NCBI GenBank assembly: GCA_021018995.1 | Contig: CM037598.1 | Location: 76,774,671 to 76,838,670 of the forward strand | Length of the DNA: 64,000 nt | Direction of reading: 5' to 3' | Source of the DNA: Chloranthus sessilifolius | Lineage: Eukaryota > Streptophyta > Magnoliopsida > Chloranthales > Chloranthaceae | In this document: positions 1 through 64,000 of the stretch, one piece after another | How positions within the stretch are numbered: position 1 is the stretch's first letter | Layout of the letters: each line of letters opens with the position of its first letter | Made by a program: the position numbers and the translations under genes | Notes under the pieces: generated by a model | The model's database searches: none | What the model was told of the DNA's origin: nothing | Seen by the model: the letters and a program-made list of their open reading frames with translations, nothing else

Positions 1-1576
1 GAAAGGGGAAGATAAAATTTAACAGTTAAAAATCGAAGAGTATTTGATGAGGGATGACCGAGCCGATTATGTCATATTGTTGCAGGCTGCAGAAAGGAAA
101 CAAAGGCTGTAGTGGAGTTTGAGAATGCTAATAAGGATCGGATGGGATAAAGTTCATGTTGGATACTGCCCTTTGTGAGAATCCTCCCCATTTCTTTGTC
201 CTAAATCACAAACCCAGAAGAATCAAAGGAAAGAACATAGTTATTATCCTTTGCAAATATGTGCACAGATAATAAATTAGTAGACATATGAGGCACATGT
301 AAGACATTGGTGAGAGTAAATTTTTTATGAGAAGTAGAGACGATACCAGAACTTGTATTAGAGATAAAAAGCACTTTACCATTACCGATGGTTACACGAT
401 TAGAGATAGAAAGCACTTTACCATTACCGATGTGATACCAGAACTTGTATTAGAGATAGAAAGCACTTTACCATTACCGATGGTTACACGATCAGACCCA
501 TAGTATGGGATGTGAACGAAGAGTTGTAATAGATCTGATGTGATGTGGTTAGAAGCCCCACTATCAATATACCAATTAGAATCAGGAGGATTGTGTTGGG
601 TAGCAACAAAAGCTTGATTTGGTATGAAAACAAGGGGCGGTTGACTCTGGTCATTGCGGTACCAACAACGGTCGGCATTATGGGTGGAGCGGCCACAAAT
701 GTGACAAAAGAATCGAGGTGCTGAAGATTGATAGGGTGGGTTAGATGTTTGATAGTAATTCCAGAGAATCCGACCACCCGAGGGATTTCCTCCAGAGCGG
801 TCCTGAAATCCGCCATTGGCGCGGCCTTGTCGCCCGCCATTACGACCACCACGAAAGAATGATCGAGATTCAGAGGTTGGAGTTTGAGTAGCAGCCATGG
901 CTATCGTTGTGTCCGACTTTCCATCATCATCCGCTGCGAGCTCCAGATTCAGGTCTTCACTGGATAGTAGAGAGAAAAACTCATCAAGAGTCATAGGAAC
1001 AGGACGTGTTCGGATTGACGTCTTGACTGCGCCGTAAGTCCGGGGAAGACCATTTAATGTGTAGAGAATAACATCTTCGTCATCTAATGGTGACGATATA
1101 GCAGCGAGATCGCTAACGATTTTTTGAATCGAATCAACATACTCTTGCATTGTTAGTTTTCCTTTTTGAAGTTGCTGGAGTTGAGATTTTTTTTGCATAA
1201 TATGAGATCTAGAGGGATTATTAAGTCTGGTATCAAGGGCAACAAACAGTTCATGAGAACTTTTAATGGAAATAACATATGCAAGAACAGAGGATGTGAT
1301 GGTGGCATAGATGGCAGAAACTAGTAACTGGTAAACTTGTTTCCATTCAGTGTGTTTTGGATTAGAAATATGTTTGCCATCTAAATCAATAATAGATGAT
1401 GAAGGACAAGAATTTGGATCATCTATGTATTGAACAAAGCCAATAGCCTCAAGGATATTTCTAGTTTGAGATTTCCAGGTTCTATGGCTAGAGGCATCTA
1501 GTTTCACAGTAACTAAAGAGTGAATATTAGACAACAGAAATTGAAGGTTATAAGGTAAAGAAAGTAAAGAAGTCAT
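1..1576 (-). pseudogene. Ty1/copia gag-pol 5' part, decayed
   Basis: Reading leftwards from an ATG at 1576, a 394-codon frame has the layout of a plant copia polyprotein. A UBN2-type Gag (about residues 1-210) is followed by a basic Gly/Arg-rich stretch, a CCHC zinc knuckle (CHICGRSTHNADRC), and the aspartic protease active site WYIDSGASNHIT. After about residue 365 the frame is broken by a local duplication at 359-482. The same protein resumes in a 71-codon frame (201-416). Near 40-75 the pre-integrase histidine motif HNRLGHPS is readable, with its expected Trp codon changed to TGA at 72-74. Integrase, RT and RNase H would lie left of the window. Gag would package RNA and the protease would cut the polyprotein. 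The element is dead. Confidence 0.9.
359..492. repeat. 32-bp unit present three times in the copia pol
   Basis: A unit starting tagagata and ending attaccgatg occurs at 359-390, 401-432 and 451-482. The spacer gttacacgat follows copies 1 and 3. This partial duplication of the protease-integrase linker disrupts the frame. Confidence 0.85.
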
Positions 1577-1629
1577 AGATATATAACTACAGTTAGATCA
1601 AAGAGAGCTCGCAGGAGCTTTAATGGAAA

Positions 1630-1642
1630 GGTTTTGATACCA
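1630..1642 (-). other. Candidate primer-binding site of the copia element
   Basis: On the minus strand this reads TGGTATCAAAACC. The first eight bases match the initiator-methionine tRNA primer site (TGGTATCAGAGC) used by most plant copia elements. It lies about 55 bp upstream of the gag ATG, where a primer site belongs. Confidence 0.6.
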
Positions 1643-1850
1643 TAAAAAAAGAGATAAAAAGATGACAAAATAGAAAAAATAACCTTTATTATATTTTCCT
1701 TTGATGAATACAAAAGAGCTAGAGTTCTCTTTTTATAATACACTAAGTAGTGCAATGTGAATTAGTGGATGCATGGGTAAGTGGATAGTTACGTAGAAGT
1801 GTGAATGAACATGGGTAAGTGGATATAATAATCCTCCAGCTACTAAAACA
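1643..1850 (-). repeat. Probable 5' LTR of the copia element (outer end uncertain)
   Basis: The stretch beyond the primer site should be the 5' LTR. On the minus strand it holds a TATA-like TATAAAAAGAG near 1725-1737 followed by an A/T-rich leader, as expected for an LTR promoter. No second copy is in the window, so the outer boundary is an estimate. Confidence 0.4.
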
Positions 1851-3320
1851 GAATGAATACACAATTGAGAGATCCTTCTCTGGATCGAACTCCTTTAATT
1901 GATTGAAACTATTTTTATTTTCATATTACAGAAAAATCATTCATTCTGCCATATTATTTATATACAAGTAAGGGACCGATATTATTCACGGTAAGCGGTG
2001 GTCAGTAAATAAAAACTCCTTTTGGATACAAAAAGCTGAATATGTGACAATGGCAAGCTGGTGAATCACATTATGTCTGCAAGAAGGTGCAGCCTGGTGT
2101 TGACCTCAAAATAGTTTTATCAACGTGTCTAATCCACTCCAAAAGCCTTCACTGTTTCCACTTCCACTTGAACTGTAGCAGGCACTGATGATTACTCATT
2201 TTCTATCTCTAGAGCTTTCCTGCTTCTCCTGCAACTGCTAGTTTCTTTAGAACAGGTTATTTCCTGCATGGTAAGGACCATTGAAAACAAAAGAGGATGG
2301 CAGATAGATTTGAAAACACCTTCTAAATTTACTAATAACCACAAAAAAATACTTCATGAATATATATTGCAAGGAAAAACTAATGAGTAGTGATGATTTC
2401 ACGCATTTACCTCAACATGACCAATGAGATATGGGAGAGTTCTGTGTGCAAATAAATGCTTGTTGGAATTTATTGAAGTGTCCGCAGTAAATAATTTGAG
2501 TATATTTGATTTTGTGGTGCCCTGGTCTTCTTAAACTTTGTTATTGAGCCTGCAAGAAGAAAGTTCTATTTGTTGTCGATGTTTTTGTTAGATGAAAAAT
2601 GGTGAGGGGGTATTGCTGCCATAGTGTTGTTGTCATTGTTTTGTTGTCATCGGGCTGTTACTACTGCCTATATAATAGGTATCACAGAAATCAAAATTGT
2701 TGATAGTCAATTTATGCAGAAATTTAATGGTGTGAGTGAGGTCTACTATTAACACTAGTCGGGTTTCAATCAATGTGCTGTCATAGTACTATTGAAAATT
2801 TAATGGTGTGAGTGAGGCCTACTATTAACACTAGGGGGCATTGCTGCTATAGTGCTGTTGAAAACTTACACACATTTTGTTAAAGATTCCCTACTATTAA
2901 CACTAGGGAATTGATACCTGCAGCTTATGTATTTGTGTTGTGATCTTGTCCATTTGCGTCTCTATTTCCTTCACCTGGAGATTCACATGTAACACAATGT
3001 GCATTAGTTGTTGCAATGGGTATGTTAGATTCCTTTCTAGCATGATAACAGTACCATTTTTTTACTAAGTAGATAACGACTCTACTGTCACAACATTAAA
3101 AATAAACTTACAAAGCATGGTAATAAAATCAAGGTACTGCATCCTTACATTTTGTTGCTCGTGACTTGGAATTTTGGCAGTTACCTTTGGCTCTACTTCT
3201 TCTAATAATACAGTAGGAACAAATGCTGAATTAAATCAGACCTGTGAGAGCCCACCACTGCCTACTTCCTTAATAAATGTAGGACCAAGCCCACCACTGC
3301 CTTGAAGAGGCAAGACCCGG
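1851..3320. other. No gene recognised; AT-rich, short repeats
   Basis: I see no coding signal in either strand. The only structure is the interrupted direct repeat at 2721-2907. Confidence 0.6.
2721..2907. repeat. Imperfect 76-bp tandem repeat
   Basis: The block beginning aatttaatggtgtgagtgag occurs at 2721 and 2797. Both copies run through ctactattaacactag, and a third partial copy of that tail is at about 2891-2907. Confidence 0.75.
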
Positions 3321-3325
3321 GCCCA

Positions 3326-3445
3326 ACCCATGGGAAGTTGAAAATTTTCTAAACTCAGTTTGGCTAGAAAGTTTTGAAGCGCCAGACCCATGGGAAGTTG
3401 TAAATTCTGTAAACTCAATTTGGCTAGAAAGTTTTGAAGCACCAG
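3326..3445. repeat. 60-bp tandem duplication
   Basis: Two adjacent copies (3326-3385 and 3386-3445), each starting acccatgggaagttg and ending gttttgaagc(g/a)ccag, differ at only a few positions. Confidence 0.9.
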
Positions 3446-3566
3446 ATATTATTTAGCCCGCCGCCAGCCGCTAACATGTTGTCATAGAAAAAATATATTA
3501 TAACAAATAAAAATAGTGTCTACCATACCATACAGAGACAGAAATCAAAAGAGCATAAGCTAATGT

Positions 3567-3707
3567 TCAAACATACATGTATTCCCCACGACGCACAGCA
3601 TTAGCAGCACCCTTCCTGTCTTCTTCCTCCTCCTTTTCCCGTTCTTTCCAACTCTCATATGCATGATCATCTGTCTACAGCTCGTGCCTGCAGATCGGGC
3701 ATATGGC
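3567..3707 (-). pseudogene. Last exon of an AIP2-like RING-type E3 ubiquitin ligase, with a premature stop
   Basis: On the minus strand a pyrimidine-rich intron end (cccacag at 3708-3714) precedes an exon reading ICPICRHEL, then, after a stop, TDDHAYESWKERE, an acidic/basic helix, and GAANAVRRGEYMYV before a TGA at 3567-3569. This matches the C-terminus of plant RING-H2 ligases of the AIP2/RNF126-like group. CPIC and the following His belong to the second half of the RING, which binds zinc and recruits the E2. The residue after HEL is TAG (3675-3677), where a Gln or Pro codon is usual. The other exons are missing, so this is a single-exon fragment. The family match rests on this tail and is strong. 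Confidence 0.8.
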
Positions 3708-3839
3708 CTGTGGGAGATACACTGGCCAATGAGAAATGAAACACGAAACCTCATATTCAGAAGCAAAACTAGCTTCAATTAAAGATATTCAGAAGCAAAA
3801 ATAGCAAAAACGTGTGGGATGACAGCCCATAACAATTGA

Positions 3840-4180
3840 GTTTCAATATTTAGCTTCTAGTAGGTGCAAGCGGGTTGGGTCAACCTGGAATTTTTTTTCA
3901 GACCAGACCTGCTATAGGTTGGGCTTGGGTTTTAAAAACTCACCTGTTGGGTCAGGTCCAGTCAAAAATCTCGATCTGTTACACAAACAGGTTGGGTTCA
4001 GGTTAAGCCCCAAACATGACCTGTTATGTGTTTCATATAACCTGTTATGTGTTTCGTATAAGACATACATATATGGTATTATTTTAACAGGACCAGTCAG
4101 TTCTGAAAGCGGTTAACAGGTCCGGTCCAAACCTGATTATGCAATTAAATTAGAATAGCAGGTTAACCTGCTTTTCTTAA
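3840..4180. repeat. Degenerate GGGTTGGGTC-rich repeat
   Basis: Repeated gggttgggt, ggtccag and ggttaacctg motifs match the subterminal tracts of the short hAT-like elements at 4362 and 7993, but I cannot define ends here. Confidence 0.45.
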
Positions 4181-4361
4181 TGATTAAGTATTAGGTCAGC
4201 TGAGTGACTTGGCACTCAACTTCACTTGTTTGGGATGTGTGCCACATCAAATAATCATGTATACCATCATCTAATCGGTGTGTCATGATCTAAATAATTG
4301 GTCCAATATATTGGGCTGGAAAACAATCTCCATCATCTGGGTCAAAGTATTCAAATATCTA

Positions 4362-4579
4362 AAGGACTATCAACGGGTTTGGTCGAACTCTCCTTTCCCA
4401 AAATGACCCCTTTGGTTGACCCCAACCCGACCGCACTCGACTGGTCGAGGGTAACCCGACTAGACTGGAAAATCAGCTCAGATGCTACATTATGAAGAGC
4501 TATTACACAGTTATTTTAAACCCGGTTAAAAATTGGGTCATGTGGTTCGCGTAACAGGCCAAACCAGTTGACAGCCCTA
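4362..4579. mobile_element. Short hAT-like non-autonomous element, old copy
   Basis: The left end AAGGACTATCAA and the right end, read inverted, TAGGGCTGTCAA form an imperfect terminal inverted repeat. Both are followed inward by cgggtttggtc-like tracts. No 8-bp target duplication survives. It is the same family as 7993-8342. Confidence 0.6.
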
Positions 4580-5761
4580 TTGATAGAGCTATTAAATGAA
4601 ATGTTGATTGATCAGCCCCAAGTAAGAATTTTTTTAATAAAATGCTCAGAACTACAGTTATTTTGGTTTTATGTGAAATAACTTGCATCTTTTCCAGCAT
4701 ATTCTAACTAACTTAAATAAATAAAACTGAACAAATGGAGAAGATAAATCCTGAAAAACATTGACTCAGGGTTTTAAGAAAGCAAGAGATTGTTTAAATT
4801 GTAAAAGCCAATTCCAGCTGCAATGGAATACCAAGAAAATGACCGACTAGAACAAAATGTTCCAAAGGTACATACACATGAGCTTCACAAAGTAGAAAAG
4901 TGGTCACTATGATAACCTGAATTTTTATATTCCAGCCTTGGCCCTACAAGTGAGAAATTACCCAATTGCCCTTATATGGTTGAATTATTTACTTAAATTT
5001 TAAATTTTAATTTAAATACTTAAACTACTGACTAATGAGGATCCATGAAGTCAAATTAGTGACAGAGGTCATGACCTCTAATATGATAGCTTTGTACCCT
5101 GCTTGGAGGCTAATCTGGTAGAAATTTAACAACTTATTTTTACATAAGTACACAAATAGGAAATGTGACCTGTACGTTTGTGTTCAGCAAGAATTTGAAT
5201 AAAAAAATAAAGAAAATTGGAGCCTCTAGATTTGGCAAAAAATGACTGGAACCGAAGATTAACAATTGACCTGTCATGAAAATTCAAATTCATACCTAAA
5301 ACTAAAAAAGTTAACTTTTTCTCCTTTTGGATTCGGATATTCGAATTTATACAAAATTCACATCTAAAGCTCGTCATAAATTTAACTCAAGTTCAAAAGA
5401 CTAAAATAGCTTCTAGATAAACCACTTTAATAATGTTCAATATGACACATCCATATGATGCAAACAAAAACCATCTTTGGGAAAGAAAGGAAGTGAAAAA
5501 TTACTATAGCAATGCAAATTATGTCTTCAGCAACTTGGTGAACTTCCGGAATGTGGTAAGTGGTAACTATTAATTATGTCTTCAACCACTTGGTGAACCT
5601 TTCTTTCTGGAAGGCAATACAACTAAATATGTATGCATGTGTTTGTCATATTATACAGACACTGAAAAACAAAGTACGTTTGAACACACACAAGGTCGAT
5701 GAATACAAATAGATTCATGATGTACTCATGCAGTTCCTCCAAGAGTAAACTAAGAAGTTAC

Positions 5762-6034
5762 CTGCTCCGAGCTAGCCATAGAACCACAGCATGTAAGCAA
5801 CAGAACTTTGCTTGGATCTCCCAATAGAGGATGTGATTGGAGCTTATCCTTCAGAGAATTAATGTTATCCCACCCGGTCATAAACACCAAAACAACACTA
5901 GGCCTTTCTTTCCTACAAATATGGCATAGAACATTTTCTATGAGGTTAAAACCAATTGACTCAGGATTCTAACAAGACAATGACTCACGAATCTTCAGGC
6001 TATAATCCTTCAAATCAGCAGCTTCTAAGGCATC
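5762..6034 (-). pseudogene. DExH-box RNA helicase exon (motif IV region), with in-frame TAG
   Basis: The minus-strand exon starts after ttgaacag (acceptor) with DALEAADLKDYSLKIRESL, crosses a TAG at 5969-5971 where the family has Trp, and continues through IGFNLIENVLCHICRKERP, VVLVFMTGWDNI and VLLLTCCGSMASSEQ to a gtaact donor at 5761. This is the start of the second RecA-like domain in plant DEAH/DExH helicases of the DExH1/DExH3 type, which unwind RNA using ATP. Only this and the preceding exon remain, and the next expected exon, with the nucleotide-binding motifs V and VI, is absent downstream. It is therefore a gene fragment, not a gene. Confidence 0.85.
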
Positions 6035-6122
6035 CTGTTCAAACGAAGGGAAAATCAGAGGAAATTTATAACAAAAATATGTAAGAAAGAAAAGGATATG
6101 CAGTCACTCAAGAATTGAATAC

Positions 6123-6290
6123 CTCCACAATAGAGGCAATTTGGCTCTTCCTCTTTCTGAGACCTTGTTTCTGCATTTTCCACGTCTTTTCTTACCCATA
6201 ATCATCAATTTGATTGTGTGGAGTCAACCTATATCAAGTTATTTGCAGAACATTCTCTAAAAAATGAGTTTGACCTGGGTATGTAAAACC
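6123..6290 (-). pseudogene. DExH-box RNA helicase, preceding exon with two stops
   Basis: After tttcag (acceptor) the minus strand reads GFTYPGQTHFLENVLQIT, a stop, YRLTPHNQIDDYG, a stop, then EKTWKMQKQGLRKRKSQIAS and a gtattc donor at 6122. It joins in order to the exon at 5762-6034, with an intron of about 88 bp between. The segment links RecA-like domains 1 and 2 of the helicase. The stops are TGA (expected Gly or Arg) and TAA (expected Gln, CAA to TAA). The two exons keep their splice sites, so the fragment came from genomic DNA and not from a retrocopied mRNA. Confidence 0.85.
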
Positions 6291-7240
6291 CTGAAATGGA
6301 CCACAAAAGATGCATATTAATGACACCCCCACAAAACCATCAGATTGTTAAATCAGACAGAAGAATACAGAGCAAGTATCCACATGTGAAATATTGTGGC
6401 ATTTAATAGAACAGGGCACGGGAGACGGAGTTGTTGACAAAACAGGTGAAAATAGCATTTTAAGACCAAACACAAGGCCAGGAAAAGTCCATATGTAGAA
6501 GGTCCTGAATAATATAAAAGAAAATGCAAAGAAATAAAAAGGACTAAAAGATTAGAGCCATGATATGCAAATTAGTAAATATGGCATCCCTGACTTTTGA
6601 AAGTTAAAAACAAATAATAAAAATAAAGTAAATGCAAAAGTCGGGATTATTATTTTGAAACATATGGGTAACAGAGCATCCAAGTCAAGGCATCAGGCAC
6701 ATTTCATATATACAACCATAGGGTTCCAATGACTAGTAAAGAATCCAAAATACATAAAATAAACTGAAACAGTTACAGGAAGCCTAAAAGCTCATTGAAA
6801 TAACTAGCAATCCTCAACATTGATGCCTCTACCTTCACCCAAACAAAATGCATAATTTTTTTTGGCTCCAACCACAACACCTAAGAATCAGCAAAACAAC
6901 CTCCACTCATAAACAACAAATTCAAAATTAAGGATAAGAGTTGAAGCCATGCTGCACAACATTCGCAGCTGGAAACGACAAAAAAACAGAGAGGAGCTCT
7001 TAACATGAAGCAGCTACAAGTACCTAATCAGAGGCAAATACCTTGATTTCCTCATAATGATAGGTAGGAACAGTATTTTAGTATTTTTCTAAATTTGGAT
7101 CCTCTGCATGGATGAACTAAATTTTTCGAATGAGAAAGAATAATTCAACCCATAATTTAGCTGATAACAATATGGAAAAAAAAACGAAGAATAAACAAAG
7201 TGTACACCAGAGCTAAAACAGGTCCATTAGGCAACCATAA
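6291..7240. other. No gene recognised
   Basis: AT-rich DNA. I looked for the upstream helicase exons (ATP-binding and DEAH motifs) on the minus strand and did not see them. Confidence 0.5.
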
Positions 7241-7249
7241 TGAAGGACT

Positions 7250-7631
7250 CCCAAAATTCATCATCCCCACCCAAGCTTTTAGAAACAACCCCAAAATTTT
7301 GTATGACCCTCTTGTAATGATTCCTCAATCCCCAACCCAGACTGCTACGGGTCACACCCCAAATGCCTAAACTGTTGTCAATCATACCTCCCCTACCCAG
7401 CCTGTGAATCAGTCCTTAAGGACAAGCCCAACATTTGAACACACTAACCCTGTTCCTCAATCTACTGCTGCCTCAAAATCCACACCCTTTATCCCAGGTC
7501 TTGAACCACTGTTGCCCAGATATCCAGACACCCTACCCTTGGTTCTGAATCCAATTATGCTCTCAACCATATATCTTCTGTCCCCAACCATGTTCCACTG
7601 CCCCATAATAGTCCCACTGCCATTAATATAG
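7250..7631 (+). pseudogene. Pro/Ser/Thr-rich reading frame, unknown
   Basis: One frame stays mostly open for about 125 codons and is rich in Pro, Thr and Ser (for example TSPTQPVNQSLRTSP), with a stop near 7367. The composition differs from the surrounding AT-rich DNA and resembles a low-complexity linker or a transposon gag-like segment. I recognise no domain and it may not be coding. Confidence 0.25.
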
Positions 7632-7992
7632 TCCCCACTGACATATGATTGATGGCGCTAGACTCCCAAGTGATTGATGGTGTTGGTCAGGTGGTGACGA
7701 TGACATTTCTTTATGATTAGATAGTATAATTAAAATGTATTTGAGGTTGGCATGCATAAGAGTTGTAGTATATGACATATTGGGGGCAATGCTTGTATAA
7801 TGTATGGACCCTCTGAAAATTTGCAATGGGAACCTGTACCTTGCAAACGATTATGAAAATGTGCAATGGGAAGCCTGTGCCTTCGCGTGGAGAAACCCCT
7901 ATTTCATTTGCCAACAATTTAGAACCAAATAATCCATACTGTTATTAGCTATCTTGAGTTCTAACTAGATATAAAAAATGAACAAGTACATA

Positions 7993-8342
7993 TAGGCCTA
8001 TCAACGAGTTGGGTCGGCCCCATACCTGATCCAACCCAATATTTTACTGGGTCGGGGTCGGGCATGAGACACCCTACCTAATCTCCGAGTCGGGTCGACC
8101 AAAATGTTTTGTCGGGTCGGGTATTTGCTCGGTCGGGTTAGGTCGACCCAACCCAAAGATTAGGTTTTTTTTGTAAAAAATGTACACAAAAATAGGGGTT
8201 TTTTACCGAGTCGGGTTGGATTCTCCGGTTCAAGTAGGTTTTTTGGGTCAGGTCGGGTGCAATACTAGGTGGGGTAGAGCATTTGCAGTTTTCTTATTGG
8301 GCAGCCAAATTTTTTACCTGATCCGACCCATTGATAGTCCCA
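7993..8342. mobile_element. 350-bp hAT-like MITE with 8-bp target duplication
   Basis: The terminal inverted repeats are TAGGCCTATCAA (7993-8004) and, read from the other end, TGGGACTATCAA (8342-8331). The 8-bp duplication AGTACATA flanks it at 7985-7992 and 8343-8350. The interior is packed with GGGTCGG on one side and CCGACCC on the other. An 8-bp duplication is typical of hAT transposases. It has no coding capacity. Confidence 0.85.
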
Positions 8343-8399
8343 AGTACATACAAATCAGGAATACATTCTATTACACAATTTAGGCATCTAAATGTGTTA

Positions 8400-9890
8400 A
8401 AAGAGCAAAAAGAGTGAAAAAAAGCAAACTCCATGCTTTGTACAGAGCAAGATCTCAGTCTAGAGAACACAAAGTGGTAAAACCATTCTCATACTAGGTT
8501 GTATGCATGCAGCCACCAGACAAATCAGAGATTTGAAACCCTACGCTCAAGACTAAACCTTTGCCATATTCCGGTCTTGCTATGTATCTATTTGCCGAAA
8601 TCATTGTTATATTCTACGGGAAGAGTCAGAGCCCTAGGGACTGAGGACCCAATCAATAGGTGGTTTCCTTAAAACTAGATATATGGTATACTAACATTGA
8701 AGTGCCTAAAATAACTCAAGTTTCAGATAAATGTGACTGCTGATACTGCAATGCATTGAAGTATCAATTGTAGCAAACAACAACACTAAAGTTCTAGACA
8801 CAATGACCTCAGGAAATTGGACTTTTAAACAGACAATAGAAGAATCCACCAAAATGGACCAAGACAACAACCAAGAACAATTCACAAATCATTTCTTCTC
8901 AATATTAACTTGGAACTGCCAATGAGTTCACAAACTGTTGACACTTCTTGATGGCACTTTAGGCATTCGGATTCTCTCACTTCTTAGTTATGACAAGCAT
9001 GATTGTACGAGTGCAAAACAAGAAAACTGAGTAAACGACCAAAATAAACTTAATTACCTATTAGGCAAAATTGGCAGTAATAATTCTGTAGAGCTCAAAA
9101 TAAAACTCAAATAAGCGTAAGCTTAATAGGTGTAGGAAAAAGTTGCATTAGCACCTCCAAAGAGGTCAAAATACAACCCAAACAAGTATAATGTTTGAGA
9201 TGGTAGACAAAGTTGCATTGGTAACTCTGGGGAAACCAAATGAAAAAAGATGGCTTTCCAAACCTTTCCAACGATTCCAATAGGCAATGTTAGTTATTAA
9301 GGAAAACTGTTGTGAACCTGAGAACGGTTTAGCGTCTGGGTCCTATTTCAGGGGTTGTTCCATGCCAAGGGATTAAAGAGTTCTGATTGCAAACAAATAT
9401 GTGCTTTGCAGCGGTTTCATTAACACCAAAAAATTGTAGACCATGAAATATTATGTTCCACAAACTTCATGGACAAATGTTGCTAACTAAAATAGCATAT
9501 AATAACAGAAAAATACCCCCAAACTATGAATTCGATTGCCTAGAACTGAATAGCTAAAAATTCATGAAGCAAAACAAACAACTATTCATATAATTCGAAT
9601 CACAGAAAACCTTCATTGGAATCCAAAGCTCGTTAAGCTTTGAGATTCAACTGTAAAACGAACGAGGCATCATGATCCACGTTGGACCTAGAAAATCCAG
9701 TGCTATTACTACTCGATCTGAAGATCTGCGGCTGCTGCTGGCGCACACCTCTCAAAAACAGCATCTTCTCATGTGGGGAAAAAAACCTAAAATCCACAGC
9801 TCTGATCAGAAGTCGACAATAAAAATAGAAGACGCCATTAGAGATTTACGACCTCGGCAGAAAACAAACCGCTTCATCGCAAACCTAATC
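8400..9890. other. No gene recognised
   Basis: No convincing coding frame, splice pattern or repeat boundary was found in either strand. Confidence 0.5.
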
Positions 9891-9904
9891 AATTCAGCTC
9901 AAAT

Positions 9905-10115
9905 CGATTTTGATCGTCTCAAACCCTAGCTCAAACACTTCGTCTCAAACCCTAGCTCACCAATTTTGATCGTCTCAATCCCTCGCTCAAACCGCTTCGT
10001 CTCAAACCCTAGCTCAAACCGATTTCGATCGTCTCAAACCCTAGGACAAACCGATTTCGATCGTCTCAAACCCTAGCTCCAACCATTTCCATCATCTCAA
10101 ACCCAGCCATCGTCT
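9905..10115. repeat. Tandem repeat with core cgtctcaaaccctagctcaaacc
   Basis: About six imperfect units of 30-36 bp share the core cgtctcaaaccctag. The unit contains the telomere-box-like aaaccctag. It lies just left of the CACTA end at 10484, whose subterminal repeats also carry gtctc, so it may belong to the same element. Confidence 0.65.
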
Positions 10116-10189
10116 CGAAACTTTTCTTATTTTTGAAGTCTTCACAGCGTACATCAGAATAAATAGATTTTTTTTAACTTTGTGCGAGA

Positions 10190-10484
10190 TGTTGGCCAGA
10201 TGAGGTCGCATTTGCAACATCTTTGAGACGGCTTAACCCGTCTCTATTGGTGTGAAAAGGGACTTTTAGAGACAGTTATGTGTGTGGTCTCAGAAGTTTT
10301 GACCCATAGATGGATCACGAAAACTTATGGAGACAGCTCCATAGGTCAAAGCCGTCTCCAATAGTCTCTAATAATAACAATAGAGACAATTTTTAGAAAG
10401 GTCGTCTTCAATAACCTCATTATTGGAGACAACATCCAAAGCCGTCTCTAAAATCTGTATCCAAAAGTCTTATTTTTTGTAGTG
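10190..10484. mobile_element. Right end of a CACTA-type element
   Basis: The stretch ends tattttttgtagtg at 10484. Read inward it gives CACTACAAAAAATAAGAC, the hallmark CACTA terminus. Inside are repeated subterminal motifs (gccgtctc, gagacggc, attggagac), arranged as in CACTA elements, where they bind the transposase. The matching left end was not found. Confidence 0.75.
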
Positions 10485-10636
10485 ACTCTTGTGGAAAAGT
10501 TGGAGCAGGGCCATAGACTTCACTCGGTCCACAACCCAATCATTTAAGAGAAAGTGGGGGCCTAAATTTCTTACCTATCTGCACATCTAAGTATCAAGTA
10601 TCAACATTATCCATCCATCATGTGGCCACCTCATCG

Positions 10637-10925
10637 AGCAATGGTCAGGTCCAACTGGTTGAACCTGATTTTGTGTTCAACCAATTTTGCAGCCTTCGCT
10701 AGATGAGATTTTTTATTGAGATTTTTGATTGAATGTTATTATCTTGTAAAAAAGGAAAATGTGAAAATTCAGAATCTTTATCAAATGGCTGCAAAACTGG
10801 TTGAACACCAGGTTCAACCAGTTGTACCTTATCATTGCCCAATGAATACTCCACTATTCCGCCGATTCAAACCTCAAAGTGGCCGATTTTTCTTTAATTG
10901 GACTCCACTGGTCAAACCATTTTAA
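10637..10925. repeat. CTGGTTGAACC-rich repeat
   Basis: ctggttgaacc and its complement ggttcaaccag recur at about 10653, 10798 and 10812, ending with actggtcaaacc near 10907. A related tract is at 52210-52380. This looks like a dispersed repeat family; the ends were not resolved. Confidence 0.45.
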
Positions 10926-11160
10926 ATGGTTGTTGATGTTGTAATATTTATGTGCATAACAACTGCTGTACAAACAAGTATACAACATTTTATTGGAAAA
11001 ATGTATACAGCATCTTGATTTTAATTCTCTCATGGTTTTCTAGAGTAAATGTTTGCCCTTTCATTCTTTGAACTAGAGTATTGCCATCTGACTCTTTATG
11101 TTTTATTTTTCCGTTAATGAATTCTTAGTACTGATAAAGTAGAGTGTTGCTTTCTGACAG

Positions 11161-11450
11161 GTGAGGCTGATAAAGTAGCTTCCTTATTTGACAACTTGCC
11201 CATGAATAATTTGGAAGAGCGGACTGAACGAGGTCCAACCATATGCAAGTATTTGAATGACTTGGAAGACGGTGTCAAAATAGAGGTTGTCATCGATATC
11301 GATTTTTGTCAACCAACAGAAAATGCTACTTTATTAGCAAATTATTGCGGTACATTAGCAAAGGATGAAAGTTATTGCGTATTGATAAAAAGTCTTGGCG
11401 TACGGTGGATAAAAGGTCGAAGCACGTGTATGAGACACAATTCTGTTAAG
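11161..11450 (+). pseudogene. Transposase_24 (Ptta/En/Spm-type) gene, N-terminal exon
   Basis: After an acceptor (ttctgacag, ending 11160) the frame reads EADKVASLFDNLP, then TERGPTICKYLNDL and a segment with PTENATLLANYCGTLA. The RGPT motif followed by an L.N/G.L.G.L-like stretch is the conserved N-terminal signature of the plant En/Spm-associated proteins that carry Transposase_24. No stop interrupts it. The donor is uncertain, either near 11416 or later. The start codon exon was not found. The exons at 11535, 11812, 11988, 16615 and 17136 continue the gene. Confidence 0.7.
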
Positions 11451-11534
11451 ATGTGTAATATAATATTTACTTTTTCAACACATAAGGGAGTAAAATAGTT
11501 ATAATATAAGTTTTACCCTCTCTATGCAAACCAG

Positions 11535-11733
11535 ATCTGAAATTGATGAGAGCCTACGAGGCTATGTAATGAAGTCAGTTGGAAAAAAATGGAGAGACCA
11601 CAAGTTTCATTTGAAGACCAAATACTACAACAAACATGCAAATTATGGTATTCGATTGTCACCTTGCCCTCCTAATGTACATCAGAAACAATGGAAAACC
11701 CTCGTTCACTAGTGGCGATCAGAAGATGGAAAG
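11535..11733 (+). pseudogene. Transposase_24 core exon, one stop
   Basis: An exon between aaaccag and aag|gtaaat encodes SEIDESLRGYVMKSVGKKWR, then DHKFHLKTKYY and a region ending in WRSEDGK. The K.WRD.K..LK..YY pattern and the later W..LV..W.SE are the defining core of Pfam Transposase_24, found in CACTA-associated proteins of plants. A TAG at 11710-11712 replaces the usual residue before W. The intron that follows (11734-11811) has a clean GT-AG structure. Confidence 0.85.
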
Positions 11734-11811
11734 GTAAATTTTAATTATGTAATATTTTAAGTAGAAAAAATAAGTATTACAATCTCATTAGCGATCAACT
11801 TTATAATATAG

Positions 11812-11889
11812 CAAATAAGCAAAAGAAATAAGGATATTCGAAAACGCCAAATGCAACCAAAAAGCTTTGCTAGAGTTCACTACGAGGCG
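11812..11889 (+). pseudogene. Transposase_24 gene, small exon (SKRNK...SFARVHYEA)
   Basis: Flanked by aatatag and gcg|gtatgc, this exon reads QISKRNKDIRKRQMQPKSFA then RVHYEA with no stop. In the family, the Trp/Ser-Glu segment is followed by S..NK.NR.....H..G..SFAR, which fits in register across the splice and supports the intron positions on both sides. Confidence 0.85.
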
Positions 11890-11987
11890 GTATGCATTTT
11901 ATTTAATATATTCACTTTTAATTAGTTGCATGTCGTTTATGATATTATTTAAGTCTGCACCAAAGTGAATGACTTTTTTTGACACAG

Positions 11988-12086
11988 TGAATGAAGAGTG
12001 AGCCACAAACTGCACCTAGCCGAGTAGATGTGTTTATGAAGACACATTCCCGTAAAGATGGTAAGCCTGTCAATGTTGAGGCTGAG
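11988..12086 (+). pseudogene. Transposase_24 gene, exon split by a hAT element (left part)
   Basis: After gacacag the exon continues in phase with a TGA (11988-11990, probably a former Arg codon), then KSEPQTAPSRVDVFMKTHSR and KDGKPVNVEAE. F..THSRKDG..V is the conserved stretch that follows Transposase_24. The exon stops exactly at the left end of the hAT element. The missing 3' end is on the far side (16475-16483), where actaagatg precedes a gtaagt donor. The right target duplication (aggctaag) restores the interrupted codons. Confidence 0.85.
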
Positions 12087-12457
12087 CTAGGAAGCACCAG
12101 TGCGGGTACAACATACGGGTACAGTGATACGACAATTTTTAAAAAATCAAGGTATGGGTGTGGCGGGGTACTTATATTAAAAAATTATTTTATTTATATT
12201 TATATATATTTTAGCCTAAAATATATATAAATATATATATATAATAATTTTTAAATATAAAAAATAGTTAATAAATAATTAACCATAAAACAACACAAAA
12301 AATAATAATTCAAGAGACAAATTCATTCCGAAAGATATATTTAGAGTTGACGGCTCAAATTAAAATGTAACATGAGTGTTACTATGCAAAATCCCAACAA
12401 CACTTCAACCTCAACTTGTCATGAATTAAATGTCAAAATAAAAAACAAATATATAAA

Positions 12458-14724
12458 CTATTTAGAAACAACATCAAACGATGTCAGTATCCATCTCAGC
12501 GCATCCACGTCAGCGAATGTAATAGACTCCAAATCCGGTTCATCTAATGAGAGACTTGCAATCTCAAGTACCCCAGCACCTCCAAATGATTCATTCCAAA
12601 TGTCTCCTGTAATATCCCACATCTTGTTTGCTCCATTGGCATACCCTTCATTCTTTCTCGATAGAAGTCGAAGATTAGTATGAACATAAACTAAATCTTC
12701 AGTACGTTTTGGCAAAATTTTATTTCTCTTTAAGGAATGATTTAAGGAGTATGTACTCCAGTTCCTCTCACAGCACGATGATGAACATGGTTGTCCACGA
12801 ATCTTGAAGGGTAAGCCTTGGAGTAATGACAACAAAGCTCCATGAGTATACCACCAAACTTTTGATTCTAATGTCCACCTGTCTTCCAAACAATCAAATT
12901 CACTAAATTGATCTAGACTTCTGGAAAACTTTGCATACTCTGACATTCACCCTTGCTCTTTTTGGAGAATTGGGAAAAAATCTTTTCAGGCATTCGTTCT
13001 TCTCTGCACATATTTCTGCATCAATGTGGGGAGGAACACGATTTGGAGCCTCATTGATCCATTTCACACTATAGTTACTGGTTATAAAATACAAAAAAGA
13101 TTATTAGCATTCAAAAAGTCTGAAATAAAAAATTGGTACAATATATTAAGTAAACAAAAATACCTAGGATTCAACGACATGGCCAAGCAATGGAGTGGAG
13201 TACAACTCTTAGTCCATCGATCGACAAGTATACTATAAACCACATCATAGAAAATCGATGTTTGACTCTCTTCCTTGCCTTCAAATGTAAAGATTGTCTT
13301 CTTCACATTTTCAATCATCGTATCTCACATATCATACACTATGTGAAGAATAGGCTTATCTGTGTCAGCACGCCTAAGCATTTCATATATAGGATTGATG
13401 AAGGAAGCAATGTAATCGACCTTATCCCACCAAGTATCACTTAATACTAGCTCTTTCACAGTTGCAGCTTTCCCTGGATCCTCTTCTCTATACGAAGACC
13501 ATTCCTCACTAATCACCATACTTTGAAGACCCCTTCTTACAAGCTTCAATCTTTTTAACATGACTATGACTGAAGCAAATGTTGTCTCAGCAACAGCTAA
13601 AAACTTCAAAGGGCTAAATTCATTAATCAGTGCTAGCCTCCTTGAGTGATTAACGATAAAAATCTGTATGAATGAAGCGTCATCGGCTATTTGAGTGATC
13701 CAATTGCATTCATTGTATGCGATCTCATTCCTCTCTGTGTTCTTTGCTGCGCAAATATTCTTCAGAGCCAGATTAAAGGTGTGGACTGTACACAAGGAGT
13801 CCAAAAAATATGAGGATATTCGGCTCAACAAGAGACCCAGCTGCTTTCATCACAGGCGCATTATCTGTTATGATTTGGACCATGTTATAAGGTCCAGCCT
13901 CCTTAATAACATCTAGAAGCAGTGTAGCAATATAATGTCTATCCTTATATTCTTTCGTGCCATCAACTACTTTCAAAAAAACTGGCCCTCCATCCGATGC
14001 AGCCATGAAATTGATAAGTGGCTTCTTCTGTGCATCGATCCATCCATCAGATATTATGTTAACCCATTTCTCTTTCCATGTCCCTCTAATTGGCTCCAAC
14101 AACCTCTCTATCTGACCCTTCTCTCTCTGCAATAATGTGGTTCGTAGAGAATTGTAGTTAGGAGGAATATAGCCATTAAGATTTTTATTTGCTGCAAACT
14201 TGAAGGCCGAAACATAATATGGGTTTCTTGCAAAATGGAATGGTAGGCCACCAGAATAAAACATCCTAGCAATAATCATAGTCAATTGTTCGTGCTCCTC
14301 ATTGTTCCATATTTTTTTCAAGGGAGAATCCCCAACCTGTCTTCTTTTCCTAAGGGCGGGAGGTTCAACAATACTACCAGTATCACTAATCAGAGTTGAG
14401 CTATCATGACTACTTGCAATGGATCGAACAGGTAGAGGGCCTTGCTTTAGTCTCTTCATTTTTTCCGCTTCATCCTCTAAATTTCTCATCTCCCTTATAT
14501 GTTCGAGTAAAACTTTACTGCAAACAGCAACTCCCACACCCCTAACTTTGAGTAAATGTGTCTTTTACTTTAGAATACGACCCAGTATACGTCTCATTGC
14601 AGTAATTGCAAGTCCATCTTTAGATACTACTGCCACCATCAGATGCCCCTAATTTGGTAACGTATCTCCATAGAGGACGAGTATCGTCACTCACACCGGT
14701 GCTAAAACTACGAGAAACGCTCAT
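12458..14724 (-). pseudogene. hAT transposase with BED finger, DUF659 and hAT dimerisation region; frameshifted
   Basis: Starting at the ATG at 14724, the minus strand shows, in order, an N-terminal WRYVTKLG, a broken BED zinc finger (CNYCNETYTGSYSKVK, then a frame change to HLLKVRGVGVAVC), a DUF659 block (ISDGWIDAQKKPLINFMA; ITDNAPVMKAAG), the segment HTFNLALKNI, and a C-terminal dimerisation region (RGQPCSSSCCERNWSTYS; LVYVHTNLRLLSRK). At least three frameshifts (near 14560, 13815 and 12940) and an intron at about 13095-13170 separate the pieces. DUF659 forms part of the RNase H-like catalytic core. The dimerisation region pairs transposase subunits. The gene sits inside the 12087-16466 element and would have moved it. 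Confidence 0.92.
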
Positions 14725-14810
14725 TGGCGATGCAAAGTTGAAAAAATATGTCCATAAAAGAAAATTATACTTATAAATATGCATATATGTAAAGTTGTGA
14801 ACCATCTGAT

Positions 14811-15133
14811 TGATGATATTTAATATCAGCCATTAATAGTGAAAACAATGGTTGATATTAAAGTCCATAAATCAGATGGCTTAAATCTCGCTACAATGCC
14901 ATTTCTGGCCCATTATGATTGATGTCAAATGATTTAAAGTCCCTAACAGTACAGATCACTACATCGTAAAATGTTGATCGATAATCTTTAATATCAGCCA
15001 TGAATATTGTAAAGTGTAAACAATGGTTAATATTAAAGTCCACAATCAGATGGCTTAAATCACCCTACAATGCCATTTTTGGGCCCATTGTGACTGAAAT
15101 TAAATGACTTAAATCTCCTTAACGGTACAAATC
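14811..15133. repeat. 168-bp tandem duplication inside the hAT element
   Basis: Two copies starting tttaatatcagcca (14819 and 14987) share long blocks including cagatggcttaaatc and acaatgccatttt. They lie upstream of the transposase ATG, in its 5' region. Confidence 0.8.
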
Positions 15134-15406
15134 ACATCTTAAACACATTTTTTTGGTATAAGTCTATAAGATCATTTAAACACATTTTTTGGGTATACAT
15201 GATGGTCACGTGAGTCAGTCAAAAATCTGGTCACGTAAGTCGGACCAATCACACATCAAGTTTTATGCGACGGACTATCTTGACCGTCATTTAAGCACCA
15301 AATGATATTTAAATGATCTTATACCATTTATTGGCTTATGATCTTGGAACGGTGGTTCTTAATTTTTGATGGCTGATATTGAACACCATCAAAATTAAGG
15401 ATATTT

Positions 15407-15524
15407 AAGATCGGCGATCATTTAAATTAAGAACCATATCAGCCATCAAAAAATCCGCTTTAAGATCGGCAATCATTTAAATTAAGAACCATTAAACCAT
15501 ATCAACCATAAAAAATCACGCTTT
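15407..15524. repeat. Tandem repeat of about 55-63 bp inside the hAT element
   Basis: aagatcggc(g/a)atcatttaaattaagaacca begins copies at 15407 and 15462. Both end near a gctttaa. Confidence 0.75.
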
Positions 15525-15810
15525 AAATTAAAAATCTTGAAAGGGGCGTTGACACAAGCGCCAAAATTTTTACTCGGGCCATGTACCTAATAGGCAAATG
15601 CCTAATAAACAAATTTGGTTCCACAGTCGACATAGTCAACATAGGTAAACTATGGGCCACCGGTGCTTCTTTTTTAATTCATAGTCTGTGGCGATCTCCA
15701 ATTGCAAGGTTCAGATTTTTCCACGTGTTTCACAGTTTCACTCCTCTAAATATATAATTATACATACATATGACTAACACTGTAACGCATCATCTTCATT
15801 TGACCCTCCT

Positions 15811-15814
<4 letters not shown>

Positions 15815-15861
<47 letters not shown>
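15815..15861. repeat. (CT)n microsatellite
   Basis: An uninterrupted run of about 23 CT units. It reads (GA)n in the direction of the hAT transposase and lies in its distal 5' region. Confidence 0.95.
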
Positions 15862-15863
<2 letters not shown>

Positions 15864-16474
15864 CAGCTACCAGATCTAAGAAAATCAAGGAAAAAAAAAA
15901 CTACGCAGGAAAGAAGAAGAGGAAAGAAAAGGAAAAATAAATACCTCAAGACGTTCTTCCAGATCTGAGAAGCAGCAGAGCAGCTAGTAGATCTGAGAAG
16001 CAACAGAGCAGACCTTCCCAAGGAGCGCAGAGGTACACCCTTGCTACTTCTCCTTCTAATCTTCTTCTTCTATTTTTTTTTTCCTACTTTTGCAACCCTG
16101 AAAAAGAGCTAGAGTTTTTGCTCTTGTTCTTTTAATCTTCTTCTTCTTCTTCGTATTTTTTCCCTTACTTTTGCAACCCTAAAAAAGAGTCGGATCAAAT
16201 CAATCTATCAAATCAGTCGTATACCAATTTCAGCCCCTAATAAAGCAACCCTAAAAAATAGGGATTAAATAATTAAAATAAATAAATTAAATTTTTGAAC
16301 TCCGTACCCCGACTGTATCCCAACCGTATCCCGACAGTACCCGATTTTTATTTTTATTTTTATTTTTGGGAAACTCGTGGGATACGCATGCAAGCGTATC
16401 CCACCCGTATCCCATACGTATGGGATATGGGTGCGGCGCCCTATTCGCCGTATCTGTGCTTCCTAGAGGCTAAG

Positions 16475-16483
16475 ACTAAGATG
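16475..16483 (+). pseudogene. Transposase_24 gene, remainder of the split exon
   Basis: Directly after the right target duplication, actaagatg is followed by gtaagttt, a strong donor. It continues the frame of 11988-12086, giving Ala-Lys-Thr-Lys-Met at the join. Confidence 0.75.
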
Positions 16484-16614
16484 GTAAGTTTACCAATCTT
16501 CTTGCTAATATTGTATGTTTAAATTATAAGATTTTGATAATTATAAGTGGGCCAAAATTTAAATACAAGCTACTATGTAGGCAATGTTGCAAAACTTTAT
16601 ACAGAACCCACCTG

Positions 16615-16966
16615 TGAGCTCTGATGGTTCAACCTCCTAAATAGATGTGTTTACTTACGCGATGGGAGATGAAAAACCCGATCGTGTCCGGGGCCATGGA
16701 TTATGGGCAACCCCTTCGAGTTATTTCCGATCAAGCTCCAGCCATCGTTGTTGCGGAGTGAGCTTGCTACAATGAAGGGGCAAGTGCAAGAAATCCAGAC
16801 CCAGCTAGCTGAAAAACCAGCCATGATGGACGCTCAAATAGAGAAAAAAGTGGCAAAAAGAACGGCCATATTAGAGGCCCAAATAGAAGAAAAGTTGGCA
16901 GAAAAAACTGCTGCAATGAAGGCCAAGATGCAAAAATTTATGAAGATGATGCAAAGTTTAACACAG
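16615..16966 (+). pseudogene. Transposase_24 gene, C-terminal coiled-coil exon, with stop and frameshift
   Basis: After tatacag the frame reads PPVSSDGSTS, a TAA (16638-16640), then DVFTYAMGDEKPDRVRGHGL and WATPSSYF. RVRG.G is the conserved C-terminal motif of these plant proteins. After a frame change near 16750 the exon encodes a charged helix rich in Lys, Glu, Ala and Gln (for example MKGQVQEIQTQLAEKP) that would form a coiled coil. It ends ttaacacag|gtatat at 16966. Such coiled coils probably mediate self-association; that role is inferred. Confidence 0.75.
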
Positions 16967-17135
16967 GTATATGCAATTATTCTTTATTTTCTTTTGTTGT
17001 ATTTATTGATTCATTTCGTAAATAAAGCGTCGACCTTCCTTTAATTTGCATTATTTTTATAGTCACAATTAATTTGCATGATTTTTATAGTCAATTGTGA
17101 CGTAGATGAAGTTTTTTTTTTTTTTTAAATGGCAG

Positions 17136-17162
17136 GCTAGCAGCAGTAGAGACCATGTATAA
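17136..17162 (+). pseudogene. Transposase_24 gene, candidate last exon
   Basis: A T-rich tract ending aaatggcag precedes ASSSRDHV and a TAA at 17160-17162. The short serine-rich end is plausible but not diagnostic. Confidence 0.4.
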
Positions 17163-17299
17163 AGAAGACATTAGGTGTGATCTTCAGACCTTATGCGACT
17201 GACCACTTGTTGTCTTCATATGGCACCCTCTATATATATATTGTTAACTCTGCCTCAACAGATTTTAAACTGCTGAGTAAAATATAATCAATAAACTGT

Positions 17300-17360
17300 T
17301 GGATTACAATCGACCTGTTTAAGGCCAGGTCAAAACCTGGCCCGTTGAGACCCTACTACA
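17300..17360. repeat. Single end of the GGGTCGG hAT-like MITE family
   Basis: Inverted, this reads TAGGGTCTCAACGGGCCAGG, close to the TAGGGCTGTCAA terminus of the copies at 4362 and 7993. The partner end was not found. Confidence 0.4.
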
Positions 17361-17490
17361 GTCTGAATCGGGTTGGGCTGTTGCTGTTCAGAATTTTAAA
17401 ATTACCAAACTCTCATTTTGTATTGTTGCAGTTCAGAATTCAAACAGAGACATTCTTACTGTGTTTTCAAGGCCATTTAATTAGTGTCAT

Positions 17491-17588
17491 AGTGCTGAAG
17501 CTGTGCCTTTGGACGACTTTAGCATCAAGGCCTACTATCAATCGAAGAAACCATTCACAGTCCCTATCGCCAATGTGATAAACGAGTC
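17491..17588 (+). pseudogene. Coding-like exon, family not recognised
   Basis: The frame encodes SAEAVPLDDFSIKAYYQSKK then PFTVPIANVINE with no stop. Composition and codon flow look like a real conserved protein rather than random sequence. The 3' limit is approximate. It probably belongs with the exon at 17930-18134. I recognise neither, and both may be a captured or dead fragment. Confidence 0.4.
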
Positions 17589-17929
17589 CTCAGTTTTTAT
17601 GTTAATTGTTTGATTTTGATATCTGCTGTTGTAGAAGTAGCAGATGATTTTTTTTGGGGTAGTTCAGATTTAGGATATGGCATGCATTACCAAACTCTCA
17701 ATTTTTTTTTGGAAAATTTCTTAAGAAGGAAAATATTGGCTGTGTTTGGGTTAACTCATATAAGAGCAGAAGCAACTCTCCTTCAGAGTAGATAAACTTT
17801 GCTCTGGCAGATAGCAGACAGAGAGTAGTTTTATCACTTAAAACAACTCTCTATGAGATTATAGTCTCTCTTCACACCTGCATGTATGTAAAATCAGAGC
17901 TGACATGCATCTTGTTGTCTCTTGTACAG

Positions 17930-18134
17930 TTATCTTGTCGGCTCTTTAGATGCTGGAATGATCGAGAGTAGTGGTGTGTTCTCCCTTGGCAATAGATAAG
18001 TGACAGGTCCATTTCTCAACTCAAATGAATATCGGTTTGCAACATGCCCACCATCTTATGTGTTACCCATTCCTCAAAAAGTAAAGGAAATTGATGATCT
18101 TGAAAATTTTGCTTTGAAGTTTCCAGCCTTATAA
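17930..18134 (+). pseudogene. Coding-like exon, family not recognised, one internal stop
   Basis: After ttgtacag the frame reads YLVGSLDAGMIESSGVFSLG, a TAA at 17997-17999 (expected Gln or another residue), then TGPFLNSNEYRFATCPPSYV and a charged tail including VKEIDDLENFALKFPAL before TAA at 18132-18134. The motif NEYRFATCPPSYVLP should be searchable. The single stop in an otherwise protein-like frame suggests a pseudogene. Confidence 0.45.
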
Positions 18135-19520
18135 GAGATCGATTCTTGATTTATAAGGTTAAAGAGTTGTGGGGTTAAGATGAGCACATGGTCTCTGTAG
18201 GGTTGAAGAGGATATTGATGTTGGGAGTCCCTCCCCTTTTTCCACAACACTCAGATTTCTCCTTATATGATGCCTTGAGATGCACTTCCAGCTATCTTTT
18301 TATTTCTCCCTTTTTCATGCTTGCCATATGCTCTCTTTGATGAGAATTTTTTGCATCTCTTTGATAAAATAAAAAATAAAAACTTGTAGATTCTGTATCG
18401 TGCACCATATAGCCCCTTGCAACTTTAAGTGTAGTTGAAAGGACATATCGGGAAAATAGGTATCAAGGTGCTATAGTACTGCATGGGCAAAAAGTACTTA
18501 AATCTGTGGATGAATAAGAGTGCTTCACTCATGGAAACTCCTGTCAACAGTCATTTAGTTTAAATGCCTAGTTTTGATGATTGGTTTGAAGCATAGTGGC
18601 CAAAAATGTGTTTTTCTTTTCGAAAAATGATTTATTCTTTTAAAATGCATTTTGGTAAAAAAATGTATTTTTTTGAAAATAACGTATGAAACACTGTTTA
18701 AAACGAAAAATCGTGTATTTTTCAAAACATATGTTTTAAATGCATTTTCTTCACAAAATAAACACGATTTTGATTATAGGATCATATATATATTTTTATA
18801 TATTTTTTGTAATTATTAATTTTTATTAAGTTTTTTAAAATTTTCCTTTTTCCCCCTAAATTGCTTAAATTTACTTATTTACTTTCAGAGCCATTTTATT
18901 CCCGTACTTAAACTTAGTCACTATGGCTCGAAGCCATGAACTGAAAAAACCAACATCTGATTCACCGTGTTGTAATGGGAAGAATTTTTTTCCTTGTTGA
19001 ACAAAAAAAAGAACTTGTAGATTACCTATCAGGCGAAATATAACCCATAGCAACGTTATGATTATGAAGGAACGAAACTTAATAGTTTACTTTAAACTTT
19101 AAACTTCTCGGACTGATTTGCTAATTTCATGTCTGAGAAACCATTGCATAAATTTTATAGTTTCATGGTGTTTTGTTCATTTTCTCCTCTACCACAGGGC
19201 TCATCTTCAAAGTTATCTGTTTGCTTCAATTATTTCGTAAGATGTGATGAGAAATTGTTGCATAATCTTTGCTTTTTGGGGATTTTGTTCCTTTAAAATT
19301 GTATGATAGATTGGTTTCATGAAAGAACAAAAAATTGATGATGTTTGTAATTTTGTGTGTTTCGTTGCAGGATCAATTGGGATGGAATGTGCATATCTGT
19401 GTAGCGAATGCTATTGTTCTATTTTGAATTGTGAATTCCCTCTGGTTGAAGTTTTAAAGCAATTGTGTTTGCTTTTAGGATCTCTCTGTTGCAATTGAAG
19501 TATTTTTTGGTAGATTGGTG
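18135..19520 (+). other. No clear gene; possible 3' exon near 19371
   Basis: Mostly AT-rich, with a low-complexity tract at 18600-18790. Near 19360-19430, tttcgttgcag is followed by a short frame reading DQLGWNVHICVANAIVLF and a stop, which could be a terminal exon and 3' UTR. That UTR-like DNA is then interrupted by the LTR element at 19521. Confidence 0.3.
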
Positions 19521-19873
19521 TGACAGGCCCCAGTCAAAATTGCTGAAATATTGATAATTGCTCTCTTCGTATGAGAACAAACCACAAGGTTTGGGATAAT
19601 AATTTTCAATTTTTCTTAACTTGATTACAACCTAAATATTTATAGACCACAAAATAACTACCAACACCCATAAATATAAACACTCTTACCACTAACAATC
19701 ATAATAACTCCCCACTAAATGTAAACACTAAGCCCAATACCAATTAATAACTTCCCATATTGAAAATAATTACTCACTTGATAACTAACTAATTATTCAA
19801 AATAGTAAAAAAAAATATTCCACATAAATCATGAGCACCTTAGTTGGGTGTATTACAATTAGAGAACGTATCA
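19521..19873 (-). repeat. 3' LTR of the deleted element
   Basis: 353 bp, aligned by eye along its length with 20611-21313 apart from the MITE. It shares accacaaggtttgggataat, ataactaccaacacccataa and other blocks. Confidence 0.85.
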
Positions 19874-20078
19874 TTCCACCCTTCTTGAAATCAATCTTGT
19901 CCACAATGTTGAAAATTTAAAAATTAGATAATGTTCCACCAGGGTCTTTGCATTCTAGAAGTCCCATCTGGATACGTAATGCGCATGCGATATGTGGTTG
20001 AGGAATTATCCCCATTGTTTGTCAGTAAAATATTCTCATCTTTAATGTGTCATCCTTCAAAACACTTGGTTGTTTTTA

Positions 20079-20465
20079 TTACTTAATTAAAATAACGTTC
20101 AAATGAATCATTCCTATTGGTGTGATTGTCGCAGAGAAAAGACAATCTATGTTCACGATCTTGGAAATCTCAATCACGTGTTCTCTTTCTGAAATCTCGA
20201 CCATTCCTTTTGTGTAAATTACGGTCAAAATTTCAAAGGGTCTCATGGATTCTTCTGAGACGGGAGTTATAACCTTGTCATTAGTTACAAGGCAAATTTG
20301 ATCTATGGCTTCCCATTCCGTAATTGAAGAAATAACTTGACTTCCCTCCATCTTCGGATCCTCACCAGAGTATTTTGAAAATTTCAACTTCACCATCTTG
20401 AAAGAGAATCTTTCTATTACTATCATTCTCCTCTCGATGCGGACGGAAAGATCCTTCTCGCCCAC
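20079..20465 (-). pseudogene. gag-like remnant, 128 codons
   Basis: The frame contains KMVKLKFSKYSGEDP, which resembles the plant gypsy Gag start (VKL.FP.F.GEDP), then diverges with no further recognisable domain, as if joined to other sequence by an internal deletion. It is too short for Gag and encodes no enzyme. Confidence 0.5.
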
Positions 20466-20598
20466 AGTTGTTGTTAGAGGCCTCTCTGGTTGAAAAGAAA
20501 GTTTATGATAATTTGTTGATGGTGTCCTTTAATCGTTGCATTCTATCTTGAACTCTACCGATTGATGCGCTCTTTGTTGGACGCCATTGTAAACACAA

Positions 20599-20610
20599 CT
20601 TTGATACCAA
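20599..20610 (-). other. Primer-binding site
   Basis: The minus strand reads TTGGTATCAAAG immediately after the LTR end CTATCA, matching the 3' end of initiator-Met tRNA over at least eight bases. Confidence 0.7.
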
Positions 20611-21313
20611 TGATAGGTCCCAGTAAAAACTGCTGAAATAATGATAATTGCTCTTTTCGAGTGAGAATAGACCACAAGGTTTGGGATAATACTTTTCAAT
20701 TTTCCTTAACTTGATTACAACCTAGATATTTAGGCTGCGTATGACAGCTCTCTGCTAGCCCCTGTCATAGCAGAGTTCACCTTTTTTAGTTGGTTCCTAT
20801 TCTCTTGTCTAACTCCCTGTAAAAGAGGATTTACCTGCTCTAGCAACAACCTTTCTACTCTCTACTAACTCCCTACCAAAGCAAATAAAATCTGCTCTGA
20901 CAAGGAGTGAGAAGAGAAGATGATAGAATTGTTGAACAGGTAAATCTTGCAGCAAATCTTGTTATGCAAGGAGTTATCAAAGAGAAGGAGTACCTGCTAA
21001 AACAGGTAGCATAATGTTAGCAAAGAGAATGAGAACCTACTAAAGCAGGTGAGCTCTGCTATAACAAGGGTTAGCAAAAAGTTATGTCATACGCAACCTT
21101 ATAGACTACAAAATAACTACCAACACCCATAAACATAGGCACTCCTACCACTAGCAATCATTATAACTCTCCACTAAATGCAAACACTAAGCTCACTATC
21201 AATTAATAACTACTCACGTGATAACTAACTAATTATTCAAAATAGTAAAAAGAAATATTTCAAGTAAATCATAAACACCTTAGTTGTGTGTATTGTAATT
21301 AGAGAATATATCA
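20611..21313 (-). repeat. 5' LTR carrying a nested MITE
   Basis: 703 bp in total, about 334 bp without the MITE and one copy of its target site, close to the length of the other LTR. Confidence 0.85.
20733..21098. mobile_element. Tourist-like (PIF/Harbinger) MITE, 366 bp
   Basis: The termini GGCTGCGTATGACA and, inverted, GGTTGCGTATGACA match at 13 of 14 positions. TTA flanks both sides (20730-20732 and 21099-21101), the 3-bp target typical of Harbinger. Alignment of the two LTRs gives the empty site directly, so the ends are secure. Confidence 0.88.
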
Positions 21314-21529
21314 CGGTGTGTAAAGATTTAATTACTTTTAAGAATTACTTCAAATTCTATGGCTCATTTGAAACTTTGGGCTTTGTACTCACAAAGTAGG
21401 CTTTGTATTTTTTGAGACATATGCCATGAATGTATGGAAACACCATCTTTGCTACATGATTTGATTGAAGGTCAATCATCCAAATTTCTTAAGAAGAAAA
21501 ATATTGGCCGTGTTTGGGTTACTATTATA

Positions 21530-21824
21530 AGATGACTATTAGCGGCGATTATGAACCTATTAGCGGCATTTATAAGAAATTATTAGCAGTGTTTTTGAAT
21601 TTCCTCATAACTATTAGCGGCGTTTATAAAACCCAAAATATATTTTACCTTTTTTCTGCGTTTTTCTGGAGTGTCGCATTTGTGAAACTATTAGTGGTGT
21701 TTTGAAATGCCGCTAATGACCCCAATACTTTTCCTGACATCTCAATTAGAGGCATTTGAAATAACGCGGCTATTGAATTTGCGGCGTTTTAGAAATGCCA
21801 CTGATAGTCAATTTTTTTGTGGTG
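21530..21824. mobile_element. CACTA-like remnant with attagcggc repeats
   Basis: Repeated attagcggcg/gtttataa motifs end in tttttttgtggtg at 21824, a CACTA terminus with one change (inverted CACCACAAAAAAA). The family resembles the short element at 55359-55500. The left end is unclear. Confidence 0.55.
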
Positions 21825-21833
21825 TCATCAAGC

Positions 21834-23140
21834 TTTTTTTTTTTTCGATAAGTTAGCTTGAGATTGATGGGACCTCACTCTATATTAAAAAAAAAACTTA
21901 GATATTACAACTAATTAGAAATCAAAGAATCATCTCTCAAGAGAGAGGTAAAAGAAGGAAGGACATCTATACTATTCCATCTAACAACATTGCTAGCATC
22001 TATGCCTAAAACAGAAATAAAATCAGTATACTTGTTATATTCTTTACTAATAAGAGAAAATGAGATTTGATGAAAACCTTTAGATAAACTTCTGATATCT
22101 CTGATCAGACTCAAATGTTGCGGAGGGATCAGAAATTCACTCTTGAGAGAGTGTATAGCAACTCCCGAAATCGTCTCCACCCGAAGTCTTATGCAGACCA
22201 AATCCATCGCAAAAAGAATGTCTTGTAAAATAGCATTAAGATCACTTGTGATCACATTTTCTTTGTTAAAAGGAGAAAAGAAACCACAAAGAAATTTGCC
22301 ATCATGGTCCCGAAACAAACTACTAATGCCCCCTTGGCCAGAGCAATATGAAGAAGCAACATTGAGCTTTTTCGTCCCAGATGTAGGACGTATCCATTTC
22401 TTACAAATGGACTTGATTGGTTTGGTGAGCAGAACATCATTCAGTCTTAATCGAAACTCTTCCATAATCTTGCTGAGTAAAGATTTTTGGGTGGCGCAAG
22501 TTCCTTCAAAGATCATGTTATTTCGTTCCTGCCAACAGTGTCATAACTGAAGAGAATAAAACCTTAGCAGAGCAACTCAATAGTTTGTCTCCCTTGCATC
22601 GTTCCATAAGGTCCTCGACCTCCTCTTGGGAATTACCCAACTCAATTTTACTACATCAAATACTAGCTCTAGTTGAACGCCAAATCCAACTAGTAAATGT
22701 GAATTTGAAGAATAGGTGATCATTATCTTTAGCTTCTTTCCAACATAAAACACATCTAGAGATAATATTTAACCCTCTTTTATTGAGATTTTCAATAGTT
22801 ATGAGTTTATTGTTCATAGCCATCTAAGCAATAAAACTATGCCTAGAGATTGTCACTTTATTCCATATAAATAAATTTATCCCACCTAATTTTAGTGTTT
22901 GAGTTTCTGATAGAGTTCCAAGCTGATTTAATTGAAAATTTCCCAAAGGCACTAGCCGACCAAACAACTTCATCATCATAAGGAATTAAAGGTAATTCAT
23001 GTGACCAAATAAGATCTCAAACTTGTTATATTCGCAATGTAGTAGGGTCAGGAAGATGACAAACACCATTTTGAATAATATCTGACACAAGCACTTCTTC
23101 ATCAATCTCAGTTTGAAAGACAAATCTTCTCCCGAACCTC
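21834..23140 (-). mobile_element. 5'-truncated LINE (L1 type) with 10-bp target duplication
   Basis: The element is flanked by perfect copies of GTCATCAAGC (21824-21833 and 23141-23150). It has a 12-bp A tail (T on the plus strand, 21834-21845) and no LTR, the signature of target-primed reverse transcription. Only the 3' part of ORF2 is present. The insertion abuts a CACTA-like end. Confidence 0.92.
21911..23100 (-). pseudogene. LINE ORF2 C-terminus: zf-RVT and RNase H-like domains
   Basis: From right to left: VVWSASAFGKFSIKSAWNSI (about 22930), a frame-shifted zinc-binding reverse-transcriptase domain (NIISRCVLCWKEAKDNDHLF, about 22750), then an open 201-codon frame with WIRPTSGTKKLNV and GGISSLFRDHDGKFLCGFF. 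The last part is the RNase H fold found at the end of many plant LINE ORF2 proteins, where it would remove the RNA strand. At least two frameshifts and several stops lie in the zf-RVT part. The 201-codon frame is unusually clean. Confidence 0.85.
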
Positions 23141-23150
23141 GTCATCAAGC

Positions 23151-23600
23151 ATTTCCGTATATTCTAGTGCTCGGAAGAGTTTCAAAAACAAGAGAGAAAA
23201 ATCTCGAAGTTCGCCAGTAGCATCTTATAATACGATGCATGGTTAATTTAGTATCCAAGGACCTCCTGTTTAGCCGCTACGCAATTAATGTTATGTAATT
23301 GTTACAAAACAAAATAATCTGAAGAGATATACTTCGTATTCATTTATAAAAGTCTTCGCCTTCAAATTCAATTTGTCGTTAGAGACCAACTCTGCTAACC
23401 GAAAGTACATTGATCAGGGCCATGGACGCTATGTAGTGCACATCTTTGGTCAATCTAAGAAGTTCAACTAGCAGCCCATAATTGGCATATGTCACAAGCA
23501 AATAATCAGGCATATAAAATCTTTAGAATCATATGATAGGTGTATTTTATATCAATTGAAAAAAATAAGCACAACTGTCCATACTAGAGTATATATATTA
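23151..23600. other. No gene recognised
   Basis: Flanking DNA of the LINE. No coding frame or repeat was identified. Confidence 0.5.
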
Positions 23601-23603
23601 GAC

Positions 23604-23804
23604 CAAGGATCAACATTTCGGCCGAAATGACCGAAATTTTAGTCCAAATTATCAGTTTCGGTCCTCACCGAAACGATAATTTTGACCGAAATTTTGGTCA
23701 TATTTTATATGGGACTCAAAATTTCGGTCAAATTATTAATTTTCGGCCGAAATTTTGGTCCAAATTTTCGGTTTCGTTCATTTTACCCGATATTTTGATC
23801 CTTG
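23604..23804. mobile_element. Short inverted-repeat element rich in TTTCGGCCGAAA
   Basis: The ends CAAGGATCAACATTTCGG and, inverted, CAAGGATCAAAATATCGG match well over 18 bp. The interior repeats ttcggccgaaat and aattttggtc. The same motifs fill 40280-41260. No target duplication is clear. Family unknown; probably non-autonomous. Confidence 0.65.
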
Positions 23805-23839
23805 TATCAAAGGGTTCAATTTTAAGTGTTTGTATATAA

Positions 23840-24000
23840 ATTGGGTCGGGCCAAGCCCAATTATTTGGGTACTTAATCCAAGTCCATTCCGGTTTAACCA
23901 CGATTGGATCATGCTTAGACTAGATAGGTTCCCGGGTCTGGCTTAATACATCATGCTACTATTTCCGGGCCAGGTCTGGGGCCAAAATCGGAATGGTAAT
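23840..24000. repeat. ttgggtcgggcc/cccgggtc-rich tract
   Basis: The sequence style matches the GGGTCGG MITE family. Ends not resolved. Confidence 0.35.
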
Positions 24001-24238
24001 ACTTTGACTTGGCGGAAATAATATCACGGTTTAAGTACTAAAATGGTACTTAAATGATCTAGCACCATTAAGGGTTTAAGATATGGTAATCAACACCATC
24101 AAAATGATAGATTATACATTGAGGAGTAAAGGGGCCAAAAAATCACAAATTTTGTGAAATTGAAACATCCAATCTTTGCACCTCATATATGGCTTGGAGA
24201 TTCAAAACACACACACACATATATATAGGTCTTCCAAT

Positions 24239-24259
24239 GGAGGACGGTGACCGTCCTCC
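24239..24259. repeat. Perfect short palindrome
   Basis: ggaggacggt, one base, accgtcctcc: 10-bp arms around a single G. It sits at the start of a stretch with further imperfect inverted repeats (gtggagctctacgtggcacc and tgtcacgtggagcac). Confidence 0.8.
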
Positions 24260-24319
24260 AAGATCTATGTGGAGCTCTACGTGGCACCCAAAATACTTTT
24301 TAGGTGTCACGTGGAGCAC

Positions 24320-25131
24320 AGGTGGACAGTTTAAATCAATATTAAAAAAAATTCGAATTTTTTTTTTAAAACTCACAAGTCAAAGTTTGGCCATTGGGTC
24401 GGATCAGGCCGTTTGCAGATTTCCCATTGGTCAGACAATTTTTACCCGCTGGACTCATTGGAAGCCTTTGTTCACAAGGACCGGCTAAGACTTATTTGCT
24501 ACCTATAATCAAAACACACACACACAAGATCATCAGCATATTAATGAATCATTGGAAGCCCCAGATTACCGAATCAAAATTCAAAAGTATGGATGACTTC
24601 ACATCCAGATTACTGAACCAAAAGTAAATGTAAATGGCGTACCCTATAAGCTGTATGCTCCACTTCACTATATGAAAATAACAATTTAATATAGAAAATA
24701 TTTTCTACTTATTATAATCATACTCACCAAATTATCCCATTTTTTTGAAAAATTTGCAAATATGATGTTCTTCAAATTAATTATGAATTATTAGTGAATT
24801 TTTTCAAAATTCATATGTTTCTAAAAAAGTCCTAAAGTTTGCAAATAATTGATGAGTAATTCATGAATTTTTTGATAAGTTGTTATTTTTAATAACTTTT
24901 AAAATTTTATACGTTGTAATCTTTTTTAATTTATTCTATTTATTTTCTCAAAAATTTTCGAAATATTTATGTATCGTTTTATAACTAAAGGAATTTATTC
25001 ACTATTAAAAAATATAACAATCACTAAAATTTGATGAAAAAGTTACTTACAACTACTATAAAACTAAAAAAAATTCAATTGGAATAAGGACTTAGGAGGA
25101 GGAAGCTTCGGCCTTGCCATCACCCCCAACA
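24320..25131. other. No gene recognised; AT-rich
   Basis: Long A/T-rich runs, no coding frame above background. Confidence 0.5.
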
Positions 25132-25550
25132 TTATAAGTAGAGAACTCCCCTGTATACCTGGTCACCACAGGTCAACATTGGCTGTAAAAAGGAGATCTT
25201 CTTCATCAGTGCAAGGGGAGGGAATTCCTTGGAATCGACTGTCCCCCATTGCCCTTTAGCATACTCTAAAAAAGAAGAATCCATGGCATAATCGATAGCA
25301 TTGATAGACTCCAAATTAGGCATGTCAAAGTCGGTGCTTGGGAGAATGCTAATGGAATTAGATGGTATTGAAGGGTTTATGATCATACTATGGGAGGAAG
25401 AAGGGTGAGCTGTGGTAGGAGCAAAAGAATCAGAATTGGATAGCCCAAGATTTGACTTTGTTCTATCAAAATGGATTCTCATACAAGTAAAGGCAAAAGA
25501 GGCTGTTCAATAGGAGGTGAAAAGGAGAATGCAGAAGATTGGGATGGAGT
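25132..25550 (-). pseudogene. NAC-like gene, C-terminal coding sequence downstream of a copia insertion
   Basis: This continues the last NAC exon (30037-30215) once the 25551-30036 element is removed. The join reads in frame through CSLTPSQSSAFSFSP and IEQPLLPLLV to a TGA. Beyond that, a second frame (from 25482) encodes an Asp/Ser/Pro-rich region with FDMPNLESINAIDYAMDSSF, which looks like an acidic activation domain typical of NAC C-termini, so a frameshift separates the two. It ends at 25132. The assignment depends on the upstream NAC domain. Confidence 0.6.
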
Positions 25551-25964
25551 TGTTGGGTATTTGAGACCCACATAATAACTTTATCTTTTTTTATTTTAAT
25601 TAAAGCGTGATTGACTAAAGACTTTGGGATTTCATTGTAACGTGATTCCACTCCCCACAACTCTAGGAGTTAGGTTACAACTTGATTGGTTTGTGATAAG
25701 TCAATCTCTATCTTTCAGTGATACACCTCTCTCTTGAATTGAATCCTTGATGGGTTAGGAAATCACCCCTTTCGTATAGAGGGAGATAGAAGCGAGCTAT
25801 TATTCTCCTCAATTTCTAGCGAGCTCCTTATCGGAATCATAGCTGGCGGATCATTCTCTTTGGCGGCAAGCTATCCTCTAACCTTCCATCAAATTGCCTC
25901 AATACATATTCCATCAAAGTATCTTGATTGAAATGAATTGCCTCAATACATATTTCATCTAACA
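25551..25964 (+). repeat. 5' LTR, missing the TATA segment
   Basis: Compared with the 3' LTR it lacks about 58 bp after ccttgatgggtt, exactly the part holding ctatataaagagg. The LTR that should drive transcription therefore has no TATA box. Confidence 0.85.
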
Positions 25965-25965
25965 A

Positions 25966-25980
25966 TTGGTATCAGAGTCG
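25966..25980 (+). other. Primer-binding site
   Basis: ttggtatcagagtcg starts one base after the LTR end aaca and matches the initiator-Met tRNA 3' end. Confidence 0.9.
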
Positions 25981-27718
25981 GTTAAGGCCAATTTATTTTT
26001 AATACAAAAAAAAAAAGAAAAAAATGGCTGGTTTGCCGACTCAGGGAGTTCGCCAGCGGCTTTGGTGGGTGATTTCCGGCCGCCGAATGCTGATATATAT
26101 AATACCCATTGCGGGGCCATCGGATAGCACGCATAACAATAGTTATTGAAAAAATAAAAATAAAAATAAAAAAACAAACAGAAACATGAGAAGGTGACGG
26201 AAAGGTTCTCTCACCTTACCGTCGCCGGTACGCATTCTAGGCTCACCGGATGGCCACCGGACTTGTACCGGTTGATTCATAGCATCGGCGGCACTTGGCC
26301 GGCATGTTGGACCGTCGATTTAGTAGCGCTTACTCCGTTAAGAATGCATCTCATCATCGTCTTCGGGCGTGCGATCACCGAACCACCATCGCTCCAGCTT
26401 TCTCTGCTGTGTCTAACTCGTTTTCAAAGAGACTCACTGCTAATATAATATATATTATGTAATAGTATATAATGTTAAATCTGACTAAAGCAGCCGGTTT
26501 TAAATTAATGGGCTGTTGTTTTTTCTGCAAGAATAGTACATTTACAGAAATTAATGGGTGGCTATCCCATTAAAATTATATTTTATTGAAATAGGTGCCT
26601 ACTCCAAAGAAGAACTAAAGGACCGTTCTTCCCAAATCTCTCACAACCTTAAATTAGCTTAATTTGTGTTCTATTTGTTTTTTGCTGCAAATATCATTTT
26701 AATTCCATAAATCTGTTTTCACCACCGCATTAACTTATTTTAGGTTCAATCTTTGGTACACAATATCAAGAGATTTATAGCTCCGATTTACACATATGAC
26801 ATATTTATTTTGGTCTACTCAATGAGTTTTACATGTTGGACTCTTTATTTGGACTTTTTGAGACTATTTTGGAGCTTAAATTTTCAGTCAAAGTTCATTA
26901 AATTTATTTTATACAATTATATATATTTTCATTATATTATATAATAATTATTGAATCTTTTCTTCTTGCTGCTCTTATACTATCATGTTATTGTTCATAA
27001 TAAAATTATATGTAATTTTTATTAATGAACATATCATATATAAATATAACACAAATAATATCTTTTACCATGAACTTTTTTCATGAAATTAAATTTAACC
27101 AAATTAGTATGTGAACATTCTTTTAGAATGGAAATATGAACCTTTGACATGATAGAATGTCTAAGCTTTAGTTCTATCTATAAAGGAGTTTAGGTAGAAC
27201 GGTAAAACAATCGTTTCGGGATGCGTAGCCAAAGTAAGTTTGTAGTCTGCCCAAAGGTGACCGACCTATGAAGTACACGTTATCCTTAAATTTTGAAATT
27301 CTTTTTCATTAAGATTGCATGTGCATTCATCTGTGTGACCTACTATTTCTGGCCAAAGCTAATTTAAAAAATTCATATAGATGGAATGAGTAGAATAGTC
27401 ATGTGTGTCTAGGTGAGAGAAGAACGACACTTCTGACCTAGGCTGATGGATAGCTTCAATCAAACCGAAAACACATCTAACTAGGTCTATGTATGTTCCT
27501 AAGCACAACTTAAGGAGACTTATAATAAGTCAAAGCTTCTGCCTAAAGGTGAAGCTAAGACAATGAGTGAAGTCTGTCCCTCAGAGTGAATGTTCCTTTG
27601 CACATGCTTGTTTACCCTCTGATTAATTCAACCTTGATCTCGGGTATGAACTTTTTTATTATTTTATAAAGTTCTAATTGAACAATGTGCCAATAGTTAT
27701 TCCTTTTCATATCAGCTA

Positions 27719-28580
27719 TGGACGGATCAGTTTTACATCAGCAGATGGCCAGTATTGAAAAACTTAATAACACCAATTATAACACTTGGCGAATGGGTCT
27801 TGATTTGACTCTTGGATATGTGGATTATGGCTTTGTTCTCACAGAGGACAAGCCAACTTTATCATTCAACACCACTGAAATTCAAAAGACCTAATACGCT
27901 TGATGGGACAAGGAAAATCGTATGACGATGATAATCATACGCGCTTCTATTACTAAACCCATTAGAGGTAGTATTAAAACTACCGAAATAGCCAAAGAAT
28001 TATTAAAGATCATCTAAGACCAGTTCGTTGGAATAATAAAATCCCTATAGTACGACTATTTAGTGTAATTGGTCAATATGCAATATGATGGAAACGAGAG
28101 TGTGCGAAAATTTATTCTTAAAATGTCCATGTTGGCTATGAAGCTTAAAGAACAAGGAATTACAATCGAAGAAGATGTCGTGGTGCATTTAGCTGTTGCT
28201 TTTCTTTCTAAGCAATTTAATACCTTTAAAGTGAATTACAATGCTCAGAAAGATAAATGAGATTTGAAACAATTGATCTCGACGTGCGTGATTGAAGAAG
28301 AGAGGCTTCGAGGAAATCAAATCGAGTCTACTAATTTTAGCTATAATCCGACATATAAGACAGCTCATAAGAAAAAATTCAGGAAGAAGGGTAGAAGCAG
28401 AACTACCACAATGATAAGAGAATAAATGAAGACTCCAATCTGAATATTGTAAAGACTGACAACGATGATGGTTGCCACTTCTGTAAGAAGAAAGGTCATA
28501 TCAAAAAAGATTGTTGCTTATGAAAAAATATTATGAAGAATAAGCAGCAAGGAGGGGCTAATCAGTAGGAGGAGCCCTAG
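27719..28580 (+). pseudogene. copia gag with zinc knuckle, several stops
   Basis: From ATG at 27719 the frame reads MDGSVLHQQMASIEKLNNTN then YNTWRMGLDLTLGY, the usual copia Gag start (L...NY..W). It then has at least five stops before YDGNESVRKFILKMSMLA at about 28085 and a CCHC knuckle CHFCKKKGHIKKDC at about 28467-28510. Such Gag proteins form the particle that packages the RNA. After the knuckle the frame ends without reaching a protease motif. Confidence 0.85.
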
Positions 28581-29532
28581 GTTGAATGAAAAGTTATTCT
28601 TTGGCAATGAGGAGAAATTCTGGATAAATTTTATTTATTAAGGATAAGTTTTATTGCTAATGTTAGACTTATTAGAGTTGTTTATAGTTTTACTCTTCTA
28701 GGTGATAATTTGATTATTACTTTGGATTTTATTAGTGTTGGATATGATTCTCTAGTAAATAATTTATTTTAATTACAACCGTTGAAACTAGTTATATAAA
28801 TTTTCTTGGAGATGAAACATTTAGTGGGAGTCAGGAATAAAGGATAATATCAAATTCACTAATGATCAATATATTCATTTAAATTGAGGTAACCATATTT
28901 GAGATATTAGAGTCTTTTGAGGACCTTATTTAAGTGGGAGCTTCTTTTTTCACAATGCTTTATCTTCTTTAATGATATATTTATTGCATACATTATGCTT
29001 TATTTAATTAATGTATTTATTTTGGTACCATCATTATTATTATTATTTGTGCATATGTAATGCTATTGGCTAAGAGCATAAGTGTTCAAATAAGGTTGCT
29101 TGAGTTATCGTGATTAGGCACTATGGTTTGTGTAGCTTTTGTCCTTATAGGTGGGTGATGATTTTCACATAGCGCATGTCGTAATATATCAGGATAACAT
29201 ACCTTAGGATATGAAATATGACGAATGAGGGGATATACACAAGAAATTATATTAAAGTGTATATTTCTTGGTATCACTAAAACCACAGTGAGCTTTTAAG
29301 TTTATTAATGATATTAGTGTCTTAACCATGAAACTGTCATAATGAGATTTGAAGAAATGATACATTATTGACATTCATGATTCGACGTTAAGATTGTTAT
29401 CGAACTTGGGAGAATGTATGTTACATCGAAGCCTTGAAAGTCAATGTTTTTACAAAACTTTAAATGATGCCCATCAATTTTTTAACTAAGTCAATGATAA
29501 TGTTTTTCCTTATTTTCTATTTTGTTTTATCA

Positions 29533-29561
<29 letters not shown>
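29533..29561. repeat. (AT)n microsatellite
   Basis: About 14 AT units just upstream of the 3' LTR. Confidence 0.9.
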
Positions 29562-29564
<3 letters not shown>

Positions 29565-29594
29565 TAAAGTTAATGTGTAGTTCAACTGGGAGAT

Positions 29595-30036
29595 TGTTGG
29601 ATATTTGTGACCCATACAATAACTTTATCCTTTCTTATTTTAATTAAAATATGATTGACTAAAGACTTTGAGATTTCATTGTAACGTGATTCCAATCCAC
29701 GCAACTTTAGGAGTTTGTTCCAACTTGATTGGTTTGTAGTAAGTCAATCCCTATCTTTTAGTGATACACATCTCCCTTGAATCCTTGATGGGTTTGGATT
29801 CAAGGGCATGCTATATAAAGAGGACAACGTCCCGTCTTTATCTCCACTCAATGAAATCACGCCCATCGTATAGAGGGAGATAGAAGCAAAGTAGTATTGT
29901 CCTTAATTTCTAGCAAGCGGCTTATCGGAATCATAACCGGCAGATCATTCTCTTCGGCAGCAAGGTATGTTCTAACCTTGCAACAAATTATCTTGATTGA
30001 AATGAATTGCCTCAATACATATTTGATCTAATAACA
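29595..30036 (+). repeat. 3' LTR with intact TATA box
   Basis: 442 bp. It contains gctatataaagaggac at about 29810-29825, absent from the 5' LTR. Otherwise the two are alignable throughout. Confidence 0.88.
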
Positions 30037-30215
30037 GGGGTTAGAGAGCAAGTATTGATTTCAGAATATTGAATATTTGGGTTTAGGCGGAGCCTATTGT
30101 GATTAAATGGACGTGATTTCTCCAGCAAAGGAGGGACGGTGTTGCTCCTCACTTGGTTTTGCTCCTTAATTTTGGTGTTGTCATGTATTTTGCAAACGAC
30201 CCATGCTGGTTCTTT
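30037..30215 (-). pseudogene. NAC-like gene, start of last exon (motif WVVCKI)
   Basis: After tatgtag on the minus strand the exon reads KEPAWVVCKIHDNTKIKEQN and continues openly with VRSNTVPPLLEKSRPFNHNR up to the copia insertion point. WVVC.I is the conserved end of subdomain E of the NAC DNA-binding domain. The exon is interrupted at 30037 by the copia element and continues at 25550. Confidence 0.8.
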
Positions 30216-30305
30216 CTACATATTTGAAGTATCATTAATAATAGTCATCAGTTAATGTAAGGTAATACAGAATTAAAATATATTATAAATTAAAATAATA
30301 TTTAC

Positions 30306-30560
30306 CTGATTAGGCTCCATGTTCGTTTTTTAATTCATGCATGGTATAATTAGTTTTCTCTTCATTTTTTGCTTTGCCATTATAAAATACACGAGGAACC
30401 TTTTTTCCCAACTACTTGGCCATCGTCATCTATAATTGGTGTTTCTGAGCCAGTTAACTTCCAGCGGCTAGTTTCACCTTTTACTGTTCATTTTATCCTT
30501 TTGACTGAACCAATCCTTTGGGTTAAAATGAAAACTTCTTTTTCGCCTGGCACCTTGAAC
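30306..30560 (-). pseudogene. NAC domain exon (subdomains C-D), stop and frameshift
   Basis: Between acatacag and cag|gtaaat the minus strand encodes RFKVPGEKEVFI, a TGA at 30488-30490 (probably a former CGA), then ETSRWKLTGSETPI, DDDGQVVGKK and, after a one-base slip in an A run near 30395, VFYNGKAKNEEKTNYTMHEL. RWK.TG..... and VFY.G......TN..MHE are NAC subdomain C/D signatures that contact DNA. The N-terminal exon was not found to the right. NAC proteins are plant transcription factors; this copy is dead. Confidence 0.85.
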
Positions 30561-31110
30561 CTGTATGTAAGTTGACAAAAAAATGTCATATTAATTTTGA
30601 ATTTTATTGATAGTATCTTTGAAATTAATTAAAAAAAAAAAAAAACACAAATTTACCTAATTACAAAAAGATAATAAGTCCCATTAGAGGAAGTTTAGAA
30701 AACATAAAAATAAGGGCTACAACGTAAATATCAGGGGTTTTCTTAGACTATCGGTATAATGTAAATATCATGGTTTTCTTAGAATATCGGTATAACTCAG
30801 GGTATATGCAAAAAAACTAAAAAAGAGAAGAAATCGGAAATCGGATGGCGACTCCAAATAATAAAACCAACTCATACATTCTAATATTAATTCTTTATTT
30901 TTATGTAACTCAAAATATAACATTAAAATAATAATAATAATAATCAAAATACATTTACAAATAAAAGTTAAAAAAGAAATACATGATGGATCTATATGGA
31001 TCTATTGATCCGACCATCCAAATAGCCCTAGAATCTAGGCACATGATCAACCAAAACAATAAAATAACAATCCATAAATCAAAATATATGTGTGAGCCAT
31101 GAAAAGTGAG
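30561..31110. other. No gene; AT-rich with (ATA)n
   Basis: Short (ATA)n at about 30927-30944. The first NAC exon was looked for on the minus strand and not found. Confidence 0.5.
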
Positions 31111-31450
31111 TTGCCAATCTTTAACGATCTCCTCGCTCTTAATACCTCCTAGCACAATGGAGATGCTTTTGCCAGTAGGGAGGGTTGAAGTGTGTCGAGC
31201 AATCGTTGGGACCAAGCACCCCTTATATTTATAGCCAAAGAGTCATTTCCCATTAAGGACTTAAATTACTAATTATATTGTGATTAGAAATTACAATCAT
31301 ACCATAACTAAAAGACTTAATTATTATTAGTTGCTTATTCTCTTCAAACTCACCGAATTACAACTACACATCTTAAGATTGATCTTACACCATTCACTAG
31401 TCAACTGAACGTAGTGACGGCCACAAAAATAGAAACTTCTAACTGTCTCT
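30950..31450 (-). repeat. Possible 3' LTR of the copia element to its right
   Basis: On the minus strand a purine-rich gccaagtgagagaca (about 31447-31461) precedes gttagaagtttctattt, resembling a copia polypurine tract and LTR start. A TATA-like gctataaatataagg lies about 220 bp further on. No matching 5' LTR was recognised, so this is tentative. Confidence 0.35.
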
Positions 31451-32571
31451 CACTTGGCTATACTATATCAATAAACTCCGATTACCAAATGTTAGATAAC
31501 TTTCTTTAAATGGTAAACTCCAATCAATCTTAATCAAAGTCTTTATAATCAGTCCGGTCCAGTGAGAATACTAACACTGAATCAATGTAGTCAATTACAT
31601 CATGTGACAGCTCAAATTTTCTAATCACGAAACCCAGGCTGTCAGGTCGACGCTAAGGCCGATCCCCGTACAGAACACTTAGCATCAACACATGCAAAGT
31701 GAAAATAAAGCGAAAACATAACTAACTAACTATCATGTAAAAGAAAAGACATCTCCCAATCTATATCTTTAAAAGCTCAAAATAATGATTATAACATCAT
31801 ACGAATACATATGGCAAAAGAACATAAAAGAATCACTGGTAAGGGCCATCCCTTACCGAAACATGGTTTACAAAACAATGATGCAAGGAATCTCTAAAAT
31901 TACTTATGCTCTTTTATAAAACTTTCTAAACCGTCATCCAAAACACATAACAAGCCCGGACCTATCCGGGCCTTGCACAAATAATGCAGTTCTCGGGATG
32001 AGGTTCCTGCTCCTCCTCGAGTGGCACGTAATCGGAGTCCTCCTTGTCTTGGTCCTCTGTGCCTATATCTTCAACTATAACTATGACGTATAGTCGAGGA
32101 ATGAGCTTCATCTAAGCTCAGTAGGGAAAAGCTAATAGCATATATTTCTTATCAAAGACAAATATCTCATGACAATGATGAAAACATGAATTATTTATTG
32201 AAAGTAAAACAAATACAAAAACAATGGCTTGAGAAAATGGTGTTATTGGCACACATGTCAAGGTGATCAAATGGGGCGAACATTTTTCGTGATTAAGAAA
32301 GCTTGTCAGGTGCACATCTACTGAATTACATACGCAGGGAGGAACTTAAAGTGTTTTACTTAAATCAGTACTCAAGTAGCTATAGCCTCGAGTCCCCGAT
32401 GGAATACCCACCATTGTCGCTCATATAAACCATTTGTATAAGGTGCCCAAGGTCCCAACAAAGATGGACGCTTGTGCCGAATACATATTTTATCTTTGAC
32501 CGGTATGATTTCACAAGATCGCACAAGATTATGAAAGGTGTACGAATATCTCGTCGTACTGGTCACGGATA

Positions 32572-32660
32572 TCCTACCGCGTCGGTCGTGATTATACCGC
32601 CGCGTCGATCGCGGTTATACCACCGCGTCGATCGCGGTTATACCACCGCGTCGGTTTGGG
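32572..32660. repeat. 23-bp tandem repeat with cgcgtcgatcgcggtta
   Basis: Units at 32595-32617 and 32618-32640 are nearly identical (taccRccgcgtcgatcgcggtta), with a degenerate copy before and a partial copy after. Confidence 0.85.
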
Positions 32661-33173
32661 ATTCACATATAAACCTCAAACCATCGTGCATAACTTATAG
32701 TTTATCACCGTGTGATGTGCTAATTATAATTAGATTTAGAAGCAAAATAAAATACAAATTTTCATACTTATCAAAATGAATCACGAAGGATTCCACATAG
32801 TAGCATATGGCTAAAATAAGGTTTAAAAATTTTCCTCATCACAACGCATTCCCATGAAGGATTTCAAATTACACGCACACACTAATACATTCGCATGGTC
32901 TTAAACCATTTATACTAAGATACTAACAAAATCTATCATATCATAACATGCACATTATTGACATCGAATAAATATGCTATAGTGATTTTCCTACCTCAAT
33001 TAAGTCACACCAAGATTACACCATTTGCATTCCACACGAGTTCACATACATCCATCTCCACATGTCAACCCTATAGTCAAGAGTGTCCAAACATCCTTTG
33101 AGAATGCTTAGAAGAACACGAGGCATATGCTACTGAAGAATTTAGAAGAAAAGAACAAGGTGAAGTAACCTGT

Positions 33174-33425
33174 TCCTCGCGCGAGCGAGTCCCTAAGGCT
33201 TGGGCGCGCGAGTCCAAACTGGCACAAACCTCGCGCGACCGAACTGACATTTAGTTATCTGGAGTGTGTTGTGGGAGGCCTCGCTCGAGCGAGCACTATT
33301 ACACTTAAGTTCTCGCGCGAGCGAGGCACAGGAGTCTCACAGCCTTACTTGAGTTCTCGCGAGGTTCCCTAAGTTCTTTCTCTGATGCTCACGCGAGCGA
33401 GCTCCTATGCTCGTGCGCTCGAGGA
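33174..33425. repeat. Cluster of CTCGCGCGAGCGAG-like palindromic motifs
   Basis: About eight copies or variants, for example cctcgcgcgagcgag at 33178, tctcgcgcgagcgagg at 33313 and ctcacgcgagcgagc at 33389, in otherwise AT-rich surroundings. Confidence 0.85.
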
Positions 33426-33992
33426 TCAGAGACATTCAGATCTGTGTTATTTCCAAGACTCGATCCTCATCAAAACTCAACCACATTCCACCCCATTTAT
33501 AACACACAATAAGTGTTTTAAAATATAAATGGCATTGGTTTCTTACCTTTTGTACCCTGATTCTCTGATGGATCGGATCTCTATCCCTTAGGAAACCACA
33601 AAGTTGCAAAAACCCAAAAACTACTCCACACCTTCACATTAAACTCATCAATTCACACGAGATCATCACGATCGTGCATCCCTAATCCTCACACACCCTT
33701 GCTCAACTTCCCTTGTACTTTCTCGGATCCAATCTCACGGATCCAAAATCTTCTCTTTCTTTAAGAAACCCTCTCTCTCTCTCTCTACAACCTAAGCAAA
33801 CAAGAGGAAACCCACGTGTGAGACCCCTTACCTCTTTTAGCACATAACTTATCCTACTATGTTACCCATATGCAACTAACTCACATATATTAACTTATCC
33901 ACTATTTCACACATGGGGTGAAGCATATATACATTGCAAGTGTTATGTAGCGAGGTTCCCTTTGCGAACCACCCACACAACATTTTACATAC

Positions 33993-34080
33993 ACGTGACT
34001 TACACGGTTAACAAAATCACACATGTGACTTACACGGTTCACAAAATCGCACGCTTGACTTACACGGTTCTCAAACATTT
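33993..34080. repeat. 30-bp tandem repeat, three units
   Basis: Units at 33993, 34023 and 34053 share gtgacttacacggttnacaaaatc. The third is truncated. Confidence 0.88.
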
Positions 34081-34507
34081 GGGGTTCTTACACATCATGT
34101 CATTGATACATGATCGTTCATTAGTTACCGTATTAGAATTTATCACCGATATGGATTTCAACTAGTATGATTTCACATAGATTTCAAGTTTATAAACTAA
34201 ATGGTGATTACATATAAACTCAATCTATTATTGGTCCTACTTTATTGCCATCTACTAGCACCATATGTTTCAAAATTTTATTTGCAAGAAAATGAAAAAA
34301 CAAATAAATAATCCTTATTTCCGAATCAATTTAAACAAATGTATTCACTTTTATATATCCACTCTCAAAGACTATCAAAAGTATCCTTTAATCTCATGCA
34401 CGCAACGTGCTCCGAAAAGAGCTTAGGAGGTAATCTTTAGTGAGAGGGTCAGCCAACATGAGTGTCGTACTAATTTTTTCAATAAATATAATTTGGTTAT
34501 AAACTTT

Positions 34508-35245
34508 TTACCTTATAACAAGATATTTGATATTAATATATTTGGAACCTCCACTAGTCTTGTTGTTATTAGAGATAACTATTTCAGCGAAATTGTCACA
34601 TAAGATTCTTAGTGGCCTTGAAATATTATCAATAATTTGAAATCCTGAGATAAATTTCTTCAACCATATCGCCTCACATATTGCCTCAAAATATGCAACG
34701 AACTCTACTTCCATAGTAGACAAAGTAGTCAGTATTTGTTTAAAGCTCTTCCAAGATGCAGGTCCACCTGCAAGCATAAATATATAACCCGATGTAGACC
34801 TACAGGTGTCTTGACACCCAATATAGTCGGCATTTGAGTAACCAATAACTTCAAGGTTATTCGACCTTTTGTACGTGAGTATGTGTCCTTTTGTCTCTTG
34901 TAAATAGCAAAAAACCTTTTTGACTGCTTTCCAATGGTCCAAATTAGGATTACATTGATACCGACCAAGCATGCTAACTATATATGCTATGTCTAGACGA
35001 GTATAGACTTGTGCATATATGAGACTCCCAACTGCTGATGCATAAAGAATTATCTCCATCTGCTTTCTCTCCAGATCGATCCTGGGACTCTGAAGTATAT
35101 TAAATTTATCACCCTTAATCACAGGGGCAACAGTAGCGGAACACTTATGAATGTTAAACATTTTAAGAACTTTATCAATATAAGCTCTTTGAGACAATCT
35201 CAATATGCCACGGGCTCTATCTCGATGAATCTCAATTCCTATCAC
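34508..35245 (-). pseudogene. RT end and RNase H of the copia pol (246-codon open segment)
   Basis: The longest open part of this pol. It starts in the RT connection (MIGIEIHRDRARGILRLSQ), includes TRLDIAYIVSMLGRY, and carries the RNase H core. YSNADYIGCQDTCRSTSGYI supplies the first catalytic Asp and MEVEFVAYFEA the Glu. It normally degrades the RNA of the RNA-DNA hybrid. Confidence 0.88.
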
Positions 35246-36659
35246 GTAGGAAGCTTCACCAAGATCTTTTATATCAAAACTCTTTGATAAAAAGTTTTTG
35301 TCTCATATAACATGCTCAAATTACTACTCGCAAGTAATATATCATCAGCATACAAAACAAGAATGATAAATTTTCTCCCACTGATTTTAAAATATATGTA
35401 TTGATCCACAATATTTTTTTTAAAATCAAAGTTTGAAATGACTTTGTAAAATTTTAAGTACCATTGTCGAGATGCCTGTTTTAAATCATATATAGATCTT
35501 TTGAGTCTATAAACTAAATGACTCTCCCCCACAACCTGAAACCTTTAGGTTGTATCATAAAGACATCTTCATGCAAGTCACCATTCAGAAAAGCAATTTT
35601 TACATCCATTTAATGCAATTTTAAGTCAAAATTAGCTACTAATGTCATGACTATCCGGAAGGATTCCTTTCTAGAGACAGGAGAAAATATCTCTTTATAG
35701 TCTATTCCATTCTTTTGAGTGAACCCTTTAGCGACTTACCTGATCTTATGTCTTTCTACATTACTTTTGGAGTCTTGTTTAGTTTTATATACTCATTTAC
35801 AGTTTACAGACTTAACTCCTTCAGGTAACTCGCAAAATTCCTAGATCGAGTTATGTTTCATTGATTCTAACTCATCTTTCATATCTTCGAGTCATTGAGT
35901 GGATATGTCGTTCTTCATAGCTTGGTTAAAGGAAACAAAATCTGATTCCTTTCCAAAATTATTCTCACTCTCATTGAGGTAGATGATATAGTCATAAAAA
36001 ATGACTGACTTCTTTGCTCTCTCTGATCTACGTAATGGATGATCATTGGCGATCACCATGGGAGGAGCAAGAGCATCCTCAATGTGGGGTATTTCAATAG
36101 GTATAGTCGCAGGTGCATCAACACTATCTTAAATAACAGGTGTTGGTGCCACCTTTTCTTAGATAAAAAGGATAGGAATTATAACCCGATTCTCCTCAAA
36201 AGTAATTTTTCTGAGCTTAACACTCCCACTGTTCTCACATCCTCAAAGAATTTTATATATCTAGTCTCAACAATTCAAGTACTATGAGTGGGGCAATAAA
36301 ATCTGTAGCCTTTTGACCTCTCAGGGTAACCAATGAAATGACAATTTATAATTTTAGGATCCAATTTTTCTAATAATGGATTATACACCTTTACTTCAGC
36401 TAAACAACCCCAAATGTGTAAATATTCTAGAGTCGGTTTTCTTCCGACTCATAGCTCATAAAAAGTTTTGTTAATAATCTTACTAGGAATCCAATTCAGG
36501 ATATACACCGCTGTTTTTAAGGCTTCTCCCCACAAGAACAGAGGCAACTTAGAGTTGCACAACATGCTTCTCACCATATCCATAAGAGTACTATTTCATC
36601 GCTCAGCTACACCGTTCTGTTCAGGTATTCCCAGCATGGTGTATTGAGCAACAATGCCA

Positions 36660-37075
36660 TGCTCTTATAGATACAGAGTGAATGGTCTTGGATTGCAACC
36701 TGTTTCAGAGTATCTACCATAGTACTCTCCACCTCTATCAGATCTCATAATTTTAATCTTTGAATTGAGTTGTAACTCAACTTCGGCTTTATAGATTTTA
36801 AATATATCCAGAGCTTCAGATTTCTCATGAATGAGAAATATATAACCGAAAAGAGAATAATCATCAGTAAAGGTAATAAAATACTTTTGGCCTCCAATAG
36901 CAGGAGTTGAAAATAATCCACAAATATCAGTGTGGACTATTTCCATCAAACTCGTGCCCCTGGTAGCTCCTTTCTTATTAGTCTTTGTGAGTTTTCCTTT
37001 AACGCAATCAACACAAGTATTAAAATCAGATAAATCAAGTTCATCGATTATATTATCTTTAATTAACCTCTCCAT
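36660..37075 (-). pseudogene. Integrase core of the copia pol
   Basis: 136 open codons with CVDCVKGKLTKTNKK (end of the zinc-binding part), HTDICGLF (first catalytic Asp) and FITFTDDYSLFGYIFL (second Asp). The Glu-containing IPEQNGVAER lies in another frame just downstream near 36610-36640. Integrase inserts the cDNA into the genome. Confidence 0.88.
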
Positions 37076-38505
37076 TCTAGCTTTAGAAATATGGCCTAAA
37101 CATTTATGTCATAAAATGGAAGAGTTGTTGATTGCTCATTTTCGTTTCGTACTAACTTTATCATCCACATGTACAGAAACTAAAGTTTGAGCGTAAGATA
37201 AATCCAAATTTAACTGATGAAGATTACACACTAATGAGTCACCACCCATAATATCGAAATCAAGTAATAAAGTATAAATATTATGTCCAAATTTAAATTC
37301 AAACTTAATGAATCCAATTTAGAAATTGAGATAAGGTTTCTAGTAATACTCGGAGTATAAATAGTATCAGCTTAATCCAAAATGTAATCACTATCTAAAA
37401 TAAGATGGAGAGTCCCAATGGCCTCTACGTCAGCTTCTACTTCATTTCCGAGTTTGATAGTTCATTTGCCTTTACTTAGCTTCCTGCTGGATCGAAATCC
37501 CTGCATTGAATTACTTATGTGAATAATTACACTAGAATCTATCTACCAAGTATTGTGTGGTGCTTCAACATAAAGTGATTCAAATCATACTAACACTAGG
37601 TCATTACCTTTCTTAATTAGTCAATCTCTATATTTTTAATAATTCTTCTTAATGCGTCCCTTCTTCTTACAGAAGTGGTACTTGATGTCAGAAGTAGATC
37701 TGCTAGATTCTCTTTGTTTAGTTTCCGATGGAGCAACTTCCACGTTTTTTCTTTTATATGATCCATTCTTTCTCTTAAAATTTTCTTTTGATGGTCGAAG
37801 AGCGACGTAATAAATACTTTCAGGTTTTTCAATCTGAAGTCTTTCTTCTTCTTGGACACAATGAGTGATTAGCTCGTTCATCTTTCATTTATCTTTCTAT
37901 GTATTATAATTAATCTTGAATAGGCCAAATTGTGCAGGAAGAGAAATCATAATAAAGTGAACAAAATAATCCTCAGAAAAACCCATATCTATTTATTTCA
38001 ATTAAATTGTCATGCCACTCACTCTCATAATATGCTCCAGTATGCTATTATGATTATCATATTTTATGGTTCTCATTTTAACAATAAGACTACTGGCAAG
38101 TGCCTTAGAAGTCCTCTGAAATTATTTCTGAATGGCTTGCATGTATTCCTTTGTATTGTGTGAGTTAGGAATCCCTTTCCGAATCGCATCAGTAATGGAA
38201 CTCTTTATGATCATGAGGCTCATACGATTTGATCTATCCTATTTTTCCAAATTTGTATTATTTACTGTCAGATCCTCAGCTGAGGCATCCACGGTGAGCA
38301 GCTTGGGTTTATCAAATCATATAGCATAGTCAAGATCCATGCAACCTAGAATAATTGTAACTTGTTCCTTCCATTTTTCATAATTCAAGCCACTCAAAAG
38401 TTCAATTCCACCCATCATATTAGTAATAGAAGACGGGTTCAATACTGCACAATAATTAAGGACTTTATTATGTCCATATACAATTGTAGTAACTATCAAT
38501 TCCAC

Positions 38506-39690
38506 AAGATTATAATTATAGTATGTGACGTAAGAGTTTAAATATGTTAAGGAATATAATAGAAATTAAAACTAATATAATTTTATTGAGAAATAATTTG
38601 TATCATTATGACTCTCCGTTGGGTCAAGTCACAACACTCTAGTAGTACTCACACACAAAATAATGAATAGTAAAAATACAATCATCACACAATAGTAAGT
38701 GATTCATCACTATTGGATAGAAGTAATCCCTTAAGTTATGATATCAACATTTACTATACACTTTCATTGAATTTATAACACAGTCTTTGACAAAAATAAA
38801 CCTCACTATAAAAATCACGGCATTAGCAAAGATCATCACCGTTGGGCACAAGAATCTTTTTAAGCCATATTTTTTATTTGAGTTTAATAATATTTCAGAT
38901 GGTCACAAAAGTGGTACAAAAAAAAAATTAATCCACTTTAAGAGATGCAAGTAGCCAAATCTAGCTCATATTATGGGTAAGTATAAAAAATTTAATAATA
39001 ATCGGAGGTATCATTATGTAAGTATTAGACTTGGTACTAGAGCACAACTTTTAATACCCGACCCTAATTAAAGGCACTCAAAAATACAGCAATTATCAAA
39101 TTAAAAATTGTCAAAATGACATCAGGTCATGAAAATGTCATGACAGAGAGCTCATTGTAAAAAATAGACCTAAAAAATAGATCTGAAATATCTATTTGAA
39201 TTTTAATGTCTCTTTTTTTTTTAAACACACATGCAAACTTTAAGTATCATTTTATTATGAAATTTGTTGATGTGACTGAGTTTATTTTTATGATAGGAAA
39301 ACTCGTAGTATGGGAGCTGGGTGCAAGCTAAAAACACACAAGACCCATATCAAAAGTGGGCGGATAAATCATAAAAGAAAAGTTATCTCGACAATGAATT
39401 AAAAGGTGCTTAATCAAAGGTGTCAAAGAAGGAGACATTAAAATTTTATGTCATTGGATTTATTGGCAACCCAAGTCATGCTCGAATAGGTCGCTGTTGA
39501 GTGTGTTTATAGGATGTTGTTGAATATATTAATATAATATATTTGAAGATTTTAATGAGATGGTGTTGAATGTGTTAATACGATATTGCAGAATAATTTT
39601 ATTTTTGGCTTATTATTTTTCCATTTAGTTGAATGGATTAGATTTTTTTCCCTCGTAGAGTGATGTGGTTGATACAATATTTGTAATAGG
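38506..39690. other. No gene recognised; expected 5' LTR region of the copia
   Basis: The 5' LTR should lie here, but no copy matching 30950-31450 was recognised. AT-rich. Confidence 0.4.
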
Positions 39691-39731
39691 TAAAATGGCT
39701 CTTATTACAGTAAAAAAATTGGAAGCTGTGC

Positions 39732-39785
<54 letters not shown>

Positions 39786-40214
39786 AATGGTCCATAACAG
39801 TTGTTTTCATATACCACTGATTTAGGTCGTGATTTTGGAATAAAAATAATAACCTTTTTCCCATTTAGAAAAATGGCTCAATATTGTTGTTATTTTGCAA
39901 CAGTCACAAACAACGGTCCATAACTGTTGTTTCTTGGAAGAAATTAACAACGGCTTGTCGGCATTGTTTACATATACCACTGATTTAGACCGTGGTTTCT
40001 GAAGAAAAATAACAACCTTTTTTTTCGTTAAAACAACGGTTTAAAACTATTGTTATTTTGCAACGGACATGAATCGTAGTTTCTTTGATAAATAAATAAT
40101 GGTTTTGGGCCGTTGTTTATGAAAATCACAACTTTATAAACAACAGTTTAAAACCGTTGCTTATGACATTTACAACGGTTTTGGGCCGTTATTTTTTATC
40201 GATTTTCACATAGT
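39690..40214. mobile_element. CACTA-like remnant with aacggtttt/gccgttg repeats
   Basis: Repeated acaacggt, ttgggccgttg and caacgg motifs in both orientations end in a terminus that reads inward CACTATGTGAAAATCGATAA at 40214. This is the CACTA pattern of a CACTA end plus subterminal repeats. The left end is not visible; a (TA)n run at 39735-39782 lies inside. Confidence 0.6.
39735..39782. repeat. (TA)n microsatellite
   Basis: About 24 TA units. Confidence 0.95.
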
Positions 40215-40279
40215 GCGATACGTATCGGTTTGCTGAAAAACCGCTACATATCGCTGTTATGTATCAATATCACTCAGGA

Positions 40280-40891
40280 TGTCATACCATACAACATGGA
40301 TCAAAATTTTGGCCGAAACGAATCGGTTTTCAACCCCACCGAAATGTCGGGATTTCGACTGAAAATCTCGAACGATATGTCAGTCGAAATATTGTGGTCT
40401 AAGCCGAAATTTTGATGCCCAATTTTTTTAAAACAAAAACCTACAGTTATCGGCCGATAATTTGAAATTATCAGCCAATAATTTGATAATTAGCAAATTA
40501 CCGGCCAATAACTTCAAATTATCGATCGGTATTGGCTAATACGCGTCCGTATCGGCCGATACATATCGGTTTGCGTCGAGACCTTACGTTTTTTTTTAAA
40601 GGGTCAATACATATCGGCCAATTCGTATTGGTCCTCTATGGATCGATGCCCGATACCGATACCGAGTTTGCCACCTTCATCCAAAACGATAAAGACTTCA
40701 TTTTAGTTGAGGTCAATAATCAAAATTTCGGTTGAAACAAATCAGTTTCGAACTCCACCGAAACAAAATCCCGAAATTTTTGGTCAAAATTTGCGGCCTT
40801 CAAATCCTCAGCCGATACTTTGAAGTTATCAGTTGATAGTTTTCTAATCACCAAATTATTAGCCAATATTTTGAAGGCTGATAATTTTTTG

Positions 40892-40956
<65 letters not shown>

Positions 40957-41260
40957 CACTGAAACTTCGGCCTGGCCCACCACATTTCGGCCGAAATATC
41001 GTTTGGGATGCTTAGCCGAAATTTCGAAATTTCGGTGAACATATCGGATTCAGTTTGTTGGCCAACATATTGGCCAATTTTTTGAAGGCCGATAATTTTT
41101 TATTTAAAAAAAAAAAAAAAAAGTATGAGCACCGAAACTTTGGCCTGACCCACCACATTTCAACCGGAATTTCGTCTGGGATGTTCAGCCGAAATCCCGA
41201 AATTTCGGTGAACATACCGAATTTGATTTCAGTCCCAACCAAAGCGAAATTTCCTTGCCC
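40280..41260. repeat. Repeat region built of ttcggccgaaa and tatcggccgata motifs
   Basis: Dense copies of cggccgaaat, aatttcggtg, gaaggccgataat and related words, including a tandem repeat of about 173 bp (40953 and 41124). The family matches 23604-23804. Confidence 0.65.
40897..40953. repeat. (TA)n microsatellite
   Basis: About 28 TA units, at the place where the next tandem copy has a poly(A) run (41105-41122). Confidence 0.95.
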
Positions 41261-41556
41261 AATGATTTTTTTTTTTAAATGCAAAAAATATTTTCAAAAT
41301 TTACATTGTAACAATTCATTCTCCAAATAAATGGCTCTCACGTGCATCACACATGCAGGGTCCACTAATATATATAAATGTCCTGACTTGGGCATTTAGA
41401 CTCAAGCCCATTGGCCCATATATCATAGAGGTGTTTTGGTTGGTCCAACCCAACTCAAATAAAACTACATATTTATTATATGTATTAGTCATTATGAACC
41501 AAACTACTACATTCCCCTATTTTTAATTGGCTAGAAATTTATAATCATTTAAAATC

Positions 41557-41800
41557 AAGGTATCAAAATCGGTATCGGTCTCGGGAATTAGTTTGCCCAA
41601 GACTGATACGACTCGACCGATACGTATCGGCTGATACTGATACGTATAGGCCTACTTAAAAGAAAAAAAAAAGAAGGAAATGTATCGGTTGATACAGTAT
41701 CGGATACCCGAGTTGGGATACCGATATATATTGGTTTGCCAAAAAATTGATACATATCGCCAATACATATCGGTATCGGGCAATTTTCTATTCCATGTTC
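41557..41800. repeat. Repeat region of gatacgtatcgg/ccgatacatatcgg motifs
   Basis: Starts ggtatcaaaatcggtatcgg and contains repeated gatacgtatcgg and gatacatatcg. Related tracts lie at 40205-40270, 46420-46650 and 47700-47785. Probably a dispersed repeat family; ends not defined. Confidence 0.5.
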
Positions 41801-44240
41801 CAAATAAGGATAAATTTGGTAATTTATCTCAACTACATTTGCCCTCAAGGACCGGATGGGCTAATTTTCGTCCCAAATTCGGCATTAAAAAAATAGAATT
41901 TGGCTCAGGACATGACCCCGCCCTGCCAGGCCCAACCCAAACCGAGCGAGAGTATTTCTCAGGCCGGGTATGAGCTAGGTTATTTTCTAGCCCGATCGGC
42001 ACAACCCGAGTAATAAATGGGCTTGCTATGGACCTGTGGTTTATGCTTGTTATGGACCGCTGGTTGGTAGTAGATGTGTTATTTAAAGGTGCTATATTAG
42101 GTATCCCAAAGCTTTGATATCTTATGACCGTTAGATTTTTTATTAGATGGGTTTAGATTAACTTGTTCGGGGCCATGTATTATTACATGGACGGTAGCGG
42201 ATTGCTCTGGAAAACAATCCTACGGTTGAACGCTATTTGGCTGACCTCAAATTTTGATTAAGACTTGGGTTGGGCTATGATCCCGTGGATCCGTTTGGAC
42301 ATTTTTTTGTGGTTTGCATTCAAGATGGATTGTTGGATCATGATCTTTGATGGTAGAGACAACAGTTGGGCGATCTTGAAAAGATGGTATCATTTCCAGC
42401 CGTCGATTTTTGATCTGGAAGTTGTGGCTCTTCTGATTATATTTTCGTTTGTTAGTATGATTGCCAAAAGCTTGTTGGATGTAGAGATCGGAAATGTGGC
42501 ACGTTGGGAATCCGGTGTGTGGCCTATGTTTATGTTGCTGTGTGTTGGTTGGGGTTGTACGCATTGGAGAAGGGGCATAAAATCTACGGTAGAGATGATA
42601 TGGACTGAATTGGTAGAATCAGAGTATGAGATTGATCCAATGGATCTGATGGAACTGTGAAATCCTTGAAAATATGTTCGATACATTTTGGTGTATCGAA
42701 CCCCCGCGGGAGGGAAGAGCTCAACAACTTTAACCAAACTGTTTAAAAACACATTCAATCTCAGCTATTGATCTCTGACACATTCCAAGATTTACCAAAC
42801 TGCCATTGGAGACATAATACGTGAGGAATTCCGGGATATGGGTCATTTTTCTTGCGAGGGATTGGTTGAAAACGACGGCCTCGATTGGAGAGATAAAGAT
42901 GTGGGTTTGGTGATCAACCGTGCAACAAAGGACTAAGAGGATGAGAGAAAGTGAGATGCATGCTAACGTACACCATGATTGGTATGGGCCATTGAAGAAA
43001 TTCGGAAGCCGGTTCGCTAGGACGTAGACGTGGGCAGTTGGGTGCCACGTTGCAACCAATTCAAAGGTCAGGTGCTGCAGCAACTTGCCATCCGCGTCAT
43101 CAGGTATCTAGAATTTTTATTTATTTCAAAAGTTGGAAAAAATTTAATGCATCAAGTTTGTTATGCGAATCAAGATTTTTGACTTGCCAGTTGAATGGTA
43201 GAAAATTATTGGGTGAATCCGAAGGGGAATGGGTGTCATTTTAGGGAATGGATGTCATTTTAGGAAATAGGTGTCGCGTGGCAGTCTAAATGGACCATGT
43301 TGTAAGGTTCAAACCCTACAACCACGTATAAGGAGCGATTTTCCTAGTTGAGGCATATTGGAATAAGGAATAGGCTCATAGAAATAGTGGGAAATATAAA
43401 ATAGAAGAGAGAGAGTGGAGAGAGGGAGAGATGTAGAGAGAAAAAAATAAAAAATATAAGTACCATTAATCACTACTATTAAACTGTGGTCTCACCCCAT
43501 CTCATCGAGTTTTACATGCATTGATCGCTTTGAATTAGACAATAGAGATCGTTTCTTACATTCTAAGCTTTCAAATAATCTCTAAATCATGAGAGTATTG
43601 TGAGATGGTCAATGTTTAATTCCATACGGACCACATCTCAAAATGTGACCTCCAAAAATTATATATTATTGTGATATGTGCCATGTGATTTTAGAGTCAT
43701 TTTTTAGGTTGTTTTCTACATGGAATAAAAAACTGACCATTTGATGGTATGCCCATGAGCTCAAGACCAATTATCAAATAGAATACGATGAAAAATGATC
43801 TCTATCGTTTGATTCAAAGTAGTCAATATATGTCTACTGGTGGAGATAGGTGACGTAAATGTTTTACCGGTGTCAAACAATGATACCCAATTTAAAAGAG
43901 AGCCACTCAAAAAAATTAGGGCGCTCGTCCCCCTCGAAATATTTGTTTGAAAAATATGGGAAGTTAGAATTATATTTTCCTCCCCATATATACAACCCAA
44001 ATGATAGATTTGTTAATCAGACTCTTCGTTTTCTATCATTTTCCATATATCCAAGCACTCCCTTAAGTGAAAATGCGCATGCAAAGTCGTAATCGTCAAT
44101 CGGTATTTGCTTTGCCAAAGTTTCAATCGCTAAAATACACATGCAAAGTTTCATTTTCTTCAAATATTTATAAAAAAATTATTTAAAATTAATTGGGAAA
44201 AGACATCCTAAAAGTCTATAAAATCTAGAGGCCCGGGACA
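41800..44240. other. No gene recognised
   Basis: Overlapping open frames near 42250-43080 occur on both strands and show no domain. A GGGTCGG-style tract is at 41920-42010 and a GA-rich tract at 43400-43450. Confidence 0.45.
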
Positions 44241-44248
44241 ATTTCCCC

Positions 44249-44277
44249 GGGTGTAGAGATTTGAAATCTCTACACCC
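44249..44277. repeat. Perfect palindrome, 14-bp arms
   Basis: gggtgtagagattt, one base, aaatctctacaccc. It could form a tight hairpin or cruciform. Confidence 0.9.
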
Positions 44278-44289
44278 ACCATCAGTTGG

Positions 44290-45521
44290 CCATTAAGTGG
44301 TGTCCATCGCGAGGGTGCCACGGCAAATTAGGCAAGGTCGATCAGATCCAGTAAAAAATGTGATGAAAGTTGGGAGAAATCAATAAATCACAGTTTTGGG
44401 ATGTTATCTTATCTTTGACCCATCAAATGGAGGGCAAAATCGTAAAAAATATAATATTTCTTTTAAATCACATGTCCTATGACTGATCAACCTAAAATGA
44501 GATTTGTTTTGGGTTGACAATGCCACGTGGCATGTGTGGTCACTGGGCGCACAAGTCATCCGGTGCGCCCGGGTGTATTCTCCCCAGCGCCTAAAATCTC
44601 CATACAAAAAAAATTAATTAAAATTTTTTTAATCAAATTTTATTTAGCAAAAACAGCCGAAATAACAACCCTTTAAAAACGTTATTTCAAATGCCCTCTT
44701 TTCGGTATGCTCAGAATTTTGCAAATGACTGGGATTATTCCAAATCCAAATCAAATGACTGGATCCCAAACTCACCCTAAAATTCCCTTGATTCTTGAGG
44801 CATTTAAGCAAAATACTTTTAACCTAATATATATATATATATAACTCAAGCGTACTCGGATCAACTCGAGTCACCACATGCTTAGCCCGGCCGGGTTAGC
44901 TTCGTAAAATATACTATTTTTTCCGGACCAAGTGTGGGCCAAAATCCGAGCCTGCTCGAAAATTGGCCAAAACCATAATCGAAGAGGTAAGATGAGAAAA
45001 CTGACATATTCGAGTTTCAATACGGTTTGATTTATAAAAAAACAAGAAATAAATAAAATTCTGAGTCGGTTTCTGTTTGGTAAACCGAATCTCCATCCGT
45101 ACTGGGTTGGCGTTATTCTACTTTGATTAGTGTGCAAGTAAATAAATGAGAAACGGTTTGAAATCAGATGAACGATGCAAGTTTTGGGGGGATCAAAGAG
45201 ATGATCCACACGATCCAATGGTTTGGACTGAAGGAACCCCCACGAATTGTAGGCAAGGATTTAGTGGAAGGAGAGTATATGTGACGCGAATTGGATCACT
45301 CTCACTGACCAAATTGCAATGCCCAAAAAATTAGATAAGTTGTAAGATTGTAAATTTGTAATAACATATACCACCATGAGTTAACGGTGGATCAATTCTT
45401 CTTTTTATTTAAAAAAGAATTCAAAAAATTGAGAGGATATGCAAATCCTTAATTTTGTTAGTAAAAATAATAATAAATTACTTACTAGCAGTTATAATTT
45501 GTCTGTAAATTCATCAGTCAA
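44290..45521. other. No gene recognised
   Basis: AT-rich, with a small inverted repeat gggcgcac...gtgcgccc near 44546-44571. No coding signal. Confidence 0.45.
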
Positions 45522-45707
45522 CACTACAAAAAAAGGGACCTACGTCGACGGATGTAGCTTATTTCCCCAACCGTCGGTGTAGCTTACGCCGGTGGCTTCC
45601 AGCATCAGGCGTAGAGTTTTCCAACCATCGATGATAATTCCGTCGGCATAGGGTAAGAGGGTCCTATGCCAACGGCTGCAGCAGTTGGCGTAGGTGTTTT
45701 TAATTTA

Positions 45708-45738
<31 letters not shown>

Positions 45739-45815
45739 GTTTTTTTTTTTTTTAATTTCCTCACCTATGCCGACGGCTAAAGCCGTTAGCATAGGTGTTT
45801 TCAATTTAAAAATAA

Positions 45816-45904
<89 letters not shown>

Positions 45905-45960
45905 CCCACTTACGCCGACGGTTGAAGCCGTCGGCGTAGGTGTTTTTTAATTAAAAAAAA
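45522..45960. mobile_element. CACTA-type element end with gccgacggct repeats
   Basis: The left terminus cactacaaaaaaaggg at 45522 is followed by repeated subterminal motifs (cgtcggcgtag, gccgacggct, agccgttagcataggtg). An (AAT)n tract and a (TA)n tract lie inside. The right end was not found. Confidence 0.7.
45821..45898. repeat. (TA)n microsatellite
   Basis: About 39 TA units, the longest in the window; an (AAT)n tract lies at 45711-45738. Confidence 0.95.
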
Positions 45961-46002
45961 ATATTAATTAAAAAAAAATTAATTAATAATAATAATTATT
46001 AT

Positions 46003-46375
46003 TTAAATGTACATGTCCAAATACAGTAGTATGACATGGTAGCCATGAACATGGGTGCAACCAGTCCATTCAATAGTGTCACATTTTGGAGGTTGGAGTG
46101 ATGGACTGGTTGCACCCATAAGATGCTTTACCGACTTGAACTTCTCTCCCTTACGGGAGAAGAGTGGGACTGTTTGAATCCTTGATCTCAACTCTAATAA
46201 GGGTAGACATGTCTGGCCGCCAAAATCGTCCTTCTCAGACATGTCATATTCATGCACTTCAATCCGAAGCAAAGTCAATTCCGGAACTCTTCTTCCCAAA
46301 CGGCCGGCGCCCAGTCATCCTCAATTGCCCTTGTTCTCTTCATGATGGAGTCAGCTAGCACTTCAGCAATCCCAA
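46003..46375 (-). pseudogene. Phosphoinositide phospholipase C, C2-domain exon, frameshifted
   Basis: The minus strand reads VGIAEVLADSIMKRTRAIED and [11 protein letters not shown]. After a small deletion and frame change near 46290 come [28 protein letters not shown] and [20 protein letters not shown]. This is the C-terminal C2 domain of plant PI-PLC, which binds calcium and membranes. The usual family ending is replaced after SVKHLM by unrelated codons derived from the hairpin at 46051-46119. It is the 3' end of a fragment that includes 46873-46953 and 47052-47204. Confidence 0.88.
46051..46119. repeat. Hairpin with 19-bp perfect arms
   Basis: atgggtgcaaccagtccat (46051-46069) and its exact complement (46101-46119) flank a 31-base loop. 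It lies just beyond the PI-PLC fragment. Confidence 0.92.
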
Positions 46376-46660
46376 CTTGTATAAGATTTATTAGTATCGA
46401 CACTTAGCAAGGGCCCCTAAGTAATTTATATCAAGATATCAATATTAGTATCAGCCAATATGGATACAGTATCACCAATAACGAATTGGTCCCTTTAAAA
46501 AATACAAAAAATTGTATTGGTCAGTATCGCCAATAATTAACCCTATACTGTGTACAGATATCGATACCATCCGATGCCTTTATCGGGTTGGAATCGATAT
46601 TGGTTCTTGACAAAACTGATGCGTATCAGTATCGGCCGAGATTTCGTACCATGATTTGTA
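46376..46660. repeat. tatcggccgat/cagtatcgcc repeat inside the PI-PLC fragment
   Basis: Repeated gatatcaatattagtatcagcc and cagtatcgcc words of the 41557 family fill the space where the intron between the two PI-PLC exons should be, probably a later insertion. Confidence 0.45.
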
Positions 46661-46872
46661 TATTTCCTTTCCTTGCAGACTTCCCCCATTCAATTTACTG
46701 GGAGGTTATTGTTGGTATAACTTTTCCAAATCATGCAAATAAAATCAATTTACGCAAGGGGGATGCATGGTATTGGGTAACCGGATGTACAAGCCTATGG
46801 TTCATTAAGGGAAAAATGATGAGTCAAAGACCAAAACTTGTTCAGACCAACAGTGATTTCTTATCATCTTAC

Positions 46873-46953
46873 CCTTGTATAGAAGTCTGGTGGGGGAGTA
46901 TGCATCGAAGTGTGTCTTACCGAAATCAAAACACCATCCATCGCCCATATATA
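46873..46953 (-). pseudogene. PI-PLC exon, VYMGDGW region
   Basis: After ggcgaaag the minus strand reads VYMGDGWCFDFGKTHFDAYS, then a C run with one base too many shifts the frame in the expected Pro-Pro-Asp-Phe-Tyr. A gtaaga donor follows at 46872. The motif links the catalytic Y region to the C2 domain in plant PI-PLC. Confidence 0.85.
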
Positions 46954-47051
46954 CTTTCGCCTATTTAGTGACATGACAACCCATGTAAATTAGATAAGCT
47001 AAACAAAATAATTACGTACCCGATAGAGTTGGTTGTGTGGGCAAAATTTAC

Positions 47052-47204
47052 CTTCAATGTTATCTTCACTGGTAATTTTGCTTTAGGATCAAAGACCTCA
47101 TTATGTGGACCGCACTTCATAAGAAAATCAGGTTTTTTCACATAACCACACCCACCATTAGCTTCGAACATGCCATGCATCAACCAGAGTGACCTTCCAT
47201 ACCC
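47052..47204 (-). pseudogene. PI-PLC exon, end of the catalytic Y region, intact
   Basis: Between tttgtgcag and aag|gtaaat, 51 codons without a stop include [28 protein letters not shown] and [13 protein letters not shown]. This is the family's signature stretch at the end of the catalytic barrel that cleaves phosphatidylinositol 4,5-bisphosphate. The preceding exons (X domain with the catalytic His residues) are absent to the right, so no working enzyme is encoded. Confidence 0.9.
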
Positions 47205-48120
47205 CTGCACAAATATGATGTGCATCAGTCTTAGCACAGGCAAATTTATGAGAAATCATATCCCCTGAACCATGGATTTTATTAAATCTTCCGTTAAGGA
47301 TTGTCCAATTTACATGCTTTTGCATAAATTAGAACTCAAATTTCTAGCTTAAGAAAAACATCATGCAACAGTCTCGACCTAGCAATGCCGATACAATTTA
47401 TGCAACCATTTGTGTAAGCTTAAGCAACTGATTATGGTGGAGTCCGAAAACATTTTCTTGAATCATGTATAATTATTTGAACTTCAAGCTGCATTCATGA
47501 ATTGGGAAGAAGGTCCATTTTGTTCCTTTACATGAAAGTACATAATGGCAAGAAGAACATAAAGGAATGAGTATTTACAAAGTAGCGCATATCCCGGACA
47601 AGCAAATAAACATCCCCCCTAAGTTCACAACTCGTCTGCAACTTATATTTACCTTGTGTAAACACCAAAATCTTTTTGCACAACTCCAATAGAACTGAAC
47701 AAGGTGTCAAACTCGGAATCGGTACTGGGTAATGGTCCAATCTTGGACCGATACAATTTCTGCCGATACTGAAACCATGATTTTTTTGAAAAAAAAATGA
47801 TTGTAATCTTTAGGAATTTGGAAGAGCACTTATAGATTCTATGCTTCTGTAATCTTTCGGTGGAGGGTTGAACACAATTTCAAGCATAGGCAAAAGGAAG
47901 ACAGTGACATTTCTATTGACAACAGCATAGAGTGACCCAACAGGCATCAGTCTGTTGGATTGCAAACATGGCAATCCTATTTGTACAAATGATGCAGATA
48001 ACAGGTTTAGCCCACACTTTGATTAACAACTTATATTAAGACACTAGAAATTATTGTTGTTTGGAATCTTATGTTTAACAAGTAGGCCCTTAGGTTCTAG
48101 GCATGCCAGCTCCCTTTTTT
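47205..48120. other. No gene recognised
   Basis: Upstream PI-PLC exons were sought on the minus strand and not seen. A gataccg-type tract lies near 47700-47785. Confidence 0.45.
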
Positions 48121-48125
48121 GTTTC

Positions 48126-48345
48126 TTTTTTTTTTTTCGATAAAACCGCTTGAGGTTGACGGGTACTCACCCTTCTATTAAATCAAATAAAATGAAATGA
48201 AATACAAGAGGTAAAAACTTTGGAAATCAAAAAGAAGAATCTATTTGAGGGTGAAATGAGAGATATTTGTTCCACCACAGAGAATTATTTGGTTCTTGCA
48301 TAAGGAAATAGAGTACAAGAACAAAATCTAATCCAACAAACCTAG
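48126..48345 (-). mobile_element. LINE 3' end remnant
   Basis: A 12-bp A tail (T on plus, 48126-48137) follows, on the minus strand, a 3' UTR ending cctcaagcggttttatcg. That resembles the end of the LINE at 21846 (ctcaagctaacttatcg), so both belong to one family. No coding part is recognisable. Confidence 0.6.
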
Positions 48346-48358
48346 TTTTTTTGTAGTG
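48346..48358. repeat. CACTA-like terminus
   Basis: tttttttgtagtg reads CACTACAAAAAAA inverted. No partner end was identified. Confidence 0.4.
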
Positions 48359-48499
48359 TTAGATTCTTCTTCTACCATATTCATCACATTTGTAAACCAA
48401 ACGTCCTTACAATGTAAACAGATTCCTCTTACTCATTACAATTTTATATCAATCAGTTCAAATGGCATACTTGAGTAATGAGCAGAAGGGCTGTTGAAG

Positions 48500-48775
48500 G
48501 AATGGGCGCGTCAGGTTGAGCTAAAATTTAGGTTTGCCTGGCCCTTTGTGCTCATCAAAGATAAACCAGTCACCCCGACCAGACATGATGGGTCAAGCAT
48601 CCTGAACGCAAAAACTAGGTCAGGTTGGGTAGATTAGAGCAGAAACAGGCCACAGATCAAAACACCCTAAATCCCAAAAAATCTGCCCAACCAGACCCCA
48701 ACCAAGCTCGGTCCAATACTTTGAGCCTGAACTGACCTAACGGGTCAAGTTTATTTGCCCCAGCCGATATAATGA
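48500..48775. repeat. GGGTCAAG/ACCAGACC-rich tract
   Basis: Style of the GGGTCGG MITE family (caggttgggtagatt, ctgacctaacgggtcaag). Ends not resolved. Confidence 0.4.
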
Positions 48776-49055
48776 CCCCACTAGTTAATAGCCCTACTCA
48801 TGATGCTAACGGTGCAGCCACATTCTGCAATGGTGTTGGATGTAAATTTTATGCTTAATTCGTAGTAAATTAAAATCACAAAGCATATTTTACCTTTTAC
48901 AAATGTATGTATAAGCATGCATGTTTCGTGTCTGAATGCATCTAGTGAACAACTGTGCTGAAATGGCCATGTTAAAACTTTCAAATCATGGTTGTGTAAA
49001 TCATTTGATTGTGTGTTAACAAACAACATATGACAATTAATGTATACATATATAG

Positions 49056-49136
49056 TTGCCTTCCATCCTCTGGAGGAGTGTTGAAAGAGCATATGTACTT
49101 GCCTTCCATCTTCTGGAGGAGCGTTGAAGGAGCATA
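49056..49136. repeat. 43-bp tandem duplication
   Basis: ttgccttccatc(c/t)tctggaggag(t/c)gttgaa begins at 49056 and 49099. Confidence 0.85.
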
Positions 49137-49141
49137 AAACC

Positions 49142-49217
49142 TTAGGGTTTCATCCTTTTGCCTCTGATTTCATGTAGTTTCTCCTGAGCAGCAGCCAGCT
49201 CGGTTGTTCGGATAATT
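49142..49217 (-). pseudogene. Coding-like exon IIRTTELAAAQEKLHE, not recognised
   Basis: After ttacagtgcag the minus strand reads IIRTTELAAAQEKLHEIRGK then RMKP and a TAA. The helical, charged composition looks like part of a coiled-coil protein. I cannot assign a family. It lies in the gene-fragment cluster and is probably another captured exon. Confidence 0.35.
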
Positions 49218-49530
49218 CTGCACTGTAAAGTCAAATGGAGCAGGAAGGTTTCCGTCAATCATCAACTTTTGAGCTTGACATGCATTAAGAGGAGAAAGAC
49301 TTCAAAAGCTCACCTAGTTTCTAAGCTCCAAAATGCGAGGTTCTTTCTCCAAGTTTTCCCCTATTCCACACACATTATATATAATTATTAGCATTAATTC
49401 TACAATGAACTGCCTAGCAAGTATAGAGGTATAGCAATCAAACCAAATGATGGAAGCAAGATACATATTGAGAATTGCCTTAACATGTGAATGGTGGAAT
49501 GAACCTGAATGTAAATCCTATTAGTATTGC

Positions 49531-49587
49531 CGCTACCAAAAATTGCCTTAACAGCAAGTGCTGCTAAAACACCTTATTTTTGTAGTG
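49531..49587. mobile_element. Very short CACTA-like element, 57 bp
   Basis: The left end cgctaccaaaaattgcc and the right end ttatttttgtagtg form an imperfect CACTA-like inverted repeat, directly abutting the dihydropyrimidinase exon. Confidence 0.35.
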
Positions 49588-49679
49588 GCAGGTCAGAGAG
49601 TTATTGGAGAAGCCTTAGTTTCTGGGTTGGTCCTTGATGATTCTGGAATTTGGGACCCTGTCTTCGCCACTGCAGCAAA
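49588..49679 (+). pseudogene. Dihydropyrimidinase exon A
   Basis: The frame reads GQRVIGEALVSGLVLDDSGI then WDPVFATAAK. This matches the plant dihydropyrimidinase (pyrimidine degradation) stretch GE.....L.LDDS..WDP just after the active-site region. The expected donor is gcaag instead of gtaag (49680), a GC-type or mutated splice site. Its 5' edge abuts a CACTA-like end. It continues in 49775-49856 and 50041-50133. Confidence 0.8.
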
Positions 49680-49774
49680 GCAAGAATCCTTATACATTTT
49701 TGAGTTATTTTCTTTGCACTTGTTCAATAATTAAAAGTTTATGCCAAGCATAATGTGACCATTGCATGTTATAG

Positions 49775-49856
49775 GTATGTCATGATGAATCCCCCAATAA
49801 GGAAAGCAAGACACAATAGATCCCTTCAAGGTGCCCTCTCAGGAGGAGTTTTGCAG
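49775..49856 (+). pseudogene. Dihydropyrimidinase exon B, intact
   Basis: Between gttatag and cag|gtttct the exon reads YVMMNPPIRKARHNRSLQGA then LSGGVLQ, the conserved Y.M.PP.R.......L...L..G.LQ of dihydropyrimidinases, with no stop. Confidence 0.85.
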
Positions 49857-50040
49857 GTTTCTCTCTTTAGACTAGATTTGGTTTATATCTCATATGCTCT
49901 ACACAAATATATAATAGAGCCCTTCATATATTAACTGTTTTTTGTATATCAAGTTCTACTAAATCCGGGATGTTGGGTAATATTTTATATATATTGTGGC
50001 TCACATCTTCCTTTTGATTTACACTTTTTCTGATGTGCAG

Positions 50041-50133
50041 CTTGTAGGAATGGATCATTGTGGATTCAACTCCCAAAGCTTTGGGTGTTGATGACTTCCG
50101 AAAAATTCCAAATGGTGTTAATGGTACGATGAA
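50041..50133 (+). pseudogene. Dihydropyrimidinase exon C, frameshifted
   Basis: After ctgatgtgcag it reads LVGMDHC (the family's DHC motif, whose Asp helps bind the active-site metals), then shifts frame to DSTPKALGVDDFRKIPNGVN. The family continues past G with a catalytic-barrel helix, but here the sequence becomes unrelated. It is the end of a three-exon fragment. The enzyme opens dihydrouracil and dihydrothymine rings; this copy cannot. Confidence 0.85.
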
Positions 50134-51487
50134 CTTTTGGTTGTCTATTGTGCACAGTCATGGCCTGCTTGAAATGCTGCTACATACTGCTTTCACATGT
50201 ATTTATTTTATTGAAATTCTCTCTATATATATCATTGTGGATTCTACTTACCTGTCTGGAAATATTTTTGAATAGGTTTTCGTTCTCTTCTATAGTCTTG
50301 CTTTGAAAGTATAGGAAGACCAGTGAAAATGGACTTGTGTATTGAGAAAGTAGGGTGAATTTTGTTTTTAGAGGTTTTTATTGGGCTTTTGGATAGTTTT
50401 GGGTATGATAACTGAGTGTTGTTCGCAGACAACTGTAAAGTTCAAATTCTCTGTGGGCCGAGAAAATAAAATTTTCTTTTACCATATGAATTCCATGAAT
50501 TTTTTATAGTCAAATGTGGTGATTGAAGAAAGTTATGGATGAAATGCAATTCTTTGGTCTTCTATACTTTTAACTGAATTCATGCATATCCTTTTTCTAT
50601 GGGATGAAATGCAATTCTTTGGTCTTATGTGCTCCTAACTGAATTTTTCTTAGAGCACCCGACTAAGTCCCTGAGTACGCACAACACCCCACATCACATG
50701 TACCATTCAGTAGTTGCAAAAGGCCAGCAAAGGGTTGGATTCGGCCATCTCATCAATCGGCCAAACCATTAGCTTCTTGAAAAATATGTATAATGAAGTG
50801 TTATCCTCGGTCACACACTTAATTTTATTCAAGGGGATTCTTTTTTACAAATAGTCAAAAAGTGATTATCATGGATTGCTAAACCATAATGAAACCATTG
50901 AAAGAAGAAGGAATTTAGTTTACGGGGAATCGTAACATAAAGATGAACATTAAAAAAAAATTATTAACAAGCATAAATTAAGTATATATCTATAAAAGAT
51001 TACAAACAAAAGAATAGCATTCACCAGCCATATCAACCATCTGAAATCCAGGCTAAGTGAGCGTGGGAGGGGCTCACTATATGATAGCAGAGGAAGATAT
51101 ATAATTCTTATGGCGACGAATTGAACTGGCTAACTATAACAATGCAGAAGTTAAGGCTCTGTGGACAAGCCTATCCTTACTCCATAGGATAAACTATGGA
51201 TTGAGATAGACTCAAACACTATTTGATGGCTTGGACATCAATCTAATCCACCTGGGAAACATTTAACACTATTATATGGTTTTGTGGCTTGAATTATCCA
51301 CCTTATGAATTTTCATCCAGAGGGGTCATGTTACAAGCTTTAAATAAACCAATGAGCTTTCAAGTTAACACATTATTTAAGCATAAGAGGCCCACAGCAG
51401 AGAAAAACAACAAATTGTGATCTAAGGGAAGCGGGAAGAAATAGACAAAAATGTTAGCTAGGACAAACGAAAATCAAGAAATTGTAC
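50134..51487. other. No gene recognised
   Basis: AT-rich DNA between the plus-strand dihydropyrimidinase and minus-strand threonyl-tRNA synthetase fragments. No further exons of either were seen. Confidence 0.45.
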
Positions 51488-51578
51488 CTTCAACCTCTTT
51501 AACTCTAGAAAAGAAACCCCCGTAAACTCTTTACAGACTTTCACGGTCTGATTTCCCTCTCCAATAGGACGATGAAGC
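51488..51578 (-). pseudogene. Threonyl-tRNA synthetase exon 3, with TAA
   Basis: After atctccag the minus strand reads ASSSYWRGKSDRESL, a TAA at 51531-51533 where Gln (CAA) is expected, then RVYG. An extra G in a G run shifts the frame before SFLELKRLK and a gtacaa donor. The A.S..YWRG....E.LQR.YG pattern is the end of the editing/linker region of cytosolic-type threonyl-tRNA synthetases. It is the third consecutive exon of this fragment. Confidence 0.85.
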
Positions 51579-51659
51579 CTGGAGATTTCAACTAGTAATA
51601 TTAATGGCACATACATATAAATAGCTCAAATCTAGCCTAATTGTCCCATATGACCTTAC

Positions 51660-51788
51660 CTTTAAACAAGCAAATGCTTTTACAAAAGATGTATTTGGTA
51701 TCTGTGGTCCGCGACAAAGATCGATTAAAGGCCCACATCTGTAAACAGTGATGGTCTTGTCTTCAAGCAACTCATTAATTCTTTCAAC
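51660..51788 (-). pseudogene. Threonyl-tRNA synthetase exon 2, intact
   Basis: 43 codons between tttgtgcag and aag|gtaagg: [20 protein letters not shown] then [20 protein letters not shown] and CLK. YRCGPL.DLC.GPHIP is a defining threonyl-tRNA synthetase motif in the editing domain, where the Cys takes part in hydrolysis of mischarged Ser-tRNA. The usual His of GPHIP is Gln here. Confidence 0.92.
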
Positions 51789-52035
51789 CTGCACAAAAAA
51801 GTTGTGAAATATACAATGTAATATATTATATATGCTGCCACTCCTTTTATAAATATTAAAAGAGTGAAATTCTTTGAAATCCTAGAAGGTTGTTCAAAAA
51901 AAGAACATTTAATTTGCAATCAATTATAAAGGTAAATGCCCATGGGGGAAAGATTATGTCAAAAGGCAGTGATGTCACAAAAGGAATGCTACATATATTG
52001 GGGATTTATAAGATGCAATATCCAACACCATTTAC

Positions 52036-52110
52036 CTTAAAATTATTCTCAGCAAACATCTTGAGAGCTTGTTCTCTCGATACTTCAATGCGCTCAAAGG
52101 GTTGTTTTTC
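52036..52110 (-). pseudogene. Threonyl-tRNA synthetase exon 1 of the fragment, intact
   Basis: 25 codons between ttttacag and aag|gtaaat: EKQPFERIEVSREQALKMFA then ENNFK. This is the E..PFERIEV....A..MF..N.FK stretch just before exon 2 in the family. Phases agree across all three exons. The N-terminal and catalytic exons are not present. Confidence 0.9.
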
Positions 52111-52194
52111 CTGTAAAATCAAGGACACGGGCAACATATAACTAACTGTCTAGGAGCAAGAAAATACATCTAACAGGAAACATTTACTGAAAAT

Positions 52195-52390
52195 AAATAA
52201 AATTATTTGTATGGCATAACCAGATTGACCAGTTTGATCCAGTTAAACTGGTACAACTTACAGAGAAGCCAATCCCAATACCCAGAACCATATAAATAGC
52301 TCTTAACAGACCAGCCAATTCAATGCCCTTTCTAGGAGTTGACCATTTTATAAGGTTTTCACTTGACCAGTTCAGCAGCAATTTACTTTC
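52195..52390. repeat. gaccagtttgatccagttaaactgg repeat, about 190 bp
   Basis: The left side tgaccagtttgatccag and the right side cttgaccagttcagc are roughly inverted. Related to 10637-10925. It sits in the region where the upstream synthetase intron would be, probably an insertion. Confidence 0.4.
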
Positions 52391-52884
52391 GAAAAAAAAC
52401 TTTAATGGCTTTTGCTAGATCAGAGTTTTGTCAAACTTTAAGTCCATCTTTTCAATAAAATAATTCTTGAGCTACAACTTTAGGTCTAGGGTAACTTCTA
52501 CTCTTCCTTTAGTTACCACTCACCTCTAATCATACTCCTTTACCTTAGAATAACCACAACTTCATGAAAAATTCATTGAGTTATTTTAGCAAACATATTA
52601 TATGCAGGCTATCGGTCCATAAGAAGACTTCATCCAAAAATGATAAATATTATTTCTTATATCAACCATTAATCTTAATTAACAAACTAAACATCAAATT
52701 TAACCCAAATTGATCAGATGATGCTTAGCACAAGAGTATAGAAAATAAAAATAAATCAAACAAATAAATAAGCTTTCTAACTTAGAAAAAAAATTATCAA
52801 AATTGAAGATGAATCTTGAACCTAGTAAACCCTCAAATTAAAATTTCTGAAACCTCAAAAAAACCCTAGATATCAAATAGAAAC

Positions 52885-52985
52885 TTACAATAGGAGATTG
52901 AGGCAGATACGAGGCGATTCCGATCGGGGAAAGAGCGCAAACCACTCGCGCTCTCTGCAACTAATTAGGTTTCGAAGCACAGGTC
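52885..52985 (-). promoter_or_regulatory. 5'UTR-like exon with gtaagt donor
   Basis: The minus strand reads a G/C-rich, untranslated-looking stretch (gagagcgcgagtggtttgcg) and then tcctattgtaagtttct, a good donor followed by an intron-like AT-rich region. It resembles a non-coding first exon, possibly of the synthetase gene. Inferred only from composition. Confidence 0.3.
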
Positions 52986-53034
52986 CGATGTATTTTATCT
53001 TGCCTTCTTCAACTAGTTTCTTGAGTTCTCCAAT
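52982..53034 (-). pseudogene. Aldo-keto reductase exon fragment
   Basis: After ttttgaag the minus strand reads IGELKKLVEEGKIKYIG, the strongly conserved stretch of plant NADPH-dependent aldo-keto reductases (auxin-induced/perakine reductase-like), where it normally continues with LSEAS. Here the sequence changes abruptly right after YIG into the 5'UTR-like piece at 52885, so the join is a breakpoint. Confidence 0.75.
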
Positions 53035-53169
53035 CTTCAAAAGAAAGACAAATGTTAGAAAATATGACAAAAAATAGGGAAAACATATATGATTTTTTAT
53101 AGTATGAGAGAGCGCCAACCACTCTCATCGATTGAAATTGATGGAAACCTAATCGATTTCTCTTTAAAT

Positions 53170-53216
53170 ATGGCTCTACTGCTTCCAGGATCCACAGTTA
53201 AAAGATGCAACCCGAT
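53170..53216 (-). pseudogene. Probable WRKY group IIb second exon fragment
   Basis: After ggttttggcag the minus strand reads IGLHLLTVDPGSSRA. Group IIb WRKY proteins have an N-terminal motif TGL.LLTANT.S near the end of their second exon. It is shortly followed by AKR-intron-like sequence, so the fragment is cut short. Confidence 0.45.
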
Positions 53217-53336
53217 CTGCCAAAACCAAAGTAAAATCAAATGATCTCTAAAAGCTCTGTGTAATTGAATAAACAAATCCACCAAAAATAAAATTGAAAA
53301 ATTAAAAATACGTGATTCAATTTCTTATGTTAACAC

Positions 53337-53454
53337 TGGAATCTCGCTTAGGCTTGTCTTTGATTTCGCGAACGCCTTTGGATCTTGGAGCGTCGACTCG
53401 TCTTCGATCTTCAGAGAAGAAATCCATCACTTCGATGGTGTTACGTCGATCCAT
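53337..53454 (-). pseudogene. Probable WRKY group IIb first exon, with ATG
   Basis: From ATG at 53454 the minus strand reads MDRRNTIEVMDFFSEDRRRV then DAPRSKGVREIKDKPKRDSS. The EV.DFFS motif opens many group IIb WRKY transcription factors. The WRKY DNA-binding domain itself is missing. The exon is open, with a donor near 53336. It follows a promoter-like region and could be the 5' end of a chimeric transcript with the AKR and synthetase exons. Confidence 0.5.
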
Positions 53455-53580
53455 CTAGATAGAGAAAATGACTAAAGGAGGTTGGGTTATGAGAGAGGGA
53501 TTTAGGGTTTGAGTGAGGATTTGCGCGAGGGTCCCGATTGAGAGAGAAAATGGGTTGAGAGAGAACAGACATATATAGAG
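53455..53580 (-). promoter_or_regulatory. Promoter-like region and pyrimidine-rich leader
   Basis: On the minus strand a TATA-like ctatatatg (about 53570-53578) is followed about 115 bp later by the ATG at 53454. Between them is a CT-rich leader containing aaaccctaaat, typical of plant 5' UTRs. Confidence 0.45.
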
Positions 53581-55355
53581 GCCGGGTCACCGGGTTGGAT
53601 CTCGTGGATTGCCCAACTATTGCTGGCGGCGTTTATCACCCGCACAAAACTACAATCTACGCCGACTGCTGGAATTAGACAGCCCTCATATGGATCATCA
53701 TGTGTTTTATGTAATGATATATATGTAAATGTGTTGACAATTTTGAATAAGATGATGGAGATCATTTTTGTATCAAAGATTTTTAAATCATTGCATGCTT
53801 ATCAGACGATACACATTAATTTCACATGACACATGTGTTGACTGAATCATAAGATCTTAGGTCATCACCTACATAAATCATAAATGAGCGTTATACCATA
53901 ACGTGTTATTACTACGAAAACCTATCAATTCTATCCATCAATTTAGTAAATAATATGAAAACATCATTAATTATTTTATTCCATATATAGGCCCAAATAT
54001 AAAAAAATATTAAATAATACTTAAGTCCAATAATTCATCAATTAAATCCATAATTATCAAGAAATTAACAATCATGTTTTCAATAATAAAAGTTCAAAGA
54101 AAAAATCTAATTAAGCAACTTAATGTCCAAAATATAAATTTATAACATTTTCATAAGCTTATAGTTCAAAGCCATCATCTCTGTCATCCTTCGCCTGATC
54201 ATCGATAGCGACATCATTGTGTATCTAAACTCCACCATCTCTATTACCCTGTCTTGTATGACCACTCAAAGTCAACGGTGTGAGTAATAATCTTGTATGA
54301 ACCAAATATGCAATCCATGCTCAACATTCTACATATATTCAACAATGCATATACATGTATGTGAAAAGTTCATGCGTGTGCATACAATATCATAACACAA
54401 GATATAACGTGAAAAATTATGCAATTCTAATCCATTGAAGTATTTTGATAATATACTAATCATGAAACAAGAACCATGTTCATAGTTTATCATTCATTTT
54501 TTTTGTGTATTGTTCATATTTCAATGCAATACATGTTCAAGTATATACACTATGACCTACATGTACGTATGTATCATAAGATCTTTTCCTCAAGGCTGAC
54601 ATCTCTATATTCACTGGATCCGAGCTGGTTACGGCATGCAGTGATTCACCACATGAGTTCTTGTTCTTGTATGCTCGTGATGCATGCATTCATATCTCTT
54701 AAATCACGCGTGTTCATCTTATTCATCCTGCATGACATATACTTCAATGATTCAAGGGTCCACAAAAGAGCTCATCACCATGGCCTGCATGAAGACAAAA
54801 ATCTTCATGGAATCATAATCATGGCTTGACGTAGCATTAACTTGTTCATATCATGGCGTTTATAATTAATAATAAACATGTCTTGGCCATTTTGGCCGGT
54901 ATCTTGCGTTCGTACATCCTTCACTTGTATGGCATGCAATGACATGGGCACTCTTACGATGCAAATCAATCACATGCAATTATTAAATCTTAAATCTTTC
55001 TTTATTTATAAAGTTTACTTCATAGTTTAACGTTCAACATGTTCAACTAAAATTGCATTTAAACTATATGTATAGAAATTGACATGGTACAAGTAATCAC
55101 TCAAACTTATAAACATGATAGTAATAGAGCATCACATCACGATCATTACTTGTCCATTATTGGTACATTAACTATGATTTTTTGATATTTCAAATATTAA
55201 AGCAAGGAAAACATGATTTTATCATACCTATATCTCAAGAGAATCATGTCCGTAACATTGTGATTGAAGGTTCACAATCCAATCCTTAATCACAACCGAC
55301 ATAGATTTAGTAAGAGTTTAGAATAAATAAAATACACCAACTACCTATGTAATTA
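53581..55355. other. No gene recognised
   Basis: AT-rich DNA with no domain in any frame and no repeat boundary seen. Confidence 0.45.
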
Positions 55356-55358
55356 TCA

Positions 55359-55500
55359 CACTACAAAAACAAAGACCATTAGTGGCAGCCATAAAATGCC
55401 ACTATTAACAAAAAAACTGCTGCGAATACTCTTGCCGCTAATAGTCTTAATAGTTTTTTTGTTAATAGCTTTGCCGCTAATAATCTTATTTTTTGTAGTG
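55359..55500. mobile_element. 142-bp CACTA-type MITE with 3-bp target duplication
   Basis: Starts cactacaaaaac and ends attttttgtagtg; TCA flanks both sides (55356-55358 and 55501-55503). Inside are ttagtggcag and gccgctaat repeats, as at 21530-21824. Three-base duplications are the CACTA standard. Confidence 0.85.
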
Positions 55501-55503
55501 TCA

Positions 55504-56090
55504 CCATCATATCTCAAAAATATGTTAAAACCTTTTATACATATATACTTATTTCTATTAATTCTCTTATAAATCAATAATAAAGTCTCCTTTATTGAAT
55601 AAAAAATAGAATTAATTTTTATTTAAATCTATAATAGATTTTAGATTGATCCTCTTTAATTAAATCAAAACAAAAATATCATTAACACATTAAGGATATT
55701 CGACTCTTTTTTTTCTTAATAACATACTTTTAATAATGATTTAAACCAAAAATAGATTTTAATCTTATCAAAATAAATTTTTATTTATTTAAACCTAATA
55801 AGATTTGAATTTAGTCCTTTTAAATAAATTTAAAAGAAAAAAAACATTAATACATACTTTTGAAGAGAATAAAATCCCTGATTAATTAGCCATCTACACT
55901 CTCAAATCCTCGAGAAAATTTAAAAAATCTTTAATGCCTTCTTAAAAATATCTCTCTTCTTACGTTTTTAATGCAAAAAGGTAGAAAAGAATTGGCTAAT
56001 TTTCTATTTTTATAAACTTTATAGGATAATATAAAAACTTACACACAAACATAAAATAATAGTGTATATAAGATTATATTAACTTTTTTT
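55504..56090. other. No gene recognised; very AT-rich
   Basis: Only A/T runs. Confidence 0.5.
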
Positions 56091-56093
56091 TAT

Positions 56094-57660
56094 AAGAAAA
56101 GAAACATTTAAATAATCAATTTCAGAGATACATTATCAACGATAGGAGATGAAATCTCCTCCACCCAAACTATATATGAAATACAATGACTGTCAAATTT
56201 GGCTAACGAATCTACAACAAAATTGGCTTCGCGTTTAACGTGTTGGCATACCGACAAAGAGAACAGCCTGACAATAACTTTAATGTCCTTCAACAAATAG
56301 CTAATATCAGAACGCTCCTTCTCATTGGAAAGTGCGGATATTAAACTTTGTGAATTAGGTTCTAACAGAACTCTAGAGAGCCCGAGATCAAGTGCCAATG
56401 TAACTCCATGGAAGGTAATCAAAGCTTCACTAAAAAAAGTGGAATCTCCACCTTTGTCAGCAACAGCTTTAGCTCCCAATACTTCCCCCTTCCAATCTCT
56501 AATCACTACACCAACCCTGATATTCATAGAATTGTGGCACCATGCCCCATCCGCATTGATTTTGGCCACAGACTCCACCGGTGCTTGCCATCTAGGAATA
56601 TGCCTAGTGACCATGGTAGAAATTGGTCTAGAGATTGCCCTCTGGAACTCTGATGCTAAATTATTAGCCATGAGCGCAATCTTCTTCGGATTAGGATTAA
56701 TACCTTCATGTATGTAAGTGTTCCGTTGGGTTCAAATTGCCCACTTAGTGAATAAAAATAGATATAAACTTTCTTCACCAATCTCCTTAAGCACCATAAG
56801 AAACCATTCTTTGAAGGAAGCAACCCAAGGAAGAAAATAGCGTACTCCTAAGGCCGAGAGGAATCAAGTTCGATTAGCTCACTCACAATCCTTTAGCACA
56901 TGTATAACAGTCTCTGAATCAGCATGGCAGATGGCACAATTGTTACTCATAAAATGAAATCTAGATCTGAGGTTCCGATTGGTGGGGAGGATATTATGGC
57001 AGGCCTTCCAGGTAAATAATTTGATCTTGTTTGGTACGTTACATCTCCAGATAGATTTCCATAAGACTTTTGCATCACCCCCACTTGTACCTACACCATT
57101 CACCATCTCTGAATGTATCAGATGATAAGCGCTACGAATCGAGAAGTTTCCTTTGCTAGTGAGAACCCAACTTATTTTATCCTTATGATTATAGCTGCTC
57201 AGCGGAATAATGAGAATTGCCTTTGCATCATCCTCCCAAAAAAGCTCTTTAATGAGCACTTCATTCCACCTCCGAGAGCTAGGAATAATAAATAGATCAA
57301 CTACCATCGAGATACCCGTGGCTGGTTTAGGAGTAACAATCTGGTAAGTCGTAGGCTTTGGAATCCACCTACTACCCCAGATTCGGATAGATCTACCATC
57401 GCCCACCCTCTAAATAGTCACTTTCAAGAGGAAATCTTTTGAATTGAGTATGCTAGACCAGGTAAAGGATTGATTCCGCCTTGGCGTAGCACTATCAAAC
57501 CTGCAATCCGAGAAGTACTTTGCTTTAAGGATAAAAGCCAACATAAAATTTCCCTGAGAGAAGAGTCGCCAGCCTTGTTTCGCGAGCTAATCTGTGCCGA
57601 AATATCACTATATTTTGTACCCAAATACCGACACTTAGCCATCCAATGAAGGTTATCTGA
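56094..57660 (-). mobile_element. 5'-truncated LINE (L1 type), second copy
   Basis: A short A tail (T on plus at 56094-56100) ends an element carrying only the 3' half of ORF2. The 5' border near 57660 meets the LTR-like sequence to the right. I could not confirm a target duplication. Confidence 0.75.
56108..57642 (-). pseudogene. LINE ORF2 C-terminal half: RT end, zf-RVT and RNase H
   Basis: Right to left: an RT thumb-like segment (AKCRYLGTKYSDISAQISSR, about 57630), then a 176-codon frame starting MGDGRSIRIWGSRWIPKPT (the G.G..I..W...W.P motif after the RT) with the zf-RVT domain NKIKLFTWKACHNILPTNRN and CAICHADSETVIHVLKDC. A 188-codon frame follows with KINADGAWCHNSMN, VVIRDWKGEVLGAKA and VKREANFVVDSLAKF, an RNase H fold with its D, E and D/N positions. 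Two or more frameshifts separate these blocks. Confidence 0.9.
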
Positions 57661-57662
57661 CG

Positions 57663-59021
57663 GCTGTTGTGAAGTTTTAGTGGTTTCAGGTATTTTTGTC
57701 CGTTGGATCTTTCAGAAGCATAAAAGAGTATAATTAAGGACAACATGGGAGCATTGAACTATAAAGCCAACGAAAACACTGAAATTCGTGGAAGAATCGA
57801 TTGATCCAACCACTGCTAAGAGAATTAAAGATGTCACAAGTCTAACTCAATCGATTGAATTATGAAAATCAATCGATTGAGGTTATGACAACTATTCTGG
57901 CGCCCAAAATCTGAATTTAAAATCAATCGATTGAGATTCAGGATTCAATCGAGTGACTTGATGGCAACTTTTTCTCTCTTTGAATTTGTATTCAAACTTA
58001 CTCAATCGATTGACTTCAAATTCCAATTAATTCACCAAAATTCAAATTTAAAGTCAATCGATTGAAATTGGAAATTCAATCGATTGAGCTTTTTATGGAA
58101 GTTTCTTATCTGCACCCTATATAAACAGAGCCATGTTTAGGGTTTAGGGGCTTCTTCTTGGCAGATTTTTCTTGGATTTTTGGGAGTTTTTCATCTGTGA
58201 TAGAGTTGTAGTTTGTATTTGAGAAGAGAGTTGTGTAAGGCTTCAATCTTTTGATAAATAAAAGAATAATTTTTGTGATGGCTTTGGATTTGCGTCGTGC
58301 GTGTGAATCGAGGATAAGCGGCTAAACCTCTCATTCAAAGAGGAAGCAACCCCTAGATGAATAACTGATTTACATTTAATCTTATAATTTCTTGTTATAA
58401 TTATTTAATCGTACGAATTTCAGTGTGTGCCTATTGTTTATTATCAAATGATCATTTATAGCCGTCGATCTTGGTTATCGGCGATAATAAAAGGGGTATT
58501 CTACCTAAATCTGATCTTGTAGACTAATTTAGGATGTTGTGCGATTGAAATTTATTGTTGTGATTTCGCATTTGTGATACATTGTACCTTTCGCATGATT
58601 CATGCCATGATTGGGTGAGTCATAGTGTCAGGATAGGGTATGCCGAGTTAATAATTGTATTTTCAACGATTCATTTTTCTTGTAGTTAAATGATGGCATA
58701 ATGATTTGAAATGAAATTGCAAGGTTGATTATAGAAAAGTTATAAATCTAGGGATAGCAAACTCCTTGATCATCTCATCATTGTTACTTTCTTTGTCTTA
58801 GTTCAACCTTGCATAGTTTGATTTAATTTCTCTTATTATTGGGTTGCGGAGTGATTAATCTTAACAATCAAATTTCTTACCCTTAGTACTTCCTTGGGTC
58901 ATTATTATTTCTTTAAAATTAATTTGATTATGCGCTTCCCTGTGGGTACGATACTCTTATTCTTACCTTGCTATAATAGATCTTGTGCACTTACAAGAGT
59001 ACCTTTTAAAATTGATCAAGT
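57663..59021 (+). repeat. Athila-like gypsy LTR, left end uncertain
   Basis: It ends before a primer site of Athila type. It includes a TATA box (ccctatataaacagagcc, about 58115-58132) and the LTR-end style stretch tccctgtgggtacgatactc (58938). Many TCAATCGATTGA motifs lie upstream of the TATA box. The left boundary is placed at tgttgtgaag only by position next to the LINE. Confidence 0.65.
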
Positions 59022-59024
59022 TTT

Positions 59025-59042
59025 TGGCGCCGCTATTGGGGA
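59025..59042 (+). other. Athila-type primer-binding site
   Basis: tggcgccgctattgggga resembles the Athila consensus TGGCGCCGTTGCCGGGGA with two or three changes. Confidence 0.75.
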
Positions 59043-59512
59043 GGCGACGCAATTTTATTGATTTTTAGGAGATTTTTGTTTTCTATTTTGTCATTCAATC
59101 GATTGAGTTTCCATATTCAATCGATTGATTGAGAAGTGGAGATCGGCTCTTTGTTGTCCATCAATCGATTGATTTGTAAAAATCAATCGATCGATTTAAA
59201 ACTGTGACATGTTCCCTATTTCACTCCTTAAAAAAATAATAATTAATTCTGTGTGGAATCTAAGACTATTACTGTTTTCTGTGAATTCAGTCGATTGATT
59301 TTGATTTTTCCTGAAATTTTTAACTCTTCCTCTGTTCCAGTTCAATCGATTGAGTTATTAATTTCAATCGATTGACTAAGCATAGAAGTGAGTTAATTAC
59401 AGTTTCATTTCAATCGATTAATCTGAATCAATCGATTGGCAGAATCCTAACTGTTATAGTCCAGTAGTGCTTCTTGTTTTATCCACATGGAGTATTTGAG
59501 CTTGTAGACACC
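59043..59512. repeat. Start of the Athila-like internal region, TCAATCGATTGA-rich
   Basis: More copies of the motif and no coding frame. It is cut off by the next LTR at 59513. Confidence 0.5.
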
Positions 59513-60885
59513 CAAATTTGGCCCAAGGCCCGATCAACCCAAATTTAGAACGGCACACTCTCGAGCTTCGGAAAGCACCTCCCAAACCCTTAAAACTTAA
59601 TCTAACCTTTAGAATCATTCTCAAACCCTTAGGAAGCACCTCTAACTTCCCAAACCATTAGAAAGCCTAAAACGGACCCATAGAACCCGTTTAAAATCAA
59701 TCGAAACAGCTTATGAAAAGAGGAGTGCTAAAATTTTTATAGATAGTTTCCTAATCTAAGGCTTATATTATTAGAATATAGAGGTTCCCAGCTTTCTAAC
59801 GAGCCAAGAATCGCCTAATTTGGATTTGTACATCAAAAGTTACGGCAATTTGAAAAACGCAAATTTGTGCAGGAAATTATAAAATCGGGGCCCTAACTTC
59901 TCAAAACTCAAAAAACCCATTTTTAAAAAATGGTTGATTTGAAAATTGGGGGTTTGACTTGTGAACCATCCTAAAGCTTGAGGTTTGTTTTTTTAGGACC
60001 CATATGCCCTTCCCAACCTTAGGTGCCACCCTTTTGCTATTTAAGTTATCACCCCATCATCCACCATTAACACCCAACTCTCTCTTCTCCAAGCTCTTAA
60101 AAACTCTAAAAACCTTAGATTTAGGATTACCTAATTTCTAAACCCATTAGTGACTTAAGCCCTTTCTCTATAAATAGAGAGCCACCCCCCCTTATTGAAG
60201 AACTTTTGAAATCTAAGAGAAGAAACTCTACATAAATCTCCTTCCATTTTCAAGCAAAAACCCATCCAAGCCTTAGAACTTTAGTTCTTCCTTTGTCATT
60301 GCTTTTCCATCTCCATCATTCCTAAGCTTTAGAACCTTGGCCAACTATCTCACACCATCATCTATCACCCTCTAGTTCCCAAGCCCTAGCTAGTTAAAAA
60401 AAACCCACCTCTAACCCATTTGCTATCGGAAGCTCATTGGTGCCTCATCCACGTGAAGATTCGACTACGGTGCTACAAGGGCCCGAGAGCTCCAGCCCTC
60501 CCCTTTATTCCTCTACCTTATTTATTTTCTTTTTCTCTATCCTAAGATTTGAGCCGTTAAGCCACCGAAATTTCGATATTTGTGGAGAGCCCAATAGGAT
60601 CGGTGTGCCTTCGGGCAACAGGAAGTGCTGCTCATTTTCATATTTATTTTTGGCCATAGTAGAGACCGCTTACGAGTGGGCCAATCGGGTGCCTAACACC
60701 TTCCCGATTGATAACCAAAGCTCCTACCCAAGAGCCTTTGGCATAAATCGGATCGAAGTCAAATCGAGCACTTCAGTGCACACGATCTTGATTTTGGGTA
60801 TCCTGGGACACCAAAAGCTCCGGGTGGCGACTCTATTTTTTTGAGCGCATCGTCGCGATGGATCGATGAGATCTATGGTTGCACA
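59513..60885 (+). repeat. 5' LTR of a Tat/Ogre-like gypsy element
   Basis: About 1.37 kb, beginning tgtagacacccaaatttggc and ending gcaca. A TATA-like ctctataaatagagag lies at about 60166-60181, followed by a transcribed part containing gggtggcgactctattttttt near the end. Both are characteristic of Tat-lineage LTRs. A primer site follows two bases later. The 3' LTR lies beyond the window. Confidence 0.8.
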
Positions 60886-60887
60886 GA

Positions 60888-60905
60888 TGGTGACTCCACT
60901 AGGGA
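60888..60905 (+). other. Primer-binding site, Tat/Ogre type
   Basis: tggtgactccactaggga follows the LTR end; the usual form is TGGCGACTCCACTGGGGA. Confidence 0.8.
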
Positions 60906-62070
60906 TAGCTTGTAGAGCTTCTCCTTGAAGTGTTAGCCCTTATTTTGCATGTGTTTTTTTATTTTCCTTTCTTTTTTACTAACTTTTCAGTTTTTCATAC
61001 TTACCCCTACGATTCTGCACTTTTTTATACTTACCCTTACGATTCGGCATTTTTTATACTAAACCCCTACATTTCCGTTATTTACACGCCTTAGCCGTTT
61101 GGAGGGCTTACTTGAGTATTTATGTTTTAGTCATTTACACGCCTTAGCCGATCGGCGGGCTTACTTGAGTATTTTTTTTCTTTTTTTCTTTTTTATCATT
61201 TTACGTACCTTAGTTGATTGGCGGGTTACTTACTAACTTAGAATTATATTCTAATAGTGGACGCCGGCCTATAGTGGAGGCACGGGATTTCACCACCCAT
61301 TTTTGAACTAAGAAAAACTCTCTTAAAATTGAACTCTAAAATTGAACAAAGGGACTTAATTAATTCATTTTTACGTGGGTAGATTTTACAAAAGGGTTGA
61401 GAAATTAGGCAACGATACAACCGTCCCGCTTCCAAGTAGGGCAGCAACTCTAGTGGTGATGATCCCGAAAAGAACCACCCCATCCAGTATCTGAGAAGAC
61501 ATTCGTGTCGGAAGTATATCGGGTGGGTGATCGAACTTTCAAAATCCTTAAAACCCTTAGGGAGTGCGTTAGAGTACCCCGAAAAAGCCTTGTATCCCTT
61601 AGGCACAGAAAGGATGGACCCAAAAAGTGAAAAAATGGTCCCAAGGGGCATTGCCCCGACTCCCTGTACGTTGGATTTGAGATTCCTGATATTTCCTGCA
61701 CTCTAAAATACCCAAACGCCCTCGCTAGTCAAGAGAGGTCACCCTCTTATTGATTCTTCCGAGAGATTGGGGTATCGCGTAGAAATCTGTGCTTTTAAAG
61801 ATCAAGAGATATTTTTACTTTGATTCTTAAAAAGGGCATTTAGGCCCCGCCATAGAAAATTTTGGGGAGTGCTAAAAGCCATCCGAAAAGGGAACTATCA
61901 TCATCAAAATCACCAAAAAATAAAAAAAAGTCAAAAAACTAAAAAGATCTAAAAAGAGAGCTTGTAGTGCTGTAACAACGGGATCACCATACCCGCCATC
62001 CCATAGGGAAAGAAAAAATAAAATCTTTGGGCCATACCTGAGAAATCCATACCCTATCTGCCAACAAACC
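60906..62070 (+). other. Untranslated leader of the Tat/Ogre-like element
   Basis: No conserved coding sequence. A repeat of cgccttagccg..cggcgggcttacttgag occurs at about 61088 and 61140. A 136-codon minus-strand frame at 61244-61651 shows no domain and is treated as chance. Confidence 0.6.
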
Positions 62071-62199
62071 ATGTCTTGGGTGGTTGATCCGACCGTCTTT
62101 GATCAGAATTTATTCTCACCACATTCCCCAACACATTCCCACATAGAGGAGATTCTCATCTCCAATCCCTCCACCCAATCCCAATTTAACATCACCGGA

Positions 62200-62510
62200 C
62201 CCTTCAGTTCCCCCATTTTCCCCTCCGCATCAATCCAACATGCACCCAATCAACCACCCAACTTTTCCCATTCATCAATCAAACATACACCCAACTTTCC
62301 ACCCGGCTTTCCCTATGCATCCGTTCAAAATACATCCACTTTTCCCTCTCCATTCGCTCAAAATACACCCAATTTCTCCCCTACATATACCTGAGCTTTC
62401 CCCACATTTCCATCCACTCAAGATACACCCAATTTTCGCCTTACTTCCATTCAAGTTTTCTCCACATTTCCATCCACTCAAAATACACCCAATTCCCCCC
62501 TACATCAACC
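62200..62510 (+). repeat. Degenerate tandem repeat with cactcaaaatacacccaat
   Basis: catccactcaa(a/g)atacacccaat recurs at about 62324, 62357, 62412 and 62472 in a proline-rich coding region. Confidence 0.7.
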
Positions 62511-62796
62511 CAAGCATTACCATTACTACCTCATACACTCCCCCTATCAAATGAACCATCCACATCCACCCTTATAACCAATCCCATGGCCATAATGGAG
62601 GAGATGATGAGCATATTCATAGCATGGAAGGCTTCACAAAGCCACCATAATCCACCCCAAACATCCTCAAATCTCCAACAAACTCTCCAAAACCTCCATT
62701 CCTCCTTCACCCAAAATGTCAATCCCGATCAACCGCCCATAATACACACCACTCGAGGCTCCAATCATCAATCATGGAACCACCCAAGTGGGCCTC

Positions 62797-63112
62797 AAAG
62801 GCCCTATGTCCAACCCCAAGACCATCAAGGCCCAATACTCCATGCCCAAGCCCAATAGCCCAGGCCCAAGAAGGCCTAATAGCCTAAGACCAAGCCCATC
62901 AAGGCCTAATATCCCAGGCCCAAGTCCATCAAGGCCCAATACCCAAACCCAATCCCATCAAGGCCCAATAGCCCAGACACAAGCCCATCAAGGCCCAATA
63001 GCCTAGGACTAAGCCCATCAAGGCCCAATACCCCAAACCCAAGTTCATCAAGGTCTAATACCCCAAGCCCAAGCCTATCATGGCCCAATGCCCTATGCCC
63101 AGGCTCATCAAG
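62797..63112 (+). repeat. 30-bp tandem repeat coding for HQGPIAQTQA-like units
   Basis: About nine units of catcaaggcccaatagccca then ggcccaagcc, each ten codons long, so the frame is preserved through the array. Confidence 0.88.
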
Positions 63113-64000
63113 GCCAAAACCCGAGAACCCCATTTGCAAACCCTTCATCATTCCCCCAATATCCCACAATCACCTATACCCAACAGGTCCCCATTTCCCC
63201 TCAAATAGTGAATCCATCTCATCAAATCTCTCAACCTGGCATGGGCCCCATTTATCCACATCTCTCACACCCAACCCAATTTGGGGATCTATCCCATACT
63301 ATCAACCATCCCTAATTTACCCATCCACTCATTCCCCAACCAAATCCCAATCACCAAAGCATACCATAGCCTCATTAGGCACTCGCCTAAGATCCACAGT
63401 TCACCCATCCACGATTCACCCCACGAACCCATTATCAAAGTTTCCCCCACTTCCAATGGCCCCATCAAGCACCTACTCAATCCACCCAAAATCCACCATT
63501 CACCCTTCCTCTCACCACTCACCCAGATTCTCATCAACCATAGTGGCCCCATCAAACACCCACTCAAACCATCCCTAATTCATCTGAAAATCTCATCCCA
63601 TATCTTGATCCTCAATATGAAGAGAATGAGATCAAAAATATTGGGGCCTATGTAGGGGCGGTTTCCAGTTTCAATCCCCCACCACCCACACTCACCAACC
63701 AACAGGTCGTCCAAAATGAATGGTGGCAGCTCAATGGGGGACCAGCCCCAACCCTACAGTCTAGAGAATCAGAGCTGCTGAAAGAGTAAATGGATAAAAT
63801 CCAAAAGCAGTTGATGAAGCTAGCGAGAGCCTAAAACTATGCCATAGATTTTTTGAATCTTTGCATTTTTGTCGAGGTGCCTTTGCCACCTAAGTTCAAA
63901 GTACCGTCGTTTGATAAATATAATGACACCGACAACCCAATTGCCCATCTAAAATCCTATTGTGGGGATATGTGCCAATACGGCGGAGATGAACGACTAC

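Follow-up and report, generated by a model that had tools for sequence, protein, structure and literature searches.

Introduction

Five unrelated host genes have contributed exon and intron pieces to Tgm-Express1, a soybean CACTA transposon of 5.7 kb; it is located in intron 2 of F3H, and its chimeric transcripts have been sequenced (PMC1947982). The locus presented here resembles it in being a CACTA element with exon and intron pieces of five genes, and differs in the genes and the element concerned, in the lost right end of our copy and in being known from sequence alone. Pack-TYPE and Pack-CACTA elements are non-autonomous transposons with terminal inverted repeats (TIRs), and neighbouring insertions are described as moving together by their external TIRs and thereby gaining host DNA, with the inner TIRs mutated or deleted (PMC8903248, PMC13317346). 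In contrast to that neighbour-fusion model, inner right ends are kept here at two junctions. One of the two also retains a target-site trinucleotide and has unoccupied counterparts, and the insertion was most likely a nested one, in which the left part of one block (B) stayed behind. Catoni et al. 2019 is cited in these sources. Pack-MULEs are likewise non-autonomous TIR transposons that capture exons and introns at the DNA level, as does our element, and have long Mutator TIRs and a 9-bp target duplication, unlike the 12-bp CACTA-type TIRs and 3-bp duplication found here.

The window analysed is a stretch of 64,000 nt of Chloranthus sessilifolius DNA; w-numbers are positions within it, and C2, C5, C7 and so on are contigs of the genome. 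A first-pass annotation had read w46003-53580 as a mosaic of exon-intron pieces from at least four unrelated genes, and pieces of five genes are confirmed here. In our judgement the region is very probably one copy, truncated on the right, of a Pack-CACTA element that is non-autonomous, exists in several copies and was put together stepwise.

Extent and termini of the element

The carrier of the mosaic is a CACTA-type DNA transposon that extends from w45522 to about w53688, so that the mosaic itself stands while its limits had to be moved; the left end, previously reported as missing like the right one, lies 480 bp outside the earlier range. It reads CACTACAAAAAAA, with CCGACGG subterminal repeats, and begins with an exact match to the TIR CACTACAAAAAA (w45522-45533, plus strand), a motif with 7 sites in the window at up to one mismatch against 1.1 expected. 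The left subterminal region (w45534-46011, plus strand), which is shared with a locus on C8 (L033), has TACGCCGACGG repeats in both orientations and holds 9 of the 11 window matches at up to two mismatches (whole-window expectation 1.9), together with an (AT)n run at about w45820-45898. The right subterminal region (w53469-53688, minus strand) contains a TATA-like stretch. Judged on the copy C14a, the window element is truncated about 24 bp short of its right terminus, which in other family members reads ...TTTTTGTAGTG; the right TIR is lost, and a target duplication therefore cannot be checked in the window copy. The left TIR pattern CACTACAAAAAAN{0,4}GACCTACGCC was counted 82 times in the genome and its reversed control not at all; the window's own left end is one base off this pattern and hence outside the 82.

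Between w35302 and w56108 there was no stop-to-stop open reading frame of at least 150 aa. Profile searches covered a selection of frames, 12 pieces in all, of which 10 were compared with Pfam and 8 with NCBIfam. The element is non-autonomous, without a transposase of its own. A 142-bp CACTA MITE with the target duplication TCA/TCA is found nearby, at w55359-55500.

Copies at other loci

The copy C5a, on contig C5, is complete: it measures 7,506 bp, has the 12-bp CACTACAAAAAA at both ends and is flanked by the target duplication AGG/AGG. Together with the intron-bearing host gene fragments and the multiple copies, these are the features of a Pack-CACTA element. Among the four copies (window, C5a, C15b and C14a) only C5a has both ends and the duplication, as C15b (C15:94.16 Mb) is without the left terminus and the right terminus of C14a (C14:31.79-31.81 Mb) is mutated (GTAGC). 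For C15b and C14a identity is 94.7-95.2% over pieces of more than 400 columns, gaps left out.

C5a and C15b carry the whole combination of blocks in the same order as the window, and C14a carries all blocks except the PI-PLC exons. This recurrence, which the first-pass annotation had proposed to look for, excludes an assembly join, because the same order is found at other loci on C5, C15 and mostly C14. It also leaves hardly any probability for a local patchwork made by repeated filler-DNA repair, for which one could adduce short unassigned stretches and, on the left side, junction filler that contains an inverted repeat (w46012-46118), and which is refuted as the main explanation. Helitrons, which were likewise considered as carriers, often hold exon-intron fragments of several genes, and have no TIRs and no target duplication, with 5' TC and a 3' hairpin plus CTRR as ends. 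The inverted CACTA ends and 3-bp duplication of C5a refute a Helitron as the outer carrier, the chance of such an origin being practically nil, and the same termini reject a Mutator or Pack-MULE origin. The earlier suggestion of a Pack-type transposon thus stands, with CACTA as its superfamily.

Captured host gene fragments

Nearest gene loci were found by alignment for the PI-PLC, threonyl-tRNA synthetase, WRKY and dihydropyrimidinase fragments, four of the five. Introns are present and align with the gene loci, and the fragments are not retrocopies, as already proposed.

Filler (w46012-46116) separates the left subterminal region from the PI-PLC fragment; w46006-46105 also occurs at C9:105402286 (94%), and an 18-bp inverted repeat (w46052-46118, DNA fold z = -6.2) extends to the PI-PLC breakpoint. 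This filler may have originated by filler-DNA repair. The PI-PLC 3' gene fragment (w46117-47805, minus strand) comprises the Y-domain exon, the KVYMGDGW exon, the C2-domain exon and introns; its Pfam matches (PI-PLC-Y, E=4.5e-6; C2, E=0.011) are both under the Pfam curated score. The nearest gene locus, at C2:128.516 Mb (93%), has an intact-looking PI-PLC 3' end. A second block (w47815-48338) matches C2:128529560-128530088 (93%), on the same strand of that locus and 11.4 kb from the match of the first.

The dihydropyrimidinase fragment (w49588-50224, plus strand; three exons and introns; PDB 3dc8, 5.1e-10) has a relative at C7:115743860 (C7:115.744 Mb) with three exons in frame at 84% and 82%, the more distant among the four gene loci found. 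The unassigned stretch that follows (w50225-50747) lies mostly inside w50162-50691, which is present in C14a and missing from C5a and C15b.

The threonyl-tRNA synthetase fragment (w50748-52474, minus strand) has three exons, at about w52037-52111, w51661-51789 and w51488-51567 with boundaries set by eye, and introns; it was recognized by profile and PDB matches (Pfam tRNA_SAD, 1.7e-9; TIGR00418, 6.9e-4; PDB 1nyq, 7.5e-11). Its nearest locus is C2:165.810-165.826 Mb, with 93.5% blastn identity to the fragment. Another synthetase gene, at C2:12.01-12.08 Mb, was rejected as the source, as its exon stretch (L065) had no blastn match to the fragment. At the C2:165.81 Mb locus two of the five profile matches contain a stop, one of them extending over the exons and introns that were captured; these exons, as cut by hand, read open, and among the matches listed there is none upstream of profile position 78. 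Another piece of the C2:165.81 Mb locus, overlapping the first and cut at different breakpoints, is found in a separate CACTA family with different ends: in the C2 stretch the window group spans 7071-10524, and C12b, of the other family, 9454-11008. In a tree of the shared segment (10 rows, of which C3a and C4a are shorter) the window group of four rows separates at 100/100, the other-element group is supported at 83/86, and the C2 locus lies between them. The tree topology fits two captures, and would also be compatible with one capture trimmed in two ways.

Beyond an unassigned stretch common to C5a, C15b and C14a (w52475-52879) lies a block (w52880-53148, minus strand) with one short exon, at about w52984-53040, assigned to an aldo-keto reductase. 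It matches perakine reductase (E=4.3e-4) across 18 residues and had no match in Pfam, and a single short exon with an 18-residue match makes the identification weak. As regards its source, no match of the block coincides with any of the 75 PF00248 matches listed.

The WRKY fragment (w53149-53468, minus strand) consists of a 14-bp leader, exon 1 with its ATG, intron 1 and most of exon 2, and agrees in 280 of 322 columns (87%) with C7:1581077-1581394, where a gene has its 5' end; the WRKY domain of that gene follows in the expected direction at C7:1586012, 4.9 kb away. The exon itself had no match in NCBIfam. What had been taken for a WRKY promoter-like region is the right end of the transposon, as the gene homology stops 14 bp before the ATG. 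A right-end query gave 43 matches (40 scored, of 97 candidates), which could be taken for WRKY genes. In a comparison with 108 WRKY-domain matches, however, only 1 of 40 places, C7:1.581 Mb, was within 50 kb of any WRKY-domain match. Five of the other places were partly read: in three (L053, L062, L063) the sequence finishes with a CACTA right end, in L061 (C8) homology is lost before any terminus, and L059 (C4) has WRKY-exon homology and no CACTA end in the stretch read. Some share of the set is thus transposon. WRKY pieces may also be present in more than one CACTA subfamily.

Internal right ends and assembly of the mosaic

Two old CACTA right ends, here called scars, are preserved inside the element at block junctions, at w48358 and w49587. 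Scar 1 (...CTAGTTTTTTTGTAGTG, w48339-48358, plus strand) is followed by a target-site trinucleotide (w48359-48361), TTA in the window and TCA in C5a, C15b, L046 (C2:46.291 Mb), L047 (C2:17.544 Mb) and L054. The occupied site reads GTAGTG-TCA-GATTC (C5a, C15b) and the unoccupied one TTT-TCA-GATTC (L046, L047, L054), which marks the junction as a scar left where a CACTA element had entered other DNA. The body of the inner block B (w48362-49576) matches seven other loci without the left part, and at all seven of those listed the match starts at the same base, w48361. The 21-base end of scar 1 was found at up to one mismatch in six places (window, C5a, C15b, C14a, C8 and C11; reversed control, 1); the C11 occurrence and a left TIR of the same family, 3.8 kb apart (C11:83692942-83696737), are oriented as one element, which suggests that this right end and the family's left end pair elsewhere.

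Scar 2 (TTTTTGTAGTG, w49577-49587, plus strand) adjoins the 3' splice site (GCAG) of the dihydropyrimidinase fragment. It reads GTAGTG-GCA-GGTCAG in the window, C5a, C15b, L046 and L047, against CTCT-GCA-GGTCAG in the uninterrupted C7 intron; C14a has GAA instead of GCA. A left end of block B was not found, and from its right end we infer that B was once a whole element.

We infer stepwise assembly of the element, most likely by nested insertion followed by joint mobilisation from the outer ends, as indicated by the CACTA right ends kept at block junctions and the target-site reading at scar 1. An element A, comprising the left end at w45522, the PI-PLC fragment and the right end at w48358, would have inserted into block B, whose own right end (w49587) adjoined the dihydropyrimidinase intron/exon border. 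Transposase would then have skipped the inner right ends and joined the left end of A with the distant right end of an element carrying the synthetase, aldo-keto reductase and WRKY pieces. The whole interval would thereby have moved together and the inner right ends been left behind as scars. As source of the transposase we assume autonomous CACTA elements. Their transposase domain is common in the genome: all 150 scored places for Transposase_21 (of 1,763 candidates) were above the cut-off, a count that is not linked to this family's TIRs. An element A standing alone, with PI-PLC and both ends, was not seen; at L033 (C8:140.36 Mb) a mutated left end occurs with PI-PLC, and the locus runs on into gene sequence.

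It is unlikely that a Pack-CACTA instead acquired the fragments singly while transposing, through gap repair or template switching, and that later, unrelated insertions of small CACTA elements added the internal GTAGTG motifs. The 142-bp MITE (TCA/TCA) close by at w55359-55500 would suit such insertions, as would a 70-bp stretch that ends at scar 2 and recurs elsewhere (14 matches listed). A later insertion, however, should leave both ends and an identical captured block on either side, whereas scars 1 and 2 are right ends only, flanked by different blocks, with their motifs exactly on the junctions. Returning to growth by nested insertion, we tentatively suggest, as something short of an even chance, that fragments accrued by pairing of ends from different CACTA families, with certain host genes as repeat donors; the family carrying WRKY would have provided the right end that paired, past the right end of B, with the left end of A.

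Coding decay

Exon phase, described earlier as kept, is lost by frameshift in the window in the PI-PLC C2-domain exon, the KVYMGDGW exon and the third dihydropyrimidinase exon. The splice donor of WRKY exon 1 is AT, not GT, in the window; C5a and C15b have lost the WRKY ATG and contain stop codons in the synthetase. Divergence in exons and in the rest was 0.074 and 0.053 (PI-PLC) and 0.035 and 0.057 (synthetase) between the window and C5a, and 0.025 and 0.012 (PI-PLC) and 0.028 and 0.014 (synthetase) between C5a and C15b. Counting against neutral decay, exon divergence was the smaller of the two values in 8 of 15 synthetase and 2 of 6 PI-PLC pairs; seven of these ten pairs include the gene, and the other three are the window against C5a, C15b and C14a (synthetase). 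Given the frameshifts and stops, the loss of a start codon and divergence of similar size in exons and introns, a protein function of the fragments is unlikely, and they would be passengers in neutral decay. Putative transcripts from near the right end could run in sense through the exons of WRKY, aldo-keto reductase, synthetase and PI-PLC.

Conclusions

In genome annotation, this one transposon could pass for pieces of PI-PLC, dihydropyrimidinase, synthetase and WRKY genes. The pick-up of several genes by TIR transposons is still mostly inferred; since a block junction in this family still has its inner terminus and target-site trinucleotide, and unoccupied sites exist beside it, the neighbour-fusion model can be checked here base by base. 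If pairing between families is true, the choice of captured genes would depend on the insertion preferences of CACTA elements, and the order of capture could be read from the inner right ends in succession.

Carrier element and its copies

The window, C15:76774671-76838670, is judged from its genes to be plant chromosomal DNA. The mosaic, which extends from w45522 to about w53688 (w denotes window positions and C1-C15 are contigs), is a right-truncated copy of a Pack-CACTA element with five gene fragments. The synthetase part of the window, used as query, gave 20 matches in the 2.17 Gb genome, the window counted, and ten stretches of 10-26 kb each around such matches were aligned to the window. 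The copies C5a (C5:15.73-15.75 Mb) and C15b (C15:94.16 Mb) contain nearly all of the mosaic (w45898/45925 to w53641); both are missing w49652-49712 and w50162-50691. A third copy, C14a (C14:31.79-31.81 Mb), holds w49503-53688, minus about 80 bp and plus an insert, with the counterpart of w47859-49508 located 4.8 kb further on; none of 40 scored PI-PLC matches lies in C14a. C5a, additionally alignable from w45522 (74% across repeats), is 7,506 bp long, opens with CACTACAAAAAAAAAGACCTACGCC, closes with TATTTTTTGTAGTG and has AGG at both flanks. These CACTA ends and flanks, together with the left end retained in the window at w45522, identify the carrier as a CACTA element. C5a is the one complete copy of four, since C15b has the right end and no left terminus, the right terminus of C14a is mutated, and the window has no right terminus, its match to C14a reaching w53688, about 24 bp before that terminus.

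Outside the element, a 142-bp CACTA MITE with both ends and the target duplication TCA/TCA was found at w55359-55500. ORFs are present at w392-1597, w34508-35302 and w56108-57409, which we take to resemble copia-type gag, copia-type RNase H and LINE-type sequence, respectively. Proline-rich open frames occupy w61924-63578 in a C-rich stretch, and the GC skew in w62001-64000 is -0.49.

Gene fragments and nearest gene loci

The first-pass annotation had named PI-PLC, dihydropyrimidinase, threonyl-tRNA synthetase, aldo-keto reductase and WRKY fragments; each identity was tested separately, and all five hold. The aldo-keto reductase identity is based on 18 residues (E=4.3e-4), and a source was not found among the PF00248 profile matches listed for the genome. 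The WRKY identity comes from a gene at C7:1.581 Mb: its exon 1 (MDRRNTIEEMDFFSEDRRR...) matches window exon 1, and its WRKY domain lies 4.9 kb beyond on the same strand. Among 40 places matching the WRKY part of the window, this gene alone has one of the 108 WRKY-domain matches less than 50 kb away, and it is 87% identical over a stretch that starts 14 bp ahead of the ATG and takes in most of exon 2. Its exon 3 presumably resembles the leucine-zipper region of group IIb WRKY proteins.

The PI-PLC gene locus (L032, C2:128516412) matches w46117-47805 at 93% and runs on beyond the breakpoint into a C-terminal reading frame that is open up to its stop (LLMRFEFVSTNR). The match to a second piece, w47815-48338, lies in this locus as well, 11.4 kb further on. 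An 18-bp inverted repeat at w46052-46118 (DNA fold z = -6.2) extends up to the PI-PLC breakpoint, outside the PI-PLC gene homology. The synthetase part, w50748-52474, matches C2:165.810-165.826 Mb, where five TIGR00418 matches in gene order span profile positions 78 to 493, the first within the captured part and the remaining ones beyond it. In the dihydropyrimidinase relative at C7:115743860 (84% and 82%) all three exons are in frame; closer matches exist (89-95%), two of them (L046, L047) with the same block B junction.

Internal right ends and proposed assembly history

Block limits in the element were taken from where matches to other loci start or stop, and at two of the junctions between blocks a CACTA right end is found, in direct orientation. 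The first, scar 1 (w48339-48358, plus strand), adjoins block B, the part from w48361 to scar 2; at seven other loci with block B and without the left part, the match starts at w48361. The junction reads GTAGTG TCA GATTC in C5a and C15b, while three readable loci without the insertion (L046, L047 and L054) have GGTTT TCA GATTC; the window trinucleotide is TTA. Judged by sequence, this pattern is the expected right side of a CACTA insertion with TCA duplication. With at most one mismatch allowed, the 21-base end of scar 1 is found six times, in each of the four copies and also at C8:95731030 and C11:83692942, against once for the reversed control. A left TIR of the window element's CACTA family lies 3.8 kb from C11:83692942 in the correct orientation; with two free places and 82 left ends in 2.17 Gb, a span of 10 kb and a factor of one half for orientation, we estimate that chance alone would give such a pair in about 4 of 10,000 cases.

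Scar 2 (w49577-49587, plus strand) adjoins the dihydropyrimidinase 3' splice site and reads GTAGTG GCA GGTCAG in the window, C5a, C15b, L046 and L047, GTAGTG GAA GGTCAG in C14a, and CTCT GCA GGTCAG at the same position of the C7 dihydropyrimidinase gene. No CACTA left end internal to the element was present among the matches listed in the window end-motif search. The 70 bp ending in the scar 2 terminus (w49518-49587) recur in 14 further rows of matches, with 96-99% identity in 13 of them and 86% in the remaining one.

In the simplest history, element A (left end w45522, PI-PLC fragment, right end w48358) would have landed in block B, and a later transposition would have paired the left end of A with an outer right end, whereby the inner right ends were skipped and the left part of B was left behind. 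Insertion followed by transposition from the outer ends is preferred because inner right ends are retained and left ends are not, and because different blocks flank each scar. The outer CACTA element, its copies, the scars and the unoccupied sites are seen directly in the sequences, whereas we infer the order of events, block B as an element in its own right, and the source of the transposase. The same model, neighbour fusion of Pack-TYPE elements, is outlined in PMC8903248 and attributed to Catoni et al. 2019 as cited there and in PMC13317346, but here it would take a nested form. At L033 (C8:140.36 Mb), a left end with a mutated TIR is fused to PI-PLC at a point some 20 bp further on in the gene compared with the window, and the match extends beyond w47805 into sequence that the PI-PLC gene locus also has; L033 may be an earlier stage of element A or a separate capture.

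A second CACTA family with the same probable donor

Two neighbouring, nearly identical elements, C12a (C12:87.63 Mb, 6,577 bp) and C12b (C12:87.56 Mb, 6,682 bp), are complete and of CACTA type; both have ATT/ATT flanks, and their ends (CACTACAAAATCTGTC...) differ from those of the window family. C4a has similar ends with unmatched flanks (TAA/ACA). Both C12 elements hold an overlapping piece of the same C2 synthetase locus as the window group, the spans in the C2 stretch being 7071-10524 for the window group versus 9454-11008 for C12b, and the window group is set apart at 100/100 in a tree of the shared synthetase part. Two captures of one donor are the easier reading of these sequences; a single capture, trimmed differently in the two families, is possible.

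The two C12 elements (L017-L020) lie 64 kb apart, and the segment seems duplicated, since the surrounding DNA aligns too and the ATT flanks are identical. The 79 bp at w50973-51051 are found at 94-100% in 11 rows of matches, and at this point additional DNA of about 1.74 kb begins in the C2 synthetase locus; four places with this piece lie about 5 kb from places matching w49102-49397 at 72%, and a single larger repeat may include both. At C1:49333531, C3:45763747 and C13:80441390, three of 14 places of this kind that were checked, a partial WRKY-domain match containing two TGA is found 4.34-4.35 kb away from a left TIR of the window CACTA family; these may represent a further Pack-CACTA subfamily that carries a WRKY exon.

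Coding capacity

The PI-PLC C2 exon, open in the gene, has lost bases and is frameshifted in the window, as is the third dihydropyrimidinase exon. In the window and C14a the synthetase exons have open frames, and in C5a and C15b one of them contains a stop; the WRKY start codon is gone in C5a and C15b, and the exon 1 donor is lost in the window. With exon limits set by eye, exons were more divergent than the remaining sequence in 4 of the 6 pairs compared for PI-PLC and in 7 of the 15 compared for the synthetase. Lower exon divergence was seen in the PI-PLC pairs of the gene with C5a and C15b, and in the synthetase pairs of the window with C15b, C5a, C14a and the gene, and of the gene with C15b, C5a, C14a and C12a. 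The gene, present in seven of these ten pairs, could itself be under selection. The other three gave exon/rest values of 0.039/0.052 (window-C15b), 0.035/0.057 (window-C5a) and 0.050/0.050 (window-C14a), each on 10-14 exon differences. There is no good sign in these sequences of a conserved chimeric protein.

Conclusions

Four of the fragments (WRKY, aldo-keto reductase, synthetase and PI-PLC) share the minus-strand orientation and follow a right-end region with a TATA-like stretch, so chimeric transcripts are possible, by analogy with those described for Tgm-Express1, a CACTA carrier of five gene fragments in 5.7 kb (PMC1947982). Multi-gene CACTA carriers are already known, the most distinct loci being held by maize Pack-CACTA elements according to PMC8903248. 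No published account of the window element was noticed in a literature search whose coverage left out most subscription journals. Its scars are unusually legible.
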